Shown piece after piece: positions 1 through 40,546 of a stretch of 40,546 nucleotides of DNA. Location of the stretch: IMG/VR virus record IMGVR_UViG_3300045282_000157, positions 1 through 40,546 of that record; one strand, 5' to 3'. Origin of the DNA: a virus. The notes beneath the pieces were generated by a model, which did not search any database, was not told where the DNA came from, and saw only the letters and a list, made by a program, of their open reading frames with translations. How positions within the stretch are numbered: position 1 is the stretch's first letter; every line of letters begins with the position of its first letter. The translations under genes were made by a program, and so were the position numbers.

Positions 1-179
1 GGTCTTGGCTGGGGGGGGCGCCTTGGGGGCCTTGGGAGGCCTTGGGGCGCCTTGGGGGGGCGCCTTGGCGGGTCTTGGCTGGGGGGGGCGCCTTGGGGGC
101 CTTGGGAGGCCTTGGGGCGCCTTGGGGGGGCGCCTTGGCGGGTCTTGGCTGGGGGGGGCGCCTTGGGGGGCCTTGGGGC
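1..179. repeat. G-rich 70-bp tandem repeat array, left end
   Basis: Bases 1-70 and 71-140 are exact copies of one 70-base unit beginning GGTCTTGGCT. A third copy starts at 141 and diverges after about 30 bases. The unit is built from a smaller motif, GGCGCCTTGGGG, with runs of 5 to 8 G. Seventy is not a multiple of 3, and the plus-strand Gly/Leu/Trp reading frames here are repeat artefacts, so I treat it as non-coding. The same array closes the other end of the window. Confidence 0.9.
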
Positions 180-208
180 AAAAAAAAGGCGCCCCAGGGG
201 GGCGCCTT
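180..208 (-). terminator. Intrinsic terminator for the Lys/Ala/Pro-rich gene
   Basis: Read on the minus strand, a 10-bp perfect stem (AAGGCGCCCC pairing with GGGGCGCCTT, plus-strand 186-195 and 199-208, 3-base loop) is followed by eight T (plus-strand A180-187). It lies 25 bases past the stop codon of the gene ending at 233. The stem is made of the same GGCGCC motif as the neighbouring array. Confidence 0.85.
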
Positions 209-232
209 GAAAACTTACAATAAACCCTTGAA

Positions 233-565
233 TTAGGCCGACTTACGGCCTTTCTTGGGGGCCTTGGCGTCGGCCTTCGCCTTGGCGTCGGCCTCAGCCT
301 TGGCGGCGTCGGCCTTGGCGCGACGGGTCGCCCACGCCTTAAGTGCTGCGTTTGTAAGCACTTGGTTCTGTTCAGGAGTGCGAAGGGCCCGCTTGTCGGC
401 TTTCGACAGGAGCGTAGGCGTGGGGAGCGGCGTAGGCGTGGGGGGCGCCTTGGGGGCCTCCTTCGCCTTGGTGATCGCCTTCGCCTTGGGGGCGAGTGGC
501 TTGACGGAGGGGGCCTTGGGGGCCTCAGCCTTGGGGGCCTTGAACGTGAGCGCTTTTTTCGACAT
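233..565 (-). CDS. Lys/Ala/Pro-rich basic protein, histone H1-tail-like
   Basis: A 110-residue protein made mostly of K, A and P. An open frame extends upstream to 661, but the ATG at 565 is preceded by AAGGG at 6-base spacing and begins the basic region (MSKKALTF), so I place the start there. Residues about 9-55 are APKA/PKAP-type repeats; a central PTPTPLPTP linker follows; then comes a KAWATRR motif and an Ala/Lys/Asp helix-like tail ending KKGRKSA. Such composition resembles the disordered tails of linker histones, so DNA binding is a reasonable inference but no fold is visible. Part of the coding DNA is the GGCGCCTTGGGG motif of the nearby array read on the opposite strand. Transcribed away from the terminase operon; a strong terminator follows. 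Confidence 0.75.
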   Translation of the reverse strand: MSKKALTFKAPKAEAPKAPSVKPLAPKAKAITKAKEAPKAPPTPTPLPTPTLLSKADKRALRTPEQNQVLTNAALKAWATRRAKADAAKAEADAKAKADAKAPKKGRKSA

Positions 566-602
566 GTAAACCCTTGCAAAACCTAGGGTTAATTCCCTAA
601 GT

Positions 603-625
603 GACAGGCCCGTTATCGGCCTGAC
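603..625. promoter_or_regulatory. Inverted repeat 1 between divergent genes (operator candidate)
   Basis: GACAGGCC - 7 bases - GGCCTGAC, arms 603-610 and 618-625 with one mismatched pair. It lies upstream of the minus-strand gene starting at 565. A second site with the same outer half-sites (GACAGG/CCTGAC) occurs 85 bases further on. Confidence 0.45.
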
Positions 626-685
626 TTGGTAAGCATAATTCGCAGCGGTCAGAAAAAGCAATATAATTCGACATTAGGAAAACGC

Positions 686-715
686 TTGACAGGGTCGGCC
701 TGACTACGCTAGTCG
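686..715 (+). promoter_or_regulatory. Putative late promoter with overlapping inverted repeat 2
   Basis: A perfect TTGACA at 686-691 is followed after 18 bases by TAGTCG (710-715), a weak -10 candidate. The inverted repeat GACAGG-GTCGG-CCTGAC (688-704) overlaps the -35 box, which would let a bound protein block the promoter. It is the only promoter-like signal ahead of the terminase operon starting at 749. The -10 assignment is weak. Confidence 0.4.
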
Positions 716-748
716 GACACAGGATATGTTATTTTTATCGCAGCACAC

Positions 749-1252
749 ATGAGGGGGCGCAAGCCGACGCCGTCGGCGGTCCGCGCGTTATCGGGCAATC
801 CGGGCAAGCGCGCGATGAATGAGGACGAACCACGTCCACCGGATCTCGCCGACGAGGACGACGACGTACCCCACGAACTGGATGGCAACGCGCTCGCGAT
901 CGCCGAGTGGCAACGGCTGATGCCGATGCTCCGGCGCTGTCGCCAGATCACCGAGGCCGATCGCGGCGCCCTCCTGGCGCTGTGTCTGGAGTGGGCGCGC
1001 TACATCCACGCCACGCGGCAGATCGCGACGCTCGGCCTGATCGTCAAAGCGCCGAGCGGCTATCCGATTCAGAATCCGTACTTGCCGATCGCCACGAAGG
1101 CGCTCGCCGGCTGCAACAAGCTCTGGCCGGAGCTCGGGCTCACGCCGTCGAGCCGCTCGCGCGTCCGCCGCGACGGGGAAGGCCCAGGGCCCGACGGCGA
1201 TGCGTTCTCGGAGTTCGATGAACCTGAGCCTGACGACATCACCACACACTGA
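749..1252 (+). CDS. terS: Terminase small subunit, P27 family
   Basis: The 167-residue product has the P27-family signature: an N-terminal MRGRKPTP segment followed by SGNPGKR, and a C-terminal conserved block YPIQNPYLPIATKA leading to LWPELGLTPSSRSRV. Small terminase subunits recognise the packaging site on phage DNA and hand it to the ATPase/nuclease subunit. It opens the late operon and its 3' end overlaps the large-subunit gene, the normal arrangement. Length fits the family. Start at the ATG that begins the conserved N-terminus; no strong ribosome binding site is visible. Confidence 0.93.
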   Translation: MRGRKPTPSAVRALSGNPGKRAMNEDEPRPPDLADEDDDVPHELDGNALAIAEWQRLMPMLRRCRQITEADRGALLALCLEWARYIHATRQIATLGLIVKAPSGYPIQNPYLPIATKALAGCNKLWPELGLTPSSRSRVRRDGEGPGPDGDAFSEFDEPEPDDITTH

Positions 1253-2921
1253 TCTCGACACGTACGCGCAGACCGTCGCCACCGGGCTGATCCCGGTCGG
1301 GAAGTATCATCGCCTCGCGTGCGCGCGGCATCTCCGCGACCGCGCGCGCGAAGGGACCGCGGCGTTTCCGTTTTGCTTCGTGCCCGAGAAGGCCGAGCGG
1401 TTTTTTCGGTTCGCGCACAAGCTGCGGCATTACAAAGCCGAGTGGGCGGGCCAGTTCATCGTGCTCCAACCGCATCAGCGGTTCCGCCTCGGGTCGCTGT
1501 TCGCGTGGGTCCACGTCGAGACGGGGCTGCGTCGGTTCCGCGTCAGCTACAACGAACTGCCCCGCAAGAACGGCAAATCGCTGGAGGCCGCGCTCGTCGC
1601 GCTCTATCTGACCTTCTTCGATCACGAGCCCGGCGCCGAGGGCTACTGCATCGCGACGAAGCGCGACCAAGCCAAGATCGTGTTCAACGATTGCAAGCGG
1701 CTCGTGCGCGCTTCGGGCCTCCGCTCCCGCATCGCGGTCCTGATGGCGAACCTCCATCGCGAGGCCACGGCGTCGAAACTGGAACCGCTCGGCGCCGACC
1801 GCGATTCGACCGACGGCTTGAACCCGTCGCTCGTCATCCTCGATGAAGCGCACGCGATGAAACACCGCGGCATGATCGACGTGATGGAAACCGCGACCGG
1901 CTCACGGCTCCAGCCGGTCATCAACTGGATCACGACGGCGGGCAACAACCCGGTGTCGCCGTGCGGCGATCAACATGACTACGCGTGCAAGGTCCTCGAA
2001 GGCATCCTCGTCGACGAGACGCTGTTCGCGTTCATCGCCCACGCTGATCCCGAGGACGATTGGACGCTCGAAAGCACCTGGCGCAAGGCCAATCCGAATT
2101 ACGGCGTGTCGGTGAAACCGGACGACATCCGCGCCCTGGCGCAGAAGGCCGCGCACATCACCTCCGCGCAAAACGCGTTCAAACAAAAGCGGCTCAACAT
2201 TTGGGTGAACACGATTCAACCGTGGCTGTCGATGGACGGCTGGGCCCGCGGCCAATGCGCCGCCGCGCCGGCCGCGCGGCTCGAGCAGCGGCTCGGCCGC
2301 AAGTGCGCGATCGGGATCGACATGAGTTCGAAGATCGATCTGACCGCGGTGGTCGCGATGTTTCCGCCCGAGGTCGAGGGCGGCACATGGGCGCTCCTGG
2401 CGTGGTGCCTCACGCCGCTCGCGACGCTCGCCGATCGCGCCCGCCGCGACCGCGCGCCGTACGACCAGTGGGTGACCGATGGGTATCTGCACACCAACCC
2501 GGGCAATCGCATCGATCAACGCCGCGTGATCGAAGTCGTCGAGGACTGGCTCGACGCGTTCGATGTGCAGGGCATCGGGATCGATCCGTGGAATGCGGGC
2601 AACCTCGTGACCGAGCTGGGCGAATTTGGTGTGCCGGTGGTCGAGGTGCCGCAGACGATTCCGCAGATGTCGGCGCCGTCGAAAGAGTTCGAAGCCGATG
2701 TCCTCGACGGGTTGATCGACGCCGGCGCCGACCCGCTGGTGCAGTGGTGCGCGTCCAACGCGGTCGCGCCCGGCGATAACAAGGGCAACATCTTTCCGGC
2801 GAAGAAACAATCCCGCGGCCGCATCGATCCGATCGTCGCCGCTATCATCGGGCGTAAGATTGCCGCACTCGATCTGAGCGAACCGCCCGCCGACGATCCG
2901 GATCTCGTGGTGGCCGCATGA
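1218..2921 (+). CDS. terL: Terminase large subunit (ATPase and nuclease)
   Basis: The motor that translocates DNA into the procapsid and cuts it. In the 567-residue product the ATPase half shows a Walker-A-like loop PRKNGKS (residues 115-121) and Walker B LVILDEAH (Asp209, Glu210). The C-terminal nuclease half has the expected acidic residues in IDMSS (Asp368), GIDPWNAGN (Asp456) and GRIDPIVAA (Asp537). I chose the ATG at 1218 because GGAG precedes it; an ATG at 1200 in the same frame is possible. Either way it overlaps the small-subunit gene. All catalytic positions are intact. Confidence 0.96.
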   Translation: MNLSLTTSPHTDLDTYAQTVATGLIPVGKYHRLACARHLRDRAREGTAAFPFCFVPEKAERFFRFAHKLRHYKAEWAGQFIVLQPHQRFRLGSLFAWVHVETGLRRFRVSYNELPRKNGKSLEAALVALYLTFFDHEPGAEGYCIATKRDQAKIVFNDCKRLVRASGLRSRIAVLMANLHREATASKLEPLGADRDSTDGLNPSLVILDEAHAMKHRGMIDVMETATGSRLQPVINWITTAGNNPVSPCGDQHDYACKVLEGILVDETLFAFIAHADPEDDWTLESTWRKANPNYGVSVKPDDIRALAQKAAHITSAQNAFKQKRLNIWVNTIQPWLSMDGWARGQCAAAPAARLEQRLGRKCAIGIDMSSKIDLTAVVAMFPPEVEGGTWALLAWCLTPLATLADRARRDRAPYDQWVTDGYLHTNPGNRIDQRRVIEVVEDWLDAFDVQGIGIDPWNAGNLVTELGEFGVPVVEVPQTIPQMSAPSKEFEADVLDGLIDAGADPLVQWCASNAVAPGDNKGNIFPAKKQSRGRIDPIVAAIIGRKIAALDLSEPPADDPDLVVAA

Positions 2922-3118
2922 AAGGACGGCGCGCGATGAAGTCTCCGAATCCGCCAGGACGCCCGCCGATTGATCGATCCGACCCGTCGCAGTCGGTGAC
3001 GCTCACCTTGCCGGGCCGCGTGTTCAAGGCGCTCGAAACTGTCGCGCGGCAGAACCGCACGAACGTGCAAACGATCATCCGGCAACGGCTCACGGCGACC
3101 GATGACGACGACGATTAA
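2918..3118 (+). CDS. Small ribbon-helix-helix-like protein
   Basis: A 66-residue protein whose residues about 25-60 read VTLTLPGRVFKALE followed by NVQTIIRQRL, which matches the beta strand plus two helices of ribbon-helix-helix (CopG-type) DNA-binding proteins. The ATG overlaps the terminase stop (ATGA). An internal ATG at 2936 has a better-placed AAAGGA (9-base spacing) and would give a 60-residue protein. The tail is an Asp run. It may regulate the late operon or bind DNA during packaging; both are inference. Confidence 0.7.
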   Translation: MKGRRAMKSPNPPGRPPIDRSDPSQSVTLTLPGRVFKALETVARQNRTNVQTIIRQRLTATDDDDD

Positions 3119-3167
3119 AGTCTAAAATCGACAGCCCGTCCGTTCGCCGCGCATTCTCGGCGGACAC

Positions 3168-3389
3168 GTGTTCTGGTCGCGGCAACCTCCATGCCAGCGG
3201 CGTCTCGTCATCGTCAACCTCAAGGACGATCCGACGACCGCCATTAAAGGCGCCCTCTGGTCCACGAGCGGCCCCTGGCTCGTGCTCCGCGGCGCCGCGC
3301 TGCTCAAGGCGAGTCTGGAACCCGCGCCCATCGACGGCGAAGCCATCGTGCACACCTCGAATGTGTGCTTCCTCCAGGTGCTCCCGTAA
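3168..3389 (+). CDS. Conserved small phage protein between terminase and portal
   Basis: Begins with GTG and encodes 73 residues. The pattern IVNLKDDPTTAIKGALW, then WLVLRGAALL, then DGEAIVHTSNVCFLQV is what I recall of a small protein often found just before the portal gene in siphovirus genomes. Its function is not known to me. The stop codon TAA shares its last A with the portal ATG. The 49 bases before it hold no recognisable element. Confidence 0.7.
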   Translation: MFWSRQPPCQRRLVIVNLKDDPTTAIKGALWSTSGPWLVLRGAALLKASLEPAPIDGEAIVHTSNVCFLQVLP

Positions 3390-4915
3390 TGCCCATCGTG
3401 CAAAGCGCGGGCGCGCTGCAATCGCTCGGCGCGGCGCCGCTCGGGCTGGTCCACAGCGCGAGCGCCGGCGGCCCCTCGTGGTCGGGCCTCCAGTCGGCCT
3501 ACGCGACGATCTGGGCGAACAACCCGAACGTCCGCACGATGGTCGACTTTCTGTCGCGCAACTGCGCGCAGCTCGGGCTCCACTTCTTTCGGCGCGTGTC
3601 GGACACCGATCGCGTGCGCCTCTACAACTACGACGTGGCCTCGTGGTTCCGTCGCCCGAATACCGCGACCTCGCGCTATCGGTTGATCGAGGCGCTCCTC
3701 GGGGACCTCGGCGTGTACTTCAACGCGTTCTGGTTGAAGGTACGCAGCCAGGAGCAAGGCGGCGTCCGTGTCCGCTTCGTGCGTCTGCCGCCCCAAGAGG
3801 TCACGACGTACGGCGGGCTGATTCCGCGCGGGTTCACGTGGACCAACGGCACGAATGCGCCGCAACCGATCATCCCCGGGGATCTGTGCGTATTCGGCGG
3901 CTACAACGCGCTCGATCCGATCATCGGGCTCTCGCCGCTCGAAACGCTGCGGCGTCTGCTCGCCGAGGACTACGCCGCCGGGCAGTACCGCGAAGCCTAT
4001 TGGCAAAACGCCGGGCGCATGGAAGGCGTGATCCAGCGGCCAAAGGATGCGCCGAAGTGGACGCCGGATCAGAAACGCGAATGGCGCAAGCAATGGCAGG
4101 AGCGATTCGCCGGTCCGCAGAACGCCGGCATGGTCCCGATCCTCGAGGACGGCATGGTGTGGGCCAACACGTCGCACAGCGCGAAGGATGCCGAGTACCT
4201 CCAGGCGCGCAAACTCTCGCGCGAGGAGTGCGCGTCGGCGTACCACATCCCGCCGCCGATGGTCGGCATCCTCGACCACGCGACGTTCAGCAACATCAAG
4301 GAGCAACACAAACAGCTGTACGCGGACACGCTCGGGCCATGGCTGGAAATGATTCAAGAGGAAATCGAGGCGCAGATCCTGCCCGAGTCGAGCGACAGCA
4401 CCGACGTGTACTGCGAGTTCAACATCGCCGAAAAGCTCAAGGGCAGTTTCGAGGAGCAAGCCGCGGCGCTGCAAGCGTCGGTGGGGCGCCCGTTCATGAC
4501 GGCGAACGAAGCGCGCGCGCGCCTGAACCTGCCCGCGATCACCGATGACCCGACCGCCGATCAACTGGCCGCGCAGCAAGGCGGGCCCTCGACGCCGGCC
4601 GCGGCCGCGCCCCTCGATCCGACGACCGGCGCGCACATCATCGACATCACGCCGCACGCGCTCGAGCACACCACGCGCAAGCATCTCCAGCGACAACGGG
4701 ATCGACTGGCGCGCGTGCCGGATGCGCAACGCGCCGAGGCGCTCGACGTGTCGCGCTGCGTCCGTGAACTGGCCGCGGATCTGGCCGCCCACGTAGGCCC
4801 CGATCGCGCGACCGCCTACGCGACCCGCGTCACGCTCGGGACCTACATGCAGCTGCGCGAGGGCCGCGATCCGTTTGTGTCCAATCGGGAGATTCCATCA
4901 TGTCTGAATCCCTAG
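3389..4915 (+). CDS. Portal protein, HK97 type
   Basis: A 508-residue portal, the dodecameric ring at the special capsid vertex through which DNA enters and leaves. Family landmarks are the N-terminal NNPNVRTMVDFLSRN helix, a YNALDPIIGLSPLETLRR segment, the EYLQARKLSREECASAYHIPPPMVG block and the following NIKEQHKQLY and TLGPWLEMIQEEIEAQIL clip/stem helices. The ATG at 3389 overlaps the upstream stop and begins a normal N-terminus; an in-frame GTG at 3365 is less likely. The C-terminal 100 residues are Ala/Pro-rich and then helical. Overlaps the protease gene by 16 bases. Confidence 0.95.
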   Translation: MPIVQSAGALQSLGAAPLGLVHSASAGGPSWSGLQSAYATIWANNPNVRTMVDFLSRNCAQLGLHFFRRVSDTDRVRLYNYDVASWFRRPNTATSRYRLIEALLGDLGVYFNAFWLKVRSQEQGGVRVRFVRLPPQEVTTYGGLIPRGFTWTNGTNAPQPIIPGDLCVFGGYNALDPIIGLSPLETLRRLLAEDYAAGQYREAYWQNAGRMEGVIQRPKDAPKWTPDQKREWRKQWQERFAGPQNAGMVPILEDGMVWANTSHSAKDAEYLQARKLSREECASAYHIPPPMVGILDHATFSNIKEQHKQLYADTLGPWLEMIQEEIEAQILPESSDSTDVYCEFNIAEKLKGSFEEQAAALQASVGRPFMTANEARARLNLPAITDDPTADQLAAQQGGPSTPAAAAPLDPTTGAHIIDITPHALEHTTRKHLQRQRDRLARVPDAQRAEALDVSRCVRELAADLAAHVGPDRATAYATRVTLGTYMQLREGRDPFVSNREIPSCLNP

Positions 4916-5898
4916 TCGGCGGCATCGATCGCGTCGTCGCGTTCGCGCTGGAACATCCGTGGGCGCTGACCGCCGAGATGCGCGCCTTGATCGGTGAACT
5001 GCTCGCGCGTCGGCTCGTGGGGCAACGCGCCACCGAGGAGGAGATCAGCGCCGCGGTCGGCGCGCGGCGACAGAAGGTCGGCGCCTCGGGCGGGATCGCG
5101 GTGATCCCGATCCATGGCGTCATTTCGCCGCGCATGAACATGCTGTCGGAGATGTCGGGCGGCGCGACGTGCGACGGCATCAGCGCCGATCTGTCGGAGG
5201 CGCTCGCGACCAGCCCGCGCGCGATTGTGCTCGACATCGATTCGCCGGGCGGCAACGTGGCCGGTGGGCACGAGCTCGCCCGCGAGGTCCTGGCCGCGCG
5301 CGCGAAAGTGCCGGTCATCGCGCAGTCGAATCACTTGATGGGATCGCTCGCGTACTGGATTGGATCGTGCGCCACGGAAATCGTCGCCTCGCCGTCGTCG
5401 CTGGTCGGGAGCGTCGGCGTCTACACGCTCTACAACGACATCTCCGCCGCGCTCGATCAAATGGGCATCAAGCGCACGCTCATCGCCGGAGGCGGCGCCT
5501 ACAAGGGCGAGGGCGCCGACGGCGGGCCGCTCAGCGAGGAGGCGCTCGCCCATCGCAAGGCCATCGTCGGCGGGTTCGCCGATCAGTTTCTGGCCGATGT
5601 CGCGGCGGGCCGCGGCGTCGAGGTCGGGATCGTGCGCGAGACGTACGGGCAGGGCCGCGTGTTCCGCGCGCCCGAGGCGCTGCGCGTCGGCATGGTCAAT
5701 CGCATCGGGACGCTTCACGAAACGATTGCGCGCCTCGGAGGCAGTGTCGCCGCCCCTGCCCCGCTGGCCGCTCGCACGACGCCGCCAGCCACGGCCCAGG
5801 AGCCGCCTCTCGCGGCCACGGCCCAGGAGCACGCCGCGATCGTCGCCGAGCAACTCGAACTGGTGCGGCTGTTGGTCGAGACGGGAGTCACCCCATGA
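4900..5898 (+). CDS. Head maturation protease, S49 (SppA-like) family
   Basis: A 332-residue protein of the ClpP/crotonase fold class that trims the capsid precursor during head maturation. The core runs from IAVIPIHGVISPR (about residue 67) through VLDIDSPGGNVAGG to LMGSLAYWIGS, where Ser149 sits at the position of the S49 nucleophile. Lys202 in AYKGEGADGG fits the catalytic lysine. The last 50 residues are Ala/Pro-rich. Its place between portal and capsid genes supports the role. The stop overlaps the capsid start (ATGA). Confidence 0.92.
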   Translation: MSESLVGGIDRVVAFALEHPWALTAEMRALIGELLARRLVGQRATEEEISAAVGARRQKVGASGGIAVIPIHGVISPRMNMLSEMSGGATCDGISADLSEALATSPRAIVLDIDSPGGNVAGGHELAREVLAARAKVPVIAQSNHLMGSLAYWIGSCATEIVASPSSLVGSVGVYTLYNDISAALDQMGIKRTLIAGGGAYKGEGADGGPLSEEALAHRKAIVGGFADQFLADVAAGRGVEVGIVRETYGQGRVFRAPEALRVGMVNRIGTLHETIARLGGSVAAPAPLAARTTPPATAQEPPLAATAQEHAAIVAEQLELVRLLVETGVTP

Positions 5899-7190
5899 AC
5901 GTTGTGCAACTCGAAAGCGATCTGCGCGCGAAAAAGGTCGCGCTCGGCGGGCTGATCGAAAAGACCGCGCGCGCCTGCCAGGATCACGTCGTCACCGCGG
6001 CCACGGCCACGACGCCCGCGATCACCGGGCGCCTGATGACCGCCGAGGAGAAGGGCGCGATCAAGGCGATCCAAGACGAGTGTCTAGCGATTCAGAACAA
6101 ACTCGACGGCGCGCAGGGCGATGCCGCGTTCCTCGCGCAGATCCAGCGGTTCTCGGGCGATCCGGCCCACGCCGCGGCCGCCGCCGCGCACGCGATCGAA
6201 CGGCGCAGCGTCGGGCAACAGTTCGTCAACGATGCCGCGGTGCGCGCGTTCCTCGCCGCCGGTGGGCACCGTCGCAACGGCGCGTGGGCGTCACCGCCGG
6301 TCGAATGCTTCGGCCCGCTGCACGCGACGACGCTCACCGAAGATCCCGCGTCGGGCGGCAAGCTGCTCGTGCCGCAGTACCTGCCCGGGATTCAATCGGT
6401 GCAGTTCAAGCGCCTCGTCGTCGCGGACCTGATGGCCTCGGGCACCGCCACGTCGAACGCGATCATCTACATGGTGGAAACGGCGTTCACCAACGCCGCC
6501 GCCGCCGTCGCGGAAGGCGCCGCCAAACCGGAGTCGGCGATGGTGTTCGATCAGCGCACCGACCCGGTGTCGAAGATCGCGCACTGGTTGCCGGTCACCG
6601 AGGAGCTCCTCGAGGACGTGCCCGCGATCCAGTCGTACATCGATGCGCGCCTCACGCTCGGCGTGCAGCTGGCCGAGGAGGATCAATTGCTCAACGGGAA
6701 CGGCACGCCGCCCAATCTCATGGGGATCATGAACCGCGCGGGCCTCGCCACCGCGGTCGCGCGCAATGGCGCCGCGACACCGCCCGAAACCAACGCCGAG
6801 GCGATCCTGCGGCAGATCACCGCGATTGCGACCACGGCGTTCGTGTATCCCGATGGCGTCGTGGTGAACCCGGCGAACTGGTTCACGACGGTGACCTCGA
6901 AGGATTCGACGGGTCAGTACTTCGGCGGCGGTCCGTTCTCGTCGCTGCCCACCGCGTCGATCTGGGGCACGCCGGTCGCGATCACGCCGTCGATTGTCGC
7001 CAACACCGCGCTCGTCGGCGCCTTCGGCACCATGTCGCAAGTGTTCCGCAAGGGCGGCATCCGCGTCGAAGCGAGCAACAGCCATCAGGATTTCTTCATC
7101 AAGAACCTCGTGGCCATCCGCGCCGAGGAGCGCCTGGCGCTCGCGGTCTATCGTCCCGGCGCCTTCGGGAAGGTCACCGGCCTGAACTAA
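5895..7190 (+). CDS. Major capsid protein, HK97 fold
   Basis: A 431-residue protein forming the head shell. The ATG at 5895, preceded by GGGAG, is the real start although the frame stays open far upstream. Residues about 1-130 are helical and Ala-rich, as expected of a delta (scaffolding) domain removed by the neighbouring protease. The mature part contains GGKLLVPQYLPG, a P-domain helix EDVPAIQSYIDARLTLGVQLAEEDQLLNG written here in pieces (EDVPAIQSYI, QLAEEDQLLNG), and an A-domain stretch YPDGVVVNPANW followed by VAITPSIVANTALVGAF. This order is typical of the HK97 capsid family. Confidence 0.95.
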   Translation: MNVVQLESDLRAKKVALGGLIEKTARACQDHVVTAATATTPAITGRLMTAEEKGAIKAIQDECLAIQNKLDGAQGDAAFLAQIQRFSGDPAHAAAAAAHAIERRSVGQQFVNDAAVRAFLAAGGHRRNGAWASPPVECFGPLHATTLTEDPASGGKLLVPQYLPGIQSVQFKRLVVADLMASGTATSNAIIYMVETAFTNAAAAVAEGAAKPESAMVFDQRTDPVSKIAHWLPVTEELLEDVPAIQSYIDARLTLGVQLAEEDQLLNGNGTPPNLMGIMNRAGLATAVARNGAATPPETNAEAILRQITAIATTAFVYPDGVVVNPANWFTTVTSKDSTGQYFGGGPFSSLPTASIWGTPVAITPSIVANTALVGAFGTMSQVFRKGGIRVEASNSHQDFFIKNLVAIRAEERLALAVYRPGAFGKVTGLN

Positions 7191-7200
7191 CGCACGCGAA

Positions 7201-7226
7201 CGGTGCGCCTCGTGTGGGGCGCACCG
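7201..7226 (+). other. Hairpin after the capsid gene
   Basis: A perfect 9-bp stem (CGGTGCGCC with GGCGCACCG, 8-base loop) lies between the capsid stop and the next ribosome binding site. No T-run follows on either strand, so it is not a standard terminator. Hairpins in this place may stabilise or partly terminate the capsid mRNA; that role is inference. Confidence 0.6.
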
Positions 7227-7242
7227 CTCACCAAGGAGTGAA

Positions 7243-7635
7243 ATGTCGATGGAGAACACGACGGACGGGAAAACGATCAAGACCGACAGAACGACGAAAG
7301 CCGCGAGCGATCCGGGCTGGAGTAACTCCGCGCCCCACGACGGCATCTCCTCGACGGAACCCCCGCCCGGTGAACGCGACATGCACGCGCCGGGCTGGAG
7401 CAACGATCCCGTCGTCGTCGAAGCGCCTCCACCGCCGCCCGCGACCGGCGCGACCGCGGGCACGCCGGGCAGCTGGACGCCAGCCGGCGCCGCACCGCCC
7501 GCCGACTTCGCAGCACTCGGCGCGATCACGGCCACGCCGCTGACCGCGTGGACCACCGGGCAACACGTCGTCCTCGGTGACGCCTCAAACGCGTTTTGGG
7601 ACGGCGCCGCGTGGGCCGCGGGGCAGGCGGCGTGA
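7243..7635 (+). CDS. Small structural protein, possible capsid decoration protein
   Basis: A 130-residue protein with AAGGAG placed well before its ATG. The first 70 residues are polar and Pro-rich with two copies of a (D/A)PGWSN motif (SDPGWSN, HAPGWSN). The C-terminal 60 residues carry the pattern GSWTPAGAAPPADFAAL, TAWTTGQHVVLGD and AFWDGAAWAAG, which I recall from small phage virion proteins encoded just after the capsid. A decoration or head-fibre role fits the position but is not shown by the sequence. Confidence 0.75.
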   Translation: MSMENTTDGKTIKTDRTTKAASDPGWSNSAPHDGISSTEPPPGERDMHAPGWSNDPVVVEAPPPPPATGATAGTPGSWTPAGAAPPADFAALGAITATPLTAWTTGQHVVLGDASNAFWDGAAWAAGQAA

Positions 7636-7859
7636 TCGGATTCTGGAAGGGCGATCCCGGGCCGTGTCCGGTGGACGATGCACCGCATACGACGTGCACG
7701 TCACCGGACGCGCCCATCGTGGTCGAACTGTTGCCCGCGACCGCCGACAATCGGCGCCGCGCGGCGCAGCTGAAGGCCGAGGAGATTCAAGCGACGTTGC
7801 CGCCCGGACAATTCACGACGGGCACGTATCGCCGCCTACGGCGGAGGCGTGATGGCTAG
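7632..7859 (+). CDS. Conserved small phage protein
   Basis: Starts at a GTG overlapping the previous stop (GTGA) and encodes 75 residues. Landmarks are FWKGDPGPCPVDDAPHTTC near the N-terminus and an Arg-rich tail. The Cys-containing DDAPHTTC segment looks conserved from memory of other siphovirus head regions. Function unknown. The stop codon TAG overlaps the start of the connector gene. Confidence 0.65.
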   Translation: MIGFWKGDPGPCPVDDAPHTTCTSPDAPIVVELLPATADNRRRAAQLKAEEIQATLPPGQFTTGTYRRLRRRRDG

Positions 7860-8445
7860 TCCGTGGCCGGTCCGCGTCGAGAAGGATGCGCCGACGGCCG
7901 AGCCGCTCACGCTCGCGCAAGCGAAGCTCCGCGCCGCGCTCAACTGGCCCGACGGTGATCCGCGCGATGACCTGATGAAAGAATTTATCGCGGCCGCGCG
8001 CGCCTACGTCGAGCGGCGGATCGCGCGCACGATTGCCGCGCAGGCGATGCGCCTGTACTACGACGCCGCGCAGATCGCTGTCGGCACGATCCTGCAGTTG
8101 CCGCTCCCACTGGTGAGCGTCGAGAGCGTCACGAGCACCGACGCCGCCGGCGTCGAAACCGCGCTCGCGACGACCGCCTACAGTGTGCAACGCGGGCCCG
8201 GGCTGCTGACGGTGATCGGGCCGCTGCCCACCGATGTGCGCGCGGCTGAAGGTTGGCGCGTCAACGTGACGAGCGGGACCGATGTCACCGCGCTCGACCC
8301 TGAACTCGTGCAGGTGATCGGCTTGCTGACCGCGCACTATGCGACCGCGGGCCGCGATCTGGTGACGCTCGTGGCCCAGGGCCTCGAAATCCCGCAGGGC
8401 TTCGAAGATGCGCTCACGCCGTTTCTGCCGCAGGAGATTCCATGA
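7852..8445 (+). CDS. Head-tail connector protein, gp6-like
   Basis: A 197-residue protein with the layout of the phage gp6-type connector: helical N-terminus (EPLTLAQAKLRAALN, then AARAYVERRIARTI), a beta-rich middle with LPLPLVSVESVTSTDAAG, and a C-terminal helix (LVQVIGLLTAHYAT). GGAGG precedes the ATG at 7852; GTG at 7849 is the alternative. Such proteins form the ring under the portal that closes the filled head. Its place after the capsid and before the other adaptor genes agrees. Confidence 0.82.
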   Translation: MASPWPVRVEKDAPTAEPLTLAQAKLRAALNWPDGDPRDDLMKEFIAAARAYVERRIARTIAAQAMRLYYDAAQIAVGTILQLPLPLVSVESVTSTDAAGVETALATTAYSVQRGPGLLTVIGPLPTDVRAAEGWRVNVTSGTDVTALDPELVQVIGLLTAHYATAGRDLVTLVAQGLEIPQGFEDALTPFLPQEIP

Positions 8446-8786
8446 TCGCGCCGCGGACGACGACCGCCGAGCGGCCGCACCTGATCACGTTCGAAAATCC
8501 GGGCAAGCCGGTTCCGAGTGGGACGACGTTCGTGCAGTCGTGGGTGGATCAACCGCCGTTCGACTTCGCGGAGATCGCGCCCGCGACGGCGCGGCGGCTC
8601 GAGCAGCTGAGCGCCGGGACGATCAGCGGCACGGCCACGCACATCCTCACGACGGGCTTTCGCCCTGGCGTCTCGCTGAAATCGCGCGTCCGCTTCGACG
8701 GGCGCATCTTCAACGTGATCGGTTTCTTCGATCCCGAGGAGCGCCACATCGATCTGGTGCTCGTGTGCGCGGAGGTGCTCACGTGA
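8442..8786 (+). CDS. Head closure / head-tail joining protein
   Basis: A 114-residue protein that overlaps the connector stop. The compact beta pattern, with THILTTGFRPGVSLKSRVRF followed by GRIFNVIGFFDPEERHIDLVLVCAEV, is characteristic of the SPP1 gp16-like head-tail joining family, which plugs the connector after packaging and docks the tail. Length fits (about 110 residues). GGAGG for the next gene lies inside its 3' end. Confidence 0.8.
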   Translation: MIAPRTTTAERPHLITFENPGKPVPSGTTFVQSWVDQPPFDFAEIAPATARRLEQLSAGTISGTATHILTTGFRPGVSLKSRVRFDGRIFNVIGFFDPEERHIDLVLVCAEVLT

Positions 8787-9199
8787 GCGCCAAATTCCGG
8801 TTCGATGGGCTCGCCGATCTGTATGCCGCGCTCAAGACGCTGCCCGAGGACCTGGCGCGCGACGCCGCGCCGGATGTCGAACGCTTCGGCGAAGGCGCGA
8901 TGACCAACATTCACAACGGCTATCCAAGTGTGACGGGCGGGCTGCGCGCCGGCCTCAGTCTCAACATCTCCACGGAGGGCGGGCGCGCGCGCGTCGAGGT
9001 GCGCAACGATGCGCCGCACGCGATCTTGTTCGAACGCGGCACCGAGGTCCGCCACTGGCGCTCGGGCAAGGGCACCGGCCGCACGGCGCCGAATCCGATT
9101 TTCACCGCCACGATGATGCGCGCCCGCCGCGGACTGCTCACCGGGCCCGTCCCGCAGCTGCTCGTGACCTACGGCATGGAGGTCCGCGGTGTTCCTTAA
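8783..9199 (+). CDS. Tail completion / neck protein, HK97 gp10-like
   Basis: Begins at a GTG (GTGA overlap) with GGAGG 7 bases upstream; the frame is open further upstream but that part is a shadow of earlier genes. The 138 residues include an N-terminal FRFDGLADLYAALKTLPEDL helix, then VTGGLRAGLS and APHAILFERGTEVRHW, then PNPIFTATMMRARR. This is the layout of HK97 gp10-like tail completion proteins that sit at the head-tail interface. Confidence 0.82.
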   Translation: MSAKFRFDGLADLYAALKTLPEDLARDAAPDVERFGEGAMTNIHNGYPSVTGGLRAGLSLNISTEGGRARVEVRNDAPHAILFERGTEVRHWRSGKGTGRTAPNPIFTATMMRARRGLLTGPVPQLLVTYGMEVRGVP

Positions 9200-9614
9200 T
9201 TCGTCGGCGATCACGATCGCGCTGCTCAAGCTGTTGCAGGGCGATGCCGCGTTGCAAGGCATCCTGCCAGACGGCGCGTGGTTCGCCATCGCGCCCGAGG
9301 GCTGCACCGCGTTCGTGATCGTGCAGCTGGTGAGCGGCGTCAACGTGCCGATGTTCGGCGGACCGGCGTTCAAGGACGCGACCTACTTGATCGAAGCGCG
9401 CGCGCGCTCGACCGAGCCCGGTGATGTCAACGTCGCGTATGACCGGATCGTCGCGCTGCTGACCGACGCCGAGCTGCCGCTCGTGGGCTACGGCAAGATG
9501 CTCGTGCAATTCGAGGACGACATCGAAATGGTCGAAGTCGATGCCGTCGATGCGTCGATTCGCTGGAACCGGTGCGGGGGGCACTGCCACGTGATGGTGG
9601 CACCAAGTTCGTAA
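9189..9614 (+). CDS. Tail terminator protein (DUF3168-like)
   Basis: Starts at GTG inside the previous gene and encodes 141 residues. The N-terminal helix ITIALLKLLQGDAAL, followed by FVIVQLVSGVNVPMFGG, TYLIEARARS and AYDRIVALLTDAELPL, fits the small alpha/beta tail-terminator family. These proteins cap the tail tube at the head-proximal end and fix tail length with the tape measure. Position between the gp10-like gene and the tube gene agrees. Confidence 0.78.
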   Translation: MFLNSSAITIALLKLLQGDAALQGILPDGAWFAIAPEGCTAFVIVQLVSGVNVPMFGGPAFKDATYLIEARARSTEPGDVNVAYDRIVALLTDAELPLVGYGKMLVQFEDDIEMVEVDAVDASIRWNRCGGHCHVMVAPSS

Positions 9615-9638
9615 CTTCGTTCGCAGAGGGGAACTCAC

Positions 9639-10079
9639 ATGGCAGCTACCGATCGTCTCCACGGTAAAGGCGGACAAGTCAAGATGGACCCGGCCGGTAC
9701 GGGCGGCGTGGCCGCGGTTCCGGTCGCCTCGCTGAACAAATGGGATCTCGACATGTCGAAAGACCATGTCAAGGTCACCTGTTTCGGCGACACCAATCAG
9801 GTCTACGTCGATGGCCTGCCAGACTTCAAGGGCGCCTACAGCGGGTTCTACGATCCGGCCGACGGCCTCGTGATCTTCGATGTCATCGCGGGCTCGGTCG
9901 CGCCGTATCTGGAACTCATTCCGAACGTGGATCAAGCCACGGTGCTGTTCTCGGGCCGCGGTCTGATGGACGGCAAGATCAGCGTCGATTCCAATGGCGC
10001 CATTGCGATCAACGGGACCTTCGTGGCGTCTGGTCCGTGGGTGTTGCCGAGCGCGGCGCTTACCCTCCGCGCCGCGTAG
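9639..10079 (+). CDS. Major tail tube protein
   Basis: A 146-residue beta-rich protein. Landmarks are the N-terminal GKGGQVKMD strand, NKWDLDMSKDHVKVTCFGDTN and DFKGAYSGFYDPADG, then a C-terminal strand set ending GTFVASGPW. This is the familiar pattern of siphovirus tail tube subunits with a Ni-GG-N-W-D-L type core. It forms the hexameric rings of the tail. Its place directly upstream of the tail chaperone and tape measure supports the call. Upstream spacer contains AGAGGGGA as ribosome binding site. Confidence 0.88.
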   Translation: MAATDRLHGKGGQVKMDPAGTGGVAAVPVASLNKWDLDMSKDHVKVTCFGDTNQVYVDGLPDFKGAYSGFYDPADGLVIFDVIAGSVAPYLELIPNVDQATVLFSGRGLMDGKISVDSNGAIAINGTFVASGPWVLPSAALTLRAA

Positions 10080-10087
10080 GTCGGTCG

Positions 10088-10360
10088 ATGCTCTCGGGCG
10101 TCAGCGGGCGGATTCGATGGCACCACTATACGGCGGCCGCGGTGCAGCACTACTCGGTCGCGCCCACCAGCAAGGCGCGCACGACGTGGACGCTCACCGC
10201 GTTTCTCGTCAATGCCGATCCGTTCAAGATGGCGCAGCGCCCGCTCGTGTTCGTGGCGACGCACGCCAAGGGCGCCTGGGAGTTTCCGATTCGCTCGCTG
10301 TCGCGCGACGAGTTTCGCATCAATGCCGAGTGCGATGCGCCGGCGGTGTGGCGTCGATAG
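10088..10360 (+). CDS. Conserved small tail-region protein
   Basis: A 90-residue protein starting at ATG 10088. Beta-rich pattern with WTLTAFLVNADPFKMAQRP, FVATHAKGAWEFPIRSLS and a polar C-terminus. I recognise the pattern as recurrent between tail tube and chaperone genes but know no function. Could be a minor tail or assembly factor. Nothing unusual in the sequence. Confidence 0.65.
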   Translation: MLSGVSGRIRWHHYTAAAVQHYSVAPTSKARTTWTLTAFLVNADPFKMAQRPLVFVATHAKGAWEFPIRSLSRDEFRINAECDAPAVWRR

Positions 10361-10369
10361 GGGAGAACG

Positions 10370-10732
10370 ATGAGTCGCTGTCGCGTGGTCGTGCCGAAGC
10401 TGAAACGGATCGAATTGTCGGACGGCGATTTTATCGACGTGAACGAGGAGCTGACCTCGGGGCAGTACCTCGAGATGCTCCGCGGCCTCGCCGATCGCGT
10501 GCCGTTCACGAAAGCGATGGCGTATGTCGTGGGCTGGTCGTTCGTCGGCGTGGACGGGCAACCGCTGCCGTACGACCTCGACATGCCCGAGCCGATGCGG
10601 CGGGCGACGATCGCGGCGCTCGACAAAGCGACGATGCGCGAGATGTCCGCGGCCCTCGATCGGCACGAGGCGGCGGAGGAGGCCGCGATCGAAGCAAAAA
10701 AAAAGACGACCGCTATCGCGACCGAGTCGTGA
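10370..10732 (+). CDS. Tail assembly chaperone, short (G-like) product
   Basis: A 120-residue helical protein encoded directly upstream of the tape measure gene, the position of lambda G-type tail assembly chaperones. It contains LSDGDFIDVNEELTSGQYLEML and ends in an Ala/Glu/Lys helix. Near its 3' end lies a run of nine A (10696-10704) that allows a -1 shift into the next frame (see separate entry). The short product is made when no shift occurs. ATG with GGGGAG upstream. Confidence 0.82.
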   Translation: MSRCRVVVPKLKRIELSDGDFIDVNEELTSGQYLEMLRGLADRVPFTKAMAYVVGWSFVGVDGQPLPYDLDMPEPMRRATIAALDKATMREMSAALDRHEAAEEAAIEAKKKTTAIATES

Positions 10733-10845
10733 GCAATCTCAACATCTGTCGCGCGATGGGCGGCTGGCGCTATGAATGGGTCGAGTCGCTCCCGCGCGCC
10801 GTCTACGATGTGCTCGTCGCGGAACTAAATCGAAAGCCTGAGTAA
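10705..10845 (+). CDS. Tail assembly chaperone, T-like extension made by -1 frameshift
   Basis: The slippery heptamer A-AAA-AAG (10699-10705) is in register with the 10370 frame. A -1 slip there gives a fused product of about 158 residues, with 46 extra residues reading DDRYRDRVVSNLNIC then WRYEWVESLPRAVYDVL and AELNRKPE. That segment has no start codon or ribosome binding site of its own, yet ends 3 bases before the tape measure ATG. Lambda-type G/GT chaperones use exactly this arrangement to bind tape measure and tube subunits. The slip itself is inferred from the sequence. Confidence 0.8.
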   Translation, partial: DDRYRDRVVSNLNICRAMGGWRYEWVESLPRAVYDVLVAELNRKPE

Positions 10846-10848
10846 CCC

Positions 10849-13050
10849 ATGTCCCTGACCGGCGTTCTGCTCGCCGATTTCAGCGCCTTCAAAAACGAAG
10901 CGGCCACGTCGACCGATGCCCTCAAAAAGATGGAGTCGGGCGCGGACACCGCGGCGACGAAGCTCGCCAAACTCGGGAGCGGGTTCGACCTGAAGGCGGC
11001 GATCAACGATCCGCTCGGCACCGCGTCGAGCATGGTCACCGACTTCGCGAAAGCGATCGGAGGTGCGGGCAGCGCCGCCGCGCTCACCGCGACCACCGTC
11101 GTCGGCCTGAGTGGGGCCATCGTCGCCCTGGCGAGCAACGCCGCGAAGGCGGGCGCCGAGTTCGATGACATGCGCAGCAAGAGCGGGATGAGTGTCGAGA
11201 CGCTCTCGCGCTATTCGATGGCCGCCGAGGTCGTCGGCGCCGACATGAAACGGCTGGTCGATGTCGTGTTCAAACTGCAGGAGGGGATCGGGAACAACAC
11301 CGAGACGTTCCAGAAGGGCCTCACCGCGATGGGCCTGTCCACCGCGGAACTGAAAGCCGCGGGCCCCGACAAGTATCTGGAGCTCGTCACCGCGGGCCTC
11401 AACAGCATCGCCGATCCGGCCGACCGCGCCGCCGCCGGGACCGCCGTGCTCGGGAAAGGCTATCGCGACGTGGCGGGCGCCCTCGGCGATCTCGACAAGG
11501 GCCTGAAGGCCACCGCTGATCTGTCGCCGTGGACGGATGCCCAGGTGCAAGCGGCCAAAGATTTCCAGATGCAACTGGCCGAGGTTAAAACGCGCGTGTC
11601 CGAAGCGGCGATCGCGCTCGGGCAGGAGTTGATGCCCGCGGCCAGCGTCATCGTCGCCGTGCTCGCGCGGACCGGCGAGGCGCTCGTGCACATCGCCGAC
11701 GCGGGCGGGCTCGTGTCGGGCACGTACAAAGCACTCAAGGGGGCCATGGGCGAGGATGCCCTCGCGGCCGAGACGGCGAACGCCGTCCACGAAGCGACGA
11801 TGCGCCTGTTCTCCGAGCAAGGCATGACGGTCGATAAGCTCGCGCAGAAAATGCTCGAGATGGGCTACAGCCAACAGACCGTCGCCAGGGAGACAGGCCT
11901 CACCGCCGAAGCGGTCCGCAAACTGAACGGCGAGATGCAAGCGTCGAAGGATGCCACCGAGCAGTGGGACGCCGTGATGGGGCGCGTCAACACCGCACTC
12001 GCCGCCGGCCCGCCCAACATCGATGCCGTCGATCAGGCCACGCGCGATTGGGTCGTGTCGATGAAAGAGGCGAACATCTCGCTCAAAGACATCCAGGCCG
12101 CGAGCGGCCTCACCGCGGGGCAGATCGATCTGATTACCAAGGCGGCGACGGAGGCGAAGAAATCCACCGACGAGTGGAAAAAGGCGATGGACGAGATCCG
12201 CGATTCGTACGCGGGCTGGTCCGACACGCTCGACACCGTGGATGGCAAGGTGGTGGAAGCGGTCAAGGTCGGGCTCTCGATGGGCGTCTCGCAGGAGGCG
12301 CTCGCCAAGGCGTACGGCCTGACCGCGCAGCAAGTCAAAGCCGTCGTCATTGCGCTCGAGGAGTACTCGACCGCAATCAACGCGACGGCGGATTTCGACA
12401 AGGCCGCGGCCGAACAGCGGAAGCGGATCACCCAGGACATGTTGACGCAGACGAACGACCGCGTACTTGCCGAGTTCCAGAAAAAACAAGCGGCCGAGGA
12501 AAGCGAGGCGGCGTTCCTGAAGGCGAACCTCGCCGACGCCCAGGCACAGGACGCGATCCAGCAGGGGATCAAGACCACGACGACCGCCGCGACGGAATCC
12601 GCGGACGTGATCGGGAACGCCTACACGACGCACTTCAACGCGGCGAAGGATTCCTTTCAACAGTTCCAAGGTGTCGTCGTCGCCGGGACCGCCGAGATGA
12701 TCGCGGGCCTCACGTCGTTTCACGATTCGGGCGCGTACGTGCAAATGCAGAAGGACATGCGCGACGCGCAGAACGCGCGCGGCGGGTTCTACATCGACAC
12801 CGGCTCCGCGCCGCCGCCGATTCAGACGCGCGACAGTGGCGGGCCGGTCGTCGCCGGGACCTCGTATCTGATCGGCGGCGGCAAGGCGCCCGAGATTTTC
12901 ACGCCCGGCGCGACCGGGTTCGTGACGCCGAACGCGGTCGGCGGCGTCCACGTGAACAACGTGTTCAACATCGTCGACACCGAGAGCAACATCACCCGCC
13001 GCGTCGCCGACAACATCACGCGCTCGATCATGGCCGCGCAGAAACTCTGA
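10849..13050 (+). CDS. Tape measure protein
   Basis: A 733-residue protein that spans the tail tube and sets tail length. It is long, Ala/Lys-rich and helical, with hydrophobic stretches near residues 75-105 (AAALTATTVVGLSGAIVALA) and around residue 260. Two helical repeats occur: LAQKMLEMGYSQQTVARETG and MGVSQEALAKAYGLTAQQ resemble each other. The C-terminal part turns polar and Gly-rich (GGPVVAGTSYLIGGG, IFTPGATGF). It follows the frameshifted chaperone, which fixes the identity. At about 0.15 nm per residue the tail would be near 110 nm. Confidence 0.92.
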   Translation: MSLTGVLLADFSAFKNEAATSTDALKKMESGADTAATKLAKLGSGFDLKAAINDPLGTASSMVTDFAKAIGGAGSAAALTATTVVGLSGAIVALASNAAKAGAEFDDMRSKSGMSVETLSRYSMAAEVVGADMKRLVDVVFKLQEGIGNNTETFQKGLTAMGLSTAELKAAGPDKYLELVTAGLNSIADPADRAAAGTAVLGKGYRDVAGALGDLDKGLKATADLSPWTDAQVQAAKDFQMQLAEVKTRVSEAAIALGQELMPAASVIVAVLARTGEALVHIADAGGLVSGTYKALKGAMGEDALAAETANAVHEATMRLFSEQGMTVDKLAQKMLEMGYSQQTVARETGLTAEAVRKLNGEMQASKDATEQWDAVMGRVNTALAAGPPNIDAVDQATRDWVVSMKEANISLKDIQAASGLTAGQIDLITKAATEAKKSTDEWKKAMDEIRDSYAGWSDTLDTVDGKVVEAVKVGLSMGVSQEALAKAYGLTAQQVKAVVIALEEYSTAINATADFDKAAAEQRKRITQDMLTQTNDRVLAEFQKKQAAEESEAAFLKANLADAQAQDAIQQGIKTTTTAATESADVIGNAYTTHFNAAKDSFQQFQGVVVAGTAEMIAGLTSFHDSGAYVQMQKDMRDAQNARGGFYIDTGSAPPPIQTRDSGGPVVAGTSYLIGGGKAPEIFTPGATGFVTPNAVGGVHVNNVFNIVDTESNITRRVADNITRSIMAAQKL

Positions 13051-16000
13051 TGGCGTACCAACCCTGCATCCTCGGGACGGCGCGGCTCAACAACTTCCGC
13101 CTCGCCTACTACGATCAGATGTTCCAGGCGGGGATCATCGTCGGCGGGCAACAGGTGCGCGCGCGCGTCTCGGGCCTGACGATCCGCGACGTGATCAATG
13201 ACGCGCCGAACACCTGCTCGATCACGTTCGACGGCGGCGGCGCCGTGCCCCAAGCCGAACAGGCGTTGCGGATCACGATCAACGCGCGCGATCCGCGGTT
13301 GCTGTTCAATGGCGCGCTCCAAACGGTCGACACCAGTTACGAGGGCAGGCCCAACAATATCTGCTACCCCTGCACCGCGGTGGACGACACCGCGCGCGCG
13401 AACCGCCGCCGCCCCTTCGGCACATGGACCAACACGTCGGCGACGAGCTACGCGCTGCAACTGATCCAACAGTTCGCGTCGGGGTTCTCCACCGCGGGCG
13501 TGCAAGCGGGCCTGCCCCCGGTGACGGTGATCCTCGACGGCACCGAGGGGATGGCGGGCGCCCTGGCGCAAGGCGCGCAGGCCATCGGCGGGTATTACTA
13601 CTTCGAGGACAACACGCTCTATTTTTTCATCACGCCGCCCCCGCATGACGACCCGACGCCGATTGTCGGCGGGCCGGGCAACCTGCTCGATGATCCGCCG
13701 ATCAGCGTGTCGCGCGATGTGTCGCAGCTGCGCACGCGCCAGTATGGCCGCGCGCACGGCGAGGAGCTGCTCGCCGACGTGGGCATCGGTGAAACGATCA
13801 TCCCGGTCGCGAACGCCGCCGCGTGGTTCGCGCCACCGGGATCGGGCCTCCGCGCGATTGCGATCTCGCAACGGTTGCAGTACACCGGCATCCAAGCGGG
13901 CGGCAACGGGTCACTCGTCGGCCCCGGCGCCGCGCCCGGGAATCCGCCAGGAGTCGCGTGTGTGCTCGGGAGTGGCGTCAACTCCGGCCAGCATTCCTAC
14001 GCCTACACGTTCGTCACGCCGTCGGGGGAATCGTTACCCTCGCCGCTCGGCCCGGTCGCGGTCGGTCTGATGTCAGGCCCGACGGGCGCGCCGACGCCGG
14101 GCACGCCGAGTGCAGGCGCCGGACCCGATACCGGCACGCACGCCTACGGCGTCACGTTCCTCACCGCGAGCGGCGAAACCGCCGTCGGCCCGGCGAGCGC
14201 GGTGGTGACGACCGGCGACGGGACGGTGCCCGCGCCGACGAGCGCACCACACCCCGGCACGCCGACGGCCGGGAGTCCCGGCCCCGACCCCGGCAGCCAC
14301 GTGTACGCGACGACCTTTGTGGGCGCGTATGGCGAAACATTGCCGGGGCCGACGAGCGCCGCTGTGGTCACCGGGCCCATCACCGTCGCGCCACCGACGA
14401 ACGCGCCGACCCCGGGCACGCCGTCGCTCGGCAGCACCGGCCCCGACCCCGGCAGTCACATGTACGCGACGACCTTCGTGGGCGCGTATGGCGAAACCGT
14501 GCCGGGGCCCACGAGTGCCGCCGTGGTCACCGGCCCCGTCACCATTGCGCCCCCGGCGACGGCGCCGACGCCGGGCACCCCCATCGCGGGCGATGGCGCC
14601 CCCGCGTTTCCGCACCAGTACGGCGTAACCTTCTTGGGAACGGCGAACGGCGAAACCACCATCGGCCCCCTCAGCGCACCGGTCACCACGAGTGATTCCG
14701 GCCCGGTATTGCCCCCGGCGACGGCGCCGACGTTGGTCGAGGTGCCGGGCTCAATCGATTGGGGGCAGGGCAACACGGTCAAGATCGGCGTCACGTTCGT
14801 CACCGCAGCGGGCGAGACGACGGTGGGGCCGCTTGGCTCGGTGGTGATCACGCGCCCGGCCGGGCAGAGTCAGATCAACGTCAGCAACATTCCGATTGGG
14901 CCACCCGGCACCACGGCCCGGCGCCTCTATCGCGTGACCGTGGTGGGGGGCGTGACCACCAGTAGCAGCATTTTTGTGGTTGCCCTCGCCGACAACAGTT
15001 CGACCACGATCACGAACCTCTCGGCCGGGTCGTTGTACAGCAGCAGCGGGCAGGTCGGCCCACCGTCGAACACGGCGGGCACGACGCCGTATCGCACCGT
15101 GCTCCTCACGGGGATTCCCCTCGGCCCCACCGGCACGACGGGCCGCTGCATCTATCGCAACATCTCGTCGTCGATGCGCCTATTGATCTACATCCCCGAC
15201 AACACCACGACGACGTTCCTCGACAACAAAACCGACCCCGCGCTCGGCGGCACGCCGCCGCCCACGAACGCCGCGACGGCGCCCGCCCAGGTCGTCGCCG
15301 TCACCGCGATCCAGACTGGCCCCGCAGGGACGACGGGCCGGAGGCTCTATCGCACGACGGCGGGCGGGGCGCAGCTGCGCTTTGTCGTGAATCTGGTCGA
15401 CAACACGACCACCAGCTACACCGACACGACGCCCGACGCGGGCCTCGGGGGCAACGCGCCCACGGTCGGCGGGACGGTGCCGGGACAGGTGGTCAACGTC
15501 ACCTCGATTCAAACCGGCCCCGCCGGGACGACGGGGCGGAAGTTGTACCGCACACTCGCGGGCGGCGCGACGCTGAAACTGGTGACGACGGTCGCTGACA
15601 ACAGCACGACGAGTTTCAGCGACACCGTGGCGGATGCGGCATTGGGCGCGGCGGCGCCGACGGTCGGCGCGACCTCGCCGATCCACATCGTGACGGTGTC
15701 GGCGATCCCGGTCGGCCCGAGCGGCACGACGGGCCGCAAACTCTATCGCACCGCGGCGGGCAGTGCGCAGCTGCGGTTCCTGACCACGCTCAACGACAAC
15801 GTCACGTTCCAGATCACCGACACGACGCCCGACGCGGGCCTCGGCGCCAACGCGCCCACCGTCGGCACCGCTCCGGCGAACGCGGTGTACCTGAGCGGGA
15901 TTGTGGTCGGCGCCGCGCCGACGACCGACCGGCGTCTCTATCGCACCATCGCGGGCGGATCGCAGTTGCGCCTTGTCACGGCATTTGGCGACAACGTGAC

Positions 16001-16781
16001 CACCGTCTTTACCGACACCATCGCCGACGCGGCCCTCCAAGGGAACGCGCCGACGGCGGACACGTCGGGCCTCTCGCAACCGAGTGGGCAGGTGCTCACC
16101 GGGGCCACAACGCTCATCGTCGCGAGCGCGGCCACGTTCCCGGCGAGCGGCTGGGCGCTGATCGGATCGCTGGTCGTCGTGCGCTACACCGGCATTGCTG
16201 GCAACTCGCTGACCGGCATCCCCGCGACCGGCCCCGGCTCGATCACGACCACCGTCATTTGGGGCACGCAAGTGTTGCCCGCGCCGTCGCTCGTCGGCGT
16301 CACCGGGATTACCGCGCCACTGGTGAAGGGCACGCTGATCAATCTGTGGGTGCAGCGCGACGATGCCGCCGCGCAATCCGATCAAGCGGCCATCGACGCG
16401 GCGAACGGGGTGGTGCCCGCCGATGGGATTTACGAAGGCCCGGTGCTCGTCGATGAACGGCGCAACGAGGCGTCCATGCGCGCGTTGTGCGATGCCACAC
16501 TGATCCAGTTCTCGCGGCCCATCGTGACCGTCCGCTATGCGTGCCGCGACCTGCAATCGAAAAGCGGACGCACCGTGCGGATCGATCTGGCGAACCCGGC
16601 GATCCACGAGACGTTGACGATTCAGGAAGTGACGATCACCGAGATCGACATCGCGCCGCACCTCGCGCCACGGTTCACCGTGACCGCGTCGACCGCGCGC
16701 TTCAGTCTGGACGACATCCTGCGCCGGTTGCTGCTGGCCGCCGACAGCGCGACGACGCTCGGACGCGACGCGACCTCGTGA
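13050..16781 (+). CDS. Large repeat-rich tail tip / receptor-region protein
   Basis: A 1243-residue protein starting at an ATG that overlaps the tape measure stop (TGATG). Residues about 1-300 form a conserved head that resembles tail-tip proteins (RLNNFRLAYYDQMFQAG, FNGALQTVD). Residues about 308-607 hold six units of about 50 residues of the type (Y)ATTFVGAYGET-PGPTSAAVVTGP. Residues about 608-1008 hold six units of about 66 residues of the type GPAGTTGRRLYRTTAGG-DNTTTSYTDTT. Both kinds look like small beta domains. The C-terminal 240 residues are non-repetitive. Encoded between tape measure and fibre, so probably a tip or side-fibre protein that contacts the host; the beta-domain assignment is inference. 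Confidence 0.8.
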   Translation: MAYQPCILGTARLNNFRLAYYDQMFQAGIIVGGQQVRARVSGLTIRDVINDAPNTCSITFDGGGAVPQAEQALRITINARDPRLLFNGALQTVDTSYEGRPNNICYPCTAVDDTARANRRRPFGTWTNTSATSYALQLIQQFASGFSTAGVQAGLPPVTVILDGTEGMAGALAQGAQAIGGYYYFEDNTLYFFITPPPHDDPTPIVGGPGNLLDDPPISVSRDVSQLRTRQYGRAHGEELLADVGIGETIIPVANAAAWFAPPGSGLRAIAISQRLQYTGIQAGGNGSLVGPGAAPGNPPGVACVLGSGVNSGQHSYAYTFVTPSGESLPSPLGPVAVGLMSGPTGAPTPGTPSAGAGPDTGTHAYGVTFLTASGETAVGPASAVVTTGDGTVPAPTSAPHPGTPTAGSPGPDPGSHVYATTFVGAYGETLPGPTSAAVVTGPITVAPPTNAPTPGTPSLGSTGPDPGSHMYATTFVGAYGETVPGPTSAAVVTGPVTIAPPATAPTPGTPIAGDGAPAFPHQYGVTFLGTANGETTIGPLSAPVTTSDSGPVLPPATAPTLVEVPGSIDWGQGNTVKIGVTFVTAAGETTVGPLGSVVITRPAGQSQINVSNIPIGPPGTTARRLYRVTVVGGVTTSSSIFVVALADNSSTTITNLSAGSLYSSSGQVGPPSNTAGTTPYRTVLLTGIPLGPTGTTGRCIYRNISSSMRLLIYIPDNTTTTFLDNKTDPALGGTPPPTNAATAPAQVVAVTAIQTGPAGTTGRRLYRTTAGGAQLRFVVNLVDNTTTSYTDTTPDAGLGGNAPTVGGTVPGQVVNVTSIQTGPAGTTGRKLYRTLAGGATLKLVTTVADNSTTSFSDTVADAALGAAAPTVGATSPIHIVTVSAIPVGPSGTTGRKLYRTAAGSAQLRFLTTLNDNVTFQITDTTPDAGLGANAPTVGTAPANAVYLSGIVVGAAPTTDRRLYRTIAGGSQLRLVTAFGDNVTTVFTDTIADAALQGNAPTADTSGLSQPSGQVLTGATTLIVASAATFPASGWALIGSLVVVRYTGIAGNSLTGIPATGPGSITTTVIWGTQVLPAPSLVGVTGITAPLVKGTLINLWVQRDDAAAQSDQAAIDAANGVVPADGIYEGPVLVDERRNEASMRALCDATLIQFSRPIVTVRYACRDLQSKSGRTVRIDLANPAIHETLTIQEVTITEIDIAPHLAPRFTVTASTARFSLDDILRRLLLAADSATTLGRDATS
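13960..14870 (+). repeat. Type A protein-coding repeats (about 50 codons, six copies)
   Basis: Six units within the tail tip gene, each with a Y(G/A)xTFxxxxGET core and a Pro/Thr-rich linker. Copies at about 14281-14440 and 14440-14600 are close at the DNA level (GCGACGACCTT and GGCGCGTATGGCGAAAC shared), so they are recent duplicates. Confidence 0.85.
14871..16075 (+). repeat. Type B protein-coding repeats (about 66 codons, six copies)
   Basis: Six units in the tail tip gene, each with a GPxGTTGRxLYRT core, a DNxTT strand and a DxxLGxxAPT end. They follow the type A array directly. The first copy is longer and more diverged. Confidence 0.85.
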
Positions 16782-16794
16782 GAAGGAACCCCGC

Positions 16795-18015
16795 ATGGCT
16801 GTGACCATCGACCGCACGAACTACAACGCCCTGATCGACGACGACGGCACCAACACCAAGGGCACGCCGTGGTCGAAAAACCAAGTGAAGATCGTGCTGA
16901 TGGACCCCATCGACGGCGCGCTCGCGAAGGTGTTGCCGCTCACGGGCGGCTCCATTACGGGGATCGTCAGCATTACGGGGCCTGTGACCATCGCGCAGGG
17001 CGGCAACGCGACACAGTTGACGGGGACGCCGCCCGCGCTTGACTTTATTCATACGTCGCAACCGGTCGGGTCAAAGGCGCTCCGCGTCAGCAACAACGGC
17101 ACGTCCTCGTTCATCTATTCGATGAACGAAACGAACGGGCAGCCCGGAGGTGGCGCGATCAATCTCACGCTGGATCGGGCGGGTGGCGTGCAGGTCGGCG
17201 GCGTGCTCACCGTCTCGGGCGCGGGGACGCACATCGTTAGTGCGAACTTGCCGGGGAATCTGAATATTCTGATGGTGCGTAACACCGCCCCGGGCACGTC
17301 CGGCGCCGCCCTTTATCTCGGGAACGACACCGATTCCGGTTCCTGCTACTTGCAATCGAACGCTTCGAACTATCCCACCAATGTGTATCTAAAAGCGGGC
17401 GGCGCCGTGTTGGCGGCGAATGGGCCGGGGGGGCTGAACTTCGCGACAACGAACGCCGCCGCGAGTGTCTCGATTTGGACCCAGTACGCCGAACGGATGC
17501 GGATCGAGTCGAACGGCGTGGTCAACATCGGCACTACGAACCCTTTGGGGTCCGTAAATGCCGTGACATCGGGCGGAACGGTGTTCAGCGCACAGAACCT
17601 CAGCGGCGGCAACTCCTGCTACTACGCTGCGTTCTACAACAGCGCCAGCGGCTTGGCAGGTGTCATCCAACAATTGAGCGCGACGACGGTGGCGTTTTCC
17701 AGCGCGTCCGATCACCGGCTGAAGATCGATCTCGGCCCCGCGTCGGACCTGACCGCGTTGCGTGGCGTCATCGTCCACGACTTCACATGGAAGAAAGACG
17801 GCACACGCGACCGTGGTGTGTTTTCGCAAGAAGCGCACGCACACTATCCACGCGCCAACTCGCCGGGGACCGACGAACTGACCGACGACGGCGATCTGAA
17901 ACAACCGTGGATGACCGACTACAGCAAATTCGTCTCTGACCTGATCGTCGGGTGGCAACAACACGACGCGGCCATCGCCGCGCTGCGCGCCGAACTTCTC
18001 GCACTGAAAGGATGA
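16795..18015 (+). CDS. Tail fibre with C-terminal S74 self-cleaving chaperone
   Basis: A 406-residue protein. The N-terminus (MAVTIDRTNYNALID) looks like a virion-anchoring segment. The middle is a low-complexity beta-rich shaft (residues about 45-290, many GG, GNxT and VNIGTTNP motifs). The C-terminal 100 residues carry the intramolecular chaperone signature SDHRLK (Ser305, Lys310), followed by DFTWKKDGTRDRGVFSQEA, KFVSDLIVGWQQHDAAIAAL and a short coiled coil. In S74 proteins this domain trimerises the fibre and then cuts itself off at the Ser. Receptor binding is therefore likely in the shaft just upstream. Confidence 0.88.
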   Translation: MAVTIDRTNYNALIDDDGTNTKGTPWSKNQVKIVLMDPIDGALAKVLPLTGGSITGIVSITGPVTIAQGGNATQLTGTPPALDFIHTSQPVGSKALRVSNNGTSSFIYSMNETNGQPGGGAINLTLDRAGGVQVGGVLTVSGAGTHIVSANLPGNLNILMVRNTAPGTSGAALYLGNDTDSGSCYLQSNASNYPTNVYLKAGGAVLAANGPGGLNFATTNAAASVSIWTQYAERMRIESNGVVNIGTTNPLGSVNAVTSGGTVFSAQNLSGGNSCYYAAFYNSASGLAGVIQQLSATTVAFSSASDHRLKIDLGPASDLTALRGVIVHDFTWKKDGTRDRGVFSQEAHAHYPRANSPGTDELTDDGDLKQPWMTDYSKFVSDLIVGWQQHDAAIAALRAELLALKG

Positions 18016-18019
18016 CCGA

Positions 18020-18358
18020 ATGCCCAACGATAGCTTCACCCAACAGGCCCTCGCCGCGGATCACCGGTTCGTGCAGCGCCTCTCCAACGCCCTCGGCAAA
18101 GTGGCGTGGGAGGTCTTGAACGAAGATCCCGGCATCCCCAATCACGCCCAACGCGCGATGTATTCCCAACGGGTGAACCAGAACCCCTTCGGCACCGCGC
18201 AACAACTCGCGCCCAGCTTCGTGAACAGGCCGAACGTCTTTCAGTTCGCGACGACCTACGACTTCACCGTCGGCGGCACGGTGACGGCCTCGGGCGACGC
18301 CGACATCGAGAGCCAGCTGCACACCGATTGGGATGACCTCGCGGGGATCATCGCGTGA
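18020..18358 (+). CDS. Conserved virion-region protein, unknown function
   Basis: A 112-residue protein with a helical N-terminus (FVQRLSNALGKVAWEVL, HAQRAMYSQRV), then NPFGTAQQLAPSFVNRPN, and a C-terminal acidic end DADIESQLHTDWDDLAG. The pattern of a paired helix plus a D-ADIES-L-DW end is familiar to me from other tail regions but has no assigned role. ATG is 4 bases after the fibre stop. Stop overlaps the next GTG. Confidence 0.7.
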   Translation: MPNDSFTQQALAADHRFVQRLSNALGKVAWEVLNEDPGIPNHAQRAMYSQRVNQNPFGTAQQLAPSFVNRPNVFQFATTYDFTVGGTVTASGDADIESQLHTDWDDLAGIIA

Positions 18359-18597
18359 CGAAAACGCTCGACGCCGCGCCCTACTGGAAGCTGCGCGCGA
18401 TCTGTTCCGATACGCAACGCTGCTCGGTCGCGGCGCTGGCCGCGCGCGACGCCTTCATGGCCGCACAGCAAAAGCAGGCCGCGCTGCTCACCGAGTACGG
18501 CCTCGACGCGAAGGCGGAAACATTCACGCTCGACGACGACACGTTGACGATCACGTTCCCCGACGCCACGGAGGCCAGCCGTGCGAACCCCGCGTGA
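18355..18597 (+). CDS. Small helical protein, unknown function
   Basis: An 80-residue protein starting at GTG (GTGA overlap). The first 50 residues form a helix around ARDAFMAAQQKQAALLTEYGL; the rest is a short beta segment (AETFTLDDDTLTITFPD). I do not recognise the family. It sits in the late operon between two unknown virion-region genes. Confidence 0.6.
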   Translation: MTKTLDAAPYWKLRAICSDTQRCSVAALAARDAFMAAQQKQAALLTEYGLDAKAETFTLDDDTLTITFPDATEASRANPA

Positions 18598-20149
18598 CGT
18601 GCTCCACGAACTCGATCGCCTGCTCGCCGCCAGCGAGGTCGATCCCACGCTCGCCGCCCTGACCGGCCACGTCCTCGGGGGCCTGATGGCCGCGAACCCG
18701 GACATGGACGAGTCCGACGCCATCGACCAAGCGATTCGCATGGCGCGGGCCACGGTGGCGCAGCTGGCGGGCGTGCGTCCGCCCGAACCGATCCCGCCTA
18801 CCACGCGCACCGTGGTGACGCCCGCCGACTTCACCTATCTCGGGAGCGCCACGTTGCCGCTCGACACGCAGGGCCAGACGCGCTTCGGGTTCTCGACGGG
18901 CGCCTTGACGGGGCGCCTCGTCGATGGCGCGATCCATCTGCTGATTACCGGGGCGCAAGCGGAGACGGGCTGGATGGACCCAGTGTACGAGGTCGCGTGG
19001 ACTGGTCCCGGCACGCGCTGCCCGCTGGTCACGGCGTGGGGCGACATCACCGGCGGATTGCGCGTCTCCGCGGCGGGCAACGCGATGCCGTTGCATGGGC
19101 TCCTCTGGGACCCGTTCACTGAGCGAGTGCTCTGGACGTACCTCGATGACTACAACGTCGGCGGCGCGCACGACCCATGCTTGGGCACGTCCCGGCTCAC
19201 GCCCGACGGGGCCATCGCCGAGGGACCCTGGCGTCTCGCGTGTCACGCGCAGCGCATCGGCGGCTATCTCGTCGCGCTTCCGGAGATCCCGGCGCTGCAC
19301 GGCGCGCGCTTCGGCGCGGGCGCGCCGATTCAGAGTGGCAACGCGAGCGCGGCCTGGGGCGCGTACCTCAGTGCGTTCGCGCTGCCGCCCGCCGGGACGC
19401 CGCCGGATACGCCCGCCGACGCGCACATCACGATTCCCACGACGCAGCTGATTTACTCGGACCTTGATCACCGGCAGGCGCGCGAGGGCGACGTGGACGA
19501 ATGCGGATGGACCCACTACGGCGAGGCCGACTCCAAGGGCGCCGAGCCGCAGTGGAATCCGATCCAGAACGGCACCGGCTGCACCGTCAACGGCGAACTA
19601 TGTGGCGCGTCGTTCGCGCCGTTCACGACCTTCACCCCGCTCGATGTGATCTCCGCTGGGGCGTACGTGTCCGGCGCGCAGAAGCATGGGCTCGTGCTCA
19701 TCGGTCAGCTCGCGCGCACCATCGAGGCCCACGCCGCCGAGTACGGTGCGCTCGGCCGCTGCCACGTCTGGTATGGACCCGCGCAGGAATACGGCAGCCG
19801 GAAGTTGTGCGCGCACGGTCAGAACGACACCCGGTACGGCTCCACGTCGACCGGCCCCGGCACCGTCACGATGCAGAGCAGTCTGTTCATCTACGACCCC
19901 GCGGATCTCGCCCAGGTCGCGCAGGGCGCGTGTTCGCCGATCCTGCTTCCGCCGACGACGGACGCGGCCGATCTCGGTCAAGTGACGCACGAGGGCGCGG
20001 CGCCGTTTCCGCAGCTGGCGCCAGCCATGCGGGCCTTCGGGGGCGCGTGGTTCGAGGGCGCGAGTCGGACGCTGTTCGTGAGTGAGATCCATGCGGAGTG
20101 GCAGGGCGAGTGGCGACCGATTGTTCATGCGTTCCGCATCGCGTGCTGA
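18581..20149 (+). CDS. Large virion-associated protein of unknown function
   Basis: A 522-residue protein from a GTG start inside the previous gene. The first 65 residues are helical (VLHELDRLLAASEVDPTLAAL). The rest is beta-rich with evenly spaced blocks: FTYLGSATLPLD, GAIHLLITGAQ, MPLHGLLWDPFTERVLWTYL, GYLVALPEIPALHGARFGAG, HGLVLIGQLAR and SSLFIYDPADLAQVAQG. These recurring hydrophobic strands suggest a beta-propeller, which is inference. It has several Cys (AHDPCLG, DECGWTHYG, GTGCTVNGELCG). It comes after the fibre, so a host-contact or tail accessory role is possible. No lytic motif is visible. Confidence 0.7.
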   Translation: MRTPRDVLHELDRLLAASEVDPTLAALTGHVLGGLMAANPDMDESDAIDQAIRMARATVAQLAGVRPPEPIPPTTRTVVTPADFTYLGSATLPLDTQGQTRFGFSTGALTGRLVDGAIHLLITGAQAETGWMDPVYEVAWTGPGTRCPLVTAWGDITGGLRVSAAGNAMPLHGLLWDPFTERVLWTYLDDYNVGGAHDPCLGTSRLTPDGAIAEGPWRLACHAQRIGGYLVALPEIPALHGARFGAGAPIQSGNASAAWGAYLSAFALPPAGTPPDTPADAHITIPTTQLIYSDLDHRQAREGDVDECGWTHYGEADSKGAEPQWNPIQNGTGCTVNGELCGASFAPFTTFTPLDVISAGAYVSGAQKHGLVLIGQLARTIEAHAAEYGALGRCHVWYGPAQEYGSRKLCAHGQNDTRYGSTSTGPGTVTMQSSLFIYDPADLAQVAQGACSPILLPPTTDAADLGQVTHEGAAPFPQLAPAMRAFGGAWFEGASRTLFVSEIHAEWQGEWRPIVHAFRIAC

Positions 20150-20151
20150 CA

Positions 20152-20388
20152 ATGCGAAGTCTGCGCCTGCTCGTCATGCTCGGCGTCGTCGCCAGCGCGA
20201 GCGCCTGTCTTGGGCTTCGCCACCTCAACGCCGGGATCGAGGAAGTGCGCGACATCGTGCGGCGCCAGGACTGCCGCGACGGGGCGCCCGCGCGCATTCT
20301 CGTGGACGCGCGCTGCCTCGATGGAATCTGTGGCGTCACGTGCGCGCCCGACCGCTGGTGGGCCAACCCGAAGGAGCCTGAACCATGA
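20152..20388 (+). CDS. Putative small lipoprotein, lysis candidate
   Basis: A 78-residue protein with an N-terminal signal: MRSLRLLVMLGVVASASAC, where Cys19 follows a lipobox-like ASA. The mature part has four more Cys (DCRDG, ARCLDGICGVTC) and a WWANP end. Late position, 2 bases after the previous stop, and its small size make it a candidate outer-membrane spanin or a surface lipoprotein. I see no spanin-specific proline-rich region, so this stays tentative. Stop overlaps the next gene (ATGA). Confidence 0.6.
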   Translation: MRSLRLLVMLGVVASASACLGLRHLNAGIEEVRDIVRRQDCRDGAPARILVDARCLDGICGVTCAPDRWWANPKEPEP

Positions 20389-20537
20389 GCCTCATCGAAG
20401 TGCTGATCGTCGTGTTCCTGATCTTGTGGTTACTCGGCGGGTTCGTCGTGCCGGTAGGCGGCTCGCTGATCCATGTCCTGTTGGTGCTCGTGATCGTGCT
20501 CGTGATCGTGCGGCTCCTCCAAGGGCGCGGGATCTAG
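20385..20537 (+). CDS. Small two-segment membrane protein (lmo0937-like)
   Basis: A 50-residue, almost wholly hydrophobic protein: SLIEVLIVVFLILWLLGG, a short GGFVVPVGGSLIH turn, then VLLVLVIVLVIVRLLQGRGI. This pattern, ending in LLxGRxx, matches the lmo0937/DUF5670 family of tiny bacterial membrane proteins. Function in the family is unknown. Coupled by ATGA to the lipoprotein gene and last in the late operon, so a holin-like role is possible but not supported by any motif. Confidence 0.7.
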   Translation: MSLIEVLIVVFLILWLLGGFVVPVGGSLIHVLLVLVIVLVIVRLLQGRGI

Positions 20538-20693
20538 ACCTCGGGTCGGGCGACCGTTGAGCAAGGGCCGCTGCATCGCGACAATTCAGCCGTGGCAGCG
20601 TGGTAGCGCGACGGTTGTCCGACTCGACCATACCAGAGGCGCTAGGAGCCACGATCGGACACCGGGCCTCTTACCCTAGCCGCCCGGCTCGAA
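20538..20693. other. Convergent intergenic region with hairpins, no gene
   Basis: The late plus-strand operon and the minus-strand recombinase operon both end here. Two hairpin-forming elements are seen: GACAA/TTGTC with an inner CCGT/ACGG (about 20578-20619) and CCGGGC/GCCCGG with a 14-base loop (20662-20687). Neither has a T-run, so a Rho-independent terminator is not certain. Confidence 0.5.
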
Positions 20694-20900
20694 TCACGTG
20701 GACGAGGCGCCGGGCTCACGGCTGGCGCCTTCTAAGGGCGGTCCAGCCCGGCGGAACGTTGTGAGGGCGGCGCGGGCCTCCGCGCGGTCCGCGAAGTACC
20801 TCCGCCATACTTGCCCGCGCGCATCCGCCCATTCAAGGAACCACAGATACAGCGGATCGCGGCAGGGACCGATGCGCGGGCGTTTCGGTGGCCGCTTCAA
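20694..20900 (-). CDS. Small basic protein, unknown
   Basis: A 68-residue protein from a TTG start that overlaps the upstream stop; GGAGG lies 9 bases upstream. The sequence PLYLWFLEWADARGQVWRRYF followed by DRAEARAALTTFR looks like a short beta hairpin plus helix. Basic N-terminus (MKRPPKRPR). No family recognised. Last gene of the recombinase operon. Confidence 0.55.
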   Translation of the reverse strand: MKRPPKRPRIGPCRDPLYLWFLEWADARGQVWRRYFADRAEARAALTTFRRAGPPLEGASREPGASST

Positions 20901-21139
20901 TGCACCGATCCTCCGGCCTTCGTGACATCGACGCCGTGAAGGGTCAACAGCCGGTCACACGCGACGCGGATGTCATGTAACGGAATGGGCGGATCGACGC
21001 GCGCGATCAGGGCGACGAGCGCGATCGCCTCGGCATAGCGATCCGTGAGCACTTCGACGCGCCGTCGCTGCGATCGCGACGCGGTCGCGGCACCGATGCT
21101 GATGATCAACGCGGTCACCGATAGCGCGAGCGCGATCAT
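20897..21139 (-). CDS. Small protein with N-terminal membrane segment
   Basis: An 80-residue protein. Residues 1-20 (MIALALSVTALIISIGAATA) form one transmembrane helix, followed by a basic SQRRR stop-transfer and a helical cytoplasmic part with AIALVALIARV. ATG overlaps the DUF3846 stop (ATGA). Function unknown; it may be a membrane accessory of the prophage. Confidence 0.6.
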   Translation of the reverse strand: MIALALSVTALIISIGAATASRSQRRRVEVLTDRYAEAIALVALIARVDPPIPLHDIRVACDRLLTLHGVDVTKAGGSVH

Positions 21140-21468
21140 TCGCCGTCCTCGTCACCGGCGCCCATTTCGGTGTGGGTCGCGACGACGACGACGCCGACCA
21201 CTACGTCATCCTCCATTCCGCCCGCCATGCGGAGCAACTCGGTGCCGATAGGATTCTCGGGCAAGCCGAGCCGCTTTCCGTCCTCGTTCATCACGAGCCA
21301 TACCTGCTCTTTCGGCCCGCGCCACAAGTCGGTCAACCAAAACATGGGCGGCATTCGAATCGCTTCGATATAGCCGCCGACCGCGGTCTGGAGCTCCTCC
21401 AGCGTGAAGGTCACGCCGTGTTTCGGGTACCACGAGTGTCCGTCGTGAGGCTTGAGCAACAGGGCCAT
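21136..21468 (-). CDS. DUF3846-domain protein
   Basis: A 110-residue protein; the ATG at 21468 overlaps the upstream stop, so the longer open frame to 21540 is not used. The DUF3846 pattern is clear: FTLEELQTAVGGYIEAIRM, VWLVMNEDGKRLGLPENPIGTELL and a final VVVGVVVVATHTE strand. Such proteins are common on plasmids and phages, with no known activity; some relatives are linked to anti-restriction proteins, which does not prove a role here. Confidence 0.75.
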   Translation of the reverse strand: MALLLKPHDGHSWYPKHGVTFTLEELQTAVGGYIEAIRMPPMFWLTDLWRGPKEQVWLVMNEDGKRLGLPENPIGTELLRMAGGMEDDVVVGVVVVATHTEMGAGDEDGE

Positions 21469-21941
21469 CACTGCACCGCGGCCTCGTCGATGAGGTCCAG
21501 CCAGGGCGCCTGCGCAAAGGTGTCCCGAATGGCCGGCCACTCCTCGAGCGAAAAGATCAACGTGCCTGACTGCGCCGACGACCCGTCCGCGCGCACGAAC
21601 ATCCGACAGTGGACGTGCCCGCCGAGCGTGCGATGGTAGAGACGCATCAGCGGTTCCACAGGGCGAAAGCGATCGAACGTCGGATCACTGCCGCGGCGAA
21701 TGGCCTCTAGGACGGTTGCGGCCCGCTGGTCCGCGAAGTACTCGCGCACGTGTCCGATGAACATCTCGCCCATACGCCGCGCCTCGTCGGGCACGTGCGG
21801 ATGGCGGAGCGCCAGCTGCAGAATCGCCACCAAATGAAACGCCGACAGCGGCCGGAGCACGACCTCGATGGGCGTGTCGCAGCGCATCAATTCTTCGACC
21901 AACGCGGCGACGGCTTCGTCGTCAGAGTCAGGAAACGTCAT
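21468..21941 (-). CDS. Hypothetical protein in recombinase operon
   Basis: A 157-residue protein, acidic at the N-terminus, with mixed helices (EAVAALVEELMRCD, SAFHLVAILQLALRHP, EARRMGEMFIGHVREYF) and a C-terminal part HVHCRMFVRADGSSAQSGTLIF. No recognised domain. It overlaps its upstream neighbour by 14 bases and its downstream neighbour by ATGA, so it is translated as part of the operon. Confidence 0.6.
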   Translation of the reverse strand: MTFPDSDDEAVAALVEELMRCDTPIEVVLRPLSAFHLVAILQLALRHPHVPDEARRMGEMFIGHVREYFADQRAATVLEAIRRGSDPTFDRFRPVEPLMRLYHRTLGGHVHCRMFVRADGSSAQSGTLIFSLEEWPAIRDTFAQAPWLDLIDEAAVQ

Positions 21942-22512
21942 CAGTCCTCACCGCCGCGATGATGCGGCCACCATGCAGCGCGCGCAAACCGCGCGTGCGT
22001 TCGCTGTCGGCGTCGATGTCTGCTTCGGTGCGGCCCGGCGCGGGCGCGAGGCCGGTAAACGTTTCGCCGGGAATGTGGATCAACCCGTCGGGCGACGTGC
22101 GCAACAAGCGCCCGCCGCCGATGCGCTCGATGGCTTGGGCGAGTCGGACAAACTCGGTGTCGCGCAGCCAGCGATCCGGCATACACCCATGCATACACGA
22201 CATCAGGCGGACGAGGCCCCACGCGCGGCAGATCAGCGGCCGCACCGCGTACGCGCTGCATCGATCCTCGGGCGTCAGGTAGATGCACCGCTCGCGCGGT
22301 GTTTCCGTCTCCGGTCCGCCGTCGGCCAGGAGCCGGATCACCGTGCGCGGTTTGATGTGGGTCGCCAGCTGGAGGCGCCGCGCCTCGACTTCGCTGAGCG
22401 GGATCGGTCCGCACGCAATCGCGCACCGCCCCTGACAGCTGATGGTGGGGAGTTCAGCGTAGAGGCGATCGAGCCTGTCGAAGGCGTGCGCCAGTTTTGC
22501 GGCCTTGCTCAT
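21928..22512 (-). CDS. YkgJ-like cysteine-cluster protein
   Basis: A 194-residue protein with the cysteine layout of the YkgJ (CxxxC-type, putative zinc/iron-chelating) family: ISCQGRCAIACG near residue 25, then ERCIYLTPEDRCSAYAVRPLICRAWG near residue 75, followed by a further MSCMHGC. The family probably holds a metal cluster; its reaction is unknown. Fifteen bases separate it from the recombinase stop, so both are in one transcript. Carriage of this gene by a phage recombinase operon is unusual to me. Confidence 0.75.
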   Translation of the reverse strand: MSKAAKLAHAFDRLDRLYAELPTISCQGRCAIACGPIPLSEVEARRLQLATHIKPRTVIRLLADGGPETETPRERCIYLTPEDRCSAYAVRPLICRAWGLVRLMSCMHGCMPDRWLRDTEFVRLAQAIERIGGGRLLRTSPDGLIHIPGETFTGLAPAPGRTEADIDADSERTRGLRALHGGRIIAAVRTDDVS

Positions 22513-22527
22513 GTGGTCCTAATCCTT

Positions 22528-24303
22528 TCAGGCCGCGCGGCGATTCGACCGGAGCACGCCTGTCACGCTGAGGTAATCAGGCGTACTTTGCGTTGGGAAA
22601 GGACCATTCGTTACCTCGCCGAAAATTGCGTGCATTCCAATCTTCATTTCAAACCGGACCGCTCGGAACCCCTTCGCATCGGTGAACGGCGTCAGCGTGA
22701 TTGGCGTGGCGAGCAGCTGCGACAAGAGCGGCCGCGCGGTCGGCGCCTGACTGCCCGCGAGGATGGCGCGGTAGTCCACGAGTCGCGTGCGGATTTGCGC
22801 CTCGATGTCCTGCCACGATTGTGCGGCCGCCGCGTCGTCTGTCTCGCCGAGCAGCGTGAGAATCTCCTGGCGTCGCGCCTCGACTGCCTTGAGGCGCTCT
22901 ACCAGAATCTCGAGGGTCGCGACCGTGCGGGCAATCGCGTCGGTGAGACGCGCGCGCTGCCGATCCAGATCCGCGAGTTCGCGGCGGAGTGGCGCGGACG
23001 TTGTCGCGCCGGTGCTGCGCTGTTGAAACCGCTTGCGTGCCGCGGCCAGCACACGCGTTTCGAGTGCGGGCGAGAGCGCCGCGCCGAGCACGCTCGCGAT
23101 CACCGCTTGGTTGAGGGCATCCATCGACCAGAGTTCGACGTGCGGGCAGAGGCCTTCGCGCTCGGACGGTCCGCCGTCACGCTTGGGGCCGCGGTCCTCG
23201 CCGTCGCGCCAGCGTCGCCCGCGTTGGTAGTGCGTAGTACACGCGTAGTAGCCCGTCGGCACCTTCTCGCGTTGACCATTGGCGCGTTGTCGCACGCGCA
23301 CGTGGATACCGCCGCCACAGAGGCCACAGGTCGCGTACCCGACGAGCAGGTACTGCGAGGGCGCATCTCGCCGCGGGCCGAAGGCGGCGCCGGGGCTGCG
23401 CAGGTGACACGCCGCGCGGGCCGCGGCCATCGAGTGATGCGCGGCCTTCCATTCTTTCTCGGAGACGATCCGCAGGTCGGGCGCGGGCACGCGCATCCAT
23501 TCGGCGCGCGGCCGCACGACTTGCGACTTGCGCCCGTTCACGATGACGGTGCGCGTTTTGTTCCACTCGATGACGCCGCGATACAGTTCGCGGTGCAGCG
23601 CATCGTTCACGGTCTGGCCTGACCAGCCGGTGATCGCGCCCGGGCGCCAGGGCCGCGGTGTGGCGGCGTCCTCCTGATTCAACATCCGCGCAATGCGCGC
23701 GACGCCGAAGCCTTTCGCGCGCAACTCGAAAATCCGATGCACCACGATCGCGTGCGCCGCGTTGATCCGCCGTTCGATGTGACCGTCCACGCGCGCGGCG
23801 TCGTAGCCGAAGCACGGTTTCGTGGTGAGGAAACCCGCTTCGGCTTTCTTCACCATCGCGTTGGTCACATCGCGGGAAATCTGCCGACGGTATTCCGCGT
23901 TCATCTCGGCGCGGACGAAGCCCACGACGTTGTCGCCGAAGGTGCCATGCCGGAACGGCCGGTCCTCCTGATAGAACCAGACCTCGACGCCGGCCTGGGC
24001 GATCCGTTTCAACTCGCCGAAGGCCTCGTCGCCGTCGCTGCGGCTGAAGCGGGACGAGTCGCGCATGAGTACCACGTGCGGCCGCTGTGGCGTGGCGAGG
24101 CTCGCCAGCAACCGTTGCCGGTTGACGAGGCGGGCGGGCTCCGCGCCGGAAATCGCATCGTCCACGTAGACGCCGCCGACCGCCCATCCTTTCGCTTTGG
24201 CGAACGCTTTCGCCGCCGACACTTGCAGCGCGACAGACTTCGCATCCGCATCCGCCCGTTGTTCCGTTGACTTTCTCGCGTAAATCGCCGCGGTCAGATT
24301 CAT
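22528..24303 (-). CDS. Large serine recombinase (putative integrase)
   Basis: A 591-residue recombinase. The ATG at 24303 has GGAGG just upstream, and the catalytic motif AAIYARKSTEQ (Ser12) follows at the expected distance; the longer frame to 24354 is not needed. The resolvase domain continues with DAISG, VLMRDSSRFSRS and EMNAEYRRQISRDV. A recombinase domain follows (GFGVARIARMLN, HRELYRGVIEWNKT), then a zinc ribbon (CGLCGG near residue 326 to a Cys near 386) and a coiled coil (residues about 430-500). Such enzymes integrate phage DNA by attP x attB crossover. The only recombinase in the window. Confidence 0.94.
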   Translation of the reverse strand: MNLTAAIYARKSTEQRADADAKSVALQVSAAKAFAKAKGWAVGGVYVDDAISGAEPARLVNRQRLLASLATPQRPHVVLMRDSSRFSRSDGDEAFGELKRIAQAGVEVWFYQEDRPFRHGTFGDNVVGFVRAEMNAEYRRQISRDVTNAMVKKAEAGFLTTKPCFGYDAARVDGHIERRINAAHAIVVHRIFELRAKGFGVARIARMLNQEDAATPRPWRPGAITGWSGQTVNDALHRELYRGVIEWNKTRTVIVNGRKSQVVRPRAEWMRVPAPDLRIVSEKEWKAAHHSMAAARAACHLRSPGAAFGPRRDAPSQYLLVGYATCGLCGGGIHVRVRQRANGQREKVPTGYYACTTHYQRGRRWRDGEDRGPKRDGGPSEREGLCPHVELWSMDALNQAVIASVLGAALSPALETRVLAAARKRFQQRSTGATTSAPLRRELADLDRQRARLTDAIARTVATLEILVERLKAVEARRQEILTLLGETDDAAAAQSWQDIEAQIRTRLVDYRAILAGSQAPTARPLLSQLLATPITLTPFTDAKGFRAVRFEMKIGMHAIFGEVTNGPFPTQSTPDYLSVTGVLRSNRRAA

Positions 24304-24382
24304 CGAGCCTCCGATTTTCGGCCGCGTGGACTCGACTACAATCGAGCGAGCCACCGACCTACTTACACTAGGTTGACGGTTA

Positions 24383-24418
24383 GGCGCTGCGTGGTGGGTC
24401 CCGCCTCCACGTGGCGCC
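24383..24418. other. Imperfect palindrome beside the recombinase: attP candidate
   Basis: Arms GGCGCTGCGTGG (24383-24394) and CCACGTGGCGCC (24407-24418) pair at 10 of 12 positions around a 12-base centre, 80 bases upstream of the recombinase ATG. Serine-integrase attP sites are imperfect palindromes of similar size beside the int gene. It could instead be an RNA hairpin in the recombinase leader. Confidence 0.45.
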
Positions 24419-24437
24419 GCTTTGATTCAAACATTTT

Positions 24438-24467
24438 ATTGTAGCGTTTTGAATTCTATGGCGTCCA
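24438..24467 (-). promoter_or_regulatory. Putative recombinase promoter
   Basis: On the minus strand, TGGACG (24467-24462) and TACAAT (24443-24438) are separated by 18 bases. The -10 matches the consensus at 5 of 6. It would start a leader of about 130 bases before the recombinase ATG at 24303. Confidence 0.45.
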
Positions 24468-24481
24468 TGAAAAAGTTCTGT

Positions 24482-24493
24482 CGCTGCGCAGCG
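24482..24493. repeat. Perfect 12-bp palindrome CGCTGCGCAGCG
   Basis: Lies between the two divergent promoters of the control region, 15 bases upstream of the minus-strand -35 box. A possible operator; no second copy was found. Confidence 0.4.
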
Positions 24494-24607
24494 GCATGGT
24501 GACTTGCACATTCGGGCATGATGCCGCCGCATGCGAGGCAGACCGACCCGATCGACAAAAACGGATGACTTGCTGTCTTACGTATACGCGATCGAAATTT
24601 TGACAGG

Positions 24608-24636
24608 TTGAAACCGACATAAAAGCGGCGTATGGT
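24608..24636 (+). promoter_or_regulatory. Putative promoter for the 24669 gene
   Basis: TTGAAA (24608-24613), 17 bases, TATGGT (24631-24636). It precedes the AGGAGAG ribosome binding site at about 24655 and the ATG at 24669. A TTGACA also overlaps just upstream (24600-24605) but has no matching -10. Confidence 0.5.
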
Positions 24637-24668
24637 CAGCGTTTCGTGTTTGCTAGGAGAGTGACCTT

Positions 24669-24890
24669 ATGTCGTCTCCGGCGGCGGTCGACACGGCGCT
24701 CGTGCCCACTCCATCCGAACTCGCGTTGCTGCACGCCTGGCGGCGCTTACCGACCACGGCGGCTGCGGCCTTGTTGGCGCTCAACGTCGCGTTCTTGTCC
24801 GATCACGGTTTAACGGTGCGCGTGTCCATTCCTGAAGCACCGTCAGCAGAGCTTTCCGACCCTCTAGACGAAGGCCCCGAAACATCGTAA
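24669..24890 (+). CDS. Small hypothetical protein opposite the repressor
   Basis: A 73-residue protein with its own promoter-like sequence and AGGAGAG at 7-base spacing. The middle is a hydrophobic helix (RRLPTTAAAALLALNVAFL) and the C-terminus is acidic. No family recognised. Its last 110 bases overlap, tail to tail, the 3' end of the CI-like gene on the other strand, so transcription of one would oppose the other. Either a real early gene or a chance frame; the upstream signals favour real. Confidence 0.5.
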   Translation: MSSPAAVDTALVPTPSELALLHAWRRLPTTAAAALLALNVAFLSDHGLTVRVSIPEAPSAELSDPLDEGPETS

Positions 24891-25167
24891 GGAGCGCGTT
24901 CTCATCCGGGTCACTCGGCAGACTCCCGAACAGCGTGGCGAGGTTGTGGCCGAACACGCCCGCCATGCGTTGCAACGTGGGAAGGTCGGCATCGAAATTT
25001 CCGTTGAGGTACCGACTCACCCATTCCTGATTGCGGTCGATCTGTTCCGCGAAGGACACTTGGGTTGTGCCAGTCGAGCGGAGCCACTGGCGGATTTGTT
25101 GGCGTGCGATCTCATCGATGGGCGGCGGCGCGGGCGACATAGCCTCAACGATAGTCAAATCGTCCAT
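24781..25167 (-). CDS. CI-like repressor, XRE-family helix-turn-helix
   Basis: A 128-residue protein from ATG 25167; ATG 25140 is an alternative. The helix-turn-helix is GTTQVSFAEQIDRNQEWVSRYLNG, given here in parts (QVSFAEQIDRN, WVSRYLNG), followed by LPTLQRMAGVFGHNLATLFG. The C-terminal 45 residues are helical and could dimerise. It lacks the self-cleaving peptidase domain of lambda CI, so induction must differ. Divergent from a second helix-turn-helix gene with palindromes between them, the layout of a lysis/lysogeny switch. No clear ribosome binding site: the message may be nearly leaderless. Confidence 0.82.
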   Translation of the reverse strand: MDDLTIVEAMSPAPPPIDEIARQQIRQWLRSTGTTQVSFAEQIDRNQEWVSRYLNGNFDADLPTLQRMAGVFGHNLATLFGSLPSDPDENALLTMFRGLRLEGRKALLTVLQEWTRAPLNRDRTRTRR

Positions 25168-25181
25168 CGGTCTGCAGCAGA

Positions 25182-25200
25182 CTATACCATAAGCGTATAG
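25182..25200. promoter_or_regulatory. Operator candidate O1 in the switch region
   Basis: CTATAC-7 bases-GTATAG, perfect 6-bp half-sites in 19 bases, 15 bases upstream of the repressor start and overlapping its likely -10 (TATAGT on the minus strand). Confidence 0.6.
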
Positions 25201-25202
25201 CA

Positions 25203-25232
25203 TTGACACCGGTTGTTGCATGAAAGAGTATA
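25203..25232 (+). promoter_or_regulatory. Putative early promoter of the Cro-like gene
   Basis: A perfect TTGACA (25203-25208) with AGTATA (25227-25232) 18 bases downstream. The -10 candidate lies inside palindrome O2. Confidence 0.5.
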
Positions 25233-25242
25233 TGTACTTTCA
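25221..25242. promoter_or_regulatory. Operator candidate O2 in the switch region
   Basis: TGAAAG-10 bases-CTTTCA, perfect 6-bp half-sites in 22 bases, covering the early -10 region. Its half-sites differ from those of O1, so it may serve a different regulator. Confidence 0.5.
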
Positions 25243-25246
25243 GGCA

Positions 25247-25510
25247 ATGACTAAACGATCCCGCACCCCGCGCCGCCCGCCGCCGCGCCGCACGCGCTAC
25301 CAGAACCTCGCCGACTACTTCGCGCGCAGCGGCGATACGCAGGTCAACCTCGCGCGCCGGTTCGACACCTCGCAAGCGCACGTCTCGCGCATCACCTCCG
25401 GGCTAGCCGTGCCGCGCCCGGATCTGGCCCTGCGCATCGCGCAGCACTGCGACATCCCGATCGGATCGTTCGCGCTGGCGTACTGCGCTCGCCGAGGGAC
25501 CGCCGCATGA
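25247..25510 (+). CDS. Cro-like helix-turn-helix regulator
   Basis: An 87-residue protein from ATG 25247; in-frame ATGs at 25220 and 25232 lie within the promoter/operator, so I prefer the last. After a basic Pro/Arg-rich start, the helix-turn-helix reads TQVNLARRFDTSQAHVSRITSG, in parts QVNLARRFDTSQ and HVSRITSG, followed by RPDLALRIAQHCDIPIGSF, the usual XRE continuation. First gene of the rightward early operon. It probably represses the CI-like gene or its own promoter. Confidence 0.8.
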   Translation: MTKRSRTPRRPPPRRTRYQNLADYFARSGDTQVNLARRFDTSQAHVSRITSGLAVPRPDLALRIAQHCDIPIGSFALAYCARRGTAA

Positions 25511-25590
25511 CCACCGCGATCGACGTGCGGCCGCTCGACTCGTTCATCCGTGCGCACGTCGCGCACGAGGTGATGAGCGGAGAAATCTGA
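25507..25590 (+). CDS. Very short coupled reading frame
   Basis: 27 codons starting ATG at the Cro-like stop (ATGA) and ending in TGATG, the start of the next gene. The tight coupling on both sides suggests it is translated: MTTAIDVRPLDSFIRAHVAH, then EVMSGEI. No family known. Confidence 0.45.
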   Translation: MTTAIDVRPLDSFIRAHVAHEVMSGEI

Positions 25591-25820
25591 TGGCCGCGCC
25601 CCTGGCGACCTGCACTGAACCCGTATTCGATCGCCTCTCGCCAGACGAGCAGGAGGTGATCATCGAGGTCGTGGCCGAATGTCTACTCGCACAGGCGCTC
25701 GAGGACCTCGCGAAGAAAAGCGAGCCGACCAGCGACAACCGACCGACGCTCCCGCTGCCAGTGGCGACGACGCCGCCAGCGAGGGCGCACCTGCGACTGG
25801 CGCGATCGCGCCGAGCCTGA
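25590..25820 (+). CDS. Small hypothetical protein overlapping the exonuclease start
   Basis: A 76-residue protein from an ATG coupled by TGATG. Residues 10-45 form an acidic helix (FDRLSPDEQEVIIEVVAECLLAQALEDL). Its 3' 142 bases overlap the next gene in another frame, and its C-terminus is Arg/Pro-rich, as expected of a region constrained by a second frame. Either this gene or the proposed start of the next is partly wrong. Confidence 0.5.
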   Translation: MAAPLATCTEPVFDRLSPDEQEVIIEVVAECLLAQALEDLAKKSEPTSDNRPTLPLPVATTPPARAHLRLARSRRA

Positions 25821-26716
25821 TCACCGAGCCGGGCGTCTACGACATCCCGGCCGCGCACTATCACGCCGACCCCTGCCCGGAGCCGTCGCTCTCGTCCTCC
25901 ATCTGCAAAATGCTGTGTCTGGAATCCGCCGCGCACGCGTTTCATGCGCATCCGCGGCTGAACCCTGGCGCCACCGAGGAGGAAGCGGAGCGGTTCGATA
26001 TCGGGACCGCCGCCCACGCCTTGCTGCTGGAAGGGCGCAGCGCCATCGCGATCATCGAGGCAAAGGACTATCGCACGCTCGACGCGAAGTCACAACGCGA
26101 GGCCGCGTATGCGCGCGGGCTCACGCCGCTCCTGGCGGCACGATGGGCCGAGGTGCAAGCGATGGTCGCGAGCGCCCGCACGCAGCTGCAGGAGCACACC
26201 GACGGCGGCGCCGCGATGTTCACCGAGGGCCAACCCGAGCGCACGCTCGTGTGGCGCGATGGCGATGTCTGGTGCCGCGCGCGACTCGATTGGGTGCGTG
26301 TCGGATCGGTCGCGGGTGTCAGCGTGAACATCGCGGACCCGCTCGCGCGCGCCTGCATCGATGACTACAAGAGCACCGGCGCGACCGCCAATCCCGACGC
26401 GTGGACGCGCAGCCTGTTTTTCGCGGGCTTCGATCTGCAAGCCGCGTGGTACGTGCGCGGGCTCAAGGCGCTGACCGGCGTCGAGGCCACGTTCCGATTC
26501 GCGGTGCAGGAGACTTTTCCGCCGTACGCCCTGGCGGTGATCGGCCTCAATCCAGACGCGCTCCTCCTCGCCGAAAAAAAGTGCCTCTACGCGCTCGACA
26601 AGTGGCGCGAGGCGCGCGCCTCGGGGAAGTGGATCGGGTATCCGCGGCGGACCTGCTACGCGACGCTGCCGCCGATTCACGAATCGTGGTGGCTCGAAAA
26701 GGAGATGACGACGTGA
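25679..26716 (+). CDS. RecE-like exonuclease, PD-(D/E)XK fold
   Basis: A 345-residue protein. After a poorly conserved 48-residue N-terminus, the family opening LITEPGVYDIPAAHYHADP and SLSSSICKMLCLESAAHAF is clear. The catalytic core has RLDWVRV (Asp204) and IDDYKSTG (Asp229, Lys231), followed by LQAAWYVRGLKALTG and FRFAVQETFPPYA. RecE-type enzymes resect double-stranded ends to give 3' overhangs for annealing. No ATG, GTG or TTG exists between 25679 and the conserved core, so I keep ATG 25679. A Sak4-like partner lies 2.3 kb downstream. Confidence 0.85.
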   Translation: MSTRTGARGPREEKRADQRQPTDAPAASGDDAASEGAPATGAIAPSLITEPGVYDIPAAHYHADPCPEPSLSSSICKMLCLESAAHAFHAHPRLNPGATEEEAERFDIGTAAHALLLEGRSAIAIIEAKDYRTLDAKSQREAAYARGLTPLLAARWAEVQAMVASARTQLQEHTDGGAAMFTEGQPERTLVWRDGDVWCRARLDWVRVGSVAGVSVNIADPLARACIDDYKSTGATANPDAWTRSLFFAGFDLQAAWYVRGLKALTGVEATFRFAVQETFPPYALAVIGLNPDALLLAEKKCLYALDKWREARASGKWIGYPRRTCYATLPPIHESWWLEKEMTT

Positions 26717-26940
26717 CCGACACCGAAGCAATGGCGCGGCTCGGGCAAGCGGTCGGCACGTTCCCGGCGCGCGCGCCGCTGCTCGCGTGTCTCGCCGATC
26801 TGCCAGACGAGGCGTGGGCATGGCTGGTGTCTGCCGTGGCGAACGGCATCTGGCCCGAGAGGTTTCAGGAGGAGGACGCGATCGCCGAGGCCCGCGCCTG
26901 CGCCGAGGCGTATCTCGATTCCGACCGCACGGTGTTTTGA
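26713..26940 (+). CDS. Small hypothetical protein
   Basis: A 75-residue, mostly helical, acidic protein from a GTG that overlaps the exonuclease stop (GTGA). Contains LLACLADLPDEAWAWLVSAV and EEDAIAEARACAEAYL. Unknown function; its coupling to the exonuclease suggests co-expression. The 103-base gap after it holds the ribosome binding site GGAGG of the next gene and a possible but unconvincing GTG frame of 35 codons. Confidence 0.55.
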   Translation: MTDTEAMARLGQAVGTFPARAPLLACLADLPDEAWAWLVSAVANGIWPERFQEEDAIAEARACAEAYLDSDRTVF

Positions 26941-27043
26941 GGCGTGACTCGAAAGGAACTGCGTTCACCGGAACCCGACCCGCGCGTGCAACGCGAGTCG
27001 GATTCCATTTCGTCACACGACAACCCCGCAGGAGGGGGCACGC

Positions 27044-27817
27044 ATGGCTAAGAAGCAGGATAGCAGGAAACCGGCGACGCATCAGATCACCGAAGTCATT
27101 CGACTGACCGAAGGTCGCCTAGACGTGTGTCTGGTGGGCAGCAGCGGATTCATTGCCAACCGCATGAGCAACAAGGGACTGCGCGAACTGTTGTTCCCTG
27201 GCGGCGGCCGACAAGGGTTGAAACACGAACCGTTGTTGGAGTACCGCGGCTCGCCCTACACCTTCAAGGACCCCCACGCGCCGACCCTGTTGGCGCACTT
27301 GGCGTCAGCGTTCAAATTGTCGCTGACCAACGCGGCGCTCGACACACAAGGCATGAAGAAAGCCCAAATCGGGCGCCTGGTGTGGGTGGAAGGGGAACTA
27401 ATCCCGATCTACGGGGTGCCGCAAATGTCGATGATGACGGTGCGGTCCGCCGACATCAACCGCACGCCAGACGTTCGCACACGCGCCATTGTGCCGGAGT
27501 GGGCATGTCGAATCACGATCACCTACCCCGAGCAATTGATCAAACCGCAAGCGATCATCAACTTGCTGGCGAATGGTGGCCTGAACCAAGGAGTCGGCGA
27601 CGGTCGACCCGAAAAAGCCAAACTGCACTTCGGCCGGTTCCGACTCACGGACGCGAATGATCCCGATTACAAACGCATCGTGAAAACCGGCGGCCGTGCC
27701 GCGCAGGTCGCGGCCATGGCTGCGGAACCGCCCGTGTGTTACGACGCCGAAACCGAAGAACTGTACGGGTGGTTCGTCGAGGAGCGGAAGCGCCGCGAAC
27801 TGAAGGGAGTCGCGTAG
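27044..27817 (+). CDS. Conserved recombination-region protein, unknown function
   Basis: A 257-residue protein with a strong GGAGG site. Landmarks: GFIANRMSNKGLRELLFPGG, AHLASAFKLSLTNAALD, IPIYGVPQMSMMTVRSADINRTPDVRTRA, CRITITYPEQL, INLLANGGLNQGVGDGRPEK and FGRFRLTD. I recall this overall pattern (an N-R-M-S-K start, a D-VR-RA middle and a G-GDGRPE-FGRF end) in many phages without an assigned activity. The position between exonuclease and Sak4-like ATPase suggests a role in DNA recombination or single-strand handling; that is inference. Confidence 0.75.
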   Translation: MAKKQDSRKPATHQITEVIRLTEGRLDVCLVGSSGFIANRMSNKGLRELLFPGGGRQGLKHEPLLEYRGSPYTFKDPHAPTLLAHLASAFKLSLTNAALDTQGMKKAQIGRLVWVEGELIPIYGVPQMSMMTVRSADINRTPDVRTRAIVPEWACRITITYPEQLIKPQAIINLLANGGLNQGVGDGRPEKAKLHFGRFRLTDANDPDYKRIVKTGGRAAQVAAMAAEPPVCYDAETEELYGWFVEERKRRELKGVA

Positions 27818-27819
27818 TC

Positions 27820-28284
27820 ATGCGTCTGACGCGCGCGCAGATCGCAGCCATCCGATCTCTCGAAAACCGACGCGGCCAACTCACGCCACGGCAAGTCGTC
27901 GCGGCGGCGAAAAATCCGCGGAGCCCGCTGCACTCGTTGTTCGATTGGGATATCCAGCAGGCAGCGGAACACTGGTGGCTGCATCGCGCGCGCGTCGTCA
28001 TCGGCGCTGTGACGATTCAAGTGCAGACCCGCGAGGTCACCTACAAAGCCTCGGCGTACATGGTGGACACCGCCGTCGATGGTCAGGGCTACAGGAGCGT
28101 CGCTGCCCTGAAAACCGACGTGGCGCAAGCGCGCGAGAGTTTGATCTACACGCTGGAAATGGCGGCGGGCCACCTGCGGCGGTCGTTCGATCTGGCCGCG
28201 CCGCTCGGACTCTCTAACGAGATCGATCAACTACTGCACGACATCGCGAGCGTGCAGCGGGTAATCACGACGAAGGCAGCATAG
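27820..28284 (+). CDS. Conserved phage protein, unknown function
   Basis: A 154-residue protein from ATG 27820. The N-terminal pattern LTPRQVVAAAKNPRSPLHSLFDWDIQQAAEHWW followed by ARVVIGAVTIQVQ, quoted here in pieces (LTPRQVVAAA, SPLHSLFDWD), is widespread in phage early regions as I recall. The C-terminal half is helical (VAALKTDVAQARESLIYTLEM). Function unknown. Two bases separate it from the upstream gene. Directly followed by the 5-base periodic tract. Confidence 0.72.
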   Translation: MRLTRAQIAAIRSLENRRGQLTPRQVVAAAKNPRSPLHSLFDWDIQQAAEHWWLHRARVVIGAVTIQVQTREVTYKASAYMVDTAVDGQGYRSVAALKTDVAQARESLIYTLEMAAGHLRRSFDLAAPLGLSNEIDQLLHDIASVQRVITTKAA

Positions 28285-29012
28285 GTGTGGCGGGCCGAGG
28301 CTGGGTCAGGCACCACCAGCCCCGGCGAGGCTCGGCGGGCCGGGCGGGTCAAGGTGGGGCGCGGGCGATCCGGCAAGGATTGGCCGGGCGGGGACTGGAT
28401 TGACAAGGCGCGGCGGCCGCGACGTGGATGCCGTGGCGCGAACTGGCGAGGCGAGGCGCGGCGCGGTCGGGCGGGCGAGGTTGGGCAACGAAAGACCGGG
28501 CGAGGCGCGGCTGGGTCGCGCATGGCGCGGAGCGGCACGGCGAGCACGCCGCGGACTGACGAGCCAAGGGGGAGGAATGGCGAGGCAGGGACTGGCGCGT
28601 CGGCACCGGGCATCACGAGGCAGGCGGGCCGACGCTAGGACAGGTTGGGCCAGGACAGGCGAGGTCCGGATGGGCGGGCGCGGCTAGGTTGGGCCTGTTG
28701 CGGCTCGGTCAGGCGCGGGACGGCGAGGCGTGACATGGCGAGCGCGACAGGGCGTGACGTGGGATCGCATCGAATGGCGAGGCATCGCGGGGCGCGGCAG
28801 GCTAGGCGAGGTATGGCCTCGACAGGCGAGGCGTATCGCGGCAAGGACCGGCGACCCATCGCGGGGTGCGGCAGGTTCGGTCCGGGCTAGGACCGTTCCG
28901 GAATGACACGACAAGGTTCGGCTGGGTCGGGAAAGGCAAGCCGGGCATGAGGTCGCATGGTGAGGCGTGGCGGGGAGCGCATTGTTATGGCGAATGGAGA
29001 GGCGCGGCAGGT
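28285..29012 (+). repeat. G-rich tract with 5-base periodicity, non-coding
   Basis: About 728 bases in which GG recurs every 5 bases (GGCGA, GGCGC, GGCAA, GGTTG and similar blocks). For example G is present at all 12 positions 28682, 28687 ... 28737, at all 12 positions 28865 ... 28920, and at 11 of 12 positions 28445 ... 28500. The phase shifts by one or two bases a few times along the tract. A 5-base period does not fit codons. Frames that stay open here (Gly/Arg/Ala-rich) follow from composition. The tract ends at the start codon of the Sak4-like gene and supplies the bases before it. Confidence 0.85.
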
Positions 29013-29978
29013 ATGGGTTTTACTTTTCGACCGGCAACACGTGAAAACGTCCCGCTGCTGATCGGCCTATCAGGAGGGACCGGCAGCGGGAAAACGTACA
29101 CCGCGATGCGCCTCGCAAAAGGGATCGCCGGCGATCGGCCGTTCGCCGTGATCGACACCGAGGCGTCACGCGCGCGCGCCTACGCTGACGCCTTCCAATT
29201 CGATCACGGTGACCTAACGCCGCCGTTCACGTCGCAGCGGTACGGTGACGCGATCAAAGCCGCCGACGACGCGCACTATCCGGTGATCGTGGTCGATTCG
29301 ATGTCGCACGAGTACGCGGGCGACGGCGGCACGCTCGACCAGCAGGAGGCGGAGCTCGAGCGGATGGCGGGCGACGATTTCAAACGACGCGAGGCGTGCA
29401 AGATGGCGAGTTGGATCAAACCGAAGATGGCCCACAAGCAATTCGTGCAGCGTCTCCTCCAACTGCGTGCGCACCTGATCCTCTGCTTCCGCGCCGAGCC
29501 CAAGATCGAAATGGTCCGCGGCGAAGGCGGCAGGATGGAGATCCGCGAGAAGCAATCGCTCACCGGCCTCAATGGCTGGATTCCGGTCTGTGAAAAAAAC
29601 CTGCCCTACGAACTAACCGCGAGCTTTCTCCTGATGGCCGACAAGCCGGGCGTGCCGCTGCCGATCAAGCTCCAGGCGCAGCACCGCGATCTGTTTCCGC
29701 TCGATCAACCGATCACCGAGGCGTCGGGCGCGCGCCTCGCCGAGTGGGCCGCGGGCGCACCGCCGGATTGGGCGAAGCGGATCGCCGCCGCGCCGTCGGC
29801 CGCGGCGTTGCAGCAAATCGTGCGCGACCTCGATGCCGTGAAAACCTCGCTCACGAAAGAGACGCTCGCCACATTGAAGGCTCACATCAAAGATCGCAGC
29901 AACGCGCTGACGGCGACCGGGAAAAAGAAAGCGGCGGCGCCGGTGACCGCGGGCGATCTGAATTGGGGGAGGCCATGA
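29013..29978 (+). CDS. Sak4-like RecA-fold ATPase (AAA_24)
   Basis: A 321-residue protein. The ATG at 29013 starts the conserved region; the open frame upstream is the periodic tract. Walker A GGTGSGKT (residues 21-28), Walker B VIVVDSMSHE (Asp95), then AWIKPKMAHK-like WIKPKMAHKQFVQRLLQL and LILCFRAEPKIE, and an EIREKQSLTGLNG segment. This is the pattern of AAA_24/Sak4 phage proteins, single-strand annealing proteins related to RecA/Rad51 cores. Together with the RecE-like nuclease it would form the recombination system. C-terminal 60 residues are a helical extension ending in a Lys/Ala tail. Confidence 0.85.
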   Translation: MGFTFRPATRENVPLLIGLSGGTGSGKTYTAMRLAKGIAGDRPFAVIDTEASRARAYADAFQFDHGDLTPPFTSQRYGDAIKAADDAHYPVIVVDSMSHEYAGDGGTLDQQEAELERMAGDDFKRREACKMASWIKPKMAHKQFVQRLLQLRAHLILCFRAEPKIEMVRGEGGRMEIREKQSLTGLNGWIPVCEKNLPYELTASFLLMADKPGVPLPIKLQAQHRDLFPLDQPITEASGARLAEWAAGAPPDWAKRIAAAPSAAALQQIVRDLDAVKTSLTKETLATLKAHIKDRSNALTATGKKKAAAPVTAGDLNWGRP

Positions 29979-30196
29979 GTCGCGGGGACATGCGACGCGC
30001 GGCACAGGCGCGCAGTTCAGCGCCGTTCGAGCGGCACGACGAACCGGAGCCGCCCCTCGGCGCGACCGACACCTGGGACGGGTACTGCGCGGGCAATCGG
30101 TCGGGGCGACACATCCATCCGACAGCGAAGGTCGAGGGGAAGTGGCGCTGTGGATCGTGCGGACAATGGAAGCTCGCCCCGAAGGCCGCGCGATGA
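29975..30196 (+). CDS. Small zinc-ribbon-like protein
   Basis: A 73-residue protein with GGGGGAGG before its ATG (ATGA overlap). The C-terminal half has DGYCAGNRSGRHIHP and WRCGSCGQW, a Cys/His set that may bind zinc. N-terminus basic and Ala-rich. Coupled to the Sak4-like gene and to the next small gene. Unknown function. Confidence 0.6.
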   Translation: MSRGDMRRAAQARSSAPFERHDEPEPPLGATDTWDGYCAGNRSGRHIHPTAKVEGKWRCGSCGQWKLAPKAAR

Positions 30197-30351
30197 CGGT
30201 GCGCACCTGGCTCCGCGAATTCTCCGCTCGCCTGTACTGCGTCGTGCATGGGCACACCGAGGAGTGTCTCATCGAAATCGATCGCATCGTGTTGCGATGC
30301 GTTAACTGTGGGCGCCGCTCGCCGGGCTGGCGCATCTATTCGGAGCGGTGA
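30193..30351 (+). CDS. Small Cys/His protein
   Basis: 52 residues from ATG 30193 (ATGA overlap). YCVVHGHTEECLIEIDRIVL followed by CVNCGRRSPGW suggests a tiny zinc-binding fold with His/Cys and CxxC ligands. I recall similar proteins in phage early regions. Function unknown. Confidence 0.6.
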   Translation: MTVRTWLREFSARLYCVVHGHTEECLIEIDRIVLRCVNCGRRSPGWRIYSER

Positions 30352-30355
30352 TTCG

Positions 30356-30700
30356 ATGCGGATGACTGGCCTCTGGTGGTGGATCGATCGCTGGCGCACG
30401 AGCGATGCGTTTCGCGTGATGACGCTCGAAGAACAGGGTGCGTACCGCAACCTGCTCGATGAGGCCGCCTTGTCGGACGGCGTGTTGCCCAACGACGAGC
30501 GAATCCTGGCGCGCGCGAGCGGTGATGCCACGCGGTGGCCCGACTTACGGGAACGCCTGCTCGCGAAGTTCACCCTCACGCCCGCGGGTTATCGAAATGA
30601 AACACTCGACGCCGTGTTGCGCGAGTCGCGCCTGAGGGCCGACAAGCAACGCCGTTACCGTAACCGCCACAGTAACGGGAAGGCGCAACGTCATGCGTAA
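30356..30700 (+). CDS. DUF1376-type replication protein, N-terminal part (split)
   Basis: A 114-residue protein. WWWIDRWRTSDAFRVMTLEEQGAYRNLLDEA, quoted in parts (WIDRWRTSDAFRVM, LEEQGAYRNLLDEA), then LPNDERILARASG and YRNETLDAVL, is the DUF1376 (YdaU-like) domain found at the N-terminus of phage replication proteins. Full relatives are longer and continue through a variable linker into a helical C-terminus. Here the frame stops at RNRHSNGKAQRHA, and the expected linker and C-terminus continue in the +1 frame from an overlapping ATG. Confidence 0.75.
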   Translation: MRMTGLWWWIDRWRTSDAFRVMTLEEQGAYRNLLDEAALSDGVLPNDERILARASGDATRWPDLRERLLAKFTLTPAGYRNETLDAVLRESRLRADKQRRYRNRHSNGKAQRHA

Positions 30701-31172
30701 CGTCGCGCGTCATGTCGCCAGTAACAACAGGGCACCTCTGGATCTGGATCTGGATCTGGATCTGGATCTGGATCGCGCGGGCGCGTTCGCCCCGTCCGCC
30801 TTTGTACAACCAATTAGAACCTCGGCGCTAAAGCGCCGAATTTTCCACATGTTGAAAAAGGCCCACGATTTCGAAACTCGGTCGCGGCTGCTTGCGCGGA
30901 TTGTGCGCACGTTGCTGGCGTCCGAGACGTTCGACTCGCTCACCGACTTGACCGAGGCGCTGAAGTGTCGGTGCGCACAACTGCGCATCAGCTGGACCCC
31001 CGACGACATCACCGAGGCGTATCGACTGGTCGAATCGAACACGCCGCTCCCCGGCCTGCCGCGACCACGATGGACGGAGGCGCAAAAACGCATGTGGCGT
31101 GAGGAGTGGGCCAAGCGCGAGTTCATCGAGGTCACCGTGTTCGGCGACCGGACGGTTTGGGTTCAGCGGTGA
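30693..31172 (+). CDS. C-terminal part of the split DUF1376-type protein
   Basis: A 159-residue protein whose ATG overlaps the preceding gene's end by 8 bases (ATGCGTAA). It opens with a linker RNVARHVASNNRAP and six Leu-Asp dipeptides, then a helical domain (HMLKKAHDFETRSRLLARIVRTLL, in part) and a basic C-terminus with KRMWREEWAKREF. The linker type and the register suggest that both pieces derive from one gene by a 1-base frame change, or that coupled re-initiation makes two subunits. Confidence 0.65.
   Translation: MRNVARHVASNNRAPLDLDLDLDLDLDRAGAFAPSAFVQPIRTSALKRRIFHMLKKAHDFETRSRLLARIVRTLLASETFDSLTDLTEALKCRCAQLRISWTPDDITEAYRLVESNTPLPGLPRPRWTEAQKRMWREEWAKREFIEVTVFGDRTVWVQR
30737..30774 (+). 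repeat. Hexanucleotide microsatellite (GGATCT)n
   Basis: About six tandem copies of GGATCT encode the (Leu-Asp) linker. Because the unit is 6 bases, slippage would change linker length without changing frame. Confidence 0.9.
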
Positions 31173-31471
31173 GGACCTGGGCGCGCGCGATCGTGCCGAT
31201 GATCTGCGGCGGCTGCAACCGCGAGCTCGCGAAGGGCGATCCGATCCTGATCATCGACTTCACGTATCGGGCGGGTCGGAGCACGCGCCGGTCGCGGTGT
31301 GATCGCTGCGAAGGGCCCGCCCCTCCGGATCTGCCGGCGTTCATCGAACGTTCGAACGTGATTACTCCGACACCGCTGAAAAAAATTGCGACGGTGCTGC
31401 CGTTCGGCAGATCACTGGCCGATTGGCGCGCGCGACAGAGCGGCGAGCGCGAGCCCGGCGAGGAGGGCTGA
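31169..31471 (+). CDS. Small protein with two CxxC motifs
   Basis: 100 residues from a GTG that overlaps the preceding stop (GTGA). MICGGCNRELAKGDPILIID and SRCDRCEGPAPPD form a likely zinc ribbon. The C-terminal 45 residues are basic (LKKIATVLPFGRSLADWRAR). Unknown function; perhaps nucleic-acid binding. Confidence 0.62.
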   Translation: MRTWARAIVPMICGGCNRELAKGDPILIIDFTYRAGRSTRRSRCDRCEGPAPPDLPAFIERSNVITPTPLKKIATVLPFGRSLADWRARQSGEREPGEEG

Positions 31472-31474
31472 CCG

Positions 31475-31633
31475 ATGTACGACCCCGAATGTGAAACGCT
31501 CGCCGAGCATTTTCTCCAAGACGACGATTACACGAAGTACACGAAGGCGAAGCACGAAGCGCGCGTGCGTTCACTGGCTCAGGCGATCCAAGACGCGGTC
31601 GAAGAATGGACCTCCGAGCGCGAGGACGACTGA
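31475..31633 (+). CDS. Conserved 52-residue phage protein
   Basis: ATG after AGGAGG. The sequence YDPECETLAEHFLQDDD and a helix VRSLAQAIQDAVEEW is a pattern I recall from many phages, always tiny and of unknown role. Stop overlaps the next ATG (TGATG). Confidence 0.72.
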   Translation: MYDPECETLAEHFLQDDDYTKYTKAKHEARVRSLAQAIQDAVEEWTSEREDD

Positions 31634-32061
31634 TGCCCTACGCGCAATACACCGAGGTCCCGGTGTCGAAAACACGCGCCGAGATCGAGCGGCTTCTCGA
31701 AACCGCCAAGGCAAAGCAGTACGGCACCGCCGTCGACTACGACTCGCTGACCGCGCGCGTGCAGTTTCGCCTTCACGATCGGATTGTGCGCTTCACCGTG
31801 TCGCTGCCAGACCGACACAAGCTCGGGGAGACACGGTTCGCGCGGGCAGAGCGCCAGCGATGGCGGGCGTTGCTGCTGGTGCTGAAGGCGAAGATCGAAT
31901 CGATTCAATCGGGGATCGAAACGTTTGACCAGGCGTTCCTCGCGCAAATCGTGATGCCGAATGACGCCACGGTGAGCGATCTGCTGGCGCCGCAGATCGC
32001 CGCGGCCTATCAGACGGGACGGATGCCGAGGGCCCTCATGCCGGCGCCGGAGGACGAATGA
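31633..32061 (+). CDS. Conserved early phage protein, unknown function
   Basis: A 142-residue protein. VPVSKTRAEIERLLETAKAK, then FRLHDRIVRFTVSLPD, RQRWRALLLVLKAKIESI, GIETFDQAFLAQIVMP and TVSDLLAPQI make a well-recognised but unassigned phage family, mixed alpha/beta. It is regularly found among early DNA-metabolism genes. Coupled on both sides (TGATG before, ATGA after). Confidence 0.75.
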   Translation: MPYAQYTEVPVSKTRAEIERLLETAKAKQYGTAVDYDSLTARVQFRLHDRIVRFTVSLPDRHKLGETRFARAERQRWRALLLVLKAKIESIQSGIETFDQAFLAQIVMPNDATVSDLLAPQIAAAYQTGRMPRALMPAPEDE

Positions 32062-32456
32062 ACGCCGCGGCGACCGGCGCCTACTACAAACGCCGCACGA
32101 AGAAATGGCTCGAGAGTCGCGGGTTCGCGGTCGCGTACATGGAACGCATCCAATGGATTCCCGGCAAAGGCGGACGGCCGATGATTCCCGTGAAGCACGA
32201 CCAGTTCGGCGCCGATCTGCTCGCGATGAACCTGAGCACCATAGCGCTCGTGCAGGTGAAGTTTCAGCGGACAGCGGACAGCACCGCGAAGGCGCGTCGC
32301 GCGTTCGACAAGTGGCCGATTCCGCGGTTCGTGCAAACGTGGATCGTGGTGTGGGCGCCGCGGCAACGTGAACCCGAGGTGCAATCCTACGTGTACAGCC
32401 GACGCATTGCCGGGATGCTCGCGCACGCGGCCAGCAAACGAGGGCTCGATGCCTGA
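32058..32456 (+). CDS. Putative PD-(D/E)XK-type nuclease
   Basis: A 132-residue protein. YYKRRTKKWLESRGFAVAYM resembles the first helix of VRR-NUC or Holliday-junction-resolvase-like folds. DQFGADLLAMN then IALVQVKF gives an Asp and a QxK pair where many members have (D/E)xK. The size suits a resolvase-like or recombination endonuclease. Activity is inferred from this pattern only. Confidence 0.62.
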   Translation: MNAAATGAYYKRRTKKWLESRGFAVAYMERIQWIPGKGGRPMIPVKHDQFGADLLAMNLSTIALVQVKFQRTADSTAKARRAFDKWPIPRFVQTWIVVWAPRQREPEVQSYVYSRRIAGMLAHAASKRGLDA

Positions 32457-32952
32457 CAGCTACCGGGACGGGATCGGGCAATGGCGTTGCCTCACGTGTA
32501 TGAGACTTCAACCGTGCGACTGCGCCTACCACGCGCGGCGCCCTTTCGTAGCAGAGGAGCAACCGATGGCGAGACGATCGAAAGCGAAAGCCGCGGAACC
32601 GAAACCACGCCGCCGCGCCCGCCAGGGCGTGTTACCCGGCACTGAGAGCGTGCGATCGCAAAAGCTCGATGCGATTTGCGAGAGCATCGGGGACGAGCGC
32701 GAGGCCATGAACAAAGCGCGCACCGAGACGCAAGTACTGATCGCGGCGGCGCTCGACGTGATGACCAAGAAAAATCTGACCGTCTATCGTCACGACAAGA
32801 TCGAACTAGCGCGGATTCCTGGCGCCGACAAGCTGCGCGTCCGCGTGACGAAGGAGGAAGGCGACGCCGACGACACCGACAACGATGACGCCGAGGACCT
32901 CGGCGACATGACCGGCGTGCAGCTGCGCGCCGGCGTGCAAGCGGAGCACTGA
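32449..32952 (+). CDS. Zinc-finger start plus basic/helical phage protein
   Basis: 167 residues from ATG 32449 (GAGGG upstream). Residues 13-25 hold CLTCMRLQPCDC, a possible zinc knuckle. An internal ATG at 32566 has a better AGAGGAG site and would make a 128-residue protein (MARRSKAKAAEPKPRRR), so two products from one frame, or only the shorter, are possible. The shared part has a basic tail, a helix (SQKLDAICESIGDEREAMNK, in part) and an acidic DDTDNDDAED end. Function unknown. Confidence 0.6.
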   Translation: MPDSYRDGIGQWRCLTCMRLQPCDCAYHARRPFVAEEQPMARRSKAKAAEPKPRRRARQGVLPGTESVRSQKLDAICESIGDEREAMNKARTETQVLIAAALDVMTKKNLTVYRHDKIELARIPGADKLRVRVTKEEGDADDTDNDDAEDLGDMTGVQLRAGVQAEH

Positions 32953-32953
32953 C

Positions 32954-33181
32954 GTGACTGCGCTGCAATTGGCGTGCGGCCACGTGATCGACATCGACAC
33001 CGTGGTCACGGTGACGGCGGCGTGTGTCGCGTGCGAGTGGGGCGCCACGATGACGGGGCCCGCCGGTGAGGTCGCGGTGTTCCTGCGCGCCCGAGCCATT
33101 GAACACATCGCCGATATGCATTCGGAGTCGCTGCCGCCGGATGCCGACGATCTGCCGCTTCGGGATTTGGGGATTCTCTGA
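32954..33181 (+). CDS. Small Cys/His protein
   Basis: 75 residues from GTG. ACGHVIDIDTVVTVTAACVACEWG contains Cys, His and a CxxC (given in part), a probable metal site; the rest is a helix with His (RARAIEHIADMHSE). One base separates it from the previous stop. Unknown function. Confidence 0.58.
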   Translation: MTALQLACGHVIDIDTVVTVTAACVACEWGATMTGPAGEVAVFLRARAIEHIADMHSESLPPDADDLPLRDLGIL

Positions 33182-33375
33182 TGCGCCGCCAGTTCTGCGA
33201 TCGCTGCGGGGCTGACGTGACCGACAAGGTGTCGGCCGCGGTCAGCGTCGTCGATAACGCCGACGCGCAGGGAAACGGGACGGTGACGCGTACCGCGGAC
33301 CTCTGCACGCACTGTCGCCGCGCCCTCGCGACGTGGTTGCACCCGGGGACGACGCGGCCCACGAGGACGAAATGA
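33181..33375 (+). CDS. Small zinc-ribbon protein
   Basis: 64 residues; FCDRCGADVTDK and LCTHCRRAL are two CxxC pairs separated by about 35 residues, the standard ribbon layout. Starts at the last base of the preceding stop. Basic C-terminus. Function unknown. Confidence 0.65.
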   Translation: MRRQFCDRCGADVTDKVSAAVSVVDNADAQGNGTVTRTADLCTHCRRALATWLHPGTTRPTRTK

Positions 33376-33608
33376 CCGACCTGCAAGCGATCACGGCGAT
33401 GTTCGCGCGCGCCAAGATCGGCATCGTGATCGACGCCACGCGCGCCACCGATGCGAGCGCGAACGGCGAGCTGCTGCCGCAAGGCATGACGATCACCACC
33501 GCGTCGGCCGACGAGAACACGCCGCGGCACTTCGGGTACGGCGGGTTCTACGCTGAACTGTATTTCGATGATGCGGGTACGCTCGTCGGGATCGGCGCCT
33601 GGGAATGA
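33372..33608 (+). CDS. Small hypothetical protein
   Basis: 78 residues from ATG 33372 (ATGA overlap). A short helix (LQAITAMFARAKIGIVID) is followed by a strand pair ending FYAELYFDDAGTLVGIGAWE. I do not recognise it with certainty; the GGFYAEL-F-GTL pattern recalls small alpha/beta phage proteins. Coupled to its neighbours. Confidence 0.6.
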   Translation: MTDLQAITAMFARAKIGIVIDATRATDASANGELLPQGMTITTASADENTPRHFGYGGFYAELYFDDAGTLVGIGAWE

Positions 33609-33760
33609 GCGCAGGCCTGTACCTCGTCGGCTTCGTGCTGCTGGTGATCGCGTTCGCGCTCACGTTGAACGCCGCGATGAACGAGGCCCCGATGTGGACG
33701 CCCGTCGCCGTGACGATCCTCGCGGTCCTGTCGTTCGCGCTGGCCTTGCTGACGCCATGA
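33605..33760 (+). CDS. Two-helix small membrane protein
   Basis: 51 residues, with two transmembrane segments: LYLVGFVLLVIAFALTLNAA and PVAVTILAVLSFALALLTP, joined by MNEAPMWT. ATGA overlaps on both sides. It could be a holin-like or host-membrane protein but lies in the early operon, so a lysis role is doubtful. Confidence 0.65.
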   Translation: MSAGLYLVGFVLLVIAFALTLNAAMNEAPMWTPVAVTILAVLSFALALLTP

Positions 33761-34107
33761 GCCTCGCACCGCGCACACCCTGCACCGGCCCGCAATGTCG
33801 CAGCCTCGCGCGCCCGGGCGAGACACGATGCGAGCGGCATCGCAAACCGACCGCACATCAGCGGGGCTATACGTCGGAGTGGGCGGCGTACTCGCGCGCG
33901 TGGCTGGCGCGGTATCCATGGTGCGGGCAACGCGACGGCGGCGCCTTCAGTGGCGAACATTCGCACTGCGCTCGAGCGGGCAAACGCGTCCGCGCGCGCG
34001 TGGTCGATCACGTCCGCCCGATCGCGATGGGCGGCGCCAGGATGGACCCGACGAATCACGAATCGATGTGCTTCTCGTGCAACGCGCGCAAGAAGGTCGC
34101 CGGATGA
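33757..34107 (+). CDS. HNH endonuclease
   Basis: A 116-residue protein. An N-terminal zinc-type segment (CTGPQCRSLARPGETRCERH) leads to RGYTSEWAAYSRAWLARYPWC and the HNH core VVDHVRPIAMGG, NHESMCFSCNARK (residues about 82-112) with the first His, Asn and the Cys-x2-Cys of the zinc site. HNH enzymes of this size act in packaging or DNA cleavage in many siphoviruses, normally next to terminase; here it lies in the early operon about 7 kb from terminase on the circular map. Confidence 0.85.
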   Translation: MSLAPRTPCTGPQCRSLARPGETRCERHRKPTAHQRGYTSEWAAYSRAWLARYPWCGQRDGGAFSGEHSHCARAGKRVRARVVDHVRPIAMGGARMDPTNHESMCFSCNARKKVAG

Positions 34108-34520
34108 TCTGCCGACACTGCGGTGAGCCGATCGAGGTCGATGACCTGTTGCATCTGCTGCGGTGCGACGGCCGCCAGGGCGCGGTCGAGGCCGCGGAGC
34201 CGCTGCCGCTGCTCATCTCGGGCCTCACGCCGGAGACGCACGCCACGTCGGAGGCGGCGGCGATCAGCGTGATCGACTCGAAGGACACGCAACGCGAACT
34301 CGTGCGGCAGGTGATCCGCGGCGGCGGGCCGAGCGGGCACACGGACGACGAGGTGCAGGCGATCACCGGCCTCGACGGTAGCTCGGAGCGGCCGCGGCGG
34401 TGGGAGTTGTGGAGGCAGGGCCAGATCCGCGTGCTCTGCGACGCCGAGGGCCGGGCGGTGAAGCGGCTCACGCGCACGCAGCGGCGCGCGGTGGTGTGGG
34501 TGGTCGCGGAGCAGCATTAG
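34104..34520 (+). CDS. Winged-helix-like protein with N-terminal zinc motif
   Basis: A 138-residue protein. MICRHCGEPIEVDDLLHLLRC gives CxxC and a further Cys. The C-terminal half reads TDDEVQAITGLDGSSERPRRW and ELWRQGQIRVLCDAEGRAVKRL, a helix-turn-helix plus wing pattern that I recall from phage early proteins. Possibly a replication or transcription factor. Last gene of the tightly coupled early block; hairpin and new ribosome binding site follow. Confidence 0.62.
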   Translation: MICRHCGEPIEVDDLLHLLRCDGRQGAVEAAEPLPLLISGLTPETHATSEAAAISVIDSKDTQRELVRQVIRGGGPSGHTDDEVQAITGLDGSSERPRRWELWRQGQIRVLCDAEGRAVKRLTRTQRRAVVWVVAEQH

Positions 34521-34528
34521 GGAAATCA

Positions 34529-34543
34529 CCGCGATGATCGCGG
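34529..34543 (+). other. Short hairpin before the 34566 gene
   Basis: CCGCGA-TGA-TCGCGG, 6-bp stem, 9 bases after the previous stop. No T-run. It may mark the end of the coupled early block. Confidence 0.35.
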
Positions 34544-34565
34544 ACATCGGACAAGGAGACGGACC

Positions 34566-35393
34566 ATGGCACAACTCAACGTCACCTGCATCGACGAGCA
34601 TGGGCATCCGGTCAGCGGCGAACTCGTGATCCTGAACACGTTCAGCGCCGACGACTGGGCGCAACCGGGGATCGAGATCAACCCGAACCCGCGGCGGACG
34701 GGCGGCAACGGCGTGGTGAACTTCTACAGTGGCCCGCCGTTGCACAAGGCAATCATGGTCCAGGCGACCGCGCAAAACGGCACGAGTGTGCCGATGCGCT
34801 TCGACGCCATCACGGATCTCATGGTGACCGTGACGCGGATCGCATTCGCGGGCTCAACGACGCCGCCGTCGCCGGAACCCATCCCGCCCGACCCGATCCC
34901 GCCCACGAGCGGCGATGCGTTCAACCTCTCCGCGGCGATCGTGGCCTCGGGCGATTGTCCCGCGGTCGCGCACTTGCCGATCCTCTCGTCCATGTCGACC
35001 ATCTCACTGACGAACGCCGAGCAAGGGTTCGCGATGAACTTTCCAGGGCGCGACACGTGGCCCGGCGTCATCCCGCCCGGATGGGACGGCGCGATCAACC
35101 ACACGTTGTGGATTGCCGAACTGATCAACGGCACGTGGTACGTGCTCCCGATCAAGGAGGCGCTCGGCGACTACTGCACGCTCGGGCCGATCCTCAACCC
35201 CGGCCAGATTCCGCAGAACCTGTGCTACTTCGCGCAACCGCCGATGAATGGGTATCAGCCGCAGCCGTACGAGCAGATTGGATTCTTCGCGACGACGGGC
35301 GACACCCGACGCATGAACCTGCAACCGCCGACGGGCGCGGGTCGCACCAACGTGGTGCTCGTGCCGTTCGCCGCGGGCGAGTATCACTGGTGA
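34566..35393 (+). CDS. Two-domain protein of unknown function (Ig-like N-terminus)
   Basis: A 275-residue protein with a strong AAGGAGAC site. Residues 1-95 form a beta sandwich typical of Ig-like or carboxypeptidase-regulatory repeats (LNVTCIDEHGHPVSGELVIL, MVTVTRIAF). A Pro-rich linker (PPSPEPIPPDPIPPT) follows. The C-terminal 160 residues include HTLWIAELINGTWYVLPI, GQIPQNLCYFAQPP, YEQIGFFATTGDTRR and RTNVVLVPFAAGEYHW. This last domain recurs in phages from memory, role unknown. No signal peptide. It stands out among DNA-metabolism genes and could be a virion or anti-host protein. Confidence 0.65.
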   Translation: MAQLNVTCIDEHGHPVSGELVILNTFSADDWAQPGIEINPNPRRTGGNGVVNFYSGPPLHKAIMVQATAQNGTSVPMRFDAITDLMVTVTRIAFAGSTTPPSPEPIPPDPIPPTSGDAFNLSAAIVASGDCPAVAHLPILSSMSTISLTNAEQGFAMNFPGRDTWPGVIPPGWDGAINHTLWIAELINGTWYVLPIKEALGDYCTLGPILNPGQIPQNLCYFAQPPMNGYQPQPYEQIGFFATTGDTRRMNLQPPTGAGRTNVVLVPFAAGEYHW

Positions 35394-35767
35394 TGCCGCG
35401 CGCGCGCGTCTGCTCGATGCGCCACCGAGTCGCGGCTGTGTTCCTCGACAATGCGGGAATGTGCGCGTGTTTGAATGAGGCCGAGGCGGACGCATTCGCG
35501 CGCGCGGTCAACCGCTTCGACCAGCGGACCACCACACACGATCGCGCGGAATGCGAGGCCGATGCGCGCGCGGTTCCACCGCACGCCGCGCCGGATGCGG
35601 ACGAGATGCGCGACCGCCAGAAAGGACCGGAAACCCCTTTGCGAACCAAAGCCGGGGGGCCAACAAATCCCGTTGACAGCCCAATCCTGAGAAACCCTGC
35701 GGCCCTCCGTCACGATGCCGCGAATTTGGCACAGGGGGGGGCTTGGCGAAAACCCCGAAATCGTTAG
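35393..35767 (+). CDS. Small hypothetical protein with uncertain C-terminus
   Basis: 124 codons from an ATG overlapping the previous stop (TGATG). The first 70 residues look coding (RVCSMRHRVAAVFLDNAGMC, EAEADAFARAVNRF). The last 50 (about 35620 onward) look unlike protein, with runs of G and low codon bias, so the true gene may end in non-coding DNA by chance. No domain recognised. The following 36 bases hold TTAAGGAG for the ParB-like gene. Confidence 0.5.
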   Translation: MPRARVCSMRHRVAAVFLDNAGMCACLNEAEADAFARAVNRFDQRTTTHDRAECEADARAVPPHAAPDADEMRDRQKGPETPLRTKAGGPTNPVDSPILRNPAALRHDAANLAQGGAWRKPRNR

Positions 35768-35803
35768 GTAATTCGCACGAAAGCCCTTTAAGGAGTAAAC
35801 CTC

Positions 35804-36430
35804 ATGGCGAAGGCAACCCCTGCACCGGCCAAACCCCTCACCGTGAAGGATTTCCGCCTTGACGCGCACAACCGACGCAAGCGGACCGAGCGCGGCACGA
35901 AGCTCCTGCGCGAGTCGCTGGCGGAAGTGGGCGCCGCGCGGTCCATCGTCATCGATGAAAATGATCGCGTGCTCGCGGGCAACGGGACACTCGAGGCGGC
36001 CGAGGCGATCGGGCTCACCAAAGTGCAAGTCATCGAGACGGATGGCGAGACGGTGATCGCGGTGCGCCGCCGCGGGCTGACCGACGCGCAAAAGCTCGCC
36101 CTGGCGCTCTACGACAACCGCACCGCGGAGCTCGCCGAGTGGGACGCCGAGCCGCTCGGCCAGGACGCCGCGGCCGGTTTGCTGTCGCCATTCTTCAATC
36201 CGGGCGAACTGCGCGCGCTACTCAAGACCGGAACGCCCGCTGCCGATCGCGTGACGGTGAAGGAAATCGACACCGCCACCGTGCACGATAAGTTTTGGAT
36301 TGCGGTCGAGGGGCCGCTCCCGGCACAAGCCGAGGCGCTGCGGCGTTTGCGCGCCGTCATGTCTGAGATCCCTGGGCTCACCGTGGAACTCGGGACGATT
36401 CCGGCCGAAACGTGGGAGCCACCGAAGTGA
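35804..36430 (+). CDS. ParB-like (ParB/Srx-fold) nuclease-domain protein
   Basis: A 208-residue protein with TTAAGGAG upstream. Residues about 14-75 read DFRLDAHNRRKRTERGTKLL, SLAEVGAARSIVIDENDRVLAGNGTLEAAEAIGL (in part ENDRVLAGNGTLEAA), the ParB N-terminal fold that binds CTP or acts as a nuclease in phage versions. There is no centromere-binding HTH. The C-terminal part is unique. Such proteins often accompany phage DNA methyltransferases, as here two genes downstream. Nuclease activity is inference. Confidence 0.8.
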   Translation: MAKATPAPAKPLTVKDFRLDAHNRRKRTERGTKLLRESLAEVGAARSIVIDENDRVLAGNGTLEAAEAIGLTKVQVIETDGETVIAVRRRGLTDAQKLALALYDNRTAELAEWDAEPLGQDAAAGLLSPFFNPGELRALLKTGTPAADRVTVKEIDTATVHDKFWIAVEGPLPAQAEALRRLRAVMSEIPGLTVELGTIPAETWEPPK

Positions 36431-36759
36431 GAATTCAAGGCGAACGAGGGCTCACCGGGCGATTGGTGATTCGCGTCGATGGCGAGGTCCTGGCGCCCGA
36501 GCGATCACTCGCGGTCAGAAACCATTCGCCGGATGGTTTCGAGTGCGGCTATGCGGGCTCGGGCCCGGCGCAACTCGCGCTGGCGATCCTGTTGGCCGCC
36601 GGCGTAGAGGACGCGCGCGCGGAGCGGTTGCACCAGCGATTCAAGTTCGCGCACGTCCAGCACTGGCACGCGCCGTTCAACGTGACGCTCGATGTGTTCG
36701 ATTGGATCGCGCGATCGATAGGAGATAGCGATGCCCGTGACGTGGGCGCAGATCGATAA
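36427..36759 (+). CDS. DUF6166-domain protein
   Basis: 110 residues from GTG (GTGA overlap). The pattern LAVRNHSPDGFECGYAGSGP followed by AQLALAILLAAG and FKFAHVQHW is the DUF6166 signature as I recall it (HSP-GFE-GY-GSGPAQLALA). No activity is known. Sandwiched between the ParB-like and methyltransferase-like genes, overlapping the latter by 29 bases. Confidence 0.78.
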   Translation: MRIQGERGLTGRLVIRVDGEVLAPERSLAVRNHSPDGFECGYAGSGPAQLALAILLAAGVEDARAERLHQRFKFAHVQHWHAPFNVTLDVFDWIARSIGDSDARDVGADR

Positions 36760-37384
36760 CCGCTTCGAAGGACCGAAGATCGAGATCCGGCGTCGTGTCC
36801 TCGAGGACCTCACGCCCGGGGCCACGCGCGTGTTCGATGCGTTCGCCGGGACCGGCGTCATGTGGCGCCACGTCTGGCACGAGGCTGCAACGTACGTCGG
36901 CTGCGATGAACGCTGGCACGAGGATGCCCGCCTCTGTTTCGTCGCCGACAATCGTCGCGTGCTCCGCTGCGTGGACCTCGCACGGTTCACGTGTTTCGAT
37001 TTCGATGCCTACGGGTCACCGTGGGATCAAGTCACGATCATGCTTGCGCGCCGGCCGCCGCTCGCCCTTGGCGAACGCTTCGGCCTCGTCATCACTGACG
37101 GCGGATGGATTTCGTTTCGCAACACCAAGATCGCGGGCTCGCTCAAGCTGCTCTCGGGCGTGCCGGTGGTCCGCGACCTCGGGCGCACCAAGGCGCAAAT
37201 GAGCCGCACCGCGCAGAAGGCGACCGCGCAAACGCGTGTCGATCGGTTCGATGATCTGCTGACGCGCGCGTTGCTGACGACGGCGCGCCGTCTCCGCGGG
37301 CACCTCGTGCGCGAGTGGCGCGCGACCTCCAACGAAGGCGCCTATTCGCGATACATCGGTGTGGTGATCGAGGGCGGGCGATGA
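36731..37384 (+). CDS. Class I SAM-dependent methyltransferase-like protein
   Basis: A 217-residue protein. Motif I is VFDAFAGTGVMWRHVW (residues about 34-49) and an acidic motif II DERWHED follows. At about residue 92 FDFDAYGSPWDQ occupies the place of the catalytic (D/N)PPY-type motif and resembles the DPFGSP of Trm1-like RNA methyltransferases more than the NPPY of DNA adenine enzymes. Target (DNA or RNA) cannot be read. AGGAGA upstream. It ends the rightward operon only 4 bases before the end of a minus-strand gene. Confidence 0.68.
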   Translation: MPVTWAQIDNRFEGPKIEIRRRVLEDLTPGATRVFDAFAGTGVMWRHVWHEAATYVGCDERWHEDARLCFVADNRRVLRCVDLARFTCFDFDAYGSPWDQVTIMLARRPPLALGERFGLVITDGGWISFRNTKIAGSLKLLSGVPVVRDLGRTKAQMSRTAQKATAQTRVDRFDDLLTRALLTTARRLRGHLVREWRATSNEGAYSRYIGVVIEGGR

Positions 37385-37388
37385 CGGA

Positions 37389-37616
37389 CTACTCGGGCCA
37401 CGGTACTTCCTGCTCGTCAACTGGCTCGTACGAGTAAGGATGGATCGTCCACGTGGCTAACCCCTTGGCTGCGCGCTCGCGATTCGCCTCCTCGACGCAC
37501 GGCCGACACAGCGGCTCGCGCTGTCCGCGGACGACGAGGCTCGGCACGCGCACCGGATTGTACGAAAAGAATTTGCCGCAGAGGAAACACGCACTGGTCA
37601 GCGTCACGAAGGCCAA
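37389..37616 (-). CDS. Small CxxC zinc-ribbon protein
   Basis: 75 residues from a TTG start with GGGAG 8 bases upstream. ACFLCGKFFSYNPVRVPSL and PLCRPCVEEANRERAAKGLA, then IHPYSYEPVDEQE, is a family I recall as widespread in phages and unassigned. Two CxxC pairs indicate a zinc ribbon. Last gene of the minus-strand accessory block. Confidence 0.75.
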   Translation of the reverse strand: MAFVTLTSACFLCGKFFSYNPVRVPSLVVRGQREPLCRPCVEEANRERAAKGLATWTIHPYSYEPVDEQEVPWPE

Positions 37617-37670
37617 CGGTCACGCTCCCATCGAAAGGGCGGGCGCGACGAATCCCACGTCGCACTTACC

Positions 37671-37692
37671 CGGTGCGGTCCCCGCCGCACCG
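37671..37692 (-). other. Intergenic hairpin with CGGTGCG arms
   Basis: An 8-bp perfect stem (CGGTGCGG/CCGCACCG, 6-base loop) between two minus-strand genes. No T-run. The arms share seven bases with the hairpin after the capsid gene at 7201-7226. Confidence 0.5.
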
Positions 37693-37705
37693 CCCGCCTG
37701 AAAGG

Positions 37706-38446
37706 TTAGAACAATGAACCGCGCGCCATCGGGAGCACGCGCGGGATCGGATACTCCCGAATGATCTTCCCGTCGAAGGTGATCCCCATCTCGGTCCGCG
37801 GCGCCGCCGACTGTTTGAAAAAGAATTTGGTTCCAGCTGCGCGCGCCTTCGCCAAGAGTGGTCGCACCCACTCGTGATCCATCGGGCGGTAGTCGGGGCC
37901 CGACTCGCCGCCGACGATGAGCCAGTCGATGCCTTTCAAATTCAACGACGGCATCGGCCCGAGCACCGGCTCGGCGGAGATGAATCGGACCGCCGCGGGG
38001 ATCGCGCGCAACGTGTCGGCGCGATGGACGAACCGATCATTCTCGATGCTCACGCCCAACCACACGTTGGGATAACCGCGGCCCCAATCGGGCGGCAGGT
38101 GATCGCGGATACGCTCGTGCCGCTTCGTCAAGATCTGGAAGTGCAGATGCGGACACTGCGCGATGAGGGCCCACGCCTCCGCGCGCCACGGATCGGCGTC
38201 GACGTGGAACCAGTCCGACCACGAACACGTGAACACGAGCGCCCGCCGATTGGCGGCCGCGGCCTCGCGTTCCCACTTCAACGGCTTGCCCCACGTCGAC
38301 GTGCGAAGGACCTTCGTCGGGTCCTGGCCGTACCGCTCCTGCGCGGTGAACATGTAGCAGTGCGCGCAGCCCGGCGAAATTTTGTCGCAGCCGCGCCATG
38401 GGTTCCACGTGTGCTCGGTCCACGCGATGATCGTTTGATCGCTCAC
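37706..38446 (-). CDS. Gp37/Gp68 (DUF5131) family protein
   Basis: A 246-residue protein from GTG 38446 (GTGA overlap with the upstream stop, GAGGT before it). EHTWNPWRGCDKISPGCAHCYM near residue 10 (in part WNPWRGC, SPGCAHCYM) is the family signature with three Cys; further blocks are RALVFTCSWSDWFH, FQILTKRHERI, VWLGVSIEN, RFISAEPVLG and GIDWLIVGGESG. The fold resembles TIM-barrel radical-SAM enzymes and the Cys cluster may bind iron-sulfur, but the reaction is unknown. Common in phages and prophages. Confidence 0.88.
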   Translation of the reverse strand: MSDQTIIAWTEHTWNPWRGCDKISPGCAHCYMFTAQERYGQDPTKVLRTSTWGKPLKWEREAAAANRRALVFTCSWSDWFHVDADPWRAEAWALIAQCPHLHFQILTKRHERIRDHLPPDWGRGYPNVWLGVSIENDRFVHRADTLRAIPAAVRFISAEPVLGPMPSLNLKGIDWLIVGGESGPDYRPMDHEWVRPLLAKARAAGTKFFFKQSAAPRTEMGITFDGKIIREYPIPRVLPMARGSLF

Positions 38447-38829
38447 GTCGTGACCTCGCTGACTTCCGCAATCGTGCGGCCGGTGCGGCGGAGGATGCCC
38501 GCGATCGTATCGCACACGTCGGCATTCCACTCCTGGCCCGACAGGGCCGCGGCCATTGCATCGAGCGCCTCACGCTCCGGATTCGGCGGCGCCGGATGTC
38601 GCTTGCCGGCGCGCATCCACGTCCAGCCGTGTCGGCCGCACGTCTCGTCGAGGCCGCGATCGACATGGCCGCCGAGCACCGGTTGCAAACACGTCGAGCA
38701 CACGCGCCCGGGCCGACCGGCCAGCTTCGCGTTCCGCTTCCTGGCCCGCTGTTGCGCCTTCGTATTCGCACTGCCGCCCAAGCGCCCGAGCGCCTGCGCG
38801 GCTTTGTTTTTCGGATTCGGTTTTTTCAT
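38443..38829 (-). CDS. Small basic Cys protein of the accessory block
   Basis: 128 residues. A Lys/Arg-rich start (MKKPNPKNKAAQALGRLGGS, AQQRARKRNAKLAGRPGR) is followed by CSTCLQPVLGGHVDRGLDETC, a possible zinc site, and a helical tail. The GRLGGS-N-AKLAGRPG type of N-terminus is known to me from other phage proteins. An inverted repeat GGTCCG/CGGACC (38836-38857) with AGGAG in its loop lies upstream. Function unknown. Confidence 0.65.
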   Translation of the reverse strand: MKKPNPKNKAAQALGRLGGSANTKAQQRARKRNAKLAGRPGRVCSTCLQPVLGGHVDRGLDETCGRHGWTWMRAGKRHPAPPNPEREALDAMAAALSGQEWNADVCDTIAGILRRTGRTIAEVSEVTT

Positions 38830-38876
38830 GGTGTGGGTCCGCTCCTGTTATCGGACCGCTTTGAATATCGCACGGC

Positions 38877-39215
38877 TCAGTACTCGTGCGCAAACATGAT
38901 CGTGAGCACGCGATAGCTCTCGGCCGGGTTCTCGGCGCCGAACGTCATCGACGCGTCCGCGTAGTAATCGACCTTCCACATGATCCGCTCGCCCTCGTCA
39001 TCGAACGCGCCGAGGTCGTGCTCGCCGTACGGATCGTTGGCGGGCGTGAAGGCGCTGAAGGTTTCGACGTGGCGGAGGATGCGCATCAACCGCTCCTGGC
39101 CGACGGCCGCGATCCCGCGCGTCATCACGGTGCGCCCGGCGATCCCGCTGGTGGTCCAGGCGCCCAAGCGCAGCACCTGCGCGCGAAACGCATCGTTCTG
39201 TTCTGCTATAGTCAT
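38877..39215 (-). CDS. DUF3768-domain protein
   Basis: 112 residues. The conserved segment FTPANDPYGEHDLGAFDDEG then IMWKVDYYADASMTFGAENP is the DUF3768 signature (ND-YGEHD-G and W-(I/V)DYYD). N-terminus helical (NDAFRAQVLRLGAW). No activity known; common in alphaproteobacteria and their phages. AGGAGAC upstream at a long spacing. Confidence 0.85.
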   Translation of the reverse strand: MTIAEQNDAFRAQVLRLGAWTTSGIAGRTVMTRGIAAVGQERLMRILRHVETFSAFTPANDPYGEHDLGAFDDEGERIMWKVDYYADASMTFGAENPAESYRVLTIMFAHEY

Positions 39216-39245
39216 TCCGTTCTGTCTCCTGTCCTTTCGGGGAAT

Positions 39246-39276
39246 GGCCGGCCGCGGCTTGCATCCGCGACCGGCC
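39246..39276 (-). other. Strong 12-bp intergenic hairpin
   Basis: GGCCGGCCGCGG pairs with CCGCGACCGGCC (one G-U type pair) around a 7-base loop, between the zinc-ribbon gene stop and the DUF3768 start. No T-run follows. It may be an mRNA processing or attenuation element. Confidence 0.5.
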
Positions 39277-39280
39277 GACG

Positions 39281-39466
39281 TTAGCGATTCACTTCCACGC
39301 AGTACTCACACCCACTGCACGCGAGAAACGGCCGGGGCTCGAGCCGTGTCGGAACCGGACGCCCGATCACGTGAAACGGCGTCGCGAACTGCTTCTCGAC
39401 TTCGCCATCGGTGACCAGCTCCAGGCGCGCGCCGCACCTGGGACACTTGCGCCCGAGTCGCTTCAC
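39281..39466 (-). CDS. Small zinc-ribbon protein
   Basis: 61 residues from GTG 39466, which overlaps the upstream stop (GTGA); GGAGG lies 10 bases before it. KCPRCGARLELVTDGEV and FLACSGCEYCVEVN give two CxxC pairs plus a fifth Cys. The longer frame upstream is a shadow of the SpoVG-like gene. Function unknown. Confidence 0.7.
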   Translation of the reverse strand: MKRLGRKCPRCGARLELVTDGEVEKQFATPFHVIGRPVPTRLEPRPFLACSGCEYCVEVNR

Positions 39467-39765
39467 GAGGCCTGCGCCTCCGCTTCTTCGAACTCCGCGT
39501 ATGCCGCGAGAATCAATTCGCGGATGCGCTCCTGCGCGGCCGTGTCCACGATCGGCCGCAACAGCGCGAAGCTGCGCCGCTCGCCGTTCACGGCATACGA
39601 CCGCGCCGGAAACGTGACGTTGCGTCCGTTCCCGGTACGCCGTTCCCACACGGCAAACCCGACCAGCTTCAGCCCCTCGAGCGGACCATCGTCAAAGTGC
39701 AACTCGACTTCCGCCAAGCGTCCCGGCGGATTGCCTTTCTCGTTCGCGGTGATTCGTACTTTCAA
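39463..39765 (-). CDS. SpoVG-like protein
   Basis: 100 residues from a TTG start chosen because GGGAGG lies 5 bases upstream; the open frame runs far upstream through repeat DNA. VRITANEKGNPPGRLAEVEL, then LEGLKLVGFAVWER, GRNVTFPARSY, FALLRPI and AQERIRELILAAYAEF follow the SpoVG pattern (a small beta-beta-alpha domain, here with an acidic C-terminus). SpoVG proteins bind nucleic acid and regulate genes in Gram-positive bacteria; phage copies are known to me but their role is not. Confidence 0.55.
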   Translation of the reverse strand: MKVRITANEKGNPPGRLAEVELHFDDGPLEGLKLVGFAVWERRTGNGRNVTFPARSYAVNGERRSFALLRPIVDTAAQERIRELILAAYAEFEEAEAQAS

Positions 39766-39853
39766 TTGCGCCTCCCACGTTGATAAGCGTTCGACATGAA
39801 CACTTACATTTATAATTTTAATTGAAGCGTTTAGATAAAGCACGAATGAATAT

Positions 39854-39875
39854 GCATCGCAGTGCATAACGATGC
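39854..39875. promoter_or_regulatory. Inverted repeat GCATCG/CGATGC upstream of the SpoVG-like gene
   Basis: Perfect 6-bp arms around a 10-base centre, at the edge of an AT-rich stretch (39785-39845) that probably carries the promoter of the minus-strand genes starting at 39765. Operator is a guess. Confidence 0.35.
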
Positions 39876-39889
39876 TGCGGGGCGCAGCT

Positions 39890-40013
39890 GGGGGCGCCGA
39901 GGTGCTGAGGGGGCGCCTTGGGTAGACGTGCCGAGGGGGGGGGCCTGTAGGCGCCTTTGGGGGGGGCGCCTTTGGCGAGGGGGCGCCTTGGTCGAGGGGG
40001 CGCCTTGGAAAGC
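39890..40013. repeat. Second GGCGCCTT-rich intergenic region
   Basis: Five copies of GGCGCCTT(T)GG occur in this 124-base stretch, and a sixth lies in the terminator just after it. The spacing is irregular, unlike the exact 70-base units at the window ends, but the motif is the same. Frames open across it are compositional. No gene is supported. Confidence 0.8.
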
Positions 40014-40014
40014 C

Positions 40015-40045
40015 AAAAAAAAAGGCGCCCCAGAGGGGGCGCCTT
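40015..40045 (-). terminator. Intrinsic terminator for the KAWETxR-repeat gene
   Basis: On the minus strand a 10-bp perfect stem (AAGGCGCCCC/GGGGCGCCTT, plus-strand 40022-40031 and 40036-40045) is followed by nine T (plus-strand A40015-40023). It lies 25 bases past the stop at 40070 and has the same stem as the terminator at 180-208. Confidence 0.85.
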
Positions 40046-40069
40046 GTAATGAGTGCTTCGCCGAAGTGA

Positions 40070-40264
40070 TTAGGCCGCCGCGCGCATCGTCTCCCACGCC
40101 TTGAGGGCTGCATCGCGACGGGCCGCCTTGCGAGCGCGAATCGTCTCCCAGGCCTTGAGGGCCGCATCGCGCCTTGCCGCCGCCGCCTGATTCGCCCGAA
40201 TGGTTTCCCACGCCTTGTAAGCCGCCGCGGTCCGTTCGATGTTGATTCCGTTGATGATCGCCAT
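40070..40264 (-). CDS. Small protein of three KAWETxR repeats
   Basis: 64 residues from ATG 40264 (an upstream in-frame ATG at 40351 is less likely). Three repeats: AAYKAWETIRANQ, AALKAWETIRARK and AALKAWETMRAA, joined by Ala/Arg-rich spacers (ARRD). The protein is basic and helical. A promoter-like TTGAAA-17-TAGTCT lies upstream (40348 down to 40320). The basic protein on the other side of the array (233-565) has one copy of the same motif. No known family; DNA or RNA binding is possible. Confidence 0.7.
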   Translation of the reverse strand: MAIINGINIERTAAAYKAWETIRANQAAAARRDAALKAWETIRARKAARRDAALKAWETMRAAA

Positions 40265-40403
40265 GGTGTGTTCTGCCTTTTCGTTTTCCGCTCCGCTTGA
40301 TTGCGTCGCGTTATGTATCCTTAGACTACCAGAGCGCTCAGAAAGTTTCAAGTAATAGAATCGTTAATCAATTCGGCCGAAACGCCGCCTGTAGGGGTTT
40401 CCT

Positions 40404-40546
40404 GGCAAGTCGGGGCGCCTTGGGGGGGGCGCCTTGGCGGGTCTTGGCTGGGGGGGCGCCTTGGGGGCCTTGGGAGGCCTTGGGGCGCCTTGGGGGGCGC
40501 CTTGGCGGGTCTTGGCTGGGGGGGGCGCCTTGGGGGGCTTGGGAGG
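40404..40546. repeat. G-rich tandem repeat array, right end
   Basis: One complete unit (40440-40507, 68 bases) and the first 39 bases of another (40508-40546). The units differ from the left-end ones only in G-run length and one base. Together with 1-179 it forms a single array if the molecule is circular. Confidence 0.9.

What the first reader, a model, noticed from the sequence alone, without database searches (positions are those of the whole stretch)
28285..29012. 728-base tract with G every fifth base, directly before a Sak4-like recombinase gene
Seen: G occupies the same position of each 5-base block for long stretches, 12 of 12 blocks at 28682-28737 and at 28865-28920, 11 of 12 at 28445-28500, with a few phase shifts. 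Almost every block is of the type GGNNN. A 5-base period cannot come from codons. Five bases is about half a helical turn, so the GG steps alternate between the two faces of the helix. Inference: the tract may be a recombination or replication site loaded by the Sak4-like ATPase, an R-loop-forming or nucleoprotein site, or an untranslated RNA with repeated binding sites. The mixed spacers (CGA, CGC, CAA, TTC) show selection for the GG spacing, not for an exact repeat. I know of no named element of this kind.
Basis: partly seen in the sequence, partly recalled or inferred. Interest (0 to 1): 0.85.

Follow-up and report, generated by a model that had tools for sequence, protein, structure and literature searches.

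The report
Phage guide-RNA array against rival phages
The odd "GG every fifth base" stretch is very probably a string of guide RNAs of a recently described phage weapon (VIPR, a simple relative of CRISPR), and two of its guides spell out, letter for letter, pieces of genes in competing phages, one of them the rivals' version of the very gene that follows it.

Summary
GG recurs every 5 bases over 28284-29020 far beyond chance, and the third base is usually C or T (GGYNN). The tract is not coding.

It is a VIPR guide-RNA (vrRNA) array (bioRxiv 2026.04.26.720920, PMC13142463). The gene at 27044-27817 is a Vipr protein: its family profile matches the solved SUSP1 Vipr (PDB 36pp) full length at E=4e-30, and its confident model resembles Csm3/Cas7 CRISPR backbone proteins. 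A database scan with the DNA pattern alone recovered 114 tract-bearing phage loci; 86 carry a Vipr gene, 85 of them on the same strand, median gap 17 bases.

The tract holds about 11-12 guides of up to 14 dinucleotides, punctuated by 4-base units. Read by the published one-base-skip rule, two guides match rival phages exactly over 12 dinucleotides (24/24 letters), with the skipped base at the codon wobble position. One targets orthologues of the phage's own Sak4-like gene, the other the S49 head protease; the phage's own copies differ. A sister phage has the same gene order and an independent guide to another site in the same Sak4 gene.

The Sak4-loading idea is not supported: Sak4 is a neighbour and a target type. 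A new member of a very recently described kind.

The parts
27044..27817 (+). vipr: RAMP-fold guide-RNA-binding protein, 257 aa
   Evidence: phrog_4652 E=5e-9; family profile A4 vs PDB 36pp SUSP1 Vipr E=4e-30 full length; hhalign 99.6%; AF2 pLDDT 90.5, Foldseek top hits Csm3/Cas7-type RAMPs prob 1.00
27820..28284 (+). conserved accessory gene (phrog_15946 family, 154 aa), candidate vap
   Evidence: homologues in 29 distinct loci including the window, all with vipr and a tract; AF2 pLDDT 94.6, no solved match at E<0.001; not detectably related to SUSP1 vap1
28284..29020 (+). vrRNA (guide RNA) array, GGYNN repeats, about 11-12 guides separated by 4-base phase shifts
28474..28543 (+). guide E, 14 units; NN = GA TG AA AA CG GA GC TG CG AT GC GC AC GA; targets Sak4 orthologues of rival phages
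   Evidence: 24/24 over 12 units in three IMG/VR contigs
28672..28741 (+). guide B, 14 units; NN = CG GC TA TG CT GC TC CA GC AC GA GT AT GA; targets S49 head-maturation protease of rival phages
   Evidence: 24/24 over 12 units in three IMG/VR contigs
28284..28333 (+). guide 1, 10 units; reads as VG(D/E)(C/W)(H/Q)T(H/Q)P(D/E)S, tentative JAMM-protease target
   Evidence: 9-unit matches only, in two JAMM-motif genes; no 10-unit match
28800..28869 (+). guide D, 14 units, no target found (chance-level matches only)
29013..29978 (+). Sak4-like/AAA_24 ATPase gene: neighbour, and the phage's own divergent copy of guide E's target (site 29376-29411)
   Evidence: PF13479 E=5e-10, phrog_1366 E=3e-59, phrog_124 Sak4-like E=0.0013; own site differs in 4 of 12 dinucleotides
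4900..5898 (+). S49-type head maturation protease: the phage's own divergent copy of guide B's target (site about 5347-5388)
   Evidence: PF01343 E=5e-26, phrog_53 E=8e-69; own match 20/28

Best explanation
The tract is a VIPR guide-RNA array. It is transcribed with the upstream vipr and accessory genes into guide RNAs of up to 14 GGYNN units. Vipr subunits (single-RRM RAMP proteins, relatives of the CRISPR Cas7 backbone) line up on the GGY triplets and present the NN dinucleotides, which pair with double-stranded DNA as NNxNNxNNx, leaving one target base unread per unit. Because that base falls on the codon wobble position, a guide reads a protein motif regardless of synonymous changes. The bound complex represses genes of competing phages in the same cell; here at least the Sak4-like recombinase and the S49 head protease. 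The phage's own copies differ enough to be spared. Shown here: anatomy, protein family, conserved vipr-accessory-tract association, exact rule-conforming targets, self-difference. Inferred from the published SUSP1 and P. fulva systems: transcription, RNP assembly, DNA binding, repression.
For: Vipr profile matches solved SUSP1 Vipr at E=5.8e-8 (6 sequences) and 4e-30 (47 sequences). AF2 model resembles Csm3/Cas7 subunits at probability 1.00. A (GGYNN)x12 DNA scan gave 120 loci, 114 with tracts, 86 with Vipr, 85 same strand, median gap 17 b. SUSP1's own vrRNAs show the same GGY/NN pattern with the same code. Around 123 GGCA breaks in related arrays the G positions carry 1.3-1.9 bits and the NN positions about 0. 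Guides E and B match 24/24 in three contigs each, wobble-aligned and sense; the reversed pattern gives 0 in the same records; a 22-letter version of E has 0 hits in 257 Gb of bacterial genomes. Target proteins are orthologues of the phage's own genes (66-78% and 44% identity). The sister phage G004/L163 has the same order vipr-accessory-tract-Sak4, and its last guide matches another site of Sak4 in G006/G008 at 26/28 and G005/G007 at 25/28, own copy 22/28, 300 shuffles max 22. Only skip 1 in forward order gives 20/20 matches.
Against: No transcript or binding data for this phage. The tract is looser than relatives (about 70% of units start GG, against roughly 81-90% in the arrays of its named relatives), and the Vipr glycine loop reads GVGDGRP where the family has GVGDWRP/GDFRQ, so this copy could be partly decayed. 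Targets were found for only 2 of about 12 guides. The target contigs were found by searching with these guides, so for E and B the independent part is the extension beyond the 9 searched units, the orthology to own genes and the wobble alignment; the sister-phage guide was not selected that way.
Confidence: 0.95

Rival explanations
1. A DNA recombination, replication or R-loop site used by the adjacent Sak4-like ATPase; the GG steps would form a nucleoprotein or G-rich structure.
For: The tract ends at the Sak4 start codon in the window and in sister phage L163, and a short tract also precedes a Sak4 homologue in L110. G-rich strand asymmetry is real.
Against: A Sak4 homologue was found in only three loci besides the window, not adjacent to the tract in L061 and L048, while Vipr accompanies 86 of 114 tracts. 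NN positions are not random filler: they match genes exactly. The position upstream of Sak4 is shared ancestry in window and L163.
Confidence: 0.02
2. A decaying VIPR array: once guides, now drifting without function.
For: Lower GG fidelity than relatives; glycine-loop W replaced by G in the window Vipr.
Against: Two guides keep perfect 12-unit matches to present-day phage genes, vipr and accessory frames are intact, and sister L163 has a similarly loose but punctuated 649-base array with a 26/28 target.
Confidence: 0.1
3. Protein-coding or simple low-complexity G-rich expansion.
For: Long open frames exist (e.g. 28285-28638) because stops are rare in G-rich sequence.
Against: No period-3 signal (0.5 against 5.2 in sak4), strong period 5; no protein-level similarity to the sister tract, while Sak4 next door is 66% identical. 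NN positions carry about 0 bits across related arrays, unlike slippage repeats.
Confidence: 0.01
4. An RNA decoy or regulator with 5-base-spaced protein sites, like the GAG/UAG sites of TRAP.
For: Five-base spacing of a fixed triplet suits a ring or filament of one protein; in VIPR the GGY triplets probably do serve as protein sites. This analogy is from own knowledge, not a test.
Against: A decoy does not predict exact gapped matches to rival phage genes, nor a Vipr gene next door. No Rfam family matches.
Confidence: 0.02

Closest known systems
VIPR (Viral Interference Programmable Repeat), type II of Escherichia phage SUSP1 / Pseudomonas fulva prophage (PMC13142463; PDB 36pp)
   Same: Vipr homologue, vipr plus one small accessory gene, GGY/NN guide RNAs on the same strand, 1-nt skip rule, wobble-aligned targets in competing phage elements.
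   Different: One contiguous array of about 12 guides with 4-base punctuation and no SUSP1-like structured 3' tail after each guide; accessory protein unrelated to SUSP1 vap1; Vipr has a C-terminal extension (257 against 195 aa).
VIPR-like loci of actinophages (Mycobacterium phages Quico, ByChance; Gordonia phages Pipp, Ecliptus)
   Same: Vipr (25-28% identity), phrog_15946 accessory and GGYNN array with GGCA breaks.
   Different: Shorter arrays (about 190-240 bases), cleaner GG; array upstream of vipr in the Mycobacterium phages.
Class 1 CRISPR-Cas backbone RAMPs (Csm3/Cas7)
   Same: Predicted fold and guide-holding logic.
   Different: No CRISPR repeats, no contiguous spacers, no other cas genes found; the sequence family is Vipr.
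TRAP-type RNA binding (GAG/UAG every 5 nt)
   Same: Fixed triplet at 5-base spacing, one subunit per triplet (own knowledge).
   Different: No guide function; unrelated protein.

Membership tests
VIPR | Vipr protein: RAMP homologue with RRM core and glycine-rich loop | tested here: met
   SUSP1 Vipr; RAMP fold. The loop is present but reads GVGDGRP, not GVGDWRP.
VIPR | vrRNA of tandem YNNGG repeats with conserved GGY and variable NN, 9-16 per guide | tested here: met
   GGYNN units in runs of about 9-14 between phase shifts, with one shorter run; NN about 0 bits across 123 break contexts of related arrays.
VIPR | vipr plus a vap accessory gene next to the vrRNAs | tested here: met
   vipr, phrog_15946 gene and tract contiguous; conserved in 29 loci. 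Whether this gene is one of the published vap1-6 could not be checked.
VIPR | Targets read with the 1-nt skip (NNx) rule in competing mobile elements | tested here: met
   24/24 for guides E and B in three phage contigs each; only skip 1, forward order gives 20/20 matches.
VIPR | Skip base aligned with codon wobble position | tested here: met
   Codon alignments for guides E, B and the sister guide.
VIPR | Structured invariant 3' tail on each vrRNA (described for the SUSP1 clade) | tested here: not met
   No inverted repeats in the tract; punctuation is a 4-base unit. The paper describes this tail for the type II systems it characterised and says array architectures vary between types, so it does not exclude membership of VIPR as a whole.
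VIPR | vrRNA expressed, co-purifies with Vipr, represses transcription | not testable with these tools
   Needs experiment.
VIPR | Assignment to one of the seven published types | not tested
   Type definitions are in supplements not readable here; the window clade is far from SUSP1 (type II) in the tree.
Sak4-loaded recombination site | Tract consistently adjacent to a Sak4 gene | tested here: not met
   Three loci besides the window in the first collection, two of them not adjacent.

The most novel reading that the evidence does not exclude
Closely related phages carry VIPR arrays aimed at each other's orthologues of their own essential genes, sparing themselves by divergence of their own copy at the guide site. 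The Sak4 recombinase would be a recurrent battleground, hit at two sites by two different sister phages, and VIPR guides would be a fossil record of which relatives compete in one host. The tailless array with 4-base punctuation would be a distinct way to package many guides in one transcript.
Probability: 0.7. Interest if true: 0.78.

Novelty: new member of a known kind. Interest (0 to 1): 0.66.

Why it matters
It supports from unrelated environmental phages, by a route that started from DNA alone, the recently proposed VIPR code, including the one-base-skip rule and wobble alignment. It adds natural targets (a phage recombinase and a head protease) not mentioned in the main text of the preprint, suggests a self/non-self rule (own copies differ at the guide site), and provides a large array with a punctuation that can be tested for RNA processing.

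Tried and rejected
Rfam: nothing. Exact inverted repeats or tails in the tract: none. Whole-tract Fourier peak: weak because of phase shifts, replaced by lag and local tests. First single-protein and two-sequence scans found few Vipr relatives, and a genome scan found none; the DNA pattern scan worked. Target search in 1.2 Mb of held loci: none. Guide D: chance-like hits. Guide 1 with 10 units: none. Guide E, 11 units, in 257 Gb of bacterial genomes: none, so hosts or prophages of the targets remain unknown. Simple nucleotide matching of guides to the phage's own genome gave no excess over reversed guides. Accessory protein: no significant Pfam or PADLOC family, no solved fold, not SUSP1 vap1. 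Other papers on VIPR: only one found.

Full report
OBSERVATION. The 5-base rhythm is real. GG-GG pairs at lag 5 number 73 against 30.4 +/- 4.9 in 1000 dinucleotide-preserving shuffles, and the best 200-base period-5 power is 20.2 against a shuffle maximum of 10.2 (window-wide median 0.64). A segmentation places the tract at 28284-29020 with about 100 units starting GG, 79% of them followed by C or T. The phase shifts are regular: mostly 4-base units that set successive runs 5n+4 bases apart. There is no period-3 signal and no protein-level conservation with the sister tract, while the Sak4 gene beside it is 66% identical.

THE LEAD. A literature search for five-base repeats in phages returned a 2026 preprint from the Doudna laboratory (PMC13142463) on VIPR: a phage-encoded RAMP protein, Vipr, with guide RNAs made of 9-16 YNNGG repeats, whose NN dinucleotides read double-stranded DNA with one target base skipped per unit. 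I treated this as a hypothesis and tested each defining feature.

THE PROTEIN. The gene at 27044-27817 has no Pfam or PADLOC hit. A single-sequence search of PDB sequences already ranks 'SUSP1 Vipr protein' (36pp) first, at E=0.09. A profile of six relatives gives E=5.8e-8 and one of 47 relatives gives E=4e-30 over the full length; hhalign gives 99.6% probability. The AlphaFold2 model is confident (pLDDT 90.5) and its best solved matches are Csm3/Cas7-type RAMP subunits at probability 1.00. Among predicted viral structures one of the three significant matches is annotated as a Cas-associated RAMP protein of a siphovirus.

THE ASSOCIATION. The actinophages Pipp, Ecliptus, ByChance and Quico and two IMG/VR contigs with Vipr relatives all have a GGYNN tract beside the gene on the same strand. 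In the reverse direction, a scan of IMG/VR with only the DNA pattern (GGYNN)x12 gave 120 loci; 114 contain a tract by segmentation, 86 of these encode a Vipr homologue, 85 on the same strand, median gap 17 bases. The same segmentation shows the published SUSP1 vrRNAs at their expected places.

THE CLADE. The window Vipr groups with L061, L059, L008, L117, L003 and L058 (support 1.0, 40-51% identity) inside a larger clade that includes the actinophages. Most members of that clade have the small gene at 27820-28284 (phrog_15946) between or beside vipr and tract (29 distinct loci), which makes it a candidate vap. It folds confidently but matches no solved structure and is not SUSP1 vap1. Arrays in this clade are punctuated by 4-base units, most often GGCA (124 cases). 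Around these breaks most G positions carry 1.3-1.9 bits and NN positions about 0, as expected for a scaffold and a message. Related arrays use other punctuation (TCNN, GGAAC, GGCTAATG, or a longer conserved tail).

THE TARGETS. Guide E (28474-28543) and guide B (28672-28741) each fill one 14-unit interval between 4-base breaks. Nine-unit patterns written NNxNNx were scanned against IMG/VR. E hit 6 contigs, B 26, D 5. For D the units outside the searched part matched at chance level. For E, three contigs matched three further units, giving 12 consecutive units or 24/24 letters; the same happened for B. The reversed pattern had no match in these records, and a 22-letter version of E has none in 257 Gb of bacterial genomes. 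E targets are Sak4-like genes, 66-78% identical to the window's own where aligned; B targets are S49 head proteases, 44% identical to the window's own in the best case. In both, NN are codon positions 1-2 and the skipped base is the wobble position, which varies between targets. The window's own copies differ: DFKRREACKMAS against DWKKREACRMAA, and AYWIGSCATEIV against AYWLASQATEVI.

THE SISTER PHAGE. One contig hit by guide E, L163/G004 (43 kb), has the same order vipr (45% identity), accessory, a 649-base GGYNN tract and Sak4. Its last guide was not used in any database search. It matches another site of the Sak4 gene in G006 and G008 at 26/28 letters and in G005 and G007 at 25/28, but its own Sak4 at only 22/28; 300 shuffles of unit order reach at most 22. 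Only skip 1 in forward order gives 20/20 matches. This is the strongest independent support: two arrays in two phages aim at the same gene of their relatives and miss their own.

LIMITS. No expression or binding is shown. The window array is looser than others and its Vipr loop lacks the usual aromatic residue, so partial decay is possible. Only two of about twelve guides have convincing targets; guide 1 reads like a JAMM-protease motif but has only 9-unit matches, in two such genes. Some guide boundaries in the looser first third of the tract (28338-28468) are uncertain. Contigs with E and B targets were selected by those guides, so their match counts are not independent; the extensions, orthology and sister guide are. 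Type assignment and identity with vap1-6 could not be checked because the supplements were not readable.

VERDICT. The finding is genuine and important in kind, but the kind was described a few months earlier. It is a new member of VIPR with a long punctuated array and convincing natural targets. The proposed loading by Sak4 is not supported; Sak4 is the neighbour and, in rivals, the target.

Noticed in passing
L171-L173 (G004), site 35746-35787 of the record: The sister phage's own Sak4 at its guide site reads HEWSGENGVLDFQE with A/T-rich codons, unlike its relatives (HEWAGEGGILDWQE): it looks like self-escape from its own guide.
   Followed up: partly
window 28284-28333: Guide 1 decodes to VG(D/E)(C/W)(H/Q)T(H/Q)P(D/E)S, a JAMM/JAB-like motif; 9-unit matches in JAMM-type genes of L169 and L170. 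One of these reads GDWHTHPEPVPKPS and resembles defence-associated JAB proteins from memory.
   Followed up: partly
L110:4057-5080: A single 13-unit GGYNN tract lies directly before a Sak4 homologue with no Vipr found in the 8.7 kb held: perhaps a guide without its own vipr nearby.
   Followed up: no
L104, L163, L058, L059, L112, L066, L012: VIPR arrays differ by a clade-specific punctuation between guides (GGCA, GGCG, TCNN, GGAACNN, GGCTAATG, or a longer conserved tail); this could serve as a typing character or processing signal.
   Followed up: partly
L006 and L007 array ends (L007 about 2840-2860): Arrays of the Mycobacterium phages end in a perfect hairpin GGCTGG-GCAA-CCAGCC, a possible terminal tail.
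   Followed up: no
window 1-178 and 40412-40546: Both contig ends carry the same roughly 70-base GGGGGGCGCCTTGG tandem repeats; on the minus strand they would encode a Pro/Lys/Ala-rich repeat. The contig probably breaks inside this array or is circular.
   Followed up: no
window 30737-30774: TCTGGA hexamer repeated 6.3 times without error, encoding LDLDLD in ORF 30693-31172; possible slippage-prone tract.
   Followed up: no
window 25679-26716: Exonuclease VIII-like gene (phrog_412, E=3e-58) upstream of vipr: the VIPR locus sits inside the recombination gene block.
   Followed up: no
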